Assembly (NCBI RefSeq): GCF_003318165.1
Contig: NZ_QOCB01000020.1
Location: 1-48,975, forward strand
Direction: 5' to 3'
Source of the DNA: Psychromonas sp. B3M02
GTDB lineage: Bacteria; Pseudomonadota; Gammaproteobacteria; Enterobacterales; Psychromonadaceae
DNA length: 48,975 bases
This document shows, one piece after another, positions 1 to 48,975 of the stretch. The notes under the pieces were generated by a model. The model was not told the origin of the DNA. It worked only from the letters and a program-made list of their open reading frames with translations, and searched no databases. Position 1 is the first letter of the stretch; each line of letters begins with the position of its first letter. The translations under genes were made by a program, and so were the position numbers.

Positions 1-255
1 ACATTATATTAATCACATACTTAATAAGATTTTTCTTAAAAATAATTTGTCACAATTGCCTGTTAATATTATTGAAATAATGGCTTTATTAAGTATTAAA
101 ATGCCATAACATATTAGCAATATGAGTAAGTTAATATTGTTCACGTTTTTATTAACTAAAAATGTAGATAATCGTTCATCTTAACTCTGCCTTAACTCCT
201 TTTATGGGATAGTTATTATCCATCGTTCTATTTTATTTTACACCGAGGTTGACCT

Positions 256-1440
256 ATGACTTTTGCTAACGCAATTAAATACCCTTTACTGTTAAGCCTT
301 TCCTTAAGCCTATTGGGCTGTGGAGATGAAACACCACCAAATCAACAAGCTGCAGCAAAAATTCATGTCGATACATTAACCGTAGATTATGTAAATTTAC
401 GGTTAAGTAGTGAATTACCCGGTCGAGTGACAGCCTTTAAGGAAGCAGAAGTAAGGCCACAAATAACAGGTATTGTGAAAAGTCGCTTGTATGAAGAAGG
501 CAGTTATGTACAAGAAGGTGATACTCTTTTCTTAATTGACCCTACCACTTATCAATCAACGGTGAACAGTGCTAAAGCTGAACTAAAAAAAGCGCAAAGT
601 ACAGAAGCTAATGCCAAAAAAGAGATGGAGCGTTACGCAGAACTATTAAAGAAAAAACTCAGCAGCCAACAACTTTTTGATCAAGCTGAAGCAACTTACT
701 TAGAAGCAAAAGCTGAAACAGCAATCAGCCAAGCTGCATTAGATTATGCCAACATAGAGTTATCTTATACTAAAATTAAAGCCCCTATCTCAGGTCAAGC
801 AGGCTTCTCTAATGTATCTGAAGGCTCTTTATTAACCTCAGGCCAAACTGATTACCTGACAACCATCATTCAAACGGATAATGTATATGTAGATATGCAA
901 CAGTCTGCTGTGAACTTATATAAAATAAAACGACAATTTAGAGATGCCCTCGCAACAAAACCTGTCGTGCCTGTTACATTGACATTAGAAGATGGCACCA
1001 CTTACCAACAACAAGGTACTTTGGGCTTTGTTGACACTCAGGTAGAGGGCTCAACAGGTACAGTGACATTAAGAGCAGTATTTCCTAACTCAGACGGGGA
1101 ATTATTAGCGGGTATGTATGTTCGAGCACATATCGCTTACCCAGAAGCACGAGATTACCTCGTTGTACCACAAAATACTGTGGTAAGAAGTCAATCAGGC
1201 GCACCTTCTGTTTATGTTGTGAATGAAGACAATGTGGTGGAGAAAAAAAGCATCACATTAAGCAATGAAGTGGGCAGCAGTTGGGTTGTTGAAAAAGGCT
1301 TAGAAGTTGGTGATCGTATTATTACCAACAACCTAACTAAAATAAAAAGTGATTTGTCTGTCGTCGTTGATAGTAACATCACCAGCGCCGAGCTTGCTGC
1401 AAACACCACTACCCCATCAACAACAGATACAGCGGAATAG
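256..1440 (+). CDS. RND efflux pump periplasmic adaptor (AcrA/MexA type)
   Basis: Membrane fusion protein linking an inner-membrane RND transporter to an outer-membrane channel, in the periplasm. The 394-residue product starts with a lipoprotein signal (SLLGC, lipidated Cys22). It then has the split lipoyl/barrel-sandwich part (about residues 60-100 and 170-210, with RPQITGIV and EGDTLFLIDP), an alpha-helical hairpin between them (about 100-165), and beta-barrel and membrane-proximal domains to about 370. The tail is Thr/Ser-rich. A GAGG ribosome site at 245-248 lies 7 nt before the ATG. The RND transporter gene follows after 8 nt, so the two form an operon. No TolC-like gene or TetR repressor is adjacent, so the outer channel is presumably encoded elsewhere. 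Substrates cannot be told from sequence. Confidence 0.95.
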   Translation: MTFANAIKYPLLLSLSLSLLGCGDETPPNQQAAAKIHVDTLTVDYVNLRLSSELPGRVTAFKEAEVRPQITGIVKSRLYEEGSYVQEGDTLFLIDPTTYQSTVNSAKAELKKAQSTEANAKKEMERYAELLKKKLSSQQLFDQAEATYLEAKAETAISQAALDYANIELSYTKIKAPISGQAGFSNVSEGSLLTSGQTDYLTTIIQTDNVYVDMQQSAVNLYKIKRQFRDALATKPVVPVTLTLEDGTTYQQQGTLGFVDTQVEGSTGTVTLRAVFPNSDGELLAGMYVRAHIAYPEARDYLVVPQNTVVRSQSGAPSVYVVNEDNVVEKKSITLSNEVGSSWVVEKGLEVGDRIITNNLTKIKSDLSVVVDSNITSAELAANTTTPSTTDTAE

Positions 1441-1448
1441 GAACTAGT

Positions 1449-4400
1449 ATGTCTCACTTTTTCATTCATAGACCCATTTTTGCGTGGGCGATGACCATCG
1501 TAGTATTAATTGCGGGTATCGCTTCGATTTTAAATTTACCAATAGCACAATATCCAACTATTGCGCCACCCTCAGTTGAAATCAGTGCAACTTATACCGG
1601 TGCATCGGCAAAAACCATTGAAGACAGTGTAACTCAGGTTATTGAGCAGAGCATGACGGGAATAGATAACTTACTGTACATGTCATCCACCAGTGACTCT
1701 TCAGGTAGTGCTTCAATTACCTTAACTTTTAGTGCTGAAACCGATCCAGATATTGCACAAGTACAAGTGCAAAATAGCTTACAACAAGCAAGTAGCCGTT
1801 TGCCTACAGCCGTTCAAAATGCCGGTACAACCGTCACAAAAAGTACCTCAGGGTTTATGTCGGTGACCGCACTTTATTCCCCTGATGGTTCAATGAATGC
1901 AGGCGATATCCAAGATTATGCTAATTCAAGTATCAAAGATATTATTAGTCGTGTAAATGGTGTCGGTAGTGTGACCATTTTTGGTCCTTCTTATGCGATG
2001 CGTATTTGGTTAGATCCCGCTAAACTATATAGCTATAACTTAACTCCTGTTGATGTATCGGACGCAGTATCAGTACAAAACAGTCAAGTCACGGTTGGAC
2101 AAATTGGTGGTACCCCTTCCACTGATTCACAAATGATTAATGCGACGATTACCGCACAAAGTTTATTAACATCAGTTGATGAATTTAAAGAGATTTTACT
2201 AAAAGTAAATGAAGATGGCTCCAAAGTACGCTTAAAAGATGTGGCAAGAGTAGAGTTAGGTAGTAAAAGCTCTAGTGTTGTCCCGATGTTCAATGGCTAT
2301 GCAACATCAGGTATTGCAATCACCCTTGCATCGGGTGCAAACTCGCTTGATACACAAAATGCTGTAGATGAAAAACTAGCGGAATTATCTAAATCATTTC
2401 CTGAGGGGTTAGCATTTAAGAAAGCCGTAGATAATAACAAATTTATTCGCTTATCAATTGAAGAGGTCGTTAAAACCTTAGGTGAAGCAATCATTTTGGT
2501 TTTCTTTGTTATCCTGCTTTTCTTACAAAATTTTCGTGCAACGCTCATTCCTACTATTGCCGTACCTGTAGTATTACTAGGTACCATTACTGTTATGTCT
2601 CTATTAGGCTTTTCCATTAATACCCTTACCATGTTTGGTATGGTATTAGCGATCGGCCTATTAGTCGATGATGCGATCGTCGTGGTCGAGAATGTTGAGC
2701 GTATTATGCACGAAGAAAAGCTCTCTCCTCTAGAAGCCACTAAAAAGTCAATGGGACAGATCACCAGTGCCTTAGTTGGCATTACTATGGTATTAACCGT
2801 GGTATTTATCCCAATGGCCTTTATGTCAGGCTCAACAGGGGTTATCTATAAACAGTTCTCAATTACTATTGTTACCGCAATGGTGTTATCGGTGATCGTT
2901 GCCTTAACCTTAACACCGGTACTTTGTTCAACCCTATTGAAACCAGTAGATAAAACTAAATCATCAAAAGTGTTTACCTACTTTAATATAGGCTTTGATC
3001 GTTTGTTAAAAGGTTATCACGGCTCAATTGGGCGTGTATTAGCTCGCCCTGCCCGCTTTGTGATTATTTACGTGGTGTTATTTGCCGGTGCTGGTTACTT
3101 GTTTAACAACATCCCAAGTTCATTTTTACCCAGTGAAGACCAAGGTGACTTTAATGTGATGGTACAACTGCCAACAGGGGCAACCATCAAGCAAACTGAA
3201 GCCGTCATGAACGACGTGAGAACTTATTTCGAAGACAATGAAAGTGACACTGTTGGCACCATATTTACTGTATCAGGCTTTAACTTTGCTGGGTCGGGTC
3301 AAAATGCAGGTATGGCATTTGTCGGTTTAAAAGATTGGTCTGAAAGAACCACAGATGAAACTAATGTTAATGCCATTATTCAACGCAGTATGGCTTACTT
3401 TTCGAGTTATAAAAAAGCCTCAATTGTTGCCTTCAATTCTCCAGCTATTCGTGAGTTAGGCACATCAACAGGTTTCGATTTCTATCTAGAAGATATTGGT
3501 AATGTTGGCCATAGCAAGTTAGTTGAGATACGTAATCAACTATTGGCTAAAATGGCTGAAAGCCCTGTACTGCAAAGAAGCCGAGCAAATGGCTTAGAAG
3601 ATAATGCACAGTTCTATCTCGATATCGATTATGAAAAAGCCAAAGTATACGGTCTGAGTATCAGTGATATTAATGATACTTTATCGATTGCTTGGGGTTC
3701 ATCTTATGTGAATGACTTTATCGACAAAGGTCGCTCTAAGACAGTGTATATTCAAGCAGATGCACCGTACCGTATGAGCCCAGAAGATTTAGATCATTGG
3801 TATGTACGTAATAACCAAGATGAAATGGTTCCCTTCTCTGCCTTTACCTCTTCGCATTGGGGAGTGGGTTCCCCGCAATTGTCGCGCTATAATGGTAACT
3901 CAGCATTAGAAGTGTTAGGTGAAGCGGCAACAGGTTACAGTACAGGTGATGCAATAGCGGAAGTTAATAAATTAGCTGCTGAAGTATCAAGTGATGTGCA
4001 AGTAAGCTGGACAGGAACTTCATACCAAGAGATAGAAGCGGGTAACCAAGCACCTATTTTATATGCGATTTCAATATTGATGGTTTTCCTTTGTTTAGCT
4101 GCTTTATATGAAAGCTGGAGTATTCCATTAGCGATTATTTTAGTTGTACCATTAGGGGTATTAGGTGCATTAACAGCTATCTTATTACGTGGCTTTGAGA
4201 ATGATGTTTACTTCCAGGTTGGTTTATTAACCACTATCGGTTTAACCGCGAAGAACGCTATTTTGATTGTGGAGTTTGCTAAAGAACAATTCGATAGAGG
4301 TGTTGACCTAGTTTCTGCCACAGTACATGCCTGTGAAATGCGTTTACGTCCCATTATCATGACTTCGCTAGCCTTTGTATTAGGGGTCTTACCGTTAGTT

Positions 4401-4562
4401 GTGAGTACTGGAGCTGGTGCTAATGCACGAAATGCACTAGGTACATCAGTAATGGGGGGAATGATTGCAGCAACTTGTCTCGTTATGTATTTTGCACCAC
4501 TGTTCTTTGTGATGATCGTAAAACTATTTAAAACCGAACCTAAACCGGAAGTAATAGATTAA
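1449..4562 (+). CDS. RND multidrug efflux transporter (AcrB/MexB type)
   Basis: Proton-driven inner-membrane exporter of the hydrophobe/amphiphile efflux-1 family; 1037 residues, close to AcrB (1049). The N-terminus (FFIHRPIFAWAMTIVV) is typical TM1. TM4 carries the paired aspartates of the proton relay (GLLVDDAIVVVENVER) and TM10 the matching lysine (IGLTAKNAILIVEFAKE). Two large periplasmic loops separate TM1-TM2 and TM7-TM8, as expected for the porter and docking domains. It follows the adaptor gene after 8 nt and ends at a strong hairpin terminator. With the adaptor it should form a tripartite pump with a TolC protein encoded elsewhere. Confidence 0.96.
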   Translation: MSHFFIHRPIFAWAMTIVVLIAGIASILNLPIAQYPTIAPPSVEISATYTGASAKTIEDSVTQVIEQSMTGIDNLLYMSSTSDSSGSASITLTFSAETDPDIAQVQVQNSLQQASSRLPTAVQNAGTTVTKSTSGFMSVTALYSPDGSMNAGDIQDYANSSIKDIISRVNGVGSVTIFGPSYAMRIWLDPAKLYSYNLTPVDVSDAVSVQNSQVTVGQIGGTPSTDSQMINATITAQSLLTSVDEFKEILLKVNEDGSKVRLKDVARVELGSKSSSVVPMFNGYATSGIAITLASGANSLDTQNAVDEKLAELSKSFPEGLAFKKAVDNNKFIRLSIEEVVKTLGEAIILVFFVILLFLQNFRATLIPTIAVPVVLLGTITVMSLLGFSINTLTMFGMVLAIGLLVDDAIVVVENVERIMHEEKLSPLEATKKSMGQITSALVGITMVLTVVFIPMAFMSGSTGVIYKQFSITIVTAMVLSVIVALTLTPVLCSTLLKPVDKTKSSKVFTYFNIGFDRLLKGYHGSIGRVLARPARFVIIYVVLFAGAGYLFNNIPSSFLPSEDQGDFNVMVQLPTGATIKQTEAVMNDVRTYFEDNESDTVGTIFTVSGFNFAGSGQNAGMAFVGLKDWSERTTDETNVNAIIQRSMAYFSSYKKASIVAFNSPAIRELGTSTGFDFYLEDIGNVGHSKLVEIRNQLLAKMAESPVLQRSRANGLEDNAQFYLDIDYEKAKVYGLSISDINDTLSIAWGSSYVNDFIDKGRSKTVYIQADAPYRMSPEDLDHWYVRNNQDEMVPFSAFTSSHWGVGSPQLSRYNGNSALEVLGEAATGYSTGDAIAEVNKLAAEVSSDVQVSWTGTSYQEIEAGNQAPILYAISILMVFLCLAALYESWSIPLAIILVVPLGVLGALTAILLRGFENDVYFQVGLLTTIGLTAKNAILIVEFAKEQFDRGVDLVSATVHACEMRLRPIIMTSLAFVLGVLPLVVSTGAGANARNALGTSVMGGMIAATCLVMYFAPLFFVMIVKLFKTEPKPEVID

Positions 4563-4573
4563 ACAGCAGTATT

Positions 4574-4600
4574 AAAAAGAGCGGCAAAGCCGCTCTTTTT
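4574..4600. terminator. Bidirectional rho-independent terminator
   Basis: Perfect stem of a GAGCGGC arm, AAA loop and GCCGCTC arm, flanked by A5 and T5, so it works on both strands. It sits between the converging RND operon and the Old Yellow Enzyme gene. Confidence 0.9.
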
Positions 4601-4625
4601 GTTTCTGACATATAAAATAATATTA

Positions 4626-5705
4626 TTATGACGCATCCATAAAAGGATAATCTGTATAACCCTCTGCACCAGGTGTATAAAAGGTACTTTGCTCAGGCGT
4701 GTTCAACTCTACTCCTTGTTGAATGCGTTCTACAAAGTCAGGGTTGGCTAAAATACTGGTACCAAAAGCAACACTGTCAGCTTGGTTATTACTGATAACC
4801 TCAGCCGCTTCTGCTGCTCCGTATCCCATATTCACCATTAGATGCCCTTGATAAGCTTCTCTTGCTACCGGAATAACATCAGCTTTCTGCAAACCAAAAA
4901 AGTCGGCACGCATCACATGTAAGTAAGCTAACTGATACTGATTCAACATAGTGGCAAGGTAAGTTAACCAAGCAATAGGATCGCTATCTTTCATGCTATT
5001 AAAGCTATTTAAAGGTGATAAACGCAAACCTACTCGCCCACTTCCCATTACTTCAGTTACAGCCTCTATCACCTCTCGTAAGAAGCGAGAACGATTCTCA
5101 AAAGAACCACCATATTGGTCTGTTCGTTTATTGGCACTATCTCGCAGGAACTGATCAATTAAGTACCCGTTCGCACCATGAATCTCTACTCCATCAAACC
5201 CCGCTTCTTTTGCATTAAGCGCAGCTTGACGAAAATCTGCAACAATTTCTTTGATTTCTTCAACACTTAATTCACGTGGTACTGTATAAGGCTTTTTACC
5301 TTCTGGTGTATGTGTTACATCTTCAATAGCAATCGCACTTGGCGCAACGGCTTCTTTACCACCATTAAGTAATGGATGAGCCGCACGCCCGGCATGCCAT
5401 ATTTGCATAAAAATACGACCACCGGCTTGATGTACTGCTTCTGTAGTTAACTTCCAGCCTTCGATTTGTTGTTGTGAGTAGATACCAGGATCATCACCAA
5501 ATGAAGAAGTATTTTCACTGACCATAGTACATTCAGTGATCAGCAAACCAGTACTTGCACGTTGAGCGTAGTATTCCGCCATCAATGCATTTGGTTGGTG
5601 ATTAGGAGCACGCGTGCGCGTTAAAGGCGCCATTACAATACGATTCGCTAGTTCAACATCACCCACAGAGACAGCTTGAAATAATTTATTTTCAGCTAAA
5701 GTCAT
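4626..5705 (-). CDS. nemA: Old Yellow Enzyme family NADH:flavin oxidoreductase (NemA-like)
   Basis: FMN-dependent ene-reductase of the N-ethylmaleimide reductase type, 359 residues, cytoplasmic. It reduces activated C=C bonds of electrophiles, and relatives also act on nitrate esters and nitroaromatics. An (alpha/beta)8 barrel is indicated by the N-terminal NRIVMAPLTRTRAP, the substrate-binding His/Asn pair in EIHGANGYLIDQFLRD and the family motif TDQYGGSFENR. The start is the ATG at 5705: a GAGGAG site lies 6 nt upstream, whereas the in-frame TTG at 5708 has no such spacing. It is a stand-alone gene converging on the RND operon; no NemR-type repressor is next to it. The family is sure; the exact substrate, and so the symbol, is tentative. 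Confidence 0.9.
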   Translation of the reverse strand: MTLAENKLFQAVSVGDVELANRIVMAPLTRTRAPNHQPNALMAEYYAQRASTGLLITECTMVSENTSSFGDDPGIYSQQQIEGWKLTTEAVHQAGGRIFMQIWHAGRAAHPLLNGGKEAVAPSAIAIEDVTHTPEGKKPYTVPRELSVEEIKEIVADFRQAALNAKEAGFDGVEIHGANGYLIDQFLRDSANKRTDQYGGSFENRSRFLREVIEAVTEVMGSGRVGLRLSPLNSFNSMKDSDPIAWLTYLATMLNQYQLAYLHVMRADFFGLQKADVIPVAREAYQGHLMVNMGYGAAEAAEVISNNQADSVAFGTSILANPDFVERIQQGVELNTPEQSTFYTPGAEGYTDYPFMDAS

Positions 5706-5896
5706 CAATAACTCCTCATTTTAAACAATAAGCAGCGTCGATTAACGCTACAATAATAACTTTGGAATTGCATATTAATACCATAAAACATTAACAACAA
5801 TAGACCTAAATACAATTAACTATTGTCTAAATAACAACAATTAATTCTCTATTATGCTTTTTATAATCAAAGCACCTCAAAATAAGTGACCACTTA

Positions 5897-6289
5897 CTAT
5901 ACCGACTTACTAAGCTTAATATGTACAGCTTGAAGTAACTGGTCACCAATTAACTCCGCTGTATGACCATTTTTTTGTTGATCAAACACCTCATTATTAT
6001 CTAACTTATCCTGTGCTATAAACAGGTCGCCGGAAGAGAAATCTCGATACTCGCCATTACGTAAGGTCATTCTTAAGGTTCCTGAGCGAATAATGATTAG
6101 TGTTGGATCGCCCGCAACATGCCAAGTACTAAAATAGCCAGGTTCACTGATTCGATAGCGAAAATTCAACGCACCCTGTCGTTCGCTGATCATTAAGCCG
6201 TTATAATCTTCAACAGAATATTCAACCTCTTTAAAAACAGAAAGACCTGTTACATCGGATGTAATGGCCGGTATTGTGATTGTATTCAA
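5897..6289 (-). CDS. Cupin-domain protein of unknown function
   Basis: A 130-residue protein that reads as a single small beta-barrel. Alternating hydrophobic strands and a turn like the second cupin motif (SGDLFIAQDKLDN, about residues 85-97) suggest a RmlC-like cupin. The metal-binding His/Glu set of the first cupin motif is not obvious, so it may bind a ligand without metal. There is no signal peptide or membrane segment. It stands alone between the reductase and yajR. Function unknown. Confidence 0.7.
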   Translation of the reverse strand: MNTITIPAITSDVTGLSVFKEVEYSVEDYNGLMISERQGALNFRYRISEPGYFSTWHVAGDPTLIIIRSGTLRMTLRNGEYRDFSSGDLFIAQDKLDNNEVFDQQKNGHTAELIGDQLLQAVHIKLSKSV

Positions 6290-6541
6290 AATAGAAACGC
6301 CCTTTATAAAAAAGATAACAGGCGTTTATTATTAACATGGGTTGTACTGGAATGATAGAAAGATAAGTCATGCGTTGAAACCTTTTAGTAAATTGGAAAA
6401 GGATCAATGAAACATTCAAAGCTTAATAATTCACCTACAAATTACAAGGTTGTTTACCTTGATGTCCATGATAAAATATCGCTCCTCACCTGTGGCTTCC
6501 CCCTTGCTTAAGGCCTCACAACAACAGAGTTATAATATTTT

Positions 6542-7912
6542 ATGAGTAGTACTGGTTTAAATAGCATTGAAAAAAGAGCAGCCTTTTCATTAGCCGCTGT
6601 TTTTGGTCTTCGTATGTTGGGTCTATTTATGATCCTACCCATTTTTGCCATTTATGGCGAACAACTCATTGGCTATAGCCCTGTTTGGATCGGTATCGCT
6701 ATTGGTGCCTACGGCTTAACCCAAGCGATGCTACAAATTCCAATGGGCATTTTATCTGATAAATATGGACGTAAACCGATTATCCTGATTGGTCTACTTA
6801 TCTTCTTACTCGGTAGTATTGTAGCTGCCATGTCAGATACTATTTATGGCGTAGTATTTGGACGAGCATTACAAGGAATGGGCGCAATTGCCAGTGCGAT
6901 TCTAGCCCTTGCGGCTGACCTAAGTCGAGAAGAACAACGACCTAAAGTGATGGCGACTATCGGTATGTTTATCGGTTTATCTTTCACTATTGCGATGGTG
7001 GTAGGCCCTATTACCGCTGAAGCCTTTGGTTTAAGTGGGTTATTTTGGTTTATTGCAGTATTAACTATTTTAGCCATTTTTTTGATTCAATTCTTTGTAC
7101 CTAACTCCATTAATAAAGCGCCTCGTGGCGATAGTGTTGCCTTACCAACACAACTCAAAAAATTAATCCGTCACCCACAATTATCACGACTTAATTTTGG
7201 GGTATTTACATTACATATGGCTATGACAGCGTGTTTTATTACTTTACCTAAACAGTTTGTAGAAAGTGGTTTAATGCTAGAAGATCATTGGCAATTATAC
7301 CTACCCACGTTAATCGGCTCATTTTTCCTGATGATTCCATTTATGATATTTGCCATCAAAAAACAAAAAGAGAAGCAAATGTTATCAGCATCGGTTTTAT
7401 TACTCACTCTATCTTTGTTTTTACTGTGGTACCTGCCTACCGGTTTTACTAGTTTAGTAGTAATGGTCGTATTGTTCTTTACTGCCTTTAACTATTTAGA
7501 AGCAACCATGCCCTCTCTTTTGTCTCGTATTTCACCGGCTGGGGTAAAAGGCAGCGTGATGGGTATCTATTCAAGCAGTCAGTTCCTAGGGGCTTTTACA
7601 GGTGGAGTATTAGGGGGATTAATTGCTGGTGAATTCGGTGAACAAGCTATTTTTCTTGCAATGTCGATCATTAGCGCCGCTTGGTTTTTGGTGTCTTTAA
7701 GCATGCGAGCACTAAGAAAATCTAAAAACTTTAGTTTTGCTATTAATGTCAAAAATGAAAAGAAAGCTGGCGAAGTCGCAGAGCAGCTAATCAATATGCC
7801 AGGTGTAATAGAAGCAACGATTGTCTTTACCGAGGCCATCGCTTACCTGAAAATTGATGAGAAGATTGTCAATATTGCCGATATTAAAGCTCTATTAAAC
7901 CAACCTAAATAA
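6542..7912 (+). CDS. yajR: MFS transporter YajR
   Basis: Twelve-helix major facilitator, 456 residues (E. coli YajR 454), inner membrane, probably a proton-driven exporter whose substrate is not known. The A-motif is present in the TM2-TM3 loop (GILSDKYGRKPIIL, about residues 72-85). After TM12 a soluble tail of about 65 residues (from NFSFAINVKNE onward, alternating strands and helices) matches the ferredoxin-like YAM domain that distinguishes YajR from other DHA1 carriers. Monocistronic, with no clear terminator before the MITE-like element downstream. Confidence 0.9.
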   Translation: MSSTGLNSIEKRAAFSLAAVFGLRMLGLFMILPIFAIYGEQLIGYSPVWIGIAIGAYGLTQAMLQIPMGILSDKYGRKPIILIGLLIFLLGSIVAAMSDTIYGVVFGRALQGMGAIASAILALAADLSREEQRPKVMATIGMFIGLSFTIAMVVGPITAEAFGLSGLFWFIAVLTILAIFLIQFFVPNSINKAPRGDSVALPTQLKKLIRHPQLSRLNFGVFTLHMAMTACFITLPKQFVESGLMLEDHWQLYLPTLIGSFFLMIPFMIFAIKKQKEKQMLSASVLLLTLSLFLLWYLPTGFTSLVVMVVLFFTAFNYLEATMPSLLSRISPAGVKGSVMGIYSSSQFLGAFTGGVLGGLIAGEFGEQAIFLAMSIISAAWFLVSLSMRALRKSKNFSFAINVKNEKKAGEVAEQLINMPGVIEATIVFTEAIAYLKIDEKIVNIADIKALLNQPK

Positions 7913-8076
7913 CTCTTTATATTACCAGTGGTACTGGTGCATAGCTTGCACCTCTGCCACACCTTCCCTGTTAATAATCCTTACTCCAATTCCCCTGCAC
8001 TAAGCTTATATCAAGTAATGCACCTATATCTTTTATAAAGTGCCAAGTAAAAACCTACACTTACTCCGAAGGTCTA
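7913..8076. other. Non-coding stretch after yajR
   Basis: First part of the 525-base gap between yajR and cyoE. A short imperfect inverted repeat (ACCAGT/ACTGGT) is visible at about 7924-7938 but has no T-run. I see no gene. The rest of the gap holds the MITE-like element at 8077 and the cyoE terminator. Confidence 0.6.
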
Positions 8077-8298
8077 ATACTAATTTTTTTAAATAAGTGA
8101 TCTCAATATTGCGCAGGAGAAATGGCTTAGTTCAAGGCGTAATTTAAGCCTTTCGACGATTAACTTCGTTAATAGTCTATCGGAGAATTAACCAAACGAT
8201 GTTAATGCTTTAATAGTTGTTTTATTTGCGAAAATTACAACGAAGGAATCAGTTATGTTAACAAGTAAAATAACTCAGTTACTTAGTGTGATTGGTAT
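8077..8298. mobile_element. MITE-like repeat, long variant
   Basis: Starts ATACTAATT and ends GATTGGTAT, matching the ends of the copies at 33898 and 48809. It shares their inner blocks GGAGAAATGGCTTAGTT, AAGGCGTAATTT and TTAACAAGTAAAAT. At 222 bp it is longer than the other two (about 161 bp) because of extra sequence in the middle. No transposase gene is inside. Any mobilising enzyme would have to act in trans. Confidence 0.75.
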
Positions 8299-8395
8299 TA
8301 GTTTAACAAGTAAGCTAGATCAGTTAATTAATGTCATTGGGGTGATGACTATAAAACTACGATATTGGTTTTTAAAAACAAAAAAAAGGCCCTGA
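8255..8395 (+). CDS. Possible 46-aa peptide formed across a duplicated MITE end
   Basis: An ATG preceded by AAGGA with 8-nt spacing opens a 46-codon frame. Its first two blocks are near-repeats (LTSKITQLLSVIG and LTSKLDQLINVIG), then a basic/aromatic tail (KLRYWFLKTKKRP). The repeat arises because the last ~38 bp of the MITE-like element are tandemly duplicated with a 45-bp period. The stop lies inside the cyoE terminator hairpin. It could be translated, but chance is just as likely because the frame is built from repeat DNA. No family recognised. Confidence 0.25.
   Translation: MLTSKITQLLSVIGISLTSKLDQLINVIGVMTIKLRYWFLKTKKRP
8258..8340. repeat. 45-bp-period tandem duplication of the MITE end
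   Basis: TTAACAAGTAA...ATTGG occurs at 8258-8295 and again, diverged, at 8303-8340. The period of 45 bp is a multiple of three, so the reading frame is kept across both copies. Confidence 0.7.
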
Positions 8396-8413
8396 GTTCT
8401 CACTCAAGGCCTT
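8382..8413 (-). terminator. Rho-independent terminator of the cyo operon
   Basis: Read on the minus strand: AAGGCCTTGAGT, loop GAGA, ACTCAGGGCCTT, then a run of T. One mismatch in the stem. It lies 24 nt after the cyoE stop codon. Confidence 0.85.
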
Positions 8414-8437
8414 CAATAAATACATTTAACTGTTTAG

Positions 8438-9319
8438 TTAAAAGCTGAACGCTTGCGGTGCAATGCTTTGGTAATCTAAAGCCATCGCAATACTTAATGC
8501 TGTAATATTCACAATTGAAAATGCGAATACTCGACGTGCCCAACCAACGATATCAACATCACGACGGTAGCCACGTAAAGCCATTAGTAACCACCAGAAA
8601 CTAGTGATACAAGCAACCGCCATAAAGGCTAAACCTGTAAAACCAGCAATAGGCAATAACATCACCACTAATGCATAGATTGCGATATAAATAACAATAC
8701 GTTGCTTCGCTTTATCAATACCTTGTGATACTGGTAATACTGGTATATTCGCTGCTTGATAATCTTTAAAGCGGAAAATAGCAATCGCGTAAGAGTGTGG
8801 CATTTGCCACAAACTGAACATGACTAATAAAATAACCGCTGCCATATCAAACTGACCTGTCACTGCACAGTAACCCACAACAGGCGGCACTGCACCAGAT
8901 AAACTACCAACAAAAGTACCATACACAGATTTACGTTTCATATATAAGCTGTAAACAACAACATAAATGAAGTAACCAAACAAACCAGAAAGTACTGCTG
9001 CCGGCGTCGTATAGGCAATAAGCAGACCGAAACCTGCAATACCTAATACTACGCCGTGAGACAACGCACAGAATGCAGACATTTCGCCAGTGACGGTAAC
9101 TCGCTTACGAGTACGTGCCATCACCACATCTATATCCCTATCAATCACGTTATTGATTGCACACCCCGATGCTATGATCAGTGATAAACCAATTAACGTG
9201 GCACACATTAACCATAGGTCTACATCACCACGCGAAGCAAGTAGAAAACCACCCGCTCCACTGATGAAGTTACCCATGATAATGCCAGGTTTAGTTACAC
9301 TTAGATAACGACGAAACAT
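8438..9319 (-). CDS. cyoE: Protoheme IX farnesyltransferase (heme O synthase)
   Basis: Integral membrane prenyltransferase of the UbiA superfamily. It adds a farnesyl group to heme b to make heme O, the high-spin heme of cytochrome bo3 oxidase. 293 residues (E. coli CyoE 296) with about nine helices. The first Asp-rich motif is present in [18 protein letters not shown] (about residues 56-73), and the second conserved loop is in [15 protein letters not shown]. It is the last gene of the cyoABCDE operon, 31 nt after cyoD. Confidence 0.96.
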
Positions 9320-9350
9320 CTCTAACCTCTTTTTGAAAATACACTAGAAT

Positions 9351-9680
9351 CTAGAAGTGCATCATCATTGCGTTTGATTCATAAATAATCCAAACAGACA
9401 AACCTACTACCATGACAATAATCAATGCACTAAATAGGAATGAGAAGCTATTTGCACGGCCATCTTCAGTAATAAAGTTTAGGTGTAAGAAGTATTTTAA
9501 ATGCACCCAGATTTGAATAATCGCTAAAGTAACGATTGTCCAAATAGTAGTAATTTTAGAGTAATCACCACCCATTACCATGTAAAATGGGATAGCCGTT
9601 AAAATAACTGATAGCACAAAGCCAACTAAGTAACTTTTAACAGTACCGTGTGATTCATCATGATGTGTATCTTGACTCAT
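9351..9680 (-). CDS. cyoD: Cytochrome bo3 quinol oxidase subunit IV
   Basis: Small three-helix subunit of the bo3 oxidase, thought to help CuB binding and assembly. 109 residues from the ATG at 9680, the same length as E. coli CyoD. An upstream in-frame extension would run into cyoC and is not used: the cyoC stop and this ATG share one base (TAATG), a classic coupled start. Helices run from about KSYLVGFVLSVILTAIPFYMV and NSFSFLFSALIIVMVVGLSV. The N-terminus has a short His cluster (THHDESHG), like the His-rich ends of CyoA and CyoC here. Confidence 0.95.
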   Translation of the reverse strand: MSQDTHHDESHGTVKSYLVGFVLSVILTAIPFYMVMGGDYSKITTIWTIVTLAIIQIWVHLKYFLHLNFITEDGRANSFSFLFSALIIVMVVGLSVWIIYESNAMMMHF

Positions 9681-10315
9681 TACATTGCCCCCATTAAGTA
9701 AACAACGGTAAATACGCAAATCCAAACGATGTCTAGGAAGTGCCAGAATAAGCTTAGGCAGCTTAAACGTGTTACCGTCGCTTTACCTAAACCACGACGA
9801 GCCACTTCAATCATCATAATAGTCATCCAGATTAAACCAGCTGTTACATGTAAACCATGTAAACCAACTAATGCAAAGAATGAGCTTAAGAAAGCACTGT
9901 GTTGTGGGCCATGACCATTAACGATCAAGTGATGGAATTCGTAGATTTCCATGCCGATGAACACTGCACCTAAACAAAACGTTACTAATAACCAGATTAA
10001 TGTTAATGCTTTCTTCTGGCCTTGCGCTGCAATCATTGCAAAACCAAAAGTAATACTACTTAACAATAATGCTGCTGTTTCCACAGCAACAAAATCCAGT
10101 TCAAAAATGTCTTTACCTGACACTCCACCTGCTGTGTTCATAAACAACACAGCGTAGGTAGCAAAAAACGAGGCAAATAATAGACAATCCGTCATTAGGT
10201 ATAACCAGAAACCAAATACGGTATCACCTGATGTATCATGATGATCGTGATGATCATCATGTGTTGATGCAGCATCTACATTAGTAGATGCTAAATCTGC
10301 TGAAAGCGTACTCAT
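9680..10315 (-). CDS. cyoC: Cytochrome bo3 quinol oxidase subunit III
   Basis: Five-helix subunit of the heme-copper quinol oxidase, 211 residues (E. coli 204). Family sequence includes [20 protein letters not shown] and the C-terminal [18 protein letters not shown]. The N-terminus has a His/Asp cluster ([14 protein letters not shown], about residues 17-30). The start ATG overlaps the cyoB stop (ATGA), and the stop overlaps the cyoD ATG, so translation is coupled on both sides. Confidence 0.96.
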
Positions 10316-12300
10316 GCTTTAACTCCTTCACGGCCACTTAAATTAAATGCTTTTTCAGTTTCAAGAATCTCATCTGGTTGTACGTAGTAATCAACATCGT
10401 TGCAGTAACAGCGCTTAATAAACACCGCAATCGCACCAATTAGACCAGCACCTGCTAACCACCAGATATGCCAAACCATTGCAAAACAGAAAATAGTTAA
10501 TGTAGCACCCATTAGGACACCCGCAGAGGTATTCTTAGGCATATGAATCGGGCTGTAGCTTTCTTTAGTAACGTAAGCTTGACCTTTTTCTTTCATATCT
10601 GTCCAAGCGTCAATATCATCAACGTGTGGAATGACAGCAAAGTTATACGCTTGTGGTGGTGACGTACTCGCCCACTCAAGTGTATGACCGTTCCATGGAT
10701 CACCTGTTTTATCATCAAGCGCTTCACGGTCTCTAAAGCTCACGTATAGTTGAATCACTTGCGCAATAATACCGAACATAATAATGATCGCACCAACAGC
10801 AGCTAGGTATAACCAGAAGTTCCACTCAGGTGTATTAGTATGATTTAGACGACGAGTCATACCTAGGAAACCTAGTACGTATAACGGCATAAATGCTACG
10901 AAGAAACCAACAATCCAGCACCAGAAAGATACCTTGCCCCATTTTTCATTAAGCTTGAAACCCATCGCTTTAGGGAACCAGAAAGCAAAACCAGCTAGGT
11001 AACCAAATACAGCACCACCGATAATTGTGTTATGGAAGTGAGCGATTAGGAATAAGCTGTTATGTAATACATAGTCAGCACCAGGAATTGCTAATAGTAC
11101 GCCTGTCATACCACCGATAGTAAAGGTCACCATGAAACCAAGTGTCCATAATACTGGTACCGTGATACGCAAACGTCCGCGGTAGATAGTGAATAACCAG
11201 TTAAATAGTTTCACACCAGTTGGTACCGCAATAATCATGGTCATTACACCAAAGAAGGCATTAACGTTAGCACTTGATCCCATTGTAAAGAAGTGATGTA
11301 ACCAAACGATGAAGCCTAAGATAGAAATAGCACCACTCGCGTAAATCATCGATTTGTAACCAAATAGACGTTTACCCGTAAATGTAGAGATAATTTCTGA
11401 GAATATACCAAATGCCGGTAATACTAGAATGTAAACTTCAGGATGACCCCATGCCCAGAACAGATTGATGTACATCATTGAATTACCACCAAGATCATTG
11501 GTGAAAAAGTGGAAATCCATGTAACGGTCAAGTGTTAACATTGCTAATACAGCAGTTAAAATTGGGAATGAAGCAGCAATTAGGATGTTTGCCCAAGTAC
11601 AAGTCCAAGTGAAAATAGGCATTTTCATTAGGGTCATACCAGGAGCACGCATTTTAAATACCGTCACTAGGAAGTTAACAGAAGTTAACAGTGTACCCAG
11701 TCCCGATATCTGCAAGGCCCAAATATAATAATCGACCCCCACCCCAGGGCTAAAGGTCAACTCCGAAAGCGGAGGATAAGCTACCCAACCTGTCTTAGCG
11801 AACTCACCAAATACCAGTGAAATGTTCATTAAGATCGCGCCACTTGCAGTTAGCCAGAAGCTTAAGTTGTTTAAGAATGGGAAAGCAACATCACGCGCAC
11901 CAATCTGTAATGGCAAGATGATGTTCATTAAACCAACCATGAATGGCATTGCCATAAAGATGATCATAATGACACCGTGTGCCGTAAAGATTTGGTCGTA
12001 ATGCTCTGGCGGTAAATAGCCAGGCGAACCATTGGTTGCCAATGCTAATTGTGAACGCATCAAGATTGCATCACTGAAACCACGGAATAACATGATTAAT
12101 GCAAGAATGATGTACATGATACCAAGGCGTTTGTGGTCAACTGAAGTGATCCAGTCACGCCATAATATGCCCCATTTTTTGTATTTTGTAATAAGCCCTA
12201 ATAAAACGAGGCCACCTATAGCAATACCGATCATGGTCACCACAAGAATGGGATCATGAAGTGGAATTGCATCCATAGTTATTTTACCTAAAAACGACAT
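10312..12300 (-). CDS. cyoB: Cytochrome bo3 quinol oxidase subunit I
   Basis: Catalytic subunit, 662 residues (E. coli 663), carrying heme b, heme o3 and CuB. It oxidises ubiquinol, reduces O2 to water and pumps protons. Quinol-site residues are visible in [15 protein letters not shown] (Arg/Asp) and [11 protein letters not shown] (His, Gln and a low-spin heme His). The CuB His with its cross-linked Tyr is in [12 protein letters not shown], two further CuB His in HHFFTMG, and the heme o3/b ligands in HFHNTIIGG. All catalytic residues are intact. AGGAGT lies just upstream, inside the end of cyoA; the gap to the cyoA stop is 2 nt. It overlaps cyoC by 4 nt. Confidence 0.98.
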
Positions 12301-12302
12301 GA

Positions 12303-13262
12303 TTACTCCTCGCCTTGGGTGTGAGATGAATGCGCTGAATGATCCGAGTGTCCTGAATGATCTTTATGTTCACCCATTTTATGCTCCATACCTTTCATTT
12401 CAGAAATGTCATTTTTACCTGACATATGCACCATGAACTTCATCAGGATTGTGTGGAATAAATCGTCTTCAACATTACCGTAATAAGTAACAGGATGGTT
12501 TTCAGTAGGTTCAGCTAGTTCATAGTAACCATCTTTAGTTAATGTATTACCCTGAGCTTTAATATTACTTACCCAATCGTCAAAGTTCGCTTGCGTTGGT
12601 GTTGCAATAGCATTGAATTTCATTCCAGAGAAGCCAGCACCACTGTAGTTAGCTGAAATACCTTTGAACGTACCAGGTTCATCAGCAATCAAGTGCAATT
12701 TAGTTTGCATGCCAGCCATTGAATAAATTTGGCTGCCTAACTGTGGAATAAAGAATGAATTCATCGTGCTTTCTGATGTGATCTTGAATTCAACAGGTAC
12801 ATTAGCAGGGAACACTAATTCATTTACCGTTGCAATGCCTTGCTCAGGATAAATAAATAACCATTTCCAGTTTAATGACACCACCTCAACGGTAATGTGT
12901 TCACCTTTACCTTCAAGTGGTTTATATGGGTCTAAACGATGTGTTGATTCCCATGTGATGACACCTAAAACAAGAACGATTAAAATAGGCACAGCCCAAA
13001 CGACAGCTTCAATCTTAGTAGAATGAGCCCATTTCGGTGCGTATATTTCATGAGTTCGGGAGTCTCTATATTTCCATGCAAAATATAAAGTCATTACGAT
13101 GACGGGAATAACTACGAGCAACATAAGAACGGTAGCTATGATGATAAGATTTTTCTCATCGTAGCCGATCTGTCCTTTTGGATCGAGTACTCCGCCTTTA
13201 CAGCCTGACAAGGTCAAGACTATGCTAGCTAAAGCTATATTACAAAGGTTACGAATTAACAA
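12303..13262 (-). CDS. cyoA: Cytochrome bo3 quinol oxidase subunit II, with His-rich tail
   Basis: Lipoprotein subunit II with two transmembrane helices (about residues 40-62 and 85-105) and a periplasmic cupredoxin fold without the CuA ligands, as in quinol oxidases. 319 residues. The lipobox is LTLSGC with Cys21. It starts at TTG (13262) with AGGA 7 nt upstream; no ATG in frame fits. The last ~28 residues are unusually His-rich ([17 protein letters not shown]) and extend past the usual fold. First gene of cyoABCDE. Expression is expected to respond to oxygen (ArcA and FNR in E. coli), but I could not identify those boxes with confidence. Confidence 0.96.
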
Positions 13263-13569
13263 TGGACCATCCTACTAATACCAATCCGTGTAACTATCTA
13301 TGCAAGTGACTAGTAAAAATAAGTGAAAAATAAATCCTTTCACGCACTTTTATTACCTACTTTGACACATGTTAATTAAACGTATTGCTATAACCTAAAG
13401 TTAAAAGATGTTGTATCAAGTACTAAATACAACAGTATAAGATTATTCTCAAATACGTTTTCATCGCTGATAAAAAACATGAATGAAAACAATAAGAGAA
13501 AAGTAACTAAATGCGGCTAAATAACATTATAAAAATGAGTAACACCCATTTTTAAAATAACTATTTAAC
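13263..13569. other. cyo operon upstream region
   Basis: 307 bases between cyoA and the upstream small membrane-protein gene. It must hold the cyo promoter unless the genes are co-transcribed. It contains an 8-bp inverted repeat at 13409-13434 (separate entry) and, at 13274-13281, an ATACCAAT end resembling a lone MITE terminus. No gene seen. Confidence 0.6.
13409..13434. promoter_or_regulatory. Inverted repeat upstream of cyoA, possible operator
   Basis: TGTTGTAT and ATACAACA arms are perfectly complementary and separated by 10 bp, about 150 bp before cyoA. The arm spacing puts both halves on one face of the helix, as for a dimeric regulator. The regulator is not identified, and an RNA hairpin is an alternative. 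Confidence 0.4.
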
Positions 13570-13977
13570 CTATACCTGAGGTGGTGCACGACAACCACGG
13601 GTATTAGTAACAATAAAGGTTTGCAATGTGTCACAAAAAGCAAAAGCTGCTTTTTGAACAACCATCGCAGCACGATGTTTAGGAAAGAAATAGAAGATTA
13701 ACCAACATAACCCGACTATTAAGTGGTTAGACAATATAGGGCTAGTGAAATAACCTACTGCATTAGCTGAAATAATATCAGGTAATGCGCCTTTCGCTAA
13801 CAAACTGCTTATTTCACTTTTTTCTTCAACAATGCCTTGAAAAAGTATTGCTAAGTTCAAAAATAAAATAACCAATATTGAAAGTACGTTTCGTTCCATA
13901 AAAAAGTTTCGCGCACGCGAAAAAAATCTACGGGTAATAGACAATAATTCCGTTTGCTGACGATACTGTAAACTCAA
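13570..13977 (-). CDS. Hypothetical small membrane protein
   Basis: 135 residues, not recognised. It has a basic N-terminus (about residues 1-28), a helix SILVILFLNLAILFQGIV (about 33-50), a second helix HLIVGLCWLIFYFF (about 84-98) and a basic C-terminal part ending TRGCRAPPQV. The likely start is TTG at 13977 with AAGG about 8 nt upstream. It is on the same strand as cyoA, 307 nt upstream, so a link with the oxidase operon is possible but unproven. Confidence 0.6.
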   Translation of the reverse strand: MSLQYRQQTELLSITRRFFSRARNFFMERNVLSILVILFLNLAILFQGIVEEKSEISSLLAKGALPDIISANAVGYFTSPILSNHLIVGLCWLIFYFFPKHRAAMVVQKAAFAFCDTLQTFIVTNTRGCRAPPQV

Positions 13978-14398
13978 AGGTATAACCTTATTTGCTTTTT
14001 ATAAAACGAACTGGAAAGTAATGGCTACTGTACTTTTAGATTACTTAATATGATATAAGTCAAAAAAACAGCGGTAGTCATTAAATTTTCGCAAGTATAT
14101 CAAAGTCACTCTAGGCAACAAGTAGAAAACACCTTCAGCACTAAATTAATTGTTAAATATTGAGATCATAAGCCTGCAAAATAACCACAAACAAATTAAC
14201 AGCGTCTATACATAGCAAACCATTCTATCTATTTTCTCCCGTTAACAAGTGATAAGTGTTAACATTTATCTATAAATGTTCATTTTTTATAATAGTAATG
14301 CTGATCAAGTTTTTATGGGGTCATAAAGTGTATTTATCCCCACCACTATTATCGAAAATAACTATCCAAATAAGTAAATTTAAAAGGCAACAACATAC
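13978..14398. other. Intergenic region between divergent genes
   Basis: 421 AT-rich bases between the small membrane-protein gene and ylqF, which diverge. It presumably carries both promoters. I see no RNA gene, repeat element or convincing terminator. Confidence 0.5.
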
Positions 14399-15340
14399 AT
14401 GAGTAAAGCGAATATCCAGTGGTTTCCTGGGCACATGCATAAAGCACATAAGCAAATTAAAGAAGTTTTACCTCAGGTGGATATCATTATAGAAGTGGTT
14501 GATGCACGTATTCCTTATAGTAGTGAAAATCCACTTATAGGTGCGATTCGTGAAAAGACACCTTGTATCAAAGTATTAAATAAAGCAGACCTTGCCGACC
14601 CAGCTATTACTGAAAAATGGATTGAATACTTAGAGCAAGATCAAGATATCAAAGCCATTGCGATTACTACTAGTAAACCTGAACAAGTACATCAAATCAC
14701 CAAACTGTGTGAACAAATGTTACCGCATCGTTTAGGCCAAGATAAACAGATTCGAGCCATGATCATGGGGATTCCAAATGTTGGGAAATCGACCATTATT
14801 AACATCTTAGCCGATAGAATCATCGCTAAAACAGGTAATGAACCAGCAGTCACTAAAAACCAACAGCGTATTCGTTTACCTAGTGGCATCATGCTTTCTG
14901 ATACTCCTGGGTTTTTATGGCCTAAAATTGAAAATGCCAATTCAGGCTATCGTTTAGCAGTTACAGGTGCCATTAAAGATACAGCCATAGAGTATGAAGA
15001 TATTGCATATTACGCGGCAGAGTACCTTATTGAGCACTATCTACCGCGTTTACAGCAACGCTATGAATTTGATGATGTACCACAATCAGACCATGAGTTA
15101 ATGGAATTAATTGCTAAACGTCGTGGTGCTTTGCGTGCAGGTGGGCATTTTGATATCTATAAGGTATCCACTATTTTATTAAATGAGTTACGTTCAGGCG
15201 CACTTGGCCCGTTAAGTATTGAAACACCTGAAATGGCAGCAGTTGAGAAAGTGGAAGTTGCAGAGCTAATGGCACTTCAAGCAGAAAATAAAATTGAGAA
15301 GAAAAAATCGAGAAGACGTAAATATAATAAAAGAAAGTAA
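14399..15340 (+). CDS. ylqF: Ribosome biogenesis GTPase YlqF (RbgA family)
   Basis: Circularly permuted GTPase that acts in late 50S subunit assembly in Bacillus, where it is called RbgA. 313 residues. The motif order is permuted as expected: G4 (LNKADL, about residue 60) comes before G1 (GIPNVGKST, about 122) and G3 (DTPGF, about 168). The N-terminal IQWFPGHMHKAHKQI is the family hallmark. The C-terminal helical domain is followed by a Lys/Arg-rich tail (EKKKSRRRKYNKRK) suited to rRNA contact. Single gene with its own upstream region. Confidence 0.93.
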   Translation: MSKANIQWFPGHMHKAHKQIKEVLPQVDIIIEVVDARIPYSSENPLIGAIREKTPCIKVLNKADLADPAITEKWIEYLEQDQDIKAIAITTSKPEQVHQITKLCEQMLPHRLGQDKQIRAMIMGIPNVGKSTIINILADRIIAKTGNEPAVTKNQQRIRLPSGIMLSDTPGFLWPKIENANSGYRLAVTGAIKDTAIEYEDIAYYAAEYLIEHYLPRLQQRYEFDDVPQSDHELMELIAKRRGALRAGGHFDIYKVSTILLNELRSGALGPLSIETPEMAAVEKVEVAELMALQAENKIEKKKSRRRKYNKRK

Positions 15341-15442
15341 CCCTCTTCTACCCTTTAACTTTAAATAGATTCTATTGGTACAAGTTATCATCAATACAAA
15401 CTATAACTCATCTCTCAGTACAATCTCTTAAATAACAGACAC

Positions 15443-15470
15443 AAAAAAGCCCACTTCAATGAGTGGGCTA
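15443..15470 (-). terminator. Rho-independent terminator
   Basis: On the minus strand: AGCCCACT, loop CATTGA, AGTGGGCT, then TTTTTT. It serves the peptidoglycan-binding lipoprotein gene that ends at 15502. Confidence 0.88.
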
Positions 15471-15501
15471 TTAAGTACTACTTACTTAAATGATTAGATA
15501 A

Positions 15502-16995
15502 TTATTGAACGCCTAATTTCTCTAATGTCTCTAATGTTAATGCACCTTTGTTTAAGTTTTGATCTTCTTGGTATGCATTAACTGCAGCGCGTGTTTCTGC
15601 ACCATAAACACCATCAACTTGAGTAATGTTGTAGTCTTCAGCTTGTAATGCACGCTGTAGTTTTGAAACAACATCTTCAGTTGTATTTGTTTCACATAAA
15701 ATCTCTTGCCATTTCAGGTAAGGTTCAGCTGTTTTAACGCTTGTGTCATAGGTCTCATATTCTGCAGGAATAGAGATTTTAGTCTCTTTCGCAGGTACAT
15801 CTAACACACGTGTTTTAACCATTTTGCAAATTGCTGGGATTTTAACTTCTTCAGTTGTTGCTGGCGTATCTAACACGTTACTTGAAACGAGCTCATATAC
15901 AGCTGGTGTCACGACCTGTTTCGTTGTTGCAGGTGTCACTAGCTCTTGTTTAGTCACTGTTTCATAGATAGCAGGTGTTACTACTTCTTTTGTTGTTGCT
16001 GGCGTAACTAGTTCTTGTTTAGTAACAGTATCGTAAACAGCAGGTGTTTTGACTTCTTTAGATGTTGGTGCTGTATCTAATGCTTTTGTTTTCACCGTTT
16101 TGTAAACAGCCGGTGTTTTTACTTCTTTAGTGTAAGCATCTTGGTCTAATACTTTAGTCGTTACCGTTTTGTAAACCGCAGGTACTTCAACTAAACATAA
16201 GATCTCACCAGTAGCGTGGTCAACTTTTTCAATTTCACCACGTCCTTTTTTCCACTCGGTGTGAGCTGGAGAAACAAGGACTTGCTCAGAAACCATTTTA
16301 TAAGTTGCAGGTACAGTCACTAGCTCAGTTTTTTCTGGCTCAACCATAATACTTTCACTTACCGTTTTGTAAGTAGCAGGTACGGCAACAAGTGCAGTTT
16401 TCTCTGGTTCAACCATCACAGTTTCGGTGACCGTTTTATAAACTGCAGGTACCGCAACAAGTGCAGTTTTCTCTGGTTCAACCATGACTCTTTCAGTCAC
16501 TGTTTTATAAACAGCAGGTACTGGCACCAATGTTATTTTTTCAGGTTCAACCATGATGTTTTCTGTTACTGTTTTGTAAGTAGCAGGAACAGGTACTAAT
16601 TTAGAACTCGCTTCACGAATCGTTACTTTCTTTTCAACAACTTTATAAGTTGCAGGTGTCACTTCAATTCTAGACTGCGCTTCTTTAATTAAACGTTGCA
16701 CAGGGTCAGTACGGTATTGAGCAGGCACTAATACTTTTGCATAACAGTGCCCTAATTCAGCATTTGGCGGAATAAGAGAGTTAGCAACTGAAGCCTCATC
16801 ATTTGCACCAGGAACTGAAGGTGAAGAACTTAATGCTGCAATTGTTGTGTTTTTCTCTTCGATTTGTTCATTCAGCTTTTGAATTTGTTGATCTTTAATT
16901 GCTAAAGCTTCATTAGATGAGTCTGATACCGAACACCCTGTTACAGTAAGCAAGACAGCGGCTGATATGGCTGATACTTTGAAGTTATTATTCAT
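15502..16995 (-). CDS. Peptidoglycan-binding lipoprotein with tandem VPAxYKTV repeats
   Basis: 497-residue envelope protein. It has a lipobox (LTVTGC, Cys21), a short coiled coil (IKDQQIQKLNEQIEEKNTT), then about a dozen imperfect repeats of roughly 20-22 residues built on VPAxYKTVTExVMVEPEKT, and a C-terminal PG_binding_1 domain (about residues 440-497, DGVYGAETRAAVNAYQ). The repeats form two blocks: the first (residues about 100-250) uses EPEKT linkers, the second (about 280-430) uses TPATTKEV linkers. A lipid anchor at one end and a wall-binding domain at the other suggest a tether between outer membrane and peptidoglycan. That is an inference; no experimentally known homologue comes to mind. 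The start has AAGGGA 6-7 nt upstream. Confidence 0.85.
   Translation of the reverse strand: MNNNFKVSAISAAVLLTVTGCSVSDSSNEALAIKDQQIQKLNEQIEEKNTTIAALSSSPSVPGANDEASVANSLIPPNAELGHCYAKVLVPAQYRTDPVQRLIKEAQSRIEVTPATYKVVEKKVTIREASSKLVPVPATYKTVTENIMVEPEKITLVPVPAVYKTVTERVMVEPEKTALVAVPAVYKTVTETVMVEPEKTALVAVPATYKTVSESIMVEPEKTELVTVPATYKMVSEQVLVSPAHTEWKKGRGEIEKVDHATGEILCLVEVPAVYKTVTTKVLDQDAYTKEVKTPAVYKTVKTKALDTAPTSKEVKTPAVYDTVTKQELVTPATTKEVVTPAIYETVTKQELVTPATTKQVVTPAVYELVSSNVLDTPATTEEVKIPAICKMVKTRVLDVPAKETKISIPAEYETYDTSVKTAEPYLKWQEILCETNTTEDVVSKLQRALQAEDYNITQVDGVYGAETRAAVNAYQEDQNLNKGALTLETLEKLGVQ
15780..16660. repeat. Tandem ~60-66-bp coding repeats
   Basis: DNA of the VPAxYKTV repeats above. The most similar neighbours are the units around 16320-16540, where whole stretches such as TTTTCTGGTTCAACCAT recur with the same phase. 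This points to recent duplication or gene conversion of single units. Confidence 0.8.
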
Positions 16996-17121
16996 TGTTT
17001 TTCCCTTTCGTTGAGTAATATCAAGTACTTTATCACAAAAATAACTTTTATTTGCCTATTTAATTCTCAGTTCGTGATATAGTTCATTAAATGTTTCAGA
17101 AATTATAAAAAGGAGTTTATT

Positions 17122-17631
17122 TTGAAAACACTAAAAACACTATTTACAACCTCTGTTCTAACACTAGCATTGGCTAGTAATGCCTTTGCACAAGATGGGG
17201 GTGAGGATTGCCCTGATTGTATAATGGTTCCTGATTTAAATGTCGAATTTAAAAACGACTCAACTGTATATATGAATGACGCTGAAAAAACGGAAATCGC
17301 CGAGTTCGCAACTTTCTTAAAAGAAACTGACTTATATGCAGTAATCGAAGGCCATACCAGCAAATTTGCAACAGCCACTTATAACTTACAACTATCTTCT
17401 GATAGAGCTGTAAAAATAAGAGCTGAGTTAATTAAGTTAGGTGTAAAACCTGCACAAGTCAAAGCGATTGGATTTGGTGAAAGCTCTCCATTGTATGATA
17501 ACAACACAGAAATTGGTGCTCAGAAGAACCGTCGTGTTATTGCTGAAGTATTTAATGATGCCGTTGAATTAGCTGAATATGTTTCTTCAGAAAGAAGCCG
17601 TATCGCAGAGATAAAATACAAAGAGCAATAA
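17122..17631 (+). CDS. OmpA-family periplasmic protein
   Basis: 169 residues with a Sec signal (cleavage after ASNAFA, about residue 23) and an OmpA-like peptidoglycan-binding domain filling the rest. That domain shows VIEGHTSKFATATYNLQLS and SSDRAVKIRAELIKLGV (usual consensus GHTDxxGxxxYNxxLSxxRA), then IGFGESSPL and NRRV. It has no lipobox and no beta-barrel. The start is TTG at 17122 with AAAAGGAG 7 nt upstream. It diverges from the repeat lipoprotein gene, which also ends in a peptidoglycan-binding domain, so both may act at the cell wall. Confidence 0.9.
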   Translation: MKTLKTLFTTSVLTLALASNAFAQDGGEDCPDCIMVPDLNVEFKNDSTVYMNDAEKTEIAEFATFLKETDLYAVIEGHTSKFATATYNLQLSSDRAVKIRAELIKLGVKPAQVKAIGFGESSPLYDNNTEIGAQKNRRVIAEVFNDAVELAEYVSSERSRIAEIKYKEQ

Positions 17632-17698
17632 GATTTCATCTCATCGTTTAAACCGTTAATCAAATTCTTGTAACAGTAAACTAACGAGATGCCATAAT

Positions 17699-17726
17699 TA
17701 ACCACTATCTATTCTGATAGTGGTTA
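17699..17726. terminator. Hairpin after the OmpA-like gene
   Basis: Perfect 11-bp stem (TAACCACTATC / GATAGTGGTTA) with a 6-nt loop, 68 nt past the stop codon. No T-run follows, so termination strength is uncertain. Confidence 0.45.
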
Positions 17727-17923
17727 CATCCACTCTCTCTATTGTATTACAATTTCGCAATATATCCTTCCATTTGATACGTATTTACCTTAAACCTACA
17801 AAAATATGATTATTTATTCATTTTAAGCCCAAAAATATCTATTGCTTTGAAGATCTCTGCTATAGTCAACTATTAGCAAATAGATTTGTATATATAGGCT
17901 CAAAGCGTAAAAGGAATTATTGA

Positions 17924-20323
17924 GTGCTTAAAAATATCAAAATATTAATCTCCTTTTTGGTGCTTCTTAGCCACTTCTCACATTCAGAAGAGTTAAAACA
18001 GATAACACTAAAAACATCTTGGTTTGAACAATTTCAATTTGCAGGTTATTACATGGCAAAAGAGAAAGGGTTTTACAATCAAGAGGGACTTTCTGTATCC
18101 ATAAAACCTTTCACCATAGCAAGCCAACCGGACACAGTTAAACAAATACTCAAGGGAGAGTTAGACTTTGCCGTTGGCAAAGAAAACCTCATCCTAGAAA
18201 AAGCAAAACATAAAAAAATCGTGGTTATGTATGCTTTATTCCAATCAAGTCCATTAACCTTGCTCTCTACAAAGTCCTCAAACATAAATACATTTGCTGA
18301 TTTCCCTGGCAAGCGGATCATGACGAGTGTTGCAGACGCTAAACAGATCTCAATTAAAGCGATGCTTAATGCTAATCATTTAAAACTAACTGATCTAGAA
18401 CAAATCCCTCACTCACATAATATCAACGACTTAATCAACAAAAAAACCGATATTATGTCTGCTTATATTTCTAAAGCCCCCTTTGATTTACAAAATAAAG
18501 GCGTGGAATTTAATATATTCTCACCACAATATGATGGTTTTGACCTATACAGTGACTACTTATATACCAGTGAAGATTTTATTGCTAACGACATAGCTTC
18601 TACCAAAGCCTTTAGAAAGGCCTCGTTAAAAGGCTGGGAATATGCTTTTGCACATATAGATGAAACAGTAAAAGTGATACTCGAGAAATATAACGAGCAA
18701 AATTTAAGTAAAGAAGCGCTCACTTTTGAAGCTGTTGCATTAAAGAAGCTTGCCTATTTAAACACCGATAAAATAGGTGTTGTTGATAAAACAAAAATAC
18801 AAAAAAGCTTTGATCTATATAAAGTATTAGGGATTAATGAAGGGACGATTAATTACGAAAGATTCATTTATGACGAACAAAACCCCTATATTTTCTTCAC
18901 TCCTGCTGAACAAGCCTATTTACAACAAAAGCAAAAAATAACAATTTGTGTCGATCCAAACTGGCTACCCTTTGAAGGTTTAGATGGTCATGGTCACCAT
19001 GTAGGTACCAACAAAGTATTTATTGATACTTTTAGAGAGCAACTACCTATTCCACTTGAAGTCATTCCTACAGAAAACTGGCTTGAGTCTGTGGAGCTGG
19101 CAAAACAAAGAACCTGCGACCTACTGTCATTAGCAGCAGAAACAGAAGAGAGAAAAGCTTATCTTAATTTTACTTCCCCCTATTTAGTGTTTCCACGTGT
19201 ACTCGTTACTAAGTACCACGTTCCTTTTGTTAATAATTTTAACTTATTAGCAAATAAAAGAATTGCGATGGTGAAAGGATATGCTCAACAAGACTTTATA
19301 CGAAAAAACTACCCAAATATTATAATCGTGGATGTTGATGATGTAAAAAGTGGCTTAAAAAAAGTCGCAGATGGGGAAATTTACGGTTTTATCGATGGCT
19401 TAGATGCCGTGACTTACTTTTTAAAAGAGCATTTTTTAGGACAACTTAAAGTCAGTGGTAAGTTTGATCAAAAAAGAGAGTTAGGCATTGGGGTGAGGAG
19501 TGATCAGCCTGCTTTACTCACTATAATGGATAAGTTAGTACATAATTTATCACAAGAAAAAATAGCCACAGTGATCGACAGTAATAATTCAATCAAATAT
19601 ATAGAGACGTTTGATTACAGGTTACTTGGTTGGGCAGCTCTACTTATTGTCTTGATCGTCGCATGTTTTTGGTATCGTCAGAATATACTGAATAAACTAA
19701 ACAAAAGCTTGAATGCTCAAATTGAAGAAAAAACCAAAGCATTAAGAGAGTTAAATGAAAGTTTAGAATTAAAAATTAAAGAAAGAACTCAAAAAATTGA
19801 GCACTCCAAAGAGCTACTTCGCGATGTGGCTTATAAAGACAATTTAACTGATACCTTTAATCGTCACTATTTGATTGAACAATCGCGATTATTTTTTAAA
19901 ACCGCACAAGAACTTAATGAACCTTTATCGGTATTGCTCATTGATATAGACCACTTCAAGAAAGTGAATGATGACTTTGGGCATATTACAGGGGATAAAA
20001 TTCTAAAATACTTTGTAAAATGCATACAGGAAGCATTACGTGTGGATGATTTATTTGCCCGTTATGGCGGAGAAGAGTTCGTTATTTTACTACCGAAAGC
20101 AGGTTTAGAGGAAAGTATCACAGTTGCCGAGAAGTTACGTAGTAAAATAGAGAAACACCCCTACCTTTCTAATAGACTAAACTGTTATATCAACGTAACG
20201 ATAAGTATCGGAGTGAGTGAATATGCAATAGACGATACATTAGAAAGCTTAATTGAAAAAGCTGATATCGCTTTATACAAAGCCAAAGAGAAAGGTAGAA
20301 ACCAGGTACAGTCAAATATTTAA
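17924..20323 (+). CDS. Periplasmic-sensing diguanylate cyclase: NMT1 + SBP_bac_3 + GGDEF
   Basis: 799-residue membrane sensor. After a signal peptide (residues 1-21) comes an NMT1/THI5-like domain (about 25-240, LKTSWFEQFQFAGYYMAKEKG), then a family-3 solute-binding domain (about 330-560, ICVDPNWLPFEG). One helix follows (about 566-585), a coiled coil (about 595-635) and a GGDEF domain (about 640-797). The active site reads GGEEF, and an RxxD inhibitory site (RVDD) sits five residues before it, so an active c-di-GMP synthase with feedback inhibition is expected. The two periplasmic domains should sense small molecules; the NMT1 fold binds pyrimidines or other small ligands in relatives, but the ligand here is unknown. 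It starts at GTG with AAGGA 8 nt upstream. Confidence 0.9.
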   Translation: MLKNIKILISFLVLLSHFSHSEELKQITLKTSWFEQFQFAGYYMAKEKGFYNQEGLSVSIKPFTIASQPDTVKQILKGELDFAVGKENLILEKAKHKKIVVMYALFQSSPLTLLSTKSSNINTFADFPGKRIMTSVADAKQISIKAMLNANHLKLTDLEQIPHSHNINDLINKKTDIMSAYISKAPFDLQNKGVEFNIFSPQYDGFDLYSDYLYTSEDFIANDIASTKAFRKASLKGWEYAFAHIDETVKVILEKYNEQNLSKEALTFEAVALKKLAYLNTDKIGVVDKTKIQKSFDLYKVLGINEGTINYERFIYDEQNPYIFFTPAEQAYLQQKQKITICVDPNWLPFEGLDGHGHHVGTNKVFIDTFREQLPIPLEVIPTENWLESVELAKQRTCDLLSLAAETEERKAYLNFTSPYLVFPRVLVTKYHVPFVNNFNLLANKRIAMVKGYAQQDFIRKNYPNIIIVDVDDVKSGLKKVADGEIYGFIDGLDAVTYFLKEHFLGQLKVSGKFDQKRELGIGVRSDQPALLTIMDKLVHNLSQEKIATVIDSNNSIKYIETFDYRLLGWAALLIVLIVACFWYRQNILNKLNKSLNAQIEEKTKALRELNESLELKIKERTQKIEHSKELLRDVAYKDNLTDTFNRHYLIEQSRLFFKTAQELNEPLSVLLIDIDHFKKVNDDFGHITGDKILKYFVKCIQEALRVDDLFARYGGEEFVILLPKAGLEESITVAEKLRSKIEKHPYLSNRLNCYINVTISIGVSEYAIDDTLESLIEKADIALYKAKEKGRNQVQSNI

Positions 20324-20387
20324 GACTATTGATGTGAATAATAAAATGAATTATTTTCCCACAGCAATATTTTGCAGCGGGAAAGGT

Positions 20388-20687
20388 TTATGCCGCAAAG
20401 GACAGCCTATTGGCAAAAAATATTTCCACCGACTCCCAAACAGAGACACTAGCAAACTCTAAAATACTAAACACTAACCAACAATAAGGATCATGTTCGT
20501 ACCATCTTAATCCAGCCGAATCGAGTCTAAATTCGTTCGCTTTTTCATCGCTTAATAAACTCGGATCCTGTTGCTCTACTAAATCAATAATTTCTTTTAA
20601 AATGGGCTCCCTAACTTCAGGCTCCATCTCTTTAAATCGATCCAGTCCTTTGCCCAATTGAGGACGTTTGTCATACCATCTACTCAT
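20388..20687 (-). CDS. Hypothetical 99-aa protein
   Basis: Not recognised by name. A soluble, acidic, mostly helical protein: MSRWYDKRPQLGKGLDRFKE, a helix around VREPILKEIIDLVEQ, then RWYEHDPYCWLVFSILEFAS. The paired WY and DPYxWL blocks look conserved rather than random. It has no signal or membrane segment. The ribosome site is weak. It converges with the GGDEF gene, with 64 nt between the stops, and stands alone. Confidence 0.6.
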   Translation of the reverse strand: MSRWYDKRPQLGKGLDRFKEMEPEVREPILKEIIDLVEQQDPSLLSDEKANEFRLDSAGLRWYEHDPYCWLVFSILEFASVSVWESVEIFFANRLSFAA

Positions 20688-20930
20688 AAATTCTACTACT
20701 TTATAATAATTAAGGTTTTCAATCTTTTTATAAAAAGATCAAACATCTGAACATTAAAGTCATATAAAGTTTATTATTATTTTACATATAACATTTAACA
20801 ACAAAAAGATATTACACCAAAGGGTAGTTAATTTCATTATTTAAGCGAGGATTAATACTTGAACCTTAATTTGTGATAAATAACTAGATGAATATATTAA
20901 AAACACACACTGCTAAGTACTTAATATCGC

Positions 20931-22874
20931 TTATTTTTTAGCTGGCCTTGCTCTTTTTTTATAACTGCTAGTAGTGGACTTACTTGTTGTACGCTTTTTA
21001 AATCTTTTTGCCGCACTTGTAGGGCTGCTTGGTAAATTAACCAATGCTTGTGGTCCATCAGCGATCGCCTTAACAATAATCGCATCAAGTTTAGCTAACA
21101 AAGGTGATACAAAGCCTTGATAATTTTGCTGCTTGAGACTTATTGCATTTAATTGCATTTCCCATAACGCGGTCATATCAGGTAAGGTTAAACTATCCGG
21201 TAAGCTTTCAATGAGCTTACGCCCTACTTCTGTCGCTTGAATAGTTTTACCAACGCGTTGTAAAAACTGCCTTTTAAATAAAAGCTCAATGATCCCAGCC
21301 CTTGTTGCTTCCGTGCCTAAACCATCTGTATCTTTTAACACTTTTTTAAGCTCTGGATCTTGTACAAAACGGGCAATATTACTCATTGCTGCAAGTAAAG
21401 TCGCATCGGTAAAATACGCTGGAGGCTGAGTATTTTTATCAATAACTTCCCCTCGCTCACAGTGTAAAATCTGCCCTTTTGTTAACTGCGGTAAAAAGCT
21501 TTCCGATTCTTTTTGTGGAAACAAAATTTTCCAGCCGTCACTTATTTTAGACTTCGCTTTACTGACAAATAAGCCCTGATTAATCTCGATTTCAGCAATA
21601 CACTCTGCATAACAATAATCATCATAAAACTGACATAAATATTGACGAGCCACTAACTGATAAATATTTTTGCTTATATTATCTAATGAGCTGCTCAGTT
21701 TTTTACTATCTGTTGGAATAATCGCATGATGGGCATCTACTTTACTGTCATTCCATGCTCTGCCTTTAATTGATAAATTAGCGCCTTCAACGGCCTGCTT
21801 CATCTCTATATCATTATGCTTAATAGCCAGGCTAATTGCTTTAGCTTGGTGATGATGATTACGCGGTAAATAACGTGAATCAGAACGCGGATAAGTGATC
21901 AGTTTATGTCGTTCATATAATGCCTGTGCTGCATCTAAAACCTGTTGTGCGCTATAACCAAATCGTTTGGCTGCATCAATTTGTAAGCTTGATAAGTTAT
22001 AAGGTAATGGTGCTATCTGTTTTTTCTGTTTATTAACAAAACTCAACACCTTTGCTGGTTGGTTAGTAATACGTGCTGCCACATTTTCGGCTAAGCCTTT
22101 AACTAGTACTCGACCTTCACTATCTTGATATGGCGCACAGGCATCACTAGGCTTCCACTTAGCGGTAAAGTTTTCTCCAGCCTCTGTATTACAATGAGCT
22201 AACACTTCATAAAAAGGTTTACTTATAAATTGCTGTATCTCTTGGTCACGTTTAGCGACCAAACCTAACAGTGGTGTTTGAACACGCCCCACTGAGATAA
22301 CCCCTTTATAACCAGATTTTTGTGCCAACAAGGTATAAGCACGTGTTAGATTTAATCCGTATAGCCAATCTGCACGAGTACGTGCTAATGCGGATGTTGA
22401 GAGCGGAATAAATTCTTGATTAGAGCGTAATGACTGTAATGACCGCTTCACGGCATTGACGGTTAAATCACTGATCAAACAACGTTCAACTTGCTGCAAT
22501 TTAGCGCCTTTTACACCACTAAAATGGATAACTTCATCAACGAGTAACTGCCCTTCCCTATCGGGATCACCCACATGCACTAATTGATCTGCTTGTTTAA
22601 TCAGTTTTTTTAATATGCTCAGCTGTTTACTGGTTTTAGGGACTGACTTTAATTTCCACTGTTCAGGTATAATAGGGAGGTGTTCGAACTTCCACTGCTT
22701 AAAACTAGGGTCATAAGCTTCGGGATCCACTTGTGTTAAAAGGTGTCCGATACACCAACTAACAACATCTCCATTGCCCGTATAAATACAACCGTCTGCT
22801 TTACGATGTGGTTTAGGCAATGCATCGGCAACGGCTCGCCCTAAGCTTGGTTTTTCGGCAATATATAACTTCAA
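20931..22874 (-). CDS. topB: DNA topoisomerase III
   Basis: Type IA topoisomerase that decatenates replicating DNA. The product is 647 residues from TTG at 22874 (E. coli TopB 653). This start is preferred because GGAG lies 6 nt upstream and the protein then begins MKLYIAEKPSLG, like other TopB proteins; an upstream TTG at 22886 would overlap that site. The TOPRIM domain shows AEKPSLGRAVAD and VGDPDREGQLLVDEV, and the active-site Tyr is in LITYPRSDSRYLP. The C-terminus is short and Lys/Arg-rich (KKRTTSKSTTSSYKKRARPA), with no zinc fingers, as expected for TopB rather than TopA. Confidence 0.95.
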   Translation of the reverse strand: MKLYIAEKPSLGRAVADALPKPHRKADGCIYTGNGDVVSWCIGHLLTQVDPEAYDPSFKQWKFEHLPIIPEQWKLKSVPKTSKQLSILKKLIKQADQLVHVGDPDREGQLLVDEVIHFSGVKGAKLQQVERCLISDLTVNAVKRSLQSLRSNQEFIPLSTSALARTRADWLYGLNLTRAYTLLAQKSGYKGVISVGRVQTPLLGLVAKRDQEIQQFISKPFYEVLAHCNTEAGENFTAKWKPSDACAPYQDSEGRVLVKGLAENVAARITNQPAKVLSFVNKQKKQIAPLPYNLSSLQIDAAKRFGYSAQQVLDAAQALYERHKLITYPRSDSRYLPRNHHHQAKAISLAIKHNDIEMKQAVEGANLSIKGRAWNDSKVDAHHAIIPTDSKKLSSSLDNISKNIYQLVARQYLCQFYDDYCYAECIAEIEINQGLFVSKAKSKISDGWKILFPQKESESFLPQLTKGQILHCERGEVIDKNTQPPAYFTDATLLAAMSNIARFVQDPELKKVLKDTDGLGTEATRAGIIELLFKRQFLQRVGKTIQATEVGRKLIESLPDSLTLPDMTALWEMQLNAISLKQQNYQGFVSPLLAKLDAIIVKAIADGPQALVNLPSSPTSAAKRFKKRTTSKSTTSSYKKRARPAKK

Positions 22875-23164
22875 CGTGGACTCCAACTGTTTTTATAGAC
22901 AGTATTTTATATGCTACAATAATTCAAGTCCATCGCGCTTTATTTGCAACTAAATTAACCAATAGCGGTCTATTTTTCAGTATAGATCGCATCTAAGTCT
23001 GTTAGTTAACAATAGCGCTTCGATTGTTAATGAAGTTATTAAACAAAGTGTAGGTTGAATCGTCTGAAGTAAAAAATTCATAGCTCAATGTTTGACTAAT
23101 TAACCTGCCTTTTATAATACTGATGCTCAATAAAATTACTCATGACAGTGTACAGGAAATAATT

Positions 23165-23743
23165 ATGACCCATTCTACGATCAAAAATGCAGCTCTATCT
23201 GCAGCAGCCCTTTTACTCCTTAGCGCGTGTAATGATCAACAGCAAACCACCAGCGAACCAACTGTGGTAGAAACTGAGCAAGAGACTGCTGCCCAAAATA
23301 ATATAGAAAAACCAACCTTATTAGAAAGAGCCACTGCAGATGCCGCTAAAGCAAGAGAAACAAATAAAGATTCCTCTTGGGATAATGTGAAAAAATCCAG
23401 TAAAGAAATTTGGGATAAAAGTAAAAAAACTAGCCAAGAAGCACTTAGTTTAAGTATTGAATCAGGTAAAGACGCATGGCAAAAAAGCAAAGAAACTAGT
23501 TTAGAAGCTTGGGAAGGTGGTAAAGAAAAAACACAAGCACTCTGGGAAGATGGTAAAGAAACCAGTCAAGGTTTATGGGAGAACGGTAAAAGCACTAGTG
23601 AATCTCTCTGGCAAGATAGCAAACAAAAAAGCAAAGACCTGTGGGATGAAAATAGCCAAAAGCTGAATGGTTTATTTGAAGAGTCAGACCAACCAGATGC
23701 ATTTGAAAATGCCGATAAGGCTTTTGAAGCAGATGAAATTTAA
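23165..23743 (+). CDS. Lipoprotein with 11-residue amphipathic repeats
   Basis: 192 residues from the ATG at 23165 (AGGA 7 nt upstream); an earlier in-frame ATG would spoil the signal peptide. The lipobox is LLLSAC with Cys22. A Gln/Thr/Glu-rich linker leads to about ten 11-residue repeats (residues about 65-170) of the form W(E/D)xGKExSQxL, with Trp recurring every 22 residues. Such hendecad repeats usually form a long, slightly right-handed amphipathic helix or coiled coil, as in LEA-type or apolipoprotein-like helices. The end is acidic. No named family recognised. A role at the membrane surface or in stress protection is a guess. Confidence 0.75.
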   Translation: MTHSTIKNAALSAAALLLLSACNDQQQTTSEPTVVETEQETAAQNNIEKPTLLERATADAAKARETNKDSSWDNVKKSSKEIWDKSKKTSQEALSLSIESGKDAWQKSKETSLEAWEGGKEKTQALWEDGKETSQGLWENGKSTSESLWQDSKQKSKDLWDENSQKLNGLFEESDQPDAFENADKAFEADEI

Positions 23744-23763
23744 TTTTCTCTGCTTATTACTGA

Positions 23764-24098
23764 TTAGTATAATTGAATAACTGGATATAAATAAACGCTT
23801 ACGCCTATTATGTTTAAAAAGGTCATTATATAAAAATAACGCCGAAAAGGCTTTTTAGTGGTTTTATGGTTAAACAGCATTTGCCCAAGCACACTACCGA
23901 GCCAACTACAGCAAAGTGCTAAACCATAAAAATGTTTCTGGGGTTCTTTGCCAATGTTTAATCGCAGCCAACTTACCCATTCCATAAAAAATAAAACGAA
24001 GTAAATTAATAACCACTAAATAAGCCAACAACCAACTAGGGAATCATTGCATAGACTGAGCATAAAAAGCACCCAGCCCATATAAAATGGCGAGCATT
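23764..24098 (-). pseudogene. DUF1294 membrane protein, broken by a stop and a frameshift
   Basis: Reading the minus strand from the ATG at 24098 gives MLAILYGLGAFYAQSMQ, an in-frame TGA (24046-24044), then FPSWLLAYLVVINLLRF and FYGMGKLAAIKHWQRTPE. At about 23935-23944 the frame shifts by +1 and continues as HFYGLALCCSWLGSVLGQ, then NHKTTKKPFRRYF, to the stop at 23764. Joined, this is a recognisable DUF1294 protein: the WRxPE..LHxLAL and RHKTxKxxF signatures are split across the shift. Only the 73-codon distal fragment (from ATG at 23985) remains open, and its first residues are out of the family frame. It begins 8 nt after the FMN reductase stop codon. Confidence 0.8.
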
Positions 24099-24106
24099 AC
24101 CTACAA

Positions 24107-24634
24107 TTACTTACCTAACTTACCCACCAATTCAATCAGCGATGCTTGAAGTTGTTTGTTAACGACTTTATTCGTCACGATATCAAAAACATCAAAAAAG
24201 TTAGGTACTGATAGCTCTCCTTTTACATCGGCGGCAAAATAAGTCGCAGACCCTGAGGCAGAAGCAAGCACAGAAGCAGCGCCACCTGGACCAGGAGAAG
24301 TGCCTAGCATCAACATAGGGGTATCTTGATACACCTTCATATCAATACGTGAAGTCCAATCAAAGAGGTTTTTATAAGCAGCTGTGTAAGACCCATTATG
24401 CTCTGCAAATGAGATGATAATTGCGTCAGCTTCTGTGATCTTATCGTAAAAATCCAGTGCTTGTTGTGGTTTACCTAACTTAACTTCACGTTGAATACTG
24501 TAGATTGGCATCTCATAATCATTGATATCCAGTAACTCTACTTCAGCGTCTGTAATTAGACTGGCAGTGTATGCAGCTAACTTTTGATTAATTGAGTTTT
24601 CAGAATTACTGGCGGCAAATGCTAATACTTTCAT
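24107..24634 (-). CDS. NADPH-dependent FMN reductase family protein
   Basis: 175-residue flavodoxin-fold oxidoreductase, cytoplasmic. Family features are the N-terminal phosphate-binding loop (AFAASNSENSINQKLA), the ISFAEHNGSYTAAYKNLFDW segment around the flavin, and the MLMLGTSPGPGGAASVL turn. Relatives reduce FMN, quinones or chromate with NAD(P)H. The specific substrate is not evident. The broken DUF1294 gene lies 8 nt downstream and was probably in the same transcript. Confidence 0.88.
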   Translation of the reverse strand: MKVLAFAASNSENSINQKLAAYTASLITDAEVELLDINDYEMPIYSIQREVKLGKPQQALDFYDKITEADAIIISFAEHNGSYTAAYKNLFDWTSRIDMKVYQDTPMLMLGTSPGPGGAASVLASASGSATYFAADVKGELSVPNFFDVFDIVTNKVVNKQLQASLIELVGKLGK

Positions 24635-25049
24635 ATTGATTCCCTTGTTACTTGAATGACAATAAACTCTGGTTTAATCGTTCTTTTAGTTATTACGACA
24701 TAATGGGTAAAATCACTAAAAGAGTCACAGAATTTACCTTTGTGTCTCAGTACATATTTATAGTTAATATTCACGTTATGTTAATGATTCTTATAACGTT
24801 AACCTTTGAAAACATTTTAGCACCTTCATTCCAGATCATTCAATGACGATAATTGATATCATTTCCACAGTATGTAAACTTTTCAATCTACGTCACTTAT
24901 ATGAAGCTTTACTAAAAATAGGTGAAAAAAAAGGTTGATGTAATCATCAACCTTTTTATGACAGAAAATATAAGGGAAAGGTGCCCAGATTAGTTCTGTA
25001 CTACTTTAAAAAACATAGAGAATCACTTCTCTGCAAAGATAAAATATCT
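24635..25049. other. Intergenic region between FMN reductase and the 78-aa gene
   Basis: 415 bases. A 64-codon frame at 24652-24846 (+) has no ribosome site or family likeness and is not annotated. A bidirectional terminator lies at 24928-24957. Otherwise I see nothing. Confidence 0.5.
24928..24957. terminator. Bidirectional rho-independent terminator
   Basis: Perfect 13-bp stem (A5GGTTGATG / CATCAACCT5) with a TAAT loop, between the 78-aa gene and the FMN reductase promoter region. It probably ends transcription of the 78-aa gene on the minus strand. Confidence 0.85.
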
Positions 25050-25286
25050 TTAGCTATCTAGGTAATCCAAATCGTCGTAATCATCACCTAATAGCTCTTT
25101 TAAACGTTTTCTTTCTTTAATTTCTTCAATACTACGGCGTACTTTGCCTCGTTTTCTGTCGTTCATTAATGCTTGTTTCTTTTTCACTGATGAGTTGTCC
25201 TCATTCCAGTCATCTTCAGAAAAAAAGTCAACCATATCTTGTGTGTCGTCTTCAGTTTGTAGAGAGTTTCTATTACTATTTGCCAT
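25050..25286 (-). CDS. Small acidic/basic protein, possibly PA3496 family
   Basis: 78 residues: an acidic N-terminal half (EDDTQDMVDFFSEDDWNED), a basic middle (KKKQALMNDRKRGKVRRS) and a helix IEEIKERKRLKELLGDD, with an Asp-rich end. The RRxIExxxERxRLKxxL pattern recalls the PA3496 family of putative envelope-integrity proteins; this assignment is from memory of the pattern. It has no signal peptide or membrane segment. Single gene. Confidence 0.65.
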   Translation of the reverse strand: MANSNRNSLQTEDDTQDMVDFFSEDDWNEDNSSVKKKQALMNDRKRGKVRRSIEEIKERKRLKELLGDDYDDLDYLDS

Positions 25287-25634
25287 TTTAGTTCTCCAAT
25301 CATGACAGTATTGCTGAGCCGATTATCGGCTTATATAACTACAAAAATTAATATTTAAATTGTGTGGTATGGGTGACTTTATTCGGATTTAAATAAATAA
25401 CCATACACTCTCTTTTTAACTCATTATTCGAAAAATTCAATATAAATATTCAAAATAAATTAACTAAAATATTTTTTATTAAAAAATATGCGATTAGTGC
25501 ATTATTTTAATACAGATTTAAATTATACCCAGCTAAGTGGTCGGACATATTAAACACATTGATTCATAACAGAGAATATACAATTAGCCGATAAGCGGTT
25601 ACATTAACCACTTATTTTTAAGACGAGAAAAAGG
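25287..25634. other. Intergenic region between divergent genes
   Basis: About 350 very AT-rich bases between the 78-aa gene and the aldo-keto reductase, presumably holding both promoters. No repeat, RNA gene or clear operator seen. Confidence 0.5.
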
Positions 25635-25640
25635 GTGAAT

Positions 25641-26693
25641 ATGCAATTTTCAACGTTAGGTAGCAGTGGTGAATCAGTTTCGCGTGTTTGTTTAGGCAGT
25701 ATGACGTGGGGGTTACAAAATAATCAGCAGGATGCAGACCAACAAATTGCCTATGCTTTAGCACAAAACATCAACTTTATTGATACGGCAGAGATGTACG
25801 CGGTCCCGCCTTCAGCAGACACTTATGGTAAAACTGAATCCATCATCGGTCATTATTTAAAAAATAACCCAAGTCAACGCCAAGATATTATCCTCGCCTC
25901 TAAAATTGCAGGCCCAGGCTTACCCTGGGTAAGAGATGGTGGTCCTATCACAGGAGAAGCTGTAATTAGCTCTGTAGAGGCTTCTTTAAAGCGCTTACAG
26001 ACCGATTATATCGATCTTTATCAACTACACTGGCCAAATCGTCAATCGCCGCACTTTGGTCGTCATCAACCAAACCACTTTAAATTCTCTGACAGTGATG
26101 CAAACGAGCAGACGGAGTCTATGCTTGACGTATTACAAGGTTTAGAAAAGTGTGTTAAAGCGGGCAAAATTCGTCATTGTGGTTTATCCGATGATACCCC
26201 TTGGGGCATTAATACTTTCTTAAAATTAAGTGAGCAACATAATTTACCGCGCATGGTCTCGATTCAAAATGAATTTAACTTATTGCATGCCAAAGATTGG
26301 CCTTACTTGATTGAAAATTGTGTGCATGAAGATATTGCTTATTTACCTTGGTCACCCTTAGCAACCGGTATGTTAAGTGGCAAGTACTTGAATGGTGAAC
26401 GCCCTGAAGGAAGCCGTTGGACATTACAACAACGTAACGGTTTATACCGCGATACTGAAACCAGTAAACAAGCCATTAAAGCTTATCAAGAGATTGCCAC
26501 AGCGAACGGGATCACTGCTGCACAGTTAGCATTAAAATGGTGCGATCAAGTTGATGGAGTAACGTCAACTATTATTGGGGCAACAACAATGGCACAATTA
26601 AAAGAGAACATTGATGCCTTTAAAGATCCACTTTCTGAGCAAGCATTGTCAGATATTAGTGCCGTGATCAAACAATACCCTGCGCCTTATTAA
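25641..26693 (+). CDS. tas: Aldo/keto reductase, Tas-like
   Basis: NADP(H)-dependent oxidoreductase of the AKR superfamily, 350 residues (E. coli Tas 346), cytoplasmic (beta/alpha)8 barrel. The catalytic tetrad is visible: Asp and Tyr in FIDTAEMYAVP, Lys in ILASKI and His in DLYQLHWPNR. The long insert after the His and the AVPPSADTYGKTE segment match the Tas branch. The ATG at 25641 is preferred over a GTG two codons earlier because the AAGGG site overlaps that GTG. The physiological substrate is unknown. It ends in a hairpin terminator. Confidence 0.88.
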   Translation: MQFSTLGSSGESVSRVCLGSMTWGLQNNQQDADQQIAYALAQNINFIDTAEMYAVPPSADTYGKTESIIGHYLKNNPSQRQDIILASKIAGPGLPWVRDGGPITGEAVISSVEASLKRLQTDYIDLYQLHWPNRQSPHFGRHQPNHFKFSDSDANEQTESMLDVLQGLEKCVKAGKIRHCGLSDDTPWGINTFLKLSEQHNLPRMVSIQNEFNLLHAKDWPYLIENCVHEDIAYLPWSPLATGMLSGKYLNGERPEGSRWTLQQRNGLYRDTETSKQAIKAYQEIATANGITAAQLALKWCDQVDGVTSTIIGATTMAQLKENIDAFKDPLSEQALSDISAVIKQYPAPY

Positions 26694-26731
26694 TCTATTT
26701 AATAACAACGCAATTTAAGCACAATGTAATC

Positions 26732-26759
26732 GCCGAACTGCCCGCAGTCCGGCTTTTTT
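26732..26759 (+). terminator. Rho-independent terminator of the aldo/keto reductase gene
   Basis: GCCGAACTG, loop CCCG, CAGTCCGGC (one mismatch), then six T on the plus strand. It sits between converging genes. Confidence 0.85.
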
Positions 26760-26766
26760 ATATCTT

Positions 26767-29181
26767 TTAAAATAGCGACATTTGATCTGACGTTATTAAG
26801 TTAAAATCTTTGCCTAACACAGGTAAAATAGCTTCTGCGATAGGTTTTAATTGCTTATCAATGTATTGCTGGTAATCAATATCAGAATGAAGATATTCCT
26901 GTGGCTCTGGACCATTAACAGTCAACAAATAGCCTATTCTTCCACGTTGTTGATAACGTAATGGTAAACCTAATGCCGCATTTTGTTGATCCGCTAAACG
27001 TGCTGCTTTTACTTGTGGAGGTACATTCTTAACATAATCTGCTAAAGGGCGACGTAAGCGTTTATGATAAACCAGCTTATCATCTAATTGCCCTTGTTTG
27101 AGTTGCTCAATAGTATCCATGATATAGGTTTCTACGGGCAACCCTGCGAATATCTTTTGATAAAGTGCCTTCTGAAAATTTTGTGCTAACTCAGTCCAAT
27201 CCGACCGAACCGTCTCCAATCCTTTGAAGACAATTTCCTCGCCTTTATCGGTCATGGTTAAACCTGCATAACGCTTTTTAGACCCAGTATCTTGGCCGCG
27301 TAAGGTTGGCATAAAAAATTTCGAAAAAGCCGTTTCAAACTCAATCTCTAAGAAACAATCTAAATCAAACTCTTCACGTAACCTAGTTTCCCAATAATGA
27401 TTAATATCCTTAGCTAACAGCTTGCCTGCTTGCATTGCTTGTTGTTGATCTTGGCAACTTTTCAAGTACACAAAAGTAGAGTCCGTATCACCATAAATAA
27501 CCTGCTGTCCCTGCGCTTCAATAAACTGTGCCGTATCTTGCATTATTTGGTGACCACGTAACGTGATCGAGCTTGCTAAGCGGGTATCATGAAAGCGACA
27601 ACCCGCAGAACCCAAGACACCATACATACTATTCATAATGATCTTAATAGCATGTTGAAAGGCATGATTTTTATCTTTTTTAGCCTGTTCACGAGCAGCA
27701 GTTAAGGTATTAATAATCTTAGGTAAGTGATGCGCAGTACGGCTAAACCTTGCTCCTCTAAAGCCGGGTATGGTTTCATCTTCAGGTGCTAATAACCCTT
27801 CTACCATACCCAATGGGTCAATCTTAAAACTACGCATGATATTAGGGTACAAAGACTTAAAATCTAATACTAATACCCACTCATATAATCCCGGTCGTGA
27901 GTCCATCACAAAACCACCCGGGGAGTGCTGTGCCTGTACATCCCCTAAATTCGGTGCAATATAACCACTACGGTGTAATAACGGTAGATACAGATTAATA
28001 AAGGCCGCCACCGATGCGCCGCGCCTTTCCAAAGCAAGTCCAGTCAAACGTGCTCGTTGAATAGTATATTCAGCAAGTTGTTTATCCTCAAAAATACGCT
28101 CGACGAGTAAGCAATCTTGTAAATTGTAACGTGCTAAGGTTAACGGCTCTTGCTCAAATTGGCGTTTAATTTCAAGGCCTTTATCGCTGTTGTTAGCGAT
28201 TAACTTACCTTCACCAAATAAGCTTTGGCTAACAAACTCTAAACTATAACTTTCAAAGTGAAGACTGGCATTCTTTAAGGCATCTATGCCGTCCAGGACA
28301 ACTCTTCCATTTAATATCACAGAACCAGAGTCAGGATTGTCTCTATGTGTTAACCACTTTAAGGCACTCCCATCTCGGCCTATAGTCAAAGGCACACTTA
28401 ATATCTGGGCTCTTTTAGCTAATAAACGCATATCGAAATTTGCTACTGCCCACCCAATAATTGCATCGGGGTCGTGTTGTTCAAACCAATGGATAAGCGC
28501 TAATAACAATGCCCGTTCATCTTTAACCCATTGCACATTAATATCATCGGCGGCTTGAGGGCGACCTATCATTAATACCGTATGATGAGCGTTTTCAGCG
28601 TCACCAACATTGCCCATACTTAATGCAATACTATACAACTCACTCTGTGGGCTACATTCGACATCCAATGACACCATAGTTACATGCCCATTGGCTTCAA
28701 TCACCTCAGCATCTGTCTCACTAGATACTGTCGCATGTTGACAGGACCAGTACGATCCAAGCCAATCAATTTGCCCTGACACCTTGACCACACCATAAAT
28801 AAAACGCTCCATCAAAAAACGGTCGCTTAATTTAATATCTCCTTCATAGGTAGCAATACCTTGCTGCATTAAGGCCAATTGGCACCACTTATGAAGTTGT
28901 TGTTTAAACGTGTAAATGGCACAGACTTTCTGTCCATTAAAGGTTTTAAGGTCAATAGGCCTAATAAAATCTGGAAAGCAGTTTTCTTGTTTCCAAATAG
29001 ATTCAGCCTGCTCCAGTTGTGCTTGCTCAATAAGGAAAACATAACGTTGTTGGGGGATAACAATACGGCATGGTCCACGCTCGGTGGTTAACCAGAAAAT
29101 CAAATCAACACCCTGTGTTGTTTCGACTTGTTGGCGAGATAAAATCAGGCCAGATAGGGAAGTAATAGAAGTTTCGCTCAT
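26767..29181 (-). CDS. polB: DNA polymerase II
   Basis: Family B polymerase, SOS-associated in E. coli and used in replication restart and translesion work. 804 residues from the ATG at 29181 (E. coli 783); a start three codons earlier is also possible, and no strong ribosome site decides. The 3'-5' exonuclease motif I is SLDVECSP (Asp and Glu kept). Polymerase motifs are DFKSLYPNIM, NSMYGVLGSAGCRF and YGDTDSTFV. All catalytic carboxylates are intact. A lone MITE-like arm starts about 18 bp upstream of the start codon and may overlap the promoter. I could not identify a clear LexA box. Confidence 0.95.
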   Translation of the reverse strand: MSETSITSLSGLILSRQQVETTQGVDLIFWLTTERGPCRIVIPQQRYVFLIEQAQLEQAESIWKQENCFPDFIRPIDLKTFNGQKVCAIYTFKQQLHKWCQLALMQQGIATYEGDIKLSDRFLMERFIYGVVKVSGQIDWLGSYWSCQHATVSSETDAEVIEANGHVTMVSLDVECSPQSELYSIALSMGNVGDAENAHHTVLMIGRPQAADDINVQWVKDERALLLALIHWFEQHDPDAIIGWAVANFDMRLLAKRAQILSVPLTIGRDGSALKWLTHRDNPDSGSVILNGRVVLDGIDALKNASLHFESYSLEFVSQSLFGEGKLIANNSDKGLEIKRQFEQEPLTLARYNLQDCLLVERIFEDKQLAEYTIQRARLTGLALERRGASVAAFINLYLPLLHRSGYIAPNLGDVQAQHSPGGFVMDSRPGLYEWVLVLDFKSLYPNIMRSFKIDPLGMVEGLLAPEDETIPGFRGARFSRTAHHLPKIINTLTAAREQAKKDKNHAFQHAIKIIMNSMYGVLGSAGCRFHDTRLASSITLRGHQIMQDTAQFIEAQGQQVIYGDTDSTFVYLKSCQDQQQAMQAGKLLAKDINHYWETRLREEFDLDCFLEIEFETAFSKFFMPTLRGQDTGSKKRYAGLTMTDKGEEIVFKGLETVRSDWTELAQNFQKALYQKIFAGLPVETYIMDTIEQLKQGQLDDKLVYHKRLRRPLADYVKNVPPQVKAARLADQQNAALGLPLRYQQRGRIGYLLTVNGPEPQEYLHSDIDYQQYIDKQLKPIAEAILPVLGKDFNLITSDQMSLF

Positions 29182-29199
29182 AAACTGCATCTTATACTA

Positions 29200-29270
29200 A
29201 TATCAATTATATTAAATAAGTGTTGTGTGTTATGTGTAGAAAAAATGACTTAGTTTAAGCTGTTAATTGA
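29200..29270. repeat. Solo MITE-like left arm upstream of polB
   Basis: ATATCAATTATATTAAATAAG and, further in, AAAAATGACTTAGTTTAAG match the left half of the copy at 33898. The right half is missing. It lies directly before the polB start region. Confidence 0.6.
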
Positions 29271-29297
29271 AAGGATTGGAATGTGTTATAAAGCTGA

Positions 29298-29340
29298 GAG
29301 TGAATAGCAATCTCTTATTCAAGATAATTGCCATTCACTC
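29298..29340 (-). terminator. Hairpin downstream of uraA
   Basis: GAGTGAATAGCAA and TTGCCATTCACTC pair over 12-13 positions with a mismatch and a 17-nt loop, just after the uraA stop. There is no strong T-run, so it is a weak terminator or an RNA end-stabiliser. Confidence 0.45.
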
Positions 29341-29348
29341 CCTTTATG

Positions 29349-30614
29349 TTAACCGCGATGACGAGGTAGGAGTAGATTCAATAAGATAGCCACGATGCCA
29401 CACAGGCTAACCCCCTGTAAACTGAATGAACCAATGCCTAATGCCATACCACCAATACCAAATACTAAGGTAACAGAAACAATACACATATTACGTGGTT
29501 GAGATAAGTCTACACGATGACGAATCATGGTATTCAACCCTACAGATGCAATCGTACCAAACAACAGCATCATAATACCGCCCATGACTGCACCCGGAAT
29601 AGTTTGTAATACAGCACCAAACTTACCTACAAATGCCAGCAAGATAGCAATAATAGCTGCCCACCACATGATTTTAGGATTGAAGTTACGCGTTAGCATG
29701 ACTGCACCCGTTACTTCTGAGTAGGTTGTATTAGGCGGACCACCAAATAATGATGCGGCGCTTGTAGCAATACCATCACCTAGTAAAGTGCGATTTAAGC
29801 CAGGCTTTTTAAGGTAATCTTTACCTGTCACATTACTGATCGCTAGAATGTCACCAACATGCTCAACGGCAGGTGCAATAGCAACCGGAATCATAAATAA
29901 TACCGCCTGCCAATTCCACTCAGGTGCCACAAATTTAGGCACACTTAACCAAGCAGCGTTACTAATCGCACTAAAATCTAACACGCCAAAAAAGAAAGCT
30001 AGAATATAACCGACCAGTACACCACAAAATATCGGCACTAACTTAAATATACCTTTCGCTAATGTTGAGACTAACAAGGTGGTGATCAATGCAGAAAAAG
30101 AGATGATCATAGCCGTATTCTGTTCCATCAATACCGCACTTGCATCACCGGTTTTACCTAACGCCATATTCACTGCAACAGGTGCTAAACCTAAACCGAT
30201 GACCATGATCACAGGGCCAACCACCACTGGTGGTAATAAACGATGGATAAAACCAACACCTTTTAATTTCACTGCATAAGACATCAACATATACACCACA
30301 CCGGCTGCAAATAAACCGGACATCGTTGATGCAATGCCCCAGGTTTGCACGCCATAGGCAATAGGTGCAATAAAGGCAAAACTAGAAGCAAGGAAGATTG
30401 GCACCTGACCTTTGGTGACTAAATGGAACAATAATGTACCAATACCTGCGGTGAATAACGCCACATTAGGATCTAAACCAGTGATCAAAGGCATTAAGAC
30501 CAATGCACCAAAGGCCACAAATAACATTTGTGAACCAGCAAGCGCTTGCTGGAATAATGATAGATTAGCTGTACTATCTAGCTCAGCTGAGTCAGAGGAG
30601 ACACTGTCTGACAT
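29349..30614 (-). CDS. uraA: Uracil permease (NCS2 family)
   Basis: Uracil:proton symporter of the nucleobase-cation symporter 2 family, 421 residues (E. coli UraA 429), about 14 helices. The helix-10 and helix-8 motifs carry the substrate-binding Glu residues (IAPAVEHVGDI; LFGGPPNTTYSEVTGAV). Other family signatures are present (GLGLAPVAVN and the C-terminal LNLLLPRHRG). It follows upp by 84 nt on the same strand, a standard uracil-salvage pair. The ribosome site AAGGGA is 7 nt before the ATG. A 40-bp palindrome lies in the upp-uraA gap and may lower uraA output relative to upp. Confidence 0.95.
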   Translation of the reverse strand: MSDSVSSDSAELDSTANLSLFQQALAGSQMLFVAFGALVLMPLITGLDPNVALFTAGIGTLLFHLVTKGQVPIFLASSFAFIAPIAYGVQTWGIASTMSGLFAAGVVYMLMSYAVKLKGVGFIHRLLPPVVVGPVIMVIGLGLAPVAVNMALGKTGDASAVLMEQNTAMIISFSALITTLLVSTLAKGIFKLVPIFCGVLVGYILAFFFGVLDFSAISNAAWLSVPKFVAPEWNWQAVLFMIPVAIAPAVEHVGDILAISNVTGKDYLKKPGLNRTLLGDGIATSAASLFGGPPNTTYSEVTGAVMLTRNFNPKIMWWAAIIAILLAFVGKFGAVLQTIPGAVMGGIMMLLFGTIASVGLNTMIRHRVDLSQPRNMCIVSVTLVFGIGGMALGIGSFSLQGVSLCGIVAILLNLLLPRHRG

Positions 30615-30647
30615 ATTAAATTCCCTTTATAAAAACAATAGAGTAGG

Positions 30648-30687
30648 TAAATCAACCTATTTTACTTAAGTAAAATAGGTTGATTTA
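30648..30687. repeat. Perfect 40-bp palindrome between upp and uraA
   Basis: Left arm TAAATCAACCTATTTTACTT is followed at once by its exact reverse complement. In RNA the centre would form a small TTAA loop on a stem of up to 18 bp. It begins 11 nt after the upp stop and ends about 33 nt before the uraA start. No T-run follows on the minus strand, so it is more likely an RNA-stability or attenuation element than a full terminator. Confidence 0.85.
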
Positions 30688-30698
30688 TTAGCATAAAA

Positions 30699-31325
30699 TT
30701 ATTTAGTACCGAAGATTTTATCACCCGCATCACCTAAACCAGGTACGATATAACCATGCTCATTTAAGTGAGAATCGATAGAAGCCGTATAAACTTCAAC
30801 ATCTGGGTGAGTCTCTTCCAAAGCTTTTAGACCTTCTGGAGCAGCCACTAAAATAAGTACTTTAATATTTGTACAGCCACTTTCTTTGATCAAATCTAAT
30901 GTTGAGATCATCGAACCACCAGTTGCTAACATCGGGTCAACCACTAATGCCATACGTTGATCAATTTGACTAACTAGCTTTTGGAAATATGGCACGGGTT
31001 CTAGCGTTTCTTCATCGCGGTAAATACCAACTACACTGACTTTTGCACTTGGGATATAGTCTAAAACACCGTCCATCATGCCTAAACCTGCACGTAAGAT
31101 AGGCACAACCGTTACTTTTTTACCTTCGATTTGCTGTACTTCAATCTCCCCTTCCCAGCCTTCGATTTTCACTGTTTCTAATGACAAGTCATTAGTTGCT
31201 TCATAAGTTAATAAGCTTGACACTTCACGTGCTAATTCACGAAAACGTTTGGTACTAATACCCGCTTCACGTAATAAACCTAATTTATGCTGGATAAGCG
31301 GATGTTTTACTTCAATAACTTTCAT
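30699..31325 (-). CDS. upp: Uracil phosphoribosyltransferase
   Basis: Converts uracil and PRPP to UMP. 208 residues from the ATG at 31325, exactly the length of E. coli Upp, with GGAG 8 nt upstream; longer in-frame extensions lack a ribosome site. The N-terminus [19 protein letters not shown] and the PRPP-binding loop [12 protein letters not shown] are diagnostic. The uracil-binding C-terminal region [18 protein letters not shown] is intact. It is the first gene of the upp-uraA operon. Confidence 0.97.
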
Positions 31326-31453
31326 GCTGTGTCTCCAAATGAATAAAATGTTAAAATCGACCGATGTTAGCAAGATAAAATGAATCAATTTATGTGCTGT
31401 ATCATTATAAATTGAAATCAGTTGTTTTTGTTAAAATTAGTCAATTTTTTAAA

Positions 31454-31484
31454 CAAAAAAGGCTAAGGGTTTCCCTTTAGCCTA
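31454..31484 (-). terminator. Rho-independent terminator of the ammonium transporter gene
   Basis: On the minus strand: AGGCTAAAGGG, AAA loop, CCCTTAGCCT (one bulged base), then T6. It lies 34 nt past the amt stop. Confidence 0.88.
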
Positions 31485-31517
31485 TTGATTTAAATGTATA
31501 TTAATAACAAGAGAGCC

Positions 31518-32735
31518 CTAGTTATTATTTAAATTAGTAGCGCCGATTTTATGAATCGCCACATCTGCACCTTTGAACTCGTCCTCTTCATCTAAACGAA
31601 TCGGTGTAATCGTATTCACTAGCTTATAAACAATAAAACCACCCACTACAGCAAACACAATGCCCGCTAATGAACCGATTAATTGACTCATAAAGGTTAC
31701 GCCACCTAAACCACCAAAACTTTCTAATCCAAAGATCCCAGCGGCAATACCGCCCCATAGTCCACATATTCCGTGTAAAGGCCAAACCCCTAATACATCA
31801 TCAAAATTAGAGAACTTATTCTGTACATAAGTGAATACCCAAACAAATAAACCACCCGCAACTAAACCTGTCGTTAACGCGCCAATGGGATGCATCAAAT
31901 CGGAGCCAGCACAAACCGCTACTAAACCCGCTAGTGGGCCGTTATGAATAAAACCAGGGTCTTTTTTACCAATCACTAAAGAACTGATAATGCCACCGAC
32001 CATCGCCATTAAAGAGTTAATGGCTACTAATCCACTAACGCCCTCAATCGCCTGTGCAGACATCACGTTAAAACCAAACCAACCAATAGATAAGATCCAA
32101 GCACCTAACGCTAATAAAGGGATATTAGACGGTGCAAAGGCAATCACTTTGCCTTGACGAAAACGCCCATGACGACTGCCTAAAACAACAATGGCAGCAA
32201 AAGCAATCCAGCCACCCACTGCGTGTACTACAATCGAACCGGCAAAATCATGGAAAGCAGCCCCGAAATTAACCGTTAACCAATCTTGGAATCCATAATT
32301 ACCATTCCAAATCATCCCTTCAAAAAACGGATAAACAATACCAACACATAAAGCGGCAGCAATTAACATGGGATTAAATTTAGCTCGCTCGGCAACACCA
32401 CCTGAAATAATCGCAGGAATTGCAGCAGCAAAAGTCATTAGGAAGAAGAATTTAACTAATTGATAGCCATTATTTTCGGCTAAAACGGCGGCGCTATCGA
32501 AAAAAGTAACACCGTAAGCTAACCAATAACCGAAGAAGAAATAAACCAGTGCAGAAACACCAAAGTCAGACATAATTTTAACCAAAGCATTCACTTGGTT
32601 TTTATGACGAACCGTCCCAACCTCTAAAAAAGCAAAACCTGCATGCATGGCAAACACCATGATTGCGCCTAATAAAATAAATAAAGTATCCGCACTACTG
32701 ATTAACGCGGTGACATGATTTTGTACTAAGTCCAT
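31518..32735 (-). CDS. amt: Ammonium transporter (Amt family)
   Basis: Trimeric ammonium channel/transporter of the Amt/Mep/Rh family, 405 residues, 11 helices, inner membrane. The twin pore histidines are visible in FHDFAGSIVVHAVGGW and WPLHGICGLWGG, and the family signature in GYWLAYGV. It has no cleavable signal. The cytoplasmic C-terminal tail (about residues 375-405) is intact. No glnK/glnB gene is adjacent, unlike the usual glnK-amtB pair, so PII control must come from elsewhere. AGAGGGAAAG precedes the ATG. Confidence 0.94.
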   Translation of the reverse strand: MDLVQNHVTALISSADTLFILLGAIMVFAMHAGFAFLEVGTVRHKNQVNALVKIMSDFGVSALVYFFFGYWLAYGVTFFDSAAVLAENNGYQLVKFFFLMTFAAAIPAIISGGVAERAKFNPMLIAAALCVGIVYPFFEGMIWNGNYGFQDWLTVNFGAAFHDFAGSIVVHAVGGWIAFAAIVVLGSRHGRFRQGKVIAFAPSNIPLLALGAWILSIGWFGFNVMSAQAIEGVSGLVAINSLMAMVGGIISSLVIGKKDPGFIHNGPLAGLVAVCAGSDLMHPIGALTTGLVAGGLFVWVFTYVQNKFSNFDDVLGVWPLHGICGLWGGIAAGIFGLESFGGLGGVTFMSQLIGSLAGIVFAVVGGFIVYKLVNTITPIRLDEEDEFKGADVAIHKIGATNLNNN

Positions 32736-33140
32736 CTTTCCCTCTTTTTACATCCTTAAAAAATTGAGGCGAACCTTACCCGATCAATAAGTTAGTTAAC
32801 ATAGCTTTATCCTATTTTTCGCTTTTTTTTGATATCAAATCAAGATTAGGCAAAAAGATGAAAGGTCGTGCATTTAATAAAAAACAACCTTTATAAAAAC
32901 AACACATTTACTTAATTTAAATCAGAATAAATAGAGATGAATTTACTTTTTTCCTATAACAAACCAACCGTTAATCAGTATCAGGTATTTATTTACATCG
33001 CCCACTGAAATAGATTGAACGCCTCAGCAAAATGTTACATTACAACACTTTTAAATTAATGGATGAATAGAGGTTGGCTTACATTGAATTTGATAAAGGT
33101 AAGAGTATACAGATATACACTCACTTCCCTGCTTTACACA
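32736..33140. other. Region between amt and the ABC pseudogene
   Basis: About 400 AT-rich bases with the amt promoter region on the minus strand. I looked for a sigma-54 site for amt and found no match good enough to report. No gene seen. Confidence 0.5.
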
Positions 33141-33850
33141 TTGCCAACCAGCCTGTTTACAATTAAAAGCCTTAACTTGGTCTCCTAGCCGCCACAAAAC
33201 TTTATTAAAACCTATCTCGTTGACCGTACAATCAGGTGAACTTGTCGCTGTAGTTGGCCTTAATGGTGCAGGAAAAACCCGCTTATTGCGCTGTCTTTAT
33301 TGCGTAAATAAACCTTCTAGTGGTGAAGTTCTACTCGATGGCGAAAAAATTTGGTCTTTAACAGCTCGTCACTGTGCGCAACGCATTGCCACGGCATTAG
33401 AAGATTCCAACGCAGAGTTTGCATTGACCGTATTTGAAATGGGTTTAATATCGAAATCGACTCATTGGAAGCGAACCTCATCTGACATCATAGCAATAGA
33501 TAACCACAGTTCTGGTTATTGGAAGATAAACATCACATAAAATCAGATAGTTAAATCATGTAATAGACAATACTGATAGTGCTGCGTAGTTCAAGGCAAA
33601 TTATTGCTCAATAACGGGTTATTGAGCAATAATTTAACGCCGAAATCCTTATAAATAGCGGTGTTGACTCGCTTTTCTTATCCAGTATTGAGGTTAGAAA
33701 GTGTATTGGCTTTGCTCGATATAAGTCACCTTCAATACAGGCATTTTAATTCATTACCAGAAGGTGAACGACAGCGAGTCATTATTGCCAGAGCGATAAT
33801 ACAAGAGCCCGACGTACTTATTTTGGATAAACCAACCTTAACACTCGAAA
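33141..33850 (+). pseudogene. Iron-siderophore/heme-type ABC transporter ATPase, degenerate
   Basis: Pieces of a FecE/HmuV-type ATPase in several frames. A start-like piece (TSLFTIKSLNLVS, from about 33141) ends at a TAG. A second piece from about 33190 reads RHKTLLKPISLTVQSGELV with an intact Walker A (GLNGAGKT) and runs to a stop at 33540. After a hairpin insert, the third piece (33661 on) has a worn signature motif (LPEGERQRV in place of LSGGERQRV) and Walker B LILDKPT, in which the catalytic Glu is Lys. The C-terminal third is missing: at 33837 the gene runs into a copy of the tRNA-array terminator region. No permease or binding-protein genes remain nearby. Confidence 0.85.
33570..33655. 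repeat. Stem-loop element splitting the ABC pseudogene
   Basis: Perfect 17-bp stem (33598-33614 with 33619-33635; arms AAATTATTGCTCAATAA and complement) closed by CGGG. It is flanked by CTGCGTAGTTCAAGGC and AACGCCGAAATCC. The flank resembles the TTAGTTCAAGGCGTAATTT block of the MITE-like family, so it may be a distant member or a separate hairpin repeat. Confidence 0.65.
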
Positions 33851-33896
33851 TTTTCCCAAAAAAAAGCCTGAACATATGTTCAGGCTTTTTTAATGT
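33837..33896. repeat. 60-bp duplicate of the tRNA-array end (copy 1)
   Basis: Matches 34213-34272 at all but two positions, 376 bp apart. It contains the terminator hairpin AGCCTGAACAT/ATGTTCAGGCT at 33865-33886 with A and T runs on both sides. It joins directly to the truncated ABC gene. Confidence 0.9.
33858..33891 (-). terminator. Duplicated tRNA-array terminator (distal copy)
   Basis: Perfect 11+11-bp stem AGCCTGAACAT/ATGTTCAGGCT with A8 before and T6 after, so it can work on both strands. On the minus strand it would end any transcript through the composite tRNA-Asn. Confidence 0.85.
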
Positions 33897-33897
33897 C

Positions 33898-34058
33898 ATA
33901 CCAATTATATTAAATAAGTGAGCTAAATTTTGCGTAGGAAAAATGACTTAGTTTAAGGCGTAATTTGAAGTGAAGGGTATTTCCTTTACGAAGATTACAA
34001 CGCAGAAATAAGTTATTTTAACAAGTAAAATAGATTACTTAATTAGTATGATTGGTAT
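33898..34058. mobile_element. MITE-like element, full copy (161 bp)
   Basis: Ends ATACCAAT and ATTGGTAT are perfect inverted repeats, and the two halves pair imperfectly over nearly the whole length. It is closely similar to the copy at 48809 (blocks TTAACAAGTAAAATAGAT, AAAAATG-CTTAGTTT). It carries no coding capacity. It is inserted just past the discriminator base of the composite tRNA-Asn and has replaced the CCA-coding bases. Confidence 0.85.
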
Positions 34059-34060
34059 AA

Positions 34061-34206
34061 CTCCTCTTGCTGGGCTTGAACCAGCGACACACGGATTAAC
34101 AGTCCGTTGTATTGACCTTGGTCTCGCTCACAGTATTCAAGTAAGCGATCTTGGTACCAACTAAATAACAGTGCTCAAATTGCTCTACCAACTGAGCTAA
34201 AGAGGA
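34061..34206 (-). pseudogene. Composite tRNA-Asn, double length, no CCA
   Basis: Read on the minus strand, the first 24 nt (34206-34183) and last 49 nt (34109-34061) equal the intact tRNA-Asn genes. Between them lie 73 extra nt (34110-34182), exactly one tRNA body length. The extra part holds CACTGTTAT, like the CACTGTTAA anticodon-loop region of the neighbouring degenerate units, and an 8-bp hairpin (TCGCTCAC/GTAAGCGA). It may be a fused tRNA-like pair rather than a simple insert. The extra DNA sits at the D-stem/anticodon-stem junction, so the product cannot fold as a normal tRNA. It lies after the array terminator. Confidence 0.8.
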
Positions 34207-34212
34207 ATGAAT

Positions 34213-34272
34213 CTTAACACTCGAAATTTTCCAAAAAAAAAGCCTGAACATATGTTCAGGCTTTTGTAATGT
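34213..34272. repeat. 60-bp duplicate of the tRNA-array end (copy 2)
   Basis: Partner of 33837-33896; see that entry. This copy directly follows the last intact tRNA-Asn gene and is probably the original. Confidence 0.9.
34233..34266 (-). terminator. Rho-independent terminator of the tRNA-Asn array
   Basis: On the minus strand: AGCCTGAACAT/ATGTTCAGGCT stem followed by nine T, starting about 6 nt after the last tRNA 3' end. Confidence 0.92.
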
Positions 34273-34347
34273 GGCTCCTCTTGCTGGGCTTGAACCAGCG
34301 ACACACGGATTAACAGTCCGTTGCTCTACCAACTGAGCTAAAGAGGA
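34272..34347 (-). tRNA. tRNA-Asn (GUU), copy 1
   Basis: 76 nt with encoded CCA. Acceptor stem TCCTCTT/AAGAGGA, D-arm GCTCAGTTGGTAGAGC, anticodon arm ACGGA-CTGTTAA-TCCGT (GTT), T-loop GTTCAAG. It is the last intact unit before the terminator. Confidence 0.97.
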
Positions 34348-34375
34348 ATTGTAACTTTCTCACTGATTAATCTAA

Positions 34376-34423
34376 CAAGGATTAACAGTATCTCTATGGC
34401 TCTACCGACTAACCTAAAGAGAA
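34376..34423 (-). pseudogene. Degenerate tRNA-Asn-like unit D1
   Basis: The 5' part resembles tRNA-Asn (TTAGGTTAGTCGGTAGAGCC, CTGTTAA), but the anticodon stem is mispaired and no T-arm or matching acceptor 3' strand is found. The unit starts 76 nt upstream of tRNA copy 1, so it fills exactly one tRNA length. Confidence 0.75.
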
Positions 34424-34483
34424 ATTATAAATATTTATCGTAATTTCTTACGTTTAACTTCGATTTATCAAAGTTAAAGAATG
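34424..34483 (-). repeat. 60-nt inter-tRNA spacer with two hairpins (copy a)
   Basis: Transcribed right after tRNA copy 2. It contains an 11-bp stem (TTTAACTTTGA...TCGAAGTTAAA) and a 5-bp stem closed by a GAAA loop (CGTAA-GAAA-TTACG). The same spacer occurs at 34712-34771 and 34924-34983. It probably guides processing of the precursor. Confidence 0.8.
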
Positions 34484-34559
34484 TGGCTCCTCTTGCTGGG
34501 CTTGAACCAGCGACACACGGATTAACAGTCCGTTGCTCTACCAACTGAGCTAAAGAGGA
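34484..34559 (-). tRNA. tRNA-Asn (GUU), copy 2
   Basis: Identical over 76 nt to copy 1, with CCA encoded and anticodon GTT. Confidence 0.97.
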
Positions 34560-34587
34560 ATTGTAACTTTCTCACTGATTAATCTAA

Positions 34588-34635
34588 CAAGGATTAACAG
34601 TGTCTCTATAGCTCTACCAACTTAGCTAAAGAGGA
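34588..34635 (-). pseudogene. Degenerate tRNA-Asn-like unit D2
   Basis: Keeps the tRNA 5' end (TCCTCTTTAGCTAAGTTGGT), GTAGAGC and CTGTTAA, but loses the anticodon-stem pairing and the T-arm. It starts 76 nt upstream of tRNA copy 2. D3 lies directly upstream of it, so two degenerate units are in tandem here. Confidence 0.75.
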
Positions 34636-34663
34636 TTGTATTTTTCTTACTTATTAATCTGAA

Positions 34664-34711
34664 TACGGATTAACAGTATCTCTATGGCTCTACCAACTAA
34701 CCTAAAGAGGA
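34664..34711 (-). pseudogene. Degenerate tRNA-Asn-like unit D3
   Basis: Same type as D5: TCCTCTTTAGGTTAGTTGGT, GAGCCATAGAGATACTGTTAA, then TCCGTAT. It starts 76 nt upstream of D2. This extra unit makes the module here 288 nt instead of 212. Confidence 0.75.
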
Positions 34712-34771
34712 ATTGTAAATGTTTATCGTAATTTCTTACGTTTAACTTTGACTTATCAAAGTTAAAGAATG
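34712..34771 (-). repeat. 60-nt inter-tRNA spacer with two hairpins (copy b)
   Basis: Same as copy a; here the 11-bp stem (TTTAACTTTGA/TCAAAGTTAAA) is perfect, with a TAAG loop, and the GAAA-loop stem is kept. Confidence 0.8.
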
Positions 34772-34847
34772 TGGCTCCTCTTGCTGGGCTTGAACCAGCG
34801 ACACACGGATTAACAGTCCGTTGCTCTACCAACTGAGCTAAAGAGGA
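34772..34847 (-). tRNA. tRNA-Asn (GUU), copy 3
   Basis: Identical over 76 nt to copy 1, with CCA encoded and anticodon GTT. Confidence 0.97.
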
Positions 34848-34875
34848 ATTGTAACTTTCTCACTGATTAATCTAA

Positions 34876-34923
34876 CAAGGATTAACAGTGTCTCTATGGC
34901 TCTACCAACTAACCTAAAGAGGA
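34876..34923 (-). pseudogene. Degenerate tRNA-Asn-like unit D4
   Basis: TCCTCTTTAGGTTAGTTGGT, GAGCCATAGAGACACTGTTAA, then TCCTTG. It starts 76 nt upstream of tRNA copy 3. The D-arm can still pair (GGTT/AGCC); the anticodon stem cannot. Confidence 0.75.
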
Positions 34924-34983
34924 ATTGTAAATATTTATCGTAATTTCTTACGTTTAACTTCGACTTATCAAAGTTAAAGAATG
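34924..34983 (-). repeat. 60-nt inter-tRNA spacer with two hairpins (copy c)
   Basis: Same layout as copies a and b: 11-bp stem (one G-T pair) and CGTAA-GAAA-TTACG. Confidence 0.8.
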
Positions 34984-35059
34984 TGGCTCCTCTTGCTGGG
35001 CTTGAACCAGCGACACACGGATTAACAGTCCGTTGCTCTACCAACTGAGCTAAAGAGGA
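34984..35059 (-). tRNA. tRNA-Asn (GUU), copy 4 (first intact unit transcribed)
   Basis: Identical over 76 nt to copies 1-3, with CCA encoded and anticodon GTT. Confidence 0.97.
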
Positions 35060-35088
35060 ATTGTATTTTTCTTACTTATTAATCTCAA

Positions 35089-35136
35089 TACGGATTAACA
35101 GTATCTCTATGGCTCTACCAACTAACCTAAAGAAGA
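35089..35136 (-). pseudogene. Degenerate tRNA-Asn-like unit D5 (first in the transcript)
   Basis: TCTTCTTTAGGTTAGTTGGT, GAGCCATAGAGATACTGTTAA, TCCGTAT; no T-arm. It starts 77 nt upstream of tRNA copy 4, about 145 nt after the promoter. Confidence 0.75.
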
Positions 35137-35286
35137 ATTGTATCTTTTCACTGACTAATCTAATAACTGATCAACCGAGCCTTTATATCTAAAAGGTCTT
35201 ATCTAGCCCTTCATCATATCAATTCATTTTATAAATGAAAGGATAACTAAACAATATTTTGTCCGAGTCATCTTAAAGACGGGCGC

Positions 35287-35315
35287 AGTATATTTTTTGC
35301 AGTGAATCATGTCAA
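35287..35315 (-). promoter_or_regulatory. Sigma-70 promoter of the tRNA-Asn array, with GC-rich discriminator
   Basis: On the minus strand: perfect -35 TTGACA (35315-35310), 17-nt spacer, -10 TATACT (35292-35287), then GCGCCCG. A near-consensus core with a GC-rich discriminator is typical of stable-RNA promoters under stringent (ppGpp/DksA) control. Transcription should start near 35280. Confidence 0.85.
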
Positions 35316-35411
35316 CAAAAAAGGAGGATAAAAAAATTGGTTGCTGATAAATCAAACAACCAATCACAAATATTCGCTAACCTGCTTTTTTATTGTGCAA
35401 TATCAATCAGA

Positions 35412-36155
35412 TTAAATATCCCACTTAATACTGTCGTGTAATTTTTCTTGCGTCATTTCAAGTGGTTCATCTGGCTCACCAACAATCACTATGTTAGTTT
35501 TGCCCATTTTTTCAGACATACCTTTTAAATGCTCATTACTAAATTTCGCAGCAGGTGTGAATTTTCCTTGTTCTGGTACGACAAACACAGTCACACGCCC
35601 TTTCTCACCTTTTAGTATCATATGTAAAGCTGAAGTACCTTTGAAACTACAGTAGTTTACAAACATCACTTCGCCTAAACCTTCTTTAGCTTGTCCGCCA
35701 TATACTGCGAGTTTAGCATTTACCGCCTGTAAGCTTGCATTCTCATTAGCCTTAGCTGTTAGGAAATACTCGTTTTTAACCATCTCTAACGCAACATTAC
35801 CTATATCTTCAGGCGCTTGCTCAACGGCTGCGACTTCCACTGGTGGGGTAACTGTTTTCTGTATAAGAGGTATACTTAAACCAATAACAAAAGCGACAGA
35901 AGCAGCAATAGCCAGATGCCATCGAGCACTGATATTTTTGTCACGCTCTAACGCAAAGCTTTGCTCTAACATTATTTTGTCGGCTAAATCATCAGGCACA
36001 TCCACTTTTAAACTATCTTTTAATAATTTATCGAATGCTTTGCTGTCATCGACTAGTTTTTTTGATGAATCAGAAGACATTGCTCTCTCTAAGAACTCTT
36101 CGGACTTATCATTGGGTGTTGCAATCGCTGTATGACGAAATAAAATATCATCCAT
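35412..36155 (-). CDS. DUF3379 family putative anti-sigma factor
   Basis: 247 residues with a cytoplasmic N-terminal part (about 1-80), one transmembrane helix (LAIAASVAFVIGLSIPLI, about 82-99) and a periplasmic domain (about 105-247, VMFVNYCSFKGTSALHMI). This is the DUF3379 layout. These genes usually lie just after an ECF sigma gene, and here the ATG overlaps the end of that gene by 8 nt with GGAG ahead of it. By context it should hold the sigma factor at the membrane until an envelope signal releases it. No zinc-binding HxxxCxxC motif is present. Signal and regulon are unknown. Confidence 0.85.
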   Translation of the reverse strand: MDDILFRHTAIATPNDKSEEFLERAMSSDSSKKLVDDSKAFDKLLKDSLKVDVPDDLADKIMLEQSFALERDKNISARWHLAIAASVAFVIGLSIPLIQKTVTPPVEVAAVEQAPEDIGNVALEMVKNEYFLTAKANENASLQAVNAKLAVYGGQAKEGLGEVMFVNYCSFKGTSALHMILKGEKGRVTVFVVPEQGKFTPAAKFSNEHLKGMSEKMGKTNIVIVGEPDEPLEMTQEKLHDSIKWDI

Positions 36156-36711
36156 GCGCTTCTCCGGTATTATTAATTTCTACTTTTAAATTAGTTTTAA
36201 GTAGATTTTTGGCTCTAAATAACCGTGTTAACACGGTATTTTTATTTAAATCTAATTGGGCCGCTATCTCTTCTGCAGTAAAGCCTGCAATGAGTTGTAA
36301 CAACAGAGGTTCTTTATAGTCAGCAGGTAACGCTGCTATTTTTTGCTGAATGAGCTCTTTATCATATGGGCTAGACTCTTCTTCTGCTGCTACTTCGTAA
36401 TCATCAATATCAACTAACGATAATTGCTTACGTTCAAAGCGCCTAGCATTCTCGCGGCGCAAAATTGTAAACAACCAAGCTTTGGCTGATTTATCATCAA
36501 GTAAACTGTCAATGCTTTTCCATGCACGTAAACAAGTTTCTTGCACTAGATCTTGAGCAACCTCAGAATCACGGCAAACCCACAATGCGTAGCGGTAAAG
36601 ATCAGCGCTATAGACATTCACTAATGATTCATATCGTTTCTGTTTTCTATTCATATCCTTAATGACCGAGGATGATGAACTTTTATTTCGTTTCGATTTA
36701 AAAAAATTCAT
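36148..36711 (-). CDS. ECF-type sigma-70 family RNA polymerase sigma factor
   Basis: 187 residues. Region 2 runs from about 30 to 95 (YSADLYRYALWVCRDSEVAQ, then DLVQETCLRAWKS), and region 4 from about 125 to 175 (LPADYKEPLLLQLIAGFTAEE, then a helix-turn-helix with NKNTVLTRLFRAKN). No region 1 or 3, as in ECF factors. The Ser/Lys-rich N-terminal ~20 residues are an extension; the start at 36711 is supported by AAGGA 6 nt upstream. Co-transcribed with the DUF3379 gene, probably autoregulated, though I could not identify the ECF promoter by eye. Confidence 0.9.
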   Translation of the reverse strand: MNFFKSKRNKSSSSSVIKDMNRKQKRYESLVNVYSADLYRYALWVCRDSEVAQDLVQETCLRAWKSIDSLLDDKSAKAWLFTILRRENARRFERKQLSLVDIDDYEVAAEEESSPYDKELIQQKIAALPADYKEPLLLQLIAGFTAEEIAAQLDLNKNTVLTRLFRAKNLLKTNLKVEINNTGEAHG

Positions 36712-36979
36712 TATTTTCCTTTAATGCAAACTTTTCGCCTAATTTCGCTTATGAATGTCTGATATTTAGCGTCCTGCTATATAAATGCGAAGGGCTTTCT
36801 TTAAATACTATTAATAGTACCAGTAAATTAATAACCTCTATTATTGAATAGTTCTAGCAAGTTCGCAAATACAACAGTATTAAAACAAGGTTAGGTTATG
36901 CGAAGTTATTGAACATTTAAATAAATAGGTAAATAAACAGTAGATAATACGTATTGAGTGTTGAAACTTAGGCTAACCT

Positions 36980-37471
36980 TTAATTTGCTACCAAAAACGT
37001 GTATTCGATAGGTACTGTCTTATCATCAATTAATAAAGTGATTTGTAGTGTGATTGATGCATTTTTTTCAGAGCAGGCTCCCACCATAGTTTGTGCTTGG
37101 TAAGTAATACTGTGGTTTATACTCTCAACGGGCACTAAGGTGACAGATATTTTACCTTCAAAGCCTTTTTCACTGACCATTTTTGCATCACTTACTGTCC
37201 AGTTTTTTAATTCACTGGTTAAACTGATATTAAACGGCTGATCAGGCACAACTTCCCCTTCCTCCACCGTTAATATAAAACGCCCAGACGCTGACTCTAG
37301 GACACAAGGCTTAGATAACTGACACACTAGCTGATCTGTTTTTGAAACTTGATTTGATTGCTCCGAAGATGATTGTTCACTACTCTCAAAGCTCAGTGTT
37401 CTCCATACAAATAACCCAATTAATAACGAGAGCATAATCAGTAGTTGGATTAATCGAGTAGGTGTGAGCAT
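36980..37471 (-). CDS. Membrane-anchored periplasmic protein of unknown function
   Basis: 163 residues: one N-terminal helix (LIQLLIMLSLLIGLFVW, about residues 7-23), a Ser/Gln-rich linker, and a periplasmic domain rich in beta-strand (about 50-163) with three Cys. Two of them lie in LVCQLSKPCVLES and one near the end (GACSEKN), so a disulfide is likely. The start has AAGGA about 7 nt upstream. It diverges from fnr with 454 nt between. A link to respiration is suggested only by position. No family recognised. Confidence 0.65.
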   Translation of the reverse strand: MLTPTRLIQLLIMLSLLIGLFVWRTLSFESSEQSSSEQSNQVSKTDQLVCQLSKPCVLESASGRFILTVEEGEVVPDQPFNISLTSELKNWTVSDAKMVSEKGFEGKISVTLVPVESINHSITYQAQTMVGACSEKNASITLQITLLIDDKTVPIEYTFLVAN

Positions 37472-37925
37472 TATTTTTCCTTGTTAGTGGCAAAAACCAC
37501 TTTTATATAAACCTAATGGCTTTACATAAAGTTACATCAGATAAGTTATACCGATGGTATTTGATATTGGATCTAAATTTAGCGTTGGGAAAATAGACCG
37601 GTTAATGATTGTGATTAGTATTCGCTTATTATAAATGTTTTCAGTTAATGGTTAAAACTTTTTAGTTTACACAATCAAATTACAGCAGTTCCTATCTACA
37701 GTTTTAATTATTAATGATGAAAAGTATTAACACGCTTAACCTCTTGCGACTGGCAATACTCCTTTATTAATCAAATTTCTTTGCGCCAGCGCATAAAAAC
37801 AATAAAAAATAATAATGACACCATCATTTTTAAGCAAAAAAACACCCACTAACAACTTTAGTATTAACTATTTTAAAGGTGCTTTATAAGGTGCTAGTAT
37901 TAAGTTAAATCAATAAAATGAAGAG
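37472..37925. other. Divergent intergenic region before fnr
   Basis: 454 AT-rich bases. Near fnr, TTAAGTTAAATCAAT at about 37902-37916 contains one good FNR half-site (ATCAA) but a poor second half, so FNR autoregulation is possible, not shown. A short palindrome (ATACCGATGGTAT) lies near 37547. No gene seen. Confidence 0.45.
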
Positions 37926-37931
37926 ATGAAC

Positions 37932-38669
37932 ATGGATAAAAGTAATACAAGTCGTATACAAAGTGGTGCTTGTGCAATTCATTGCCAAGATTGCAGTATC
38001 AGCCAGTTATGTATTCCTTACTCTCTCAACGAAACTGAATTGGAGCGTTTAGATACGATTATTGAACGTAAAAAACCAATTCAAAAAGGCAGTGAGATTT
38101 TTAAAGCCGGTGAAGCAATGAGATGTCTCTATGCTATTCGTTCTGGTACTTTAAAGTCTTATACCATTACAGAGCAAGGTGATGAACAAATCACAGCTTT
38201 CCACCTTGCAGGAGACTTAGTTGGCTTTGATGGTATTAGCTCTGGCACTCATCCGAGTTTTGCACAAGCATTAGAAACAGCAATGATTTGTGAAATTCCC
38301 TATGACACACTTGATGATTTATCGACATCAATGCCTAAGTTAAGACAGCAAATTTTGCGTCTTATGAGTAATGAGATAGTAGAAGATCAAAGCATGATCC
38401 TACTTTTGTCCAAAAAGAACGCCGAAGAAAGATTAGCTTCTTTTATCCATAACCTTTCAGTGCGTTACGCCGCTCGCGGTTTCTCGCCAAGAGAGTTTAG
38501 ATTGTCAATGACACGTGGGGATATCGGTAATTACCTAGGATTAACCGTTGAAACAATCAGTCGATTATTAGGTCGATTCCAGAAAAGTGGCATGATTGCA
38601 GTGAAAGGCAAATATATTACCGTATTAGATGAAGCACAACTTTCAGCATTATCAGGCTCAATGACGTAA
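37932..38669 (+). CDS. fnr: FNR/EtrA oxygen-sensing transcription regulator
   Basis: CRP/FNR-family regulator that senses oxygen through a [4Fe-4S] cluster and controls anaerobic genes. 245 residues from the ATG at 37932; AAGAG six nt upstream favours it over the ATG at 37926. The N-terminal cluster cysteines are in [15 protein letters not shown], with the fourth in the effector domain ([11 protein letters not shown]). A cyclic-nucleotide-like domain (about 25-150), dimer helix and helix-turn-helix ([20 protein letters not shown]) follow. The DNA-reading residues (ETISR) are those of FNR, so it should read TTGAT-N4-ATCAA. uspE follows, as in other marine gammaproteobacteria. It is a likely regulator of the cyo operon in this window. 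Confidence 0.95.
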
Positions 38670-38704
38670 TAGTGTTAACACACAATCCATTGCCCTTTAT
38701 CGCT

Positions 38705-38783
38705 AATCTCATCACTAATACACTAACTATATTGTTAAGTTTTAAGGAGTATCATTAACCACTGTAGTTAGTGTGATTGGTAT
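38705..38783. repeat. MITE-like remnant between fnr and uspE
   Basis: CACTAACTATATTG and its near complement GTAGTTAGTGTGATTGGTAT form an imperfect inverted repeat ending in ATTGGTAT, the terminus of the MITE-like family. It is shorter and diverged. Confidence 0.55.
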
Positions 38784-38827
38784 CACTACCTAATTAGCTG
38801 TAATTGCTCTAAATTAAAGGTAGTGAT
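38782..38827 (+). promoter_or_regulatory. Hairpin in the uspE leader
   Basis: ATCACTACCT and AGGTAGTGAT are perfect complements 26 nt apart, ending about 10 nt before the uspE ribosome site. It could act as an operator or as an RNA hairpin affecting translation. It begins inside the MITE-like end. Confidence 0.45.
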
Positions 38828-38848
38828 TTCTAAAAATTGGAGGCTAAC

Positions 38849-39790
38849 ATGCTTAAATATAATAATATTTTAGTTTATATCGATCCAACACAAGAACAAC
38901 AACCCGCATTACAAAGAGCGATTGAAATAGCGCAAAATGATAAAAACACCAAAATAACGCTATTCCTATCTTGTTATGACTTAACCTATGAAATGACCTC
39001 GTTAAGCTCTGCTGAAGAGCGCCAGGTGATGCAATCTTTGGTTATCAAAGAAAACCAAGAATGGTTAGATACCCTCGCAGATCCTCACCGAGCAGAAGGT
39101 TACGCCATTGCTTGCCAAGTCCACTGGCATAACCGCCCTTTCCAAGCAGCCATTCAACTTATCCTAAGAGAAGGCTACGACCTGTTAATTAAATCTACTC
39201 ATCCACACTCTCGTCTTAGCGCCATTTTATTCACACCAACTGACTGGAACTTATTGCGTAAATGCCCTATCCCACTGTTATTAGTGAAAGCGAAATCATG
39301 GCCTGAAAATGGCAATATACTGTGTGCTATTGATTGTAAAAGCGTTGAGGATGAAGCACACCATAGCTTAAATGAAGCGATTCTGACTGAGGCTAATGAT
39401 ATTGCTCAGATGATAAAATCTAATATTCATGCGGTTAATGCGTATCCAAGCCCGCCAATGAATATCATGATGGAATTACCTGAATTTGATCCAATTCATT
39501 ATGAAGATGGATTAAAGAAATTCCATCAAAAAACCTTGAATGATTATGCTAGTAAGTATCAACTTATGCCTGAAAACATTCACCTGGAGCAAGGTTTACC
39601 AGAAGATGTGATCAGCGAGGTGGCGCAACAGATTAATGCTGAATTAGTTATCTTAGGCACAGTGGGACGCTCTGGCTTAGGCTCAACGCTACTTGGACAT
39701 ACTGCAGAGCAAGTAATTGATAAATTAGACAGTGATTTACTGGCGTTAAAACCACAAGGCTTTGTTAGCCCAATTAAGATAGATGAATAA
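38849..39790 (+). CDS. uspE: Universal stress protein E
   Basis: Tandem two-domain universal stress protein, 313 residues (E. coli UspE 316), cytoplasmic. The start is the ATG at 38849 with GGAG 6 nt upstream; a TTG at 38837 would include that site. The first Usp domain begins KYNNILVYIDPTQEQQ. The second ends with the ATP-loop-like GTVGRSGLGSTLLGHTAEQV (about residues 275-294). It lies directly after fnr on the same strand with a 180-nt gap holding repeat remnants and a hairpin. Confidence 0.93.
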   Translation: MLKYNNILVYIDPTQEQQPALQRAIEIAQNDKNTKITLFLSCYDLTYEMTSLSSAEERQVMQSLVIKENQEWLDTLADPHRAEGYAIACQVHWHNRPFQAAIQLILREGYDLLIKSTHPHSRLSAILFTPTDWNLLRKCPIPLLLVKAKSWPENGNILCAIDCKSVEDEAHHSLNEAILTEANDIAQMIKSNIHAVNAYPSPPMNIMMELPEFDPIHYEDGLKKFHQKTLNDYASKYQLMPENIHLEQGLPEDVISEVAQQINAELVILGTVGRSGLGSTLLGHTAEQVIDKLDSDLLALKPQGFVSPIKIDE

Positions 39791-39828
39791 TAATATAAAT
39801 TAGATACATAAAAGTATTGTGCAAAACT

Positions 39829-39869
39829 AAAAGGCCCAATAACCAAATACTCGGTTATTGGGCCTTTTT
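39829..39869. terminator. Bidirectional rho-independent terminator
   Basis: Perfect 16-bp stem (AAAAGGCCCAATAACC / GGTTATTGGGCCTTTT) with an 8-nt loop, between converging uspE and the chemoreceptor gene. Confidence 0.93.
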
Positions 39870-39881
39870 AATGGAAATATT

Positions 39882-41768
39882 CTAAAGCTTAAAGACTTCC
39901 ACTGACTTACTTAATGCATTGGCGATATCTAATAATTCATCAGCACGTTTTGCATTATTTGCAGAGCTTTCTGAGGTTACTTTCGCCATGTCGTTAATAC
40001 CTACAATACTTTGATTAATCTCACCCGCAACTAAGGTTTGCTCTTCCGCTGACGTTGCAATCTGATTATTCATATCTTGAATGATAGAAACAGAATGACG
40101 GATCTCTTCTAAGGCCTGATTTGCCTCTTGAGATTTAACTGCCGTTGACTGTGCATTATTTACATTCACTTGCATCAGCTCCACTGAGTTTTTAGATTCC
40201 GTTTGCAGGCTGTTGATCATGGTTTGGATTTCAGTGGTACTCTCTTGTGTTCTATTTGCTAAACTACGCACTTCATCTGCAACTACAGCAAAACCTCGGC
40301 CTTGCTCACCAGCCCTTGCGGCTTCAATCGCGGCGTTCAATGCTAATAAGTTAGTTTGCTCAGAGATAGCACGGATAACTTCGATAATACTACCGATATT
40401 ATCAATTTCACCTTCTAGCTTATTCATCACTTGCTGCACGCCCGTCACCCCTTCAACCAAGGTTGAGATATCAGCGTTCATGCCATTAACCACTTCAATC
40501 CCTTTATTGGACTGATTATTTGCTTCATCAGCAGCTGTAGAGGCACTTAGCGCATTACGCGCGACTTCATCAACGGTCACCGCCATCTCATTCATCGCCG
40601 TAGAAGTTTGCTCTAACTCCATCATTTGAGTTTCTGAACTGCGGTTAACATTTGAAGCAGACTCTGACATCTGTGTAGAGGCACTGTTTAATTGACTGCT
40701 TGATACATTAATATGCTCAATAATATCTTTTAAGCTATCAACCATAGTTAAAATTGCACTATAAATTCCCGTCTCTTGCCCGGTAGCCGGCGCGACTGAA
40801 CTCAACTTACCCTGTGCAATATTCTCTACAATTTTCTCTATATCAGCAGGCTCGCCACCCACAGGACGATACATAACCTTGATAATAATCAAATAGATCA
40901 AGTATAAAGAAACAACAATAAAGACAAAAGCAATCAATAAGGTTGATTGCAAATCTTCACTGGAAGCTTTTGTTATTTCATCCCATTCCGTCCAGGTCCA
41001 TACATTCCAATTTAAGCCATCAATACGAATACCTGACACTGTGTATTCTTCACCCTCTAAAAAGTAATTATGGTGACTCATTTCTGCGGTTTGGAACGCT
41101 TTATATGAAGGTCTTTCCTGATATAGGTTTTTACCCACTAAGGTATTATCTTTAGCTGCTAATAGATAACCATCTTCACGACTTACGAAGACATGATTAT
41201 CAGGGTCCAATATATGTACAAACTCGCTCATTTGTTTAACACTAATATTCAAGCAAACAACACCAACAATCGAACCATTCCGTTTCACGGGTAATGCTAA
41301 TGCCATGACGTTACTGCCTAATGAACTTTTATAAGGCTTAGTAATGATACGGTCTTCGCCATTAAATATTCTGACATACCACTCACGTTGTAATTGTTTG
41401 GCATTAAAGCCCACTTCTAAGCCATCGCTGGCATGCGCATAGGTTTTAGCATCCTTAGTGGTAATATAAGCGTCGAGGATATCCAAATTATTAGCCATGG
41501 CATGTAGGGCATTAACCGTTTCACGTTCATTTAATAATCCCGTTGAGTTAATCTCAACACTATCAGCCAAAATGCTTAACGCATCAAAATAGCGTTCCAT
41601 TTTCTGTTCAATTGATTTAGAAATCAAAGCGGTTTGAACATCCATTCTAGTATTGTTATTTTCAATAGATTCAGCTCTAAAGTTAAAATAACCAACACCC
41701 GAGATAGCTGATATAGCCAGCGTTAGTAACAAGCCTATCAGTAATAATATTTTTGTTTTTGCGGTCAT
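39882..41768 (-). CDS. Methyl-accepting chemotaxis protein with dCACHE-type sensor
   Basis: 628-residue chemoreceptor: TM1 (about 6-27, [19 protein letters not shown]), a periplasmic double-CACHE-like domain of about 240 residues (with [16 protein letters not shown] and [14 protein letters not shown]), TM2 (about 275-297), HAMP-like linker, and a cytoplasmic signalling domain. The hairpin tip ([32 protein letters not shown]) is fully conserved. It ends without a CheR/CheB-binding pentapeptide. dCACHE receptors often sense amino or organic acids; the ligand here is unknown. No che genes are adjacent. Confidence 0.93.
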
Positions 41769-41946
41769 AGTTTATGCTTCCTTGGTAAACTACTTTCATT
41801 TCAGTAATGAAGAAAAGTAATACAATGTTCTGTTGGCTTTTGATAACCGTTATAGCAACAGAAATAGGTAAATAATGTGGGTATATTCGATCAAATTGAC
41901 TCCTTTTTTACTGAGATATTTACAATAAAAAAGGAGTGTTCTAAGG

Positions 41947-42411
41947 TTAAGCTTGCTCGTTTAAGTAATTCAACACCACTTCGTGGTGATCTTTAGTTTT
42001 AAACTTATTAAAGATATGTTGTAACTTGCCCTCTTCATCGATTAAAAATGAGGTTCTTACTACGCCCATATTTTCTCTGCCCATGAATTTTTTTAGTTGC
42101 CAAACACCAAAGCTTTCACAAACGCTATGGTCCTCATCACCTAATAAAGTAAAGTTCAAGGATTGTTTGTTGATGAAGTTAGTTAACTTCTTTGGTGTAT
42201 CAGGGCTAATACCTAATACCACTACATTCAAGTCTGCTAAATCATCTTTACTATCGCGCAAAGCACAGGCTTGTGTTGTACAACCAGGGGTAGAGGCTCT
42301 TGGGTAAAAATAGACCAATACTTTTTTACCCAAGTAATCACTTAAAGTAACCTGGTTATTATCTTGATCTGGTAAGGTGAAATTTGGCGCTAAGCTACCG
42401 ACTTCTAACAT
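41947..42411 (-). CDS. bcp: Thioredoxin-dependent thiol peroxidase (Bcp/PrxQ)
   Basis: Peroxiredoxin that reduces H2O2 and organic peroxides using thioredoxin. 154 residues from the ATG at 42411 (E. coli 156); a GTG five codons earlier is a less likely start. The peroxidatic Cys is in YFYPRASTPGCTTQAC, with the resolving Cys five residues later as in PrxQ. The N-terminus (LEVGSLAPNFTLPDQDN) and FGVWQLKKFMGREN are typical. In E. coli bcp lies in the same neighbourhood as perM and bepA, and the three are near each other here too. Confidence 0.94.
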   Translation of the reverse strand: MLEVGSLAPNFTLPDQDNNQVTLSDYLGKKVLVYFYPRASTPGCTTQACALRDSKDDLADLNVVVLGISPDTPKKLTNFINKQSLNFTLLGDEDHSVCESFGVWQLKKFMGRENMGVVRTSFLIDEEGKLQHIFNKFKTKDHHEVVLNYLNEQA

Positions 42412-42548
42412 AAATTTTATTCCCACTAGTTAAAAATTAGACACATTATTAGTGTTTGTCTGTTCTTTTGATGTTATCGGCAAAAGAACCGACTTCTTTA
42501 CCTACTTTTTTAATAAAATTGAAAAAATATCCTATAAAAACAACCTTA

Positions 42549-43628
42549 TTAATCAATAGACTCTATTACATTGTTCTCCATTTGTACTGCTGGCCACGCA
42601 TTAAGCACAGCTTTGACTAAGGTCGCTAAAGGTATCGCGAAAAAGACTCCCCAGAAACCCCATAAACCGCCAAAAATTAATACTGAAATAATAATAACAA
42701 CTGGGTGTAAGTTTACCGCTTCAGAAAATAAGATAGGTACAATCAAATTACCATCTAATGCTTGAATAATGCCGTAAGCAATCATCAAATAAGCAAACTC
42801 TGGCGATATTCCCCATTGAAATAACGCCACAACAGCCACAGGTACTGTCACTACGGCTGCACCGATATAGGGGATCAAAACAGATAAACCGACCAATACA
42901 GCTAATAAGGCTGAATAACGTAAGCCCATAAAGAAGAAGGTAAAGTATGTCGCTACGCTAACAATTAATATTTCAGTAATTTTACCGCGAATATAGTTCA
43001 TGATTTGGCCATTCATTTCTGACCATACTTGCGCAGCTAGTTTTCTGTTATTAGGCAAAAACTTAACCATGCTCGCTATCAACTCATTTTTATCTTTAAG
43101 CATAAATACCATCATCAGAGGCACCAATATTGCGTACACGAGTAATGCAGCAATATTCAATAAAGATGCAAAAGATTGGGATAATAGGAAGCCGCCACTA
43201 TCCACTAAATAACTTTTTATAGTGCCTATCAAGTGTGTAATGGTTTCAGGATCAACCGCTTCTGGGTAATGTGCCGGTAGGGTTAACATATAAGTTTGTC
43301 CCTGATTTAGCATAGTAGGTAAATCTTGTACAAAAGAAGCAGCCTGTTTGAATAGTGTTGGTAAAACACCTAAAAAAGCAAAAATAGAAATAGATACAAA
43401 CAATGCCATTACAATCAGCGTTGCCACTGTCCTGTTCATTTTGAAGCGCATCAAGTAGGTCACAGGCCAATCCAGCAAATAAGCCAAAACAATCGCAACA
43501 AATAAAGGCGTTAAAATATTACCAAAAAGATAGATTACAAAAAAAGAAAACAATAAAAGCAGGAACAAAACACTTAAATTAGGGTCTGAAAAACGTGTCT
43601 TATACCATTGAATTAGTTGCATAAACAT
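42549..43628 (-). CDS. perM: AI-2E family transporter, PerM-like permease
   Basis: 359-residue inner-membrane protein with about eight helices, of the AI-2E/PerM family. Features are the N-terminal LFVAIVLAYLLDWPVTYLMR, a soluble segment between helices 3 and 4 (about 90-145), and the C-terminal GLSVLIPYIGAAVVTVPVAV and GGLWGFWGVFFAIPLATLVK. E. coli PerM has no firm function; some relatives export AI-2 or exchange Na+/H+. An AAGGA about 10 nt upstream favours the first ATG. It diverges from bepA, the arrangement also found in E. coli. Confidence 0.88.
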   Translation of the reverse strand: MFMQLIQWYKTRFSDPNLSVLFLLLLFSFFVIYLFGNILTPLFVAIVLAYLLDWPVTYLMRFKMNRTVATLIVMALFVSISIFAFLGVLPTLFKQAASFVQDLPTMLNQGQTYMLTLPAHYPEAVDPETITHLIGTIKSYLVDSGGFLLSQSFASLLNIAALLVYAILVPLMMVFMLKDKNELIASMVKFLPNNRKLAAQVWSEMNGQIMNYIRGKITEILIVSVATYFTFFFMGLRYSALLAVLVGLSVLIPYIGAAVVTVPVAVVALFQWGISPEFAYLMIAYGIIQALDGNLIVPILFSEAVNLHPVVIIISVLIFGGLWGFWGVFFAIPLATLVKAVLNAWPAVQMENNVIESID

Positions 43629-44071
43629 TGGAGATTTATCCTTATATGATGGCGAATATGTTATTTTATCACTGACCTAAATAATGAGATAACAAACGCT
43701 ATTATCCTTGTTTAATACCAATCACACATATTAAATATTATTGGTAATACACAAACACTAACACATTATTTTTAATGTGAATGTAATGTACTTAATTTGC
43801 TCAGCGTATCTACTTAAAATAGATACCTTAAAAGACCAATAGATAACTGATTAATTTCATTTAATCATCTCTTTTGCTGATCATGATAGCAACCATTGTT
43901 TCTATTATGAACGGTTAGTCAGCGATAGTTAACTATACAAACTAAAAGGCGAGTTAATGTAAATGACTGTTTTATTAACAAAGTTTAATGGTAGCATTTG
44001 AAGCAAGTAAATAAGCAACCTTTTCCAAGCCGATCAGTACTCAGCCGTGACTTAATTAAACCGGAGCGCAT
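43629..44071. other. Divergent region between perM and bepA
   Basis: 443 bases holding both promoters. It contains a 34-bp mini inverted repeat at 43715-43748. No RNA gene or further structure recognised. Confidence 0.5.
43715..43748. repeat. Miniature inverted repeat with MITE-like ends
   Basis: ATACCAATCACACATATTAA continues into ATATTATTGGTAAT; both ends match the family termini and the interior is almost gone. It is either a deletion derivative or a chance palindrome. Confidence 0.5.
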
Positions 44072-45517
44072 ATGCTTTACAGATTAAAAAAATTAACAGT
44101 TTATTTACTGTTATCAACCTTAACCAGTACCAGCTTTGCTAATAATGATTTGCCTGAAATTGGTACCGTAGGTGCGGGTGTATTAACCATTCAAAAAGAG
44201 AAACAATATGGCTGGGCATTTAAAATGATGGCCCAACAGTCGTTACCTATTGTACGCGATCCAGTATTAAATCATTACATTACTAGCCTCGGAGAAAACA
44301 TTGTTAGCCATGCTGATTCAGTAAAATTACCCTTTGAATTCTTTTTAGTAGAGGACAGCGAAATCAATGCTGCGGCATTTTTAGGCGGTAATATAAAAAT
44401 CAATACCGGTTTATTTCTTTACGCTGAAACCGAGAGTGAGTTAGCCAGTGTTATTGCTCACGAAGTCGCGCATATTACCCAGCGCCACCTTGCACGTATG
44501 TTAGAAAAGCAAGCACTGAGTAACCCTGCTTCCATGGCTGCATTAGCAGGTTCGGTTTTATTGGCTATTATCGCACCAGCGGCGGGGTTTGCTGCGTTAA
44601 CATCAACCTTTGCCATCAATATTCAAAATCAAATCAACTATACCCGAGCCAATGAATATGAGGCTGACCGAATCGGTATACAAACCTTAGCTAAGGCTGG
44701 TTATAATCCCTATGGCATGGCTGACTTTTTTGGAAAGCTAGCAGAAAAATATAAATATGCTTCTTCACAGCCACAAATGTTATTAACCCACCCGCTCCCT
44801 GAAACTAGATTGGCAGAGGCAAGGTTAAGAGCCAGTCAGTTTATCAATAAACACATGAAGAAAAGCCTCGACTATCAATTGAGTAAAGCACGTATTATCG
44901 TGCGATTTGATCAAGATAATACAGCGGCGCTAATCAGTCGTTACCGCAGTCAACTTACTAATCAAAGTTATCAACTTAAAGCTGCGGCGCAATATGGCTT
45001 AGCCTTAGCTTATTTTAAGAATAAACAGATGGACCTAGCCGAAAAATTAAATAACCAATTGTTAAGCGACGATCCAGATAATCTTTTCTATCTTGATTTA
45101 GCAACTGATATTTCACTGTCCACTAATCAAGATCAGCAAGCAATTAAGCGCCTTACTAATTACGAAAATAAGTTTACTAGCAATGCCGTTAGCACGTTAA
45201 ACCTGGTTATTGCATTACAGGAAGATAAGCAATATGAGCTTGCTGATAAAAAGCTTTCTTACTTTATCCGCAACAACCCTGAACATATTTTAGCACATCT
45301 TATTGCCATTGATCTTTATAAAGAAACAAAACAAAAAGCCAAGGAATTTGCCACCAAAGCAGAATACCTTGCTCTATTAGGGCGCTTTAAAGAAGCCTCT
45401 GAACAGATGGGCTCTGCGCTCGCCTATACTGATAAAAAATTAGACCAAGCACGCTATAGCGCCAAAATAGAAGAGTATAAACAGGATGACTTACGATTGA
45501 AGGAACTACAGGAATAA
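44072..45517 (+). CDS. bepA: Beta-barrel assembly-enhancing protease
   Basis: Periplasmic M48 zinc metalloprotease and chaperone that supports LptD and other outer-membrane protein assembly. 481 residues (E. coli 487). Signal peptide to about residue 24 (TSTSFA). The zinc site HEVAHITQRH is at about 129-138, with the third ligand in NEYEADRIG. A C-terminal TPR region (about 280-475) is present. GGAG about 7 nt before the ATG. It diverges from perM as in E. coli. Confidence 0.94.
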   Translation: MLYRLKKLTVYLLLSTLTSTSFANNDLPEIGTVGAGVLTIQKEKQYGWAFKMMAQQSLPIVRDPVLNHYITSLGENIVSHADSVKLPFEFFLVEDSEINAAAFLGGNIKINTGLFLYAETESELASVIAHEVAHITQRHLARMLEKQALSNPASMAALAGSVLLAIIAPAAGFAALTSTFAINIQNQINYTRANEYEADRIGIQTLAKAGYNPYGMADFFGKLAEKYKYASSQPQMLLTHPLPETRLAEARLRASQFINKHMKKSLDYQLSKARIIVRFDQDNTAALISRYRSQLTNQSYQLKAAAQYGLALAYFKNKQMDLAEKLNNQLLSDDPDNLFYLDLATDISLSTNQDQQAIKRLTNYENKFTSNAVSTLNLVIALQEDKQYELADKKLSYFIRNNPEHILAHLIAIDLYKETKQKAKEFATKAEYLALLGRFKEASEQMGSALAYTDKKLDQARYSAKIEEYKQDDLRLKELQE

Positions 45518-45527
45518 TGAGTTTGCT

Positions 45528-45564
45528 GTATCACCTGTTATTAAAGAAATGAAACAGGTGATAC
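45528..45564 (+). terminator. Hairpin after bepA
   Basis: Perfect 12-bp stem (GTATCACCTGTT / AACAGGTGATAC) with a 13-nt loop, 11 nt past the stop. There is no T-run, so termination is uncertain. Confidence 0.5.
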
Positions 45565-45604
45565 TAACTTAGCGGTAAATGCTTATTTGCTTAGATGTAC
45601 TCGC

Positions 45605-46237
45605 TTAGATTTGTTTTTCAAAATGTAACTGATCGTTTGCTTTAGCAACAAAGCCCATCTTAATTAAATAATCACGGTGCATATAATGACTTGCCGCTGC
45701 TTTTAAGACCTGTATTCCTCTATTTTTTAAGAACTCTTTATGTGTTTTAAAGTAATAAGTCCCTAATTTATAGTCACGGTATTTGGGAACCACATAATCT
45801 AGATAGATTTCAAAGTGTCCCGCTTCATCTAAGTAACCAATTAATAATCCAGCGATATTATCATCACGCAGCATGTAAAAAACACGGTTAGCTCGATACA
45901 ACTCCGCAAAGCTTGCCTGCTTTGTTATCTCCTCTTGATTATTAGTTAAGAAATGACGCAGGTACTCAGAATCTATAGATGTGGCAACTATCTTGAACTC
46001 TTCTTTGGTCGAGTAAATCTTGTATAAAAAATAGATATTAATAACAGCGATACCTAAGTTCATTGCCACTGTCGGCCATGAATTAATAAAATAGGCAAAG
46101 GCCGCAAATAATAAACAACCTATAAAGTTAATCAGACGTAACTTAATAATCGAACTCATGGTTAACGAAATCAATACCACTAATGATGCTGCATACCCAA
46201 ACCATTCAACCCAATTTGTTGAAATTAACTCATACAT
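45605..46237 (-). CDS. YgjV-like membrane protein fused to an acetyltransferase-like domain
   Basis: 210 residues from the ATG at 46237, chosen because GGAG lies 8 nt upstream. The N-terminal ~75 residues hold three helices like the YgjV/Imp-YgjV inner-membrane family (WFGYAASLVVLISLTMSS, then NFIGCLLFAAFAYFI). The C-terminal part (about 85-210) is soluble and resembles a GNAT fold: VFYMLRDDNIAGLLIGYLDE, then YVVPKYRDYKLGTYYFK where the acetyl-CoA loop would be, and KMGFVAKANDQLHFEK at the end. The strict RxxGxG/A loop is only partly met. Both domain calls are by pattern; substrate unknown. Confidence 0.75.
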   Translation of the reverse strand: MYELISTNWVEWFGYAASLVVLISLTMSSIIKLRLINFIGCLLFAAFAYFINSWPTVAMNLGIAVINIYFLYKIYSTKEEFKIVATSIDSEYLRHFLTNNQEEITKQASFAELYRANRVFYMLRDDNIAGLLIGYLDEAGHFEIYLDYVVPKYRDYKLGTYYFKTHKEFLKNRGIQVLKAAASHYMHRDYLIKMGFVAKANDQLHFEKQI

Positions 46238-46539
46238 AAAACTTACTCCAATAAAAACTAACAACACTGCTCGTATTCGGCAGTGTAAATACAAATCCCA
46301 AATTCAATTAAGACTAAAATCAAAAGTAGTTTAAATAAGTTAAGTATTTTTAATATATAAATAAACATAACTTATGATGCGCCTCTCTACTTTGCTAAAA
46401 ATTTAAAGCTACTCCTTTTACCTACTTCACTGCACTACATATAAATGAATGATAAAACTAAATAAATACTATATTTAATCATCATTTTGTCACTATAATG
46501 AAACTTCATTACTCCTCACTAAACGACACGAGAACTTCT

Positions 46540-47160
46540 ATGGATCACAATCTCCTACTGTTATTTATTCCCACTTTTTTTGCTGTTTCGATTACTCCAG
46601 GTATGTGCATGACATTAGCAATGACCTTAGGTATGACTATTGGTATTCGCCGCAGCTTATGGATGATGTTAGGAGAATTGGTCGGCGTTGGATTAGTCGC
46701 ATTATCTGCATTAATAGGTGTCGCAACCTTATTACTTGCTCGCCCACAACTTTTCTTATTACTTAAATACGCAGGCGGCGCTTACTTACTCTACCTTGGT
46801 ATTCAAATGTGGCGTTCAAGAGGGAAAATGGCAATCCCTTCTACTCCAGTTGATAATGCCTCAGTCAAACGTTCAGCTTTAATTACACAAGGGTTTATTA
46901 CTGCTATCGCTAACCCCAAAGGCTGGGCATTTATGATTTCATTATTGCCCCCTTTTATTAACCCAGATATTAATTTGTTACCTCAAGCCACTCAGTTAAT
47001 TGCAGTTATCTTATGCTTTGAGTTAATCTGTATGTTGTTATATGCAACAGGCGGCAAGACCTTACGTCACCTATTACAGCAACAGAGCAGTGTTAAACTA
47101 CTTAATCGTATTGCTGGGTCGATGATGATGTTAGTGGCGGTATGGTTAGTGATCAGTTAA
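46540..47160 (+). CDS. LysE/RhtB family amino-acid exporter
   Basis: 206 residues from the ATG at 46540, the usual RhtB length; a longer frame from 46498 adds a non-conserved N-terminus. Six helices. The family signature SITPGMCMTLAMTLGMTIG follows the first helix, with LLKYAGGAYLLYLGIQMW and the conserved NPKGW (IANPKGWAFMI) further on. Probably exports an amino acid or derivative; the substrate cannot be told. The next gene starts 18 nt downstream, so they may be co-transcribed. Confidence 0.9.
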   Translation: MDHNLLLLFIPTFFAVSITPGMCMTLAMTLGMTIGIRRSLWMMLGELVGVGLVALSALIGVATLLLARPQLFLLLKYAGGAYLLYLGIQMWRSRGKMAIPSTPVDNASVKRSALITQGFITAIANPKGWAFMISLLPPFINPDINLLPQATQLIAVILCFELICMLLYATGGKTLRHLLQQQSSVKLLNRIAGSMMMLVAVWLVIS

Positions 47161-47178
47161 TTCATTACAGGGGTTTCT

Positions 47179-48828
47179 ATGACAATAATGCAAAAAACAC
47201 TTTGGTTTATTGCAACAGCTGGAAATCTTTTCCTACTGAGTTTATCTATTTACTCTCCCCATATCATCACCTTTATACTGCTATTCTTCTCACTGACTTA
47301 CACTTTTGTTGGTTTATATGATTATTTTTATAGCCCACATACTTTAAACCGACTTTATCCTGTTGTTGCTTATTTGCGTTATTTCCTTGAGTCTTACCGC
47401 GTTGAAATACAACAATACTTCATTGCTAACAATACCGAAGAAACCCCCTTTAACCGCGAGCAGCGTTCGCTTGTTTATCAACGTTCAAAAAACCAACGTG
47501 ACACCATGCCTTTTGGTACACAACGAGAACTACTCGAAAATAACTATTTAAGTTTATGGCATTCTTTAGCCCCGGTGCACCTTACACAAGAAACGCAAGG
47601 TGTGTTAATTGGCCAACATAACTGTGCACAACCTTATACGGCATCATATTTAAATATTTCAGCAATGAGTTTTGGCGCTTTAAGTGGCAATGCCATTGAA
47701 GCGCTCAATTTAGGGGCCAAAAAAGCTAACTGCTACCATAATACGGGTGAAGGTGGTGCAAGCCCCTACCACTTTAAGCATGGTGGTGACCTCGTATGGC
47801 AAATTGGAACAGGGCTATTTGGTTGTCGCGACCAGCAAGGAAATTTTGATGCCAATAGCTTTCAAAAAACAGCCAGTTTACCAAATGTAAAAATGATTGA
47901 AGTGAAATTATCTCAAGGTGCGAAACCAAGTCATGGCGGCGTATTGCCTAAGGAAAAGATCACCGATGAAATTGCTAACATTAGACAAATAGAACAAGGT
48001 GAAGATTGTATTTCTCCAGCGGTGAACTCTGAATGTACTACTCCCAAAAAATTACTCTATTTTATTGAACGATTAAGAACATTAAGTGGTGGAAAACCTG
48101 TCGGTTTCAAGTTATGTGTAGGTAACCCAGCTGAGTTTTTAAGTATTTGTAAAGCCATGCTGGCAACTGGTATCACACCTGACTTTATTACAGTAGATGG
48201 CGCTGAAGGAGGAACGGGAGCAGCACCCGTTGAATTCTCGAATCGGCTAGGGCTTATGTGCATGGAGGGTATAAGCATCGTTAATAATGCCTTAAACGGC
48301 GTTGGGCTACGCCATAAAGTTAAAATAATTGCTTCTGGTAAAACAGCTTCTAGCTTTGATCTGCTTGCTAAAATCGCAGCAGGTGCAGACTTAGTCAATG
48401 CAGCAAGAACCATGATGATGGCAATCGGATGTGTTCAGTCCAGGAGTTGCAATACCAACCTATGCCCAACGGGCATTGCAACACAGGATCCAGCACGCTC
48501 TAAAGCACTAGATGTACAAATAAAAAGTGAACGTGTTAAACACTTTCATAATAATACACTCACTAGCTTCTTTGAATTAGTTGGTGCAATGGGTTTAGAC
48601 TCCCCCGCTAAACTCACCACACAGATGATCAAAAAGCGGACTATTTGTGGTAACCAAGTGTCTATGGCTAGTTTTTCTGATCCATTAAATACTAATGATC
48701 TGATTGATAAAAAGGACCTAGGGGAGCCATGGCAAGGATGGTGGGAAGCGAGCAGCGCTGAGCAGTTTTTTGTCAATGATCTATTTATATTAAAATTGCC
48801 AACACCTTATACCAATTGTATTAAATAA
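47179..48828 (+). CDS. Membrane-anchored FMN-binding glutamate synthase-like protein
   Basis: 549 residues: two N-terminal helices (about 10-55), then a glutamate-synthase FMN barrel (about 130-500). Features include ISAMSFGALSGNAIEALN, the glycine-rich GEGGASPYH, GAEGGTGAAP, and a cysteine set spaced C-x5-C-x4-C (CVQSRSCNTNLCPTGIA) that fits the [3Fe-4S] ligands of glutamate synthase. It lacks the glutaminase domain of GltB. Such stand-alone proteins are common but their reaction is not settled. AGGGG lies about 6 nt before the ATG. The last six codons and stop (YTNCIK) come from the left end of the MITE-like element, so the natural C-terminus has been replaced. Confidence 0.88.
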   Translation: MTIMQKTLWFIATAGNLFLLSLSIYSPHIITFILLFFSLTYTFVGLYDYFYSPHTLNRLYPVVAYLRYFLESYRVEIQQYFIANNTEETPFNREQRSLVYQRSKNQRDTMPFGTQRELLENNYLSLWHSLAPVHLTQETQGVLIGQHNCAQPYTASYLNISAMSFGALSGNAIEALNLGAKKANCYHNTGEGGASPYHFKHGGDLVWQIGTGLFGCRDQQGNFDANSFQKTASLPNVKMIEVKLSQGAKPSHGGVLPKEKITDEIANIRQIEQGEDCISPAVNSECTTPKKLLYFIERLRTLSGGKPVGFKLCVGNPAEFLSICKAMLATGITPDFITVDGAEGGTGAAPVEFSNRLGLMCMEGISIVNNALNGVGLRHKVKIIASGKTASSFDLLAKIAAGADLVNAARTMMMAIGCVQSRSCNTNLCPTGIATQDPARSKALDVQIKSERVKHFHNNTLTSFFELVGAMGLDSPAKLTTQMIKKRTICGNQVSMASFSDPLNTNDLIDKKDLGEPWQGWWEASSAEQFFVNDLFILKLPTPYTNCIK

Positions 48829-48970
48829 CTGATCTAAATTTTGCGCCGGAAAAATGGCTTAGTTTGAGGCGTAAGTTGATGTAAATGGTTGTTCCCTATA
48901 CGAAACTTACAACGAAAAAATAAGTTGTTTTAACAAGTAAAATAGATCAGTTACTTACTATGATTGGTAT
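48809..48970. mobile_element. MITE-like element, full copy (162 bp) overlapping a gene end
   Basis: Ends ATACCAAT and ATTGGTAT are perfect inverted repeats. It has the same inner blocks as the 33898 copy (AAAAATGGCTTAGTTTGAGG, TTAACAAGTAAAATAGAT). Its first 20 bp are translated as the end of the glutamate-synthase-like protein. No coding capacity of its own. Confidence 0.85.
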
Positions 48971-48975
48971 TATTA

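Follow-up and report, generated by a model that had tools for sequence, protein, structure and literature searches.

Degenerate half-tRNA units in the tRNA-Asn arrays of Psychromonas as candidate self-folding spacers

We analysed a 48,975-nucleotide stretch (hereafter the window; contig NZ_QOCB01000020.1, positions 1 to 48,975) of the 3.86-Mb draft genome of Psychromonas sp. B3M02, in which four tRNA-Asn(GUU) genes alternate with degenerate units of tRNA length (D units). The D units are most likely operon-borne tRNA pseudogenes that bear an unusual mark of structural selection. We lean slightly towards reading them as tandem duplicates of tRNA-Asn that died and were then reshaped, within the polycistronic tRNA precursor, into self-folding spacers. 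Our confidence stands at about one half because, for the genome of the window itself, the folding test gives no gain. A more tentative proposal, which we place short of an even chance, is that the Asn and Lys operons of this one genus followed a recurrent route. Along it, dead tRNA copies in a live operon would become selected 'disarmed half-tRNA' spacers: core bases may go, the D-arm hairpin is kept, the leftover strands are lost or complemented in cis, and the folding of the neighbouring identical tRNAs is undisturbed.

In the mechanism that we envisage, all units would be co-transcribed with the real tRNAs from one promoter, and a bare copy of the 5′ half would vie with the genuine one for pairing to the 3′ half of the tRNA that follows. 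This competition would therefore select for units in which each tRNA-derived strand is tied up in cis. The D arm would be occupied by itself and the anticodon strand by a new hairpin (HP2), and the Asn acceptor strand is perhaps occupied by an AGAG/GAGG segment that follows the D arm as an insert; most units of the Lys arrays have lost the acceptor strand instead. RNase E and RNase P would enter at the A/U-rich linkers that separate the hairpins from the following tRNA, such that folding would influence the access of both enzymes and, through it, the level of mature tRNA. Fragments of the units would be degraded after processing, and new units would arise and spread via unequal recombination within the array. 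A role in processing, one of the options raised by an earlier note made from the letters of this DNA, would be nearest to the folding and spacing of the precursor that we favour. If this reading is right, identical tandem tRNAs have a folding problem that marks genomes visibly, dead tRNA copies are not always neutral, and the arrays, whose two operon families hold 104 distinct units, offer a natural and countable system for studying how polycistronic tRNA precursors avoid the swapping of halves between neighbours.

Layout of the Asn array

The four tRNA-Asn(GUU) genes are 76 nt each and identical throughout. Read along the minus strand, the order is promoter, D1, tRNA, spacer, D2, tRNA, spacer, D3, D4, tRNA, spacer, D5, tRNA, terminator (Table 1). 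Each D unit contains a tRNA 5′ half and anticodon-loop letters; one lies upstream of each gene, and one gene has two. Two copies of the repeat are 98% identical over 300 nt, far beyond chance. ARAGORN, Rfam and the coordinates bear out the earlier note's account of four identical genes alternating with degenerate units, in 212-nt modules, one of which is lengthened to 288 nt. Its promoter and terminator at the two ends of the array are likewise confirmed. Promoters resembling that of the window lie upstream of the Asn arrays in the 14 genomes examined.

Table 1. Features of the tRNA-Asn array and its flanks (positions in the window)
Feature	Position	Strand	Basis or remark
Array promoter TTGACA-17-TATACT, then GC-rich GCGCCCG	35287-35315	-	11/12 consensus bases
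Probable strongly eroded extra degenerate unit, in leader	35137-35181	-	by-eye likeness to 3′ part of D units
Degenerate unit D1: tRNA-Asn 5′ half, D arm, new hairpin	35060-35136	-	
tRNA-Asn(GUU) copy 1	34984-35059	-	ARAGORN, Rfam
60-nt spacer 3′ of tRNA copy 1	34924-34983	-	
Degenerate unit D2	34848-34923	-	
tRNA-Asn(GUU) copy 2	34772-34847	-	ARAGORN, Rfam
60-nt spacer 3′ of tRNA copy 2	34712-34771	-	
Degenerate unit D3, one of two in the 288-nt module	34635-34711	-	
Degenerate unit D4	34560-34635	-	
tRNA-Asn(GUU) copy 3	34484-34559	-	ARAGORN, Rfam
60-nt spacer 3′ of tRNA copy 3	34424-34483	-	
Degenerate unit D5	34348-34423	-	
tRNA-Asn(GUU) copy 4	34272-34347	-	ARAGORN, Rfam
Intrinsic terminator stem-loop, then T-run	34238-34265	-	
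Interrupted tRNA-Asn beyond terminator: nt 1-27, 73-nt insert, nt 28-73, no CCA	34061-34206	-	fold z -3.31

Attenuator hairpins were rejected as an identity for the units, as the array has a single terminator-like site, at its end. The gene adjoining the array has relatives in three named Psychromonas records, at identities of 97, 69 and 68%, which bears out the genus.

The units across Psychromonas

Asn arrays were parsed in 17 of the 24 genomes of the genus. The parse left out G020 (contig cut), G015, G016 and G023 (contig ends at the gene), G013 (a 10-base placeholder only), and G004 and G017 (a single Asn gene, with no unit seen). The earlier note had proposed a comparison among related Psychromonas; such a comparison finds D units upstream of real Asn genes in 15 of the 17 parsed genomes, and an Asn array without them in the other two (G022 and G011). 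Outside these 17, G020 has Asn units by model R1. When an order-wide sample of 295 genomes was searched, R1 matched 18 at E ≤ 1e-5, 16 of them within the genus; by coordinates, the matches in G014 and G024 fall on real tRNA genes, and we rejected a spread outside the genus for G024 on that ground; the other candidate for such a spread is an R1 hit in G086. A similar-looking unit in G029, which belongs to another family, was not counted because its hairpin is insignificant (z -0.22 and -0.11). An assembly artefact was rejected as well, since units are also present in G006 (on one contig) and in G019 (on two). Changes in the units are common to each genome's units, which fits the proposal of the earlier note that they were amplified along with the real tRNAs.

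Analogous units are present in the tRNA-Lys array of this genome (locus L009). We read the Lys arrays of 16 other genomes and found units analogous to these in eight, matching ones in seven (G012, G019, G007, G018, G020, G009 and G008) and shortened ones in G002. G006, G021, G005 and G022 carry different degenerate Lys copies, and G011, G004, G017 and G001 have no units between their Lys genes. A scan of the Asp and Arg arrays of this genome for such units found none.

Left out of the Asn counts below are duplicates, both units of G029, the full-length relic G007_D3, the cut unit G005b_D4, and G014_D2 and G001_D2, which are shortened or rearranged. The z-scores of the Asn 3′ part still include G001_D2 and the pair from G029, and the swap test of helix P1 includes that pair. 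The D-arm count omits G014_D1 and two Lys units, which have gaps, and Lys units with N were removed.

The D units share the acceptor 5′ strand (Asn) and the D arm with a canonical tRNA (RF00005) but are without the T arm, the anticodon stem, the 3′ acceptor strand and CCA. The loss of T-arm and anticodon-stem pairing had already been recognized in the earlier note, and covariance-model scoring of D1-D5 agrees with it: in the window no D unit is among the listed matches of the Rfam tRNA model, even when E values up to 10 are allowed, and the four real genes alone pass the gathering cut-off. As in tandem-duplication pseudogenes, the 5′ half and the anticodon-loop letters are those of the real gene and no cloverleaf is predicted.

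The bases A14, G18 and G19 hold the tRNA L-shape together. G18G19 is lost in 22/51 Asn and 10/50 Lys units, although all five units of the window retain it, and A14 is changed in 14/51 Asn units and unchanged in all 50 Lys units. The D-stem cells are paired in 195 of 204 cases in Asn units and in 198 of 200 in Lys units. Because bases of the L-shape are lost while the D stem stays paired, the D arm seems to persist as a hairpin in its own right, no longer as an element of a tRNA.

The acceptor strand is retained in 43/52 Asn units versus 11/52 Lys units. After the D arm, an Asn unit has a segment such as ATAGAGAC where the 5′ anticodon strand was, followed by the anticodon-loop letters (CTGTTAA in 42/52 units). 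Next come a new loop and a new strand complementary to those letters. The segment ATAGAGACACTGTTAAT occurs in 28/52 units, from 8/15 genomes.

Predicted folding and the readings it bears on

The hairpin HP2, built from the anticodon-loop sequence, has at least six pairs in 50/52 unique Asn units folded whole, in 49/52 folded after nt 25, and in 51/52 folded from 8 nt before the anchor. It has 11 pairs in each of the window's five units. The earlier note described these units as degenerate; its observation of the 5′ half and the lost tRNA arms stands, and the new hairpin in all five adds to it.

We assessed whether the pairing of HP2 is kept as its letters change, using 24 representative Asn units, one of which was entered without part of its letters. 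The covariation score is 0.208 versus 0.093 (sd 0.016) in shuffles, with 0/500 as high, and 84.5% of HP2 cells are paired versus 77.4% in shuffles (0/500). In six slid registers the score is 0.014 to 0.065. Two of the five measures are only marginal: pairs changed on both sides (6 versus 4.0 in shuffles, 32/500) and pair types (11 versus 8.9, 41/500). The RNAalifold consensus of this alignment includes P1 and the D arm and does not include HP2. When the Asn units of different genomes exchange HP2 arms, the cost is only 0.8 kcal/mol, with 22/300 swap sets as good, and the fold z-scores of the Asn 3′ part are modest (-0.90 to -2.25 in this genome; mean -0.05 in G012). The cap helix P1 is moderately supported (10.42 versus 9.85 for swapped partners, 7/2000), and to the eye its insert could also be a partial TAGAGC duplication.

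Arm swaps in the Lys units gave the clearest result. For the first units of nine Lys arrays, whose groups were sorted by eye, own arms have a mean of -5.66 kcal/mol versus -1.51 for arms swapped between groups, and 0/58 swaps were as good as own arms. Taken singly, eight of the nine have p<0.03 (G012, 0.078). The hairpin letters differ between groups, yet each pairs with its own partner. Step-by-step covariation or independent recruitment of hairpins would give the same result in the swap test; under either origin, the result would mean that a hairpin at the HP2 site of the Lys unit is favoured. The median fold z of the 46 Lys units that were long enough (out of 52) is -2.65, and 36/46 are below -2. 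Because the genomes are related, the p-values throughout are optimistic, and the folds are equilibrium predictions. Among the 36 species pairs in which all features are present, similarity is greater for the non-tRNA part of D than for the first 60 nt of the leader in 34, and greater than for the spacer after the tRNA genes in 24. This comparison is biased, since D enters as the best of several matches but the leader does not.

We then considered the predicted effect of the units on the next tRNA. The cloverleaf pair probability of the next tRNA is 0.95 for the tRNA alone. Across 15 genomes it is 0.736 with the real Asn units versus 0.576 with their 3′ part shuffled, and the real units are better in 46/52 units and 13/15 genomes (Wilcoxon p 4e-4). 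Shuffling the cap segment only gives 0.667, and shuffling the HP2 3′ arm only gives 0.604. In this genome the real units are no better than shuffled ones (0.630 versus 0.632), and in G001 they are worse (0.414 versus 0.452). The Lys units show no protection effect (0.893 versus 0.882; 31/52 units); most of them are already without the acceptor strand and do little harm to the next tRNA. Shuffling the tRNA-like 5′ half of the Asn units raises the value from 0.736 to 0.777, and fully shuffled spacers reach 0.85 in a 26-unit subset limited to two units per genome. In silico, a bare tRNA 5′ half upstream of an identical tRNA is thus predicted to be harmful. The Asn units would be damage limitation at best, because spacers with a shuffled 5′ half or with all letters shuffled do better. 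We read them as disarmed relics, of duplication origin and with a form that selection to fold alone may have shaped, because real units raise the pairing of the next tRNA, yet full shuffles do better still.

The units could instead be neutral pseudogenes. Unequal crossing-over would then make and homogenise dead copies, the 5′ part would look conserved only via recombination with live genes, and A/T-rich DNA would yield the hairpins incidentally. We consider this unlikely, though far from negligible. Passages of PMC7661048 describe tandem duplication as a source of additional tRNA gene copies in bacteria, albeit in stretches of 45-290 kb. The absence of units from G022 and G011, their variable number, the other kinds of degenerate Lys copy in sister species, the lack of a folding benefit in this genome and the two marginal covariation measures all suit neutrality. 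Against it stand the pair-keeping change in HP2 and the failure of every Lys arm swap, and the D-stem pairing that Asn units keep while loop positions 14, 18 and 19 change. ATAGAGACACTGTTAAT also speaks against neutrality, as conversion with the live gene cannot maintain a segment that the live gene does not have and that 8/15 genomes share. The 'carried pseudogenes' of the earlier note fit as dead duplicates, but plain pseudogenes would probably fall short as a description, since pairing persists through changes of letter and comparable units turn up in the Lys arrays. On selective constraint, then, pair-keeping change has to be set against the marginal covariation measures, relatedness, and the missing effect in this genome. 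It is rather improbable, in our judgement, that the D units yield a stable small RNA of the 3′ETS-leuZ type, for which passages of PMC6191717 provide a precedent. Several copies per transcript and a near-consensus promoter could give a high dose, and the structure is conserved; but the loop of HP2 varies in sequence from species to species, inspection by eye shows no invariant unpaired stretch other than the tRNA-derived part or its cap, and across the window and nine array loci (4227 Rfam families) no family but tRNA reaches its gathering score.

A role at the DNA level, in which the shared 5′ halves serve as short repeats that help tRNA copy number to grow and shrink and RNA structure is secondary, strikes us as very doubtful. 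The number and order of units do vary between most arrays, and several contigs end in such arrays, but identical full-length tRNAs already provide better homology, and the complementary arms that change together would be left unexplained. We find it scarcely credible that the units are decoy tRNAs binding asparaginyl-tRNA synthetase or tRNA-modifying enzymes, as the earlier note had also suggested. Most Asn units keep the anticodon-loop letters, as a decoy might, but these lie in the HP2 stem; the units have no acceptor 3′ strand, CCA, T arm or anticodon stem, and many Asn units have lost G18G19.

Known systems and relics beyond the terminators

The rtT repeats of the E. coli tyrT operon carry a tRNA 3′ end downstream of the gene. 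Like them, the D units are tRNA-derived repeats within a tRNA transcription unit, but they carry the 5′ half and lie upstream of each gene. RtT and other Rfam RNAs were rejected as an identity: no RtT match is listed for the window or the nine array loci, and weak window matches below the cut-offs were taken as chance. Repeats of a tRNA 3′ end plus terminator that follow the arrays of G010, G016 and G037 are closer to rtT than the D units are. Such repeats were seen after Asn arrays at L065, L073 and L084, in another family as well (G037), and by eye after the Phe array of this genome (L015 705-1101).

Partial or extra tRNA copies from tandem duplication (passages of PMC7661048) or from mobile-element integration (passages of PMC9897764) resemble the D units, with an origin by duplication as a further likeness. 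Integration of mobile elements leaves partial tRNA copies beside the element (PMC9897764). The D units differ from such fragments: they are 5′ halves inside an array, 76-77 nt from real genes and with only 60-nt spacers between, and they have a new conserved hairpin and occur in many species and in the arrays of two isoacceptors. The 3′ external transcribed spacer of glyW-cysT-leuZ is also a structured non-tRNA segment of a polycistronic tRNA precursor; it is a terminal trailer that pairs with RyhB (passages of PMC6191717), whereas the D units are internal, repeated, tRNA-derived and without a known target. Neither the rtT repeats nor the systems in the passages of PMC9897764, PMC7661048 and PMC6191717 combine the features of the D units. 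We found no description of such units in the open PMC literature, a search that mostly leaves out subscription journals and so does not establish their absence from print.

Beyond the array terminator, the window has an interrupted tRNA-Asn (Table 1), which the feature list of the earlier note, sound for the array itself, had overlooked. In its predicted fold the acceptor, anticodon and T arms are kept around the inserted domain, and the D-arm letters are absorbed into a longer hairpin. G018 (locus L059) has two interrupted copies, one full with CCA and the second truncated; in both genomes the anticodon arm of the relic is intact and the 73-nt domain is inserted ahead of it. An apparent MITE-like repeat at about 33900-34060 of the window begins with TTATACCAAT exactly at the end of the interrupted tRNA and ends near ATTGGT, and it seems to have replaced the CCA end. 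L019 has ATACCAATCA stretches similar to this repeat. Two plus-strand fragments of the window (33220-33540 and 33661-33921) match successive parts of Pfam ABC_tran and are probably one broken ABC-transporter ATPase gene adjoining the repeat element.

Other arrays also have relics past the terminator, including three identical 89-nt relics in G019, and several retain both tRNA halves. An annotation warning follows from these relics, which score up to 46 bits as tRNAs (the G019 relics reach this value) despite a replaced anticodon arm. They are probably little transcribed and would fit the picture of disarmed spacers only in part; the full-length relic inside the array of G007 is an exception to it. 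At L056, L054, L055, L067, L052 and L053, beyond or within Asn arrays, tRNA-Asn-like relics have the anticodon arm after GGACTGT swapped for CCTSTTTTGAAGGTATAG-like letters. Some of these are in tandem with their own terminator, and ARAGORN assigns odd tRNA isotypes to some.

Conserved trailer letters, (A)CGAGTC..GACTTAAAA, lie 3′ of real tRNA-Asn genes at L052-L056, L061, L065 and L069; these letters are missing from the 60-nt spacer of this genome and are present in G011, which is without D units. Near its fMet, Leu and Pro genes this genome also has relics whose anticodon arm is altered (L012 1063-1159, G000:C120:54997-55091, L016 92-187, L021 545-634 and L011 1005-1284). Counting this one, Leu relics occur in 3 and Pro relics in 2 of the 24 genus genomes (E ≤ 1e-18).
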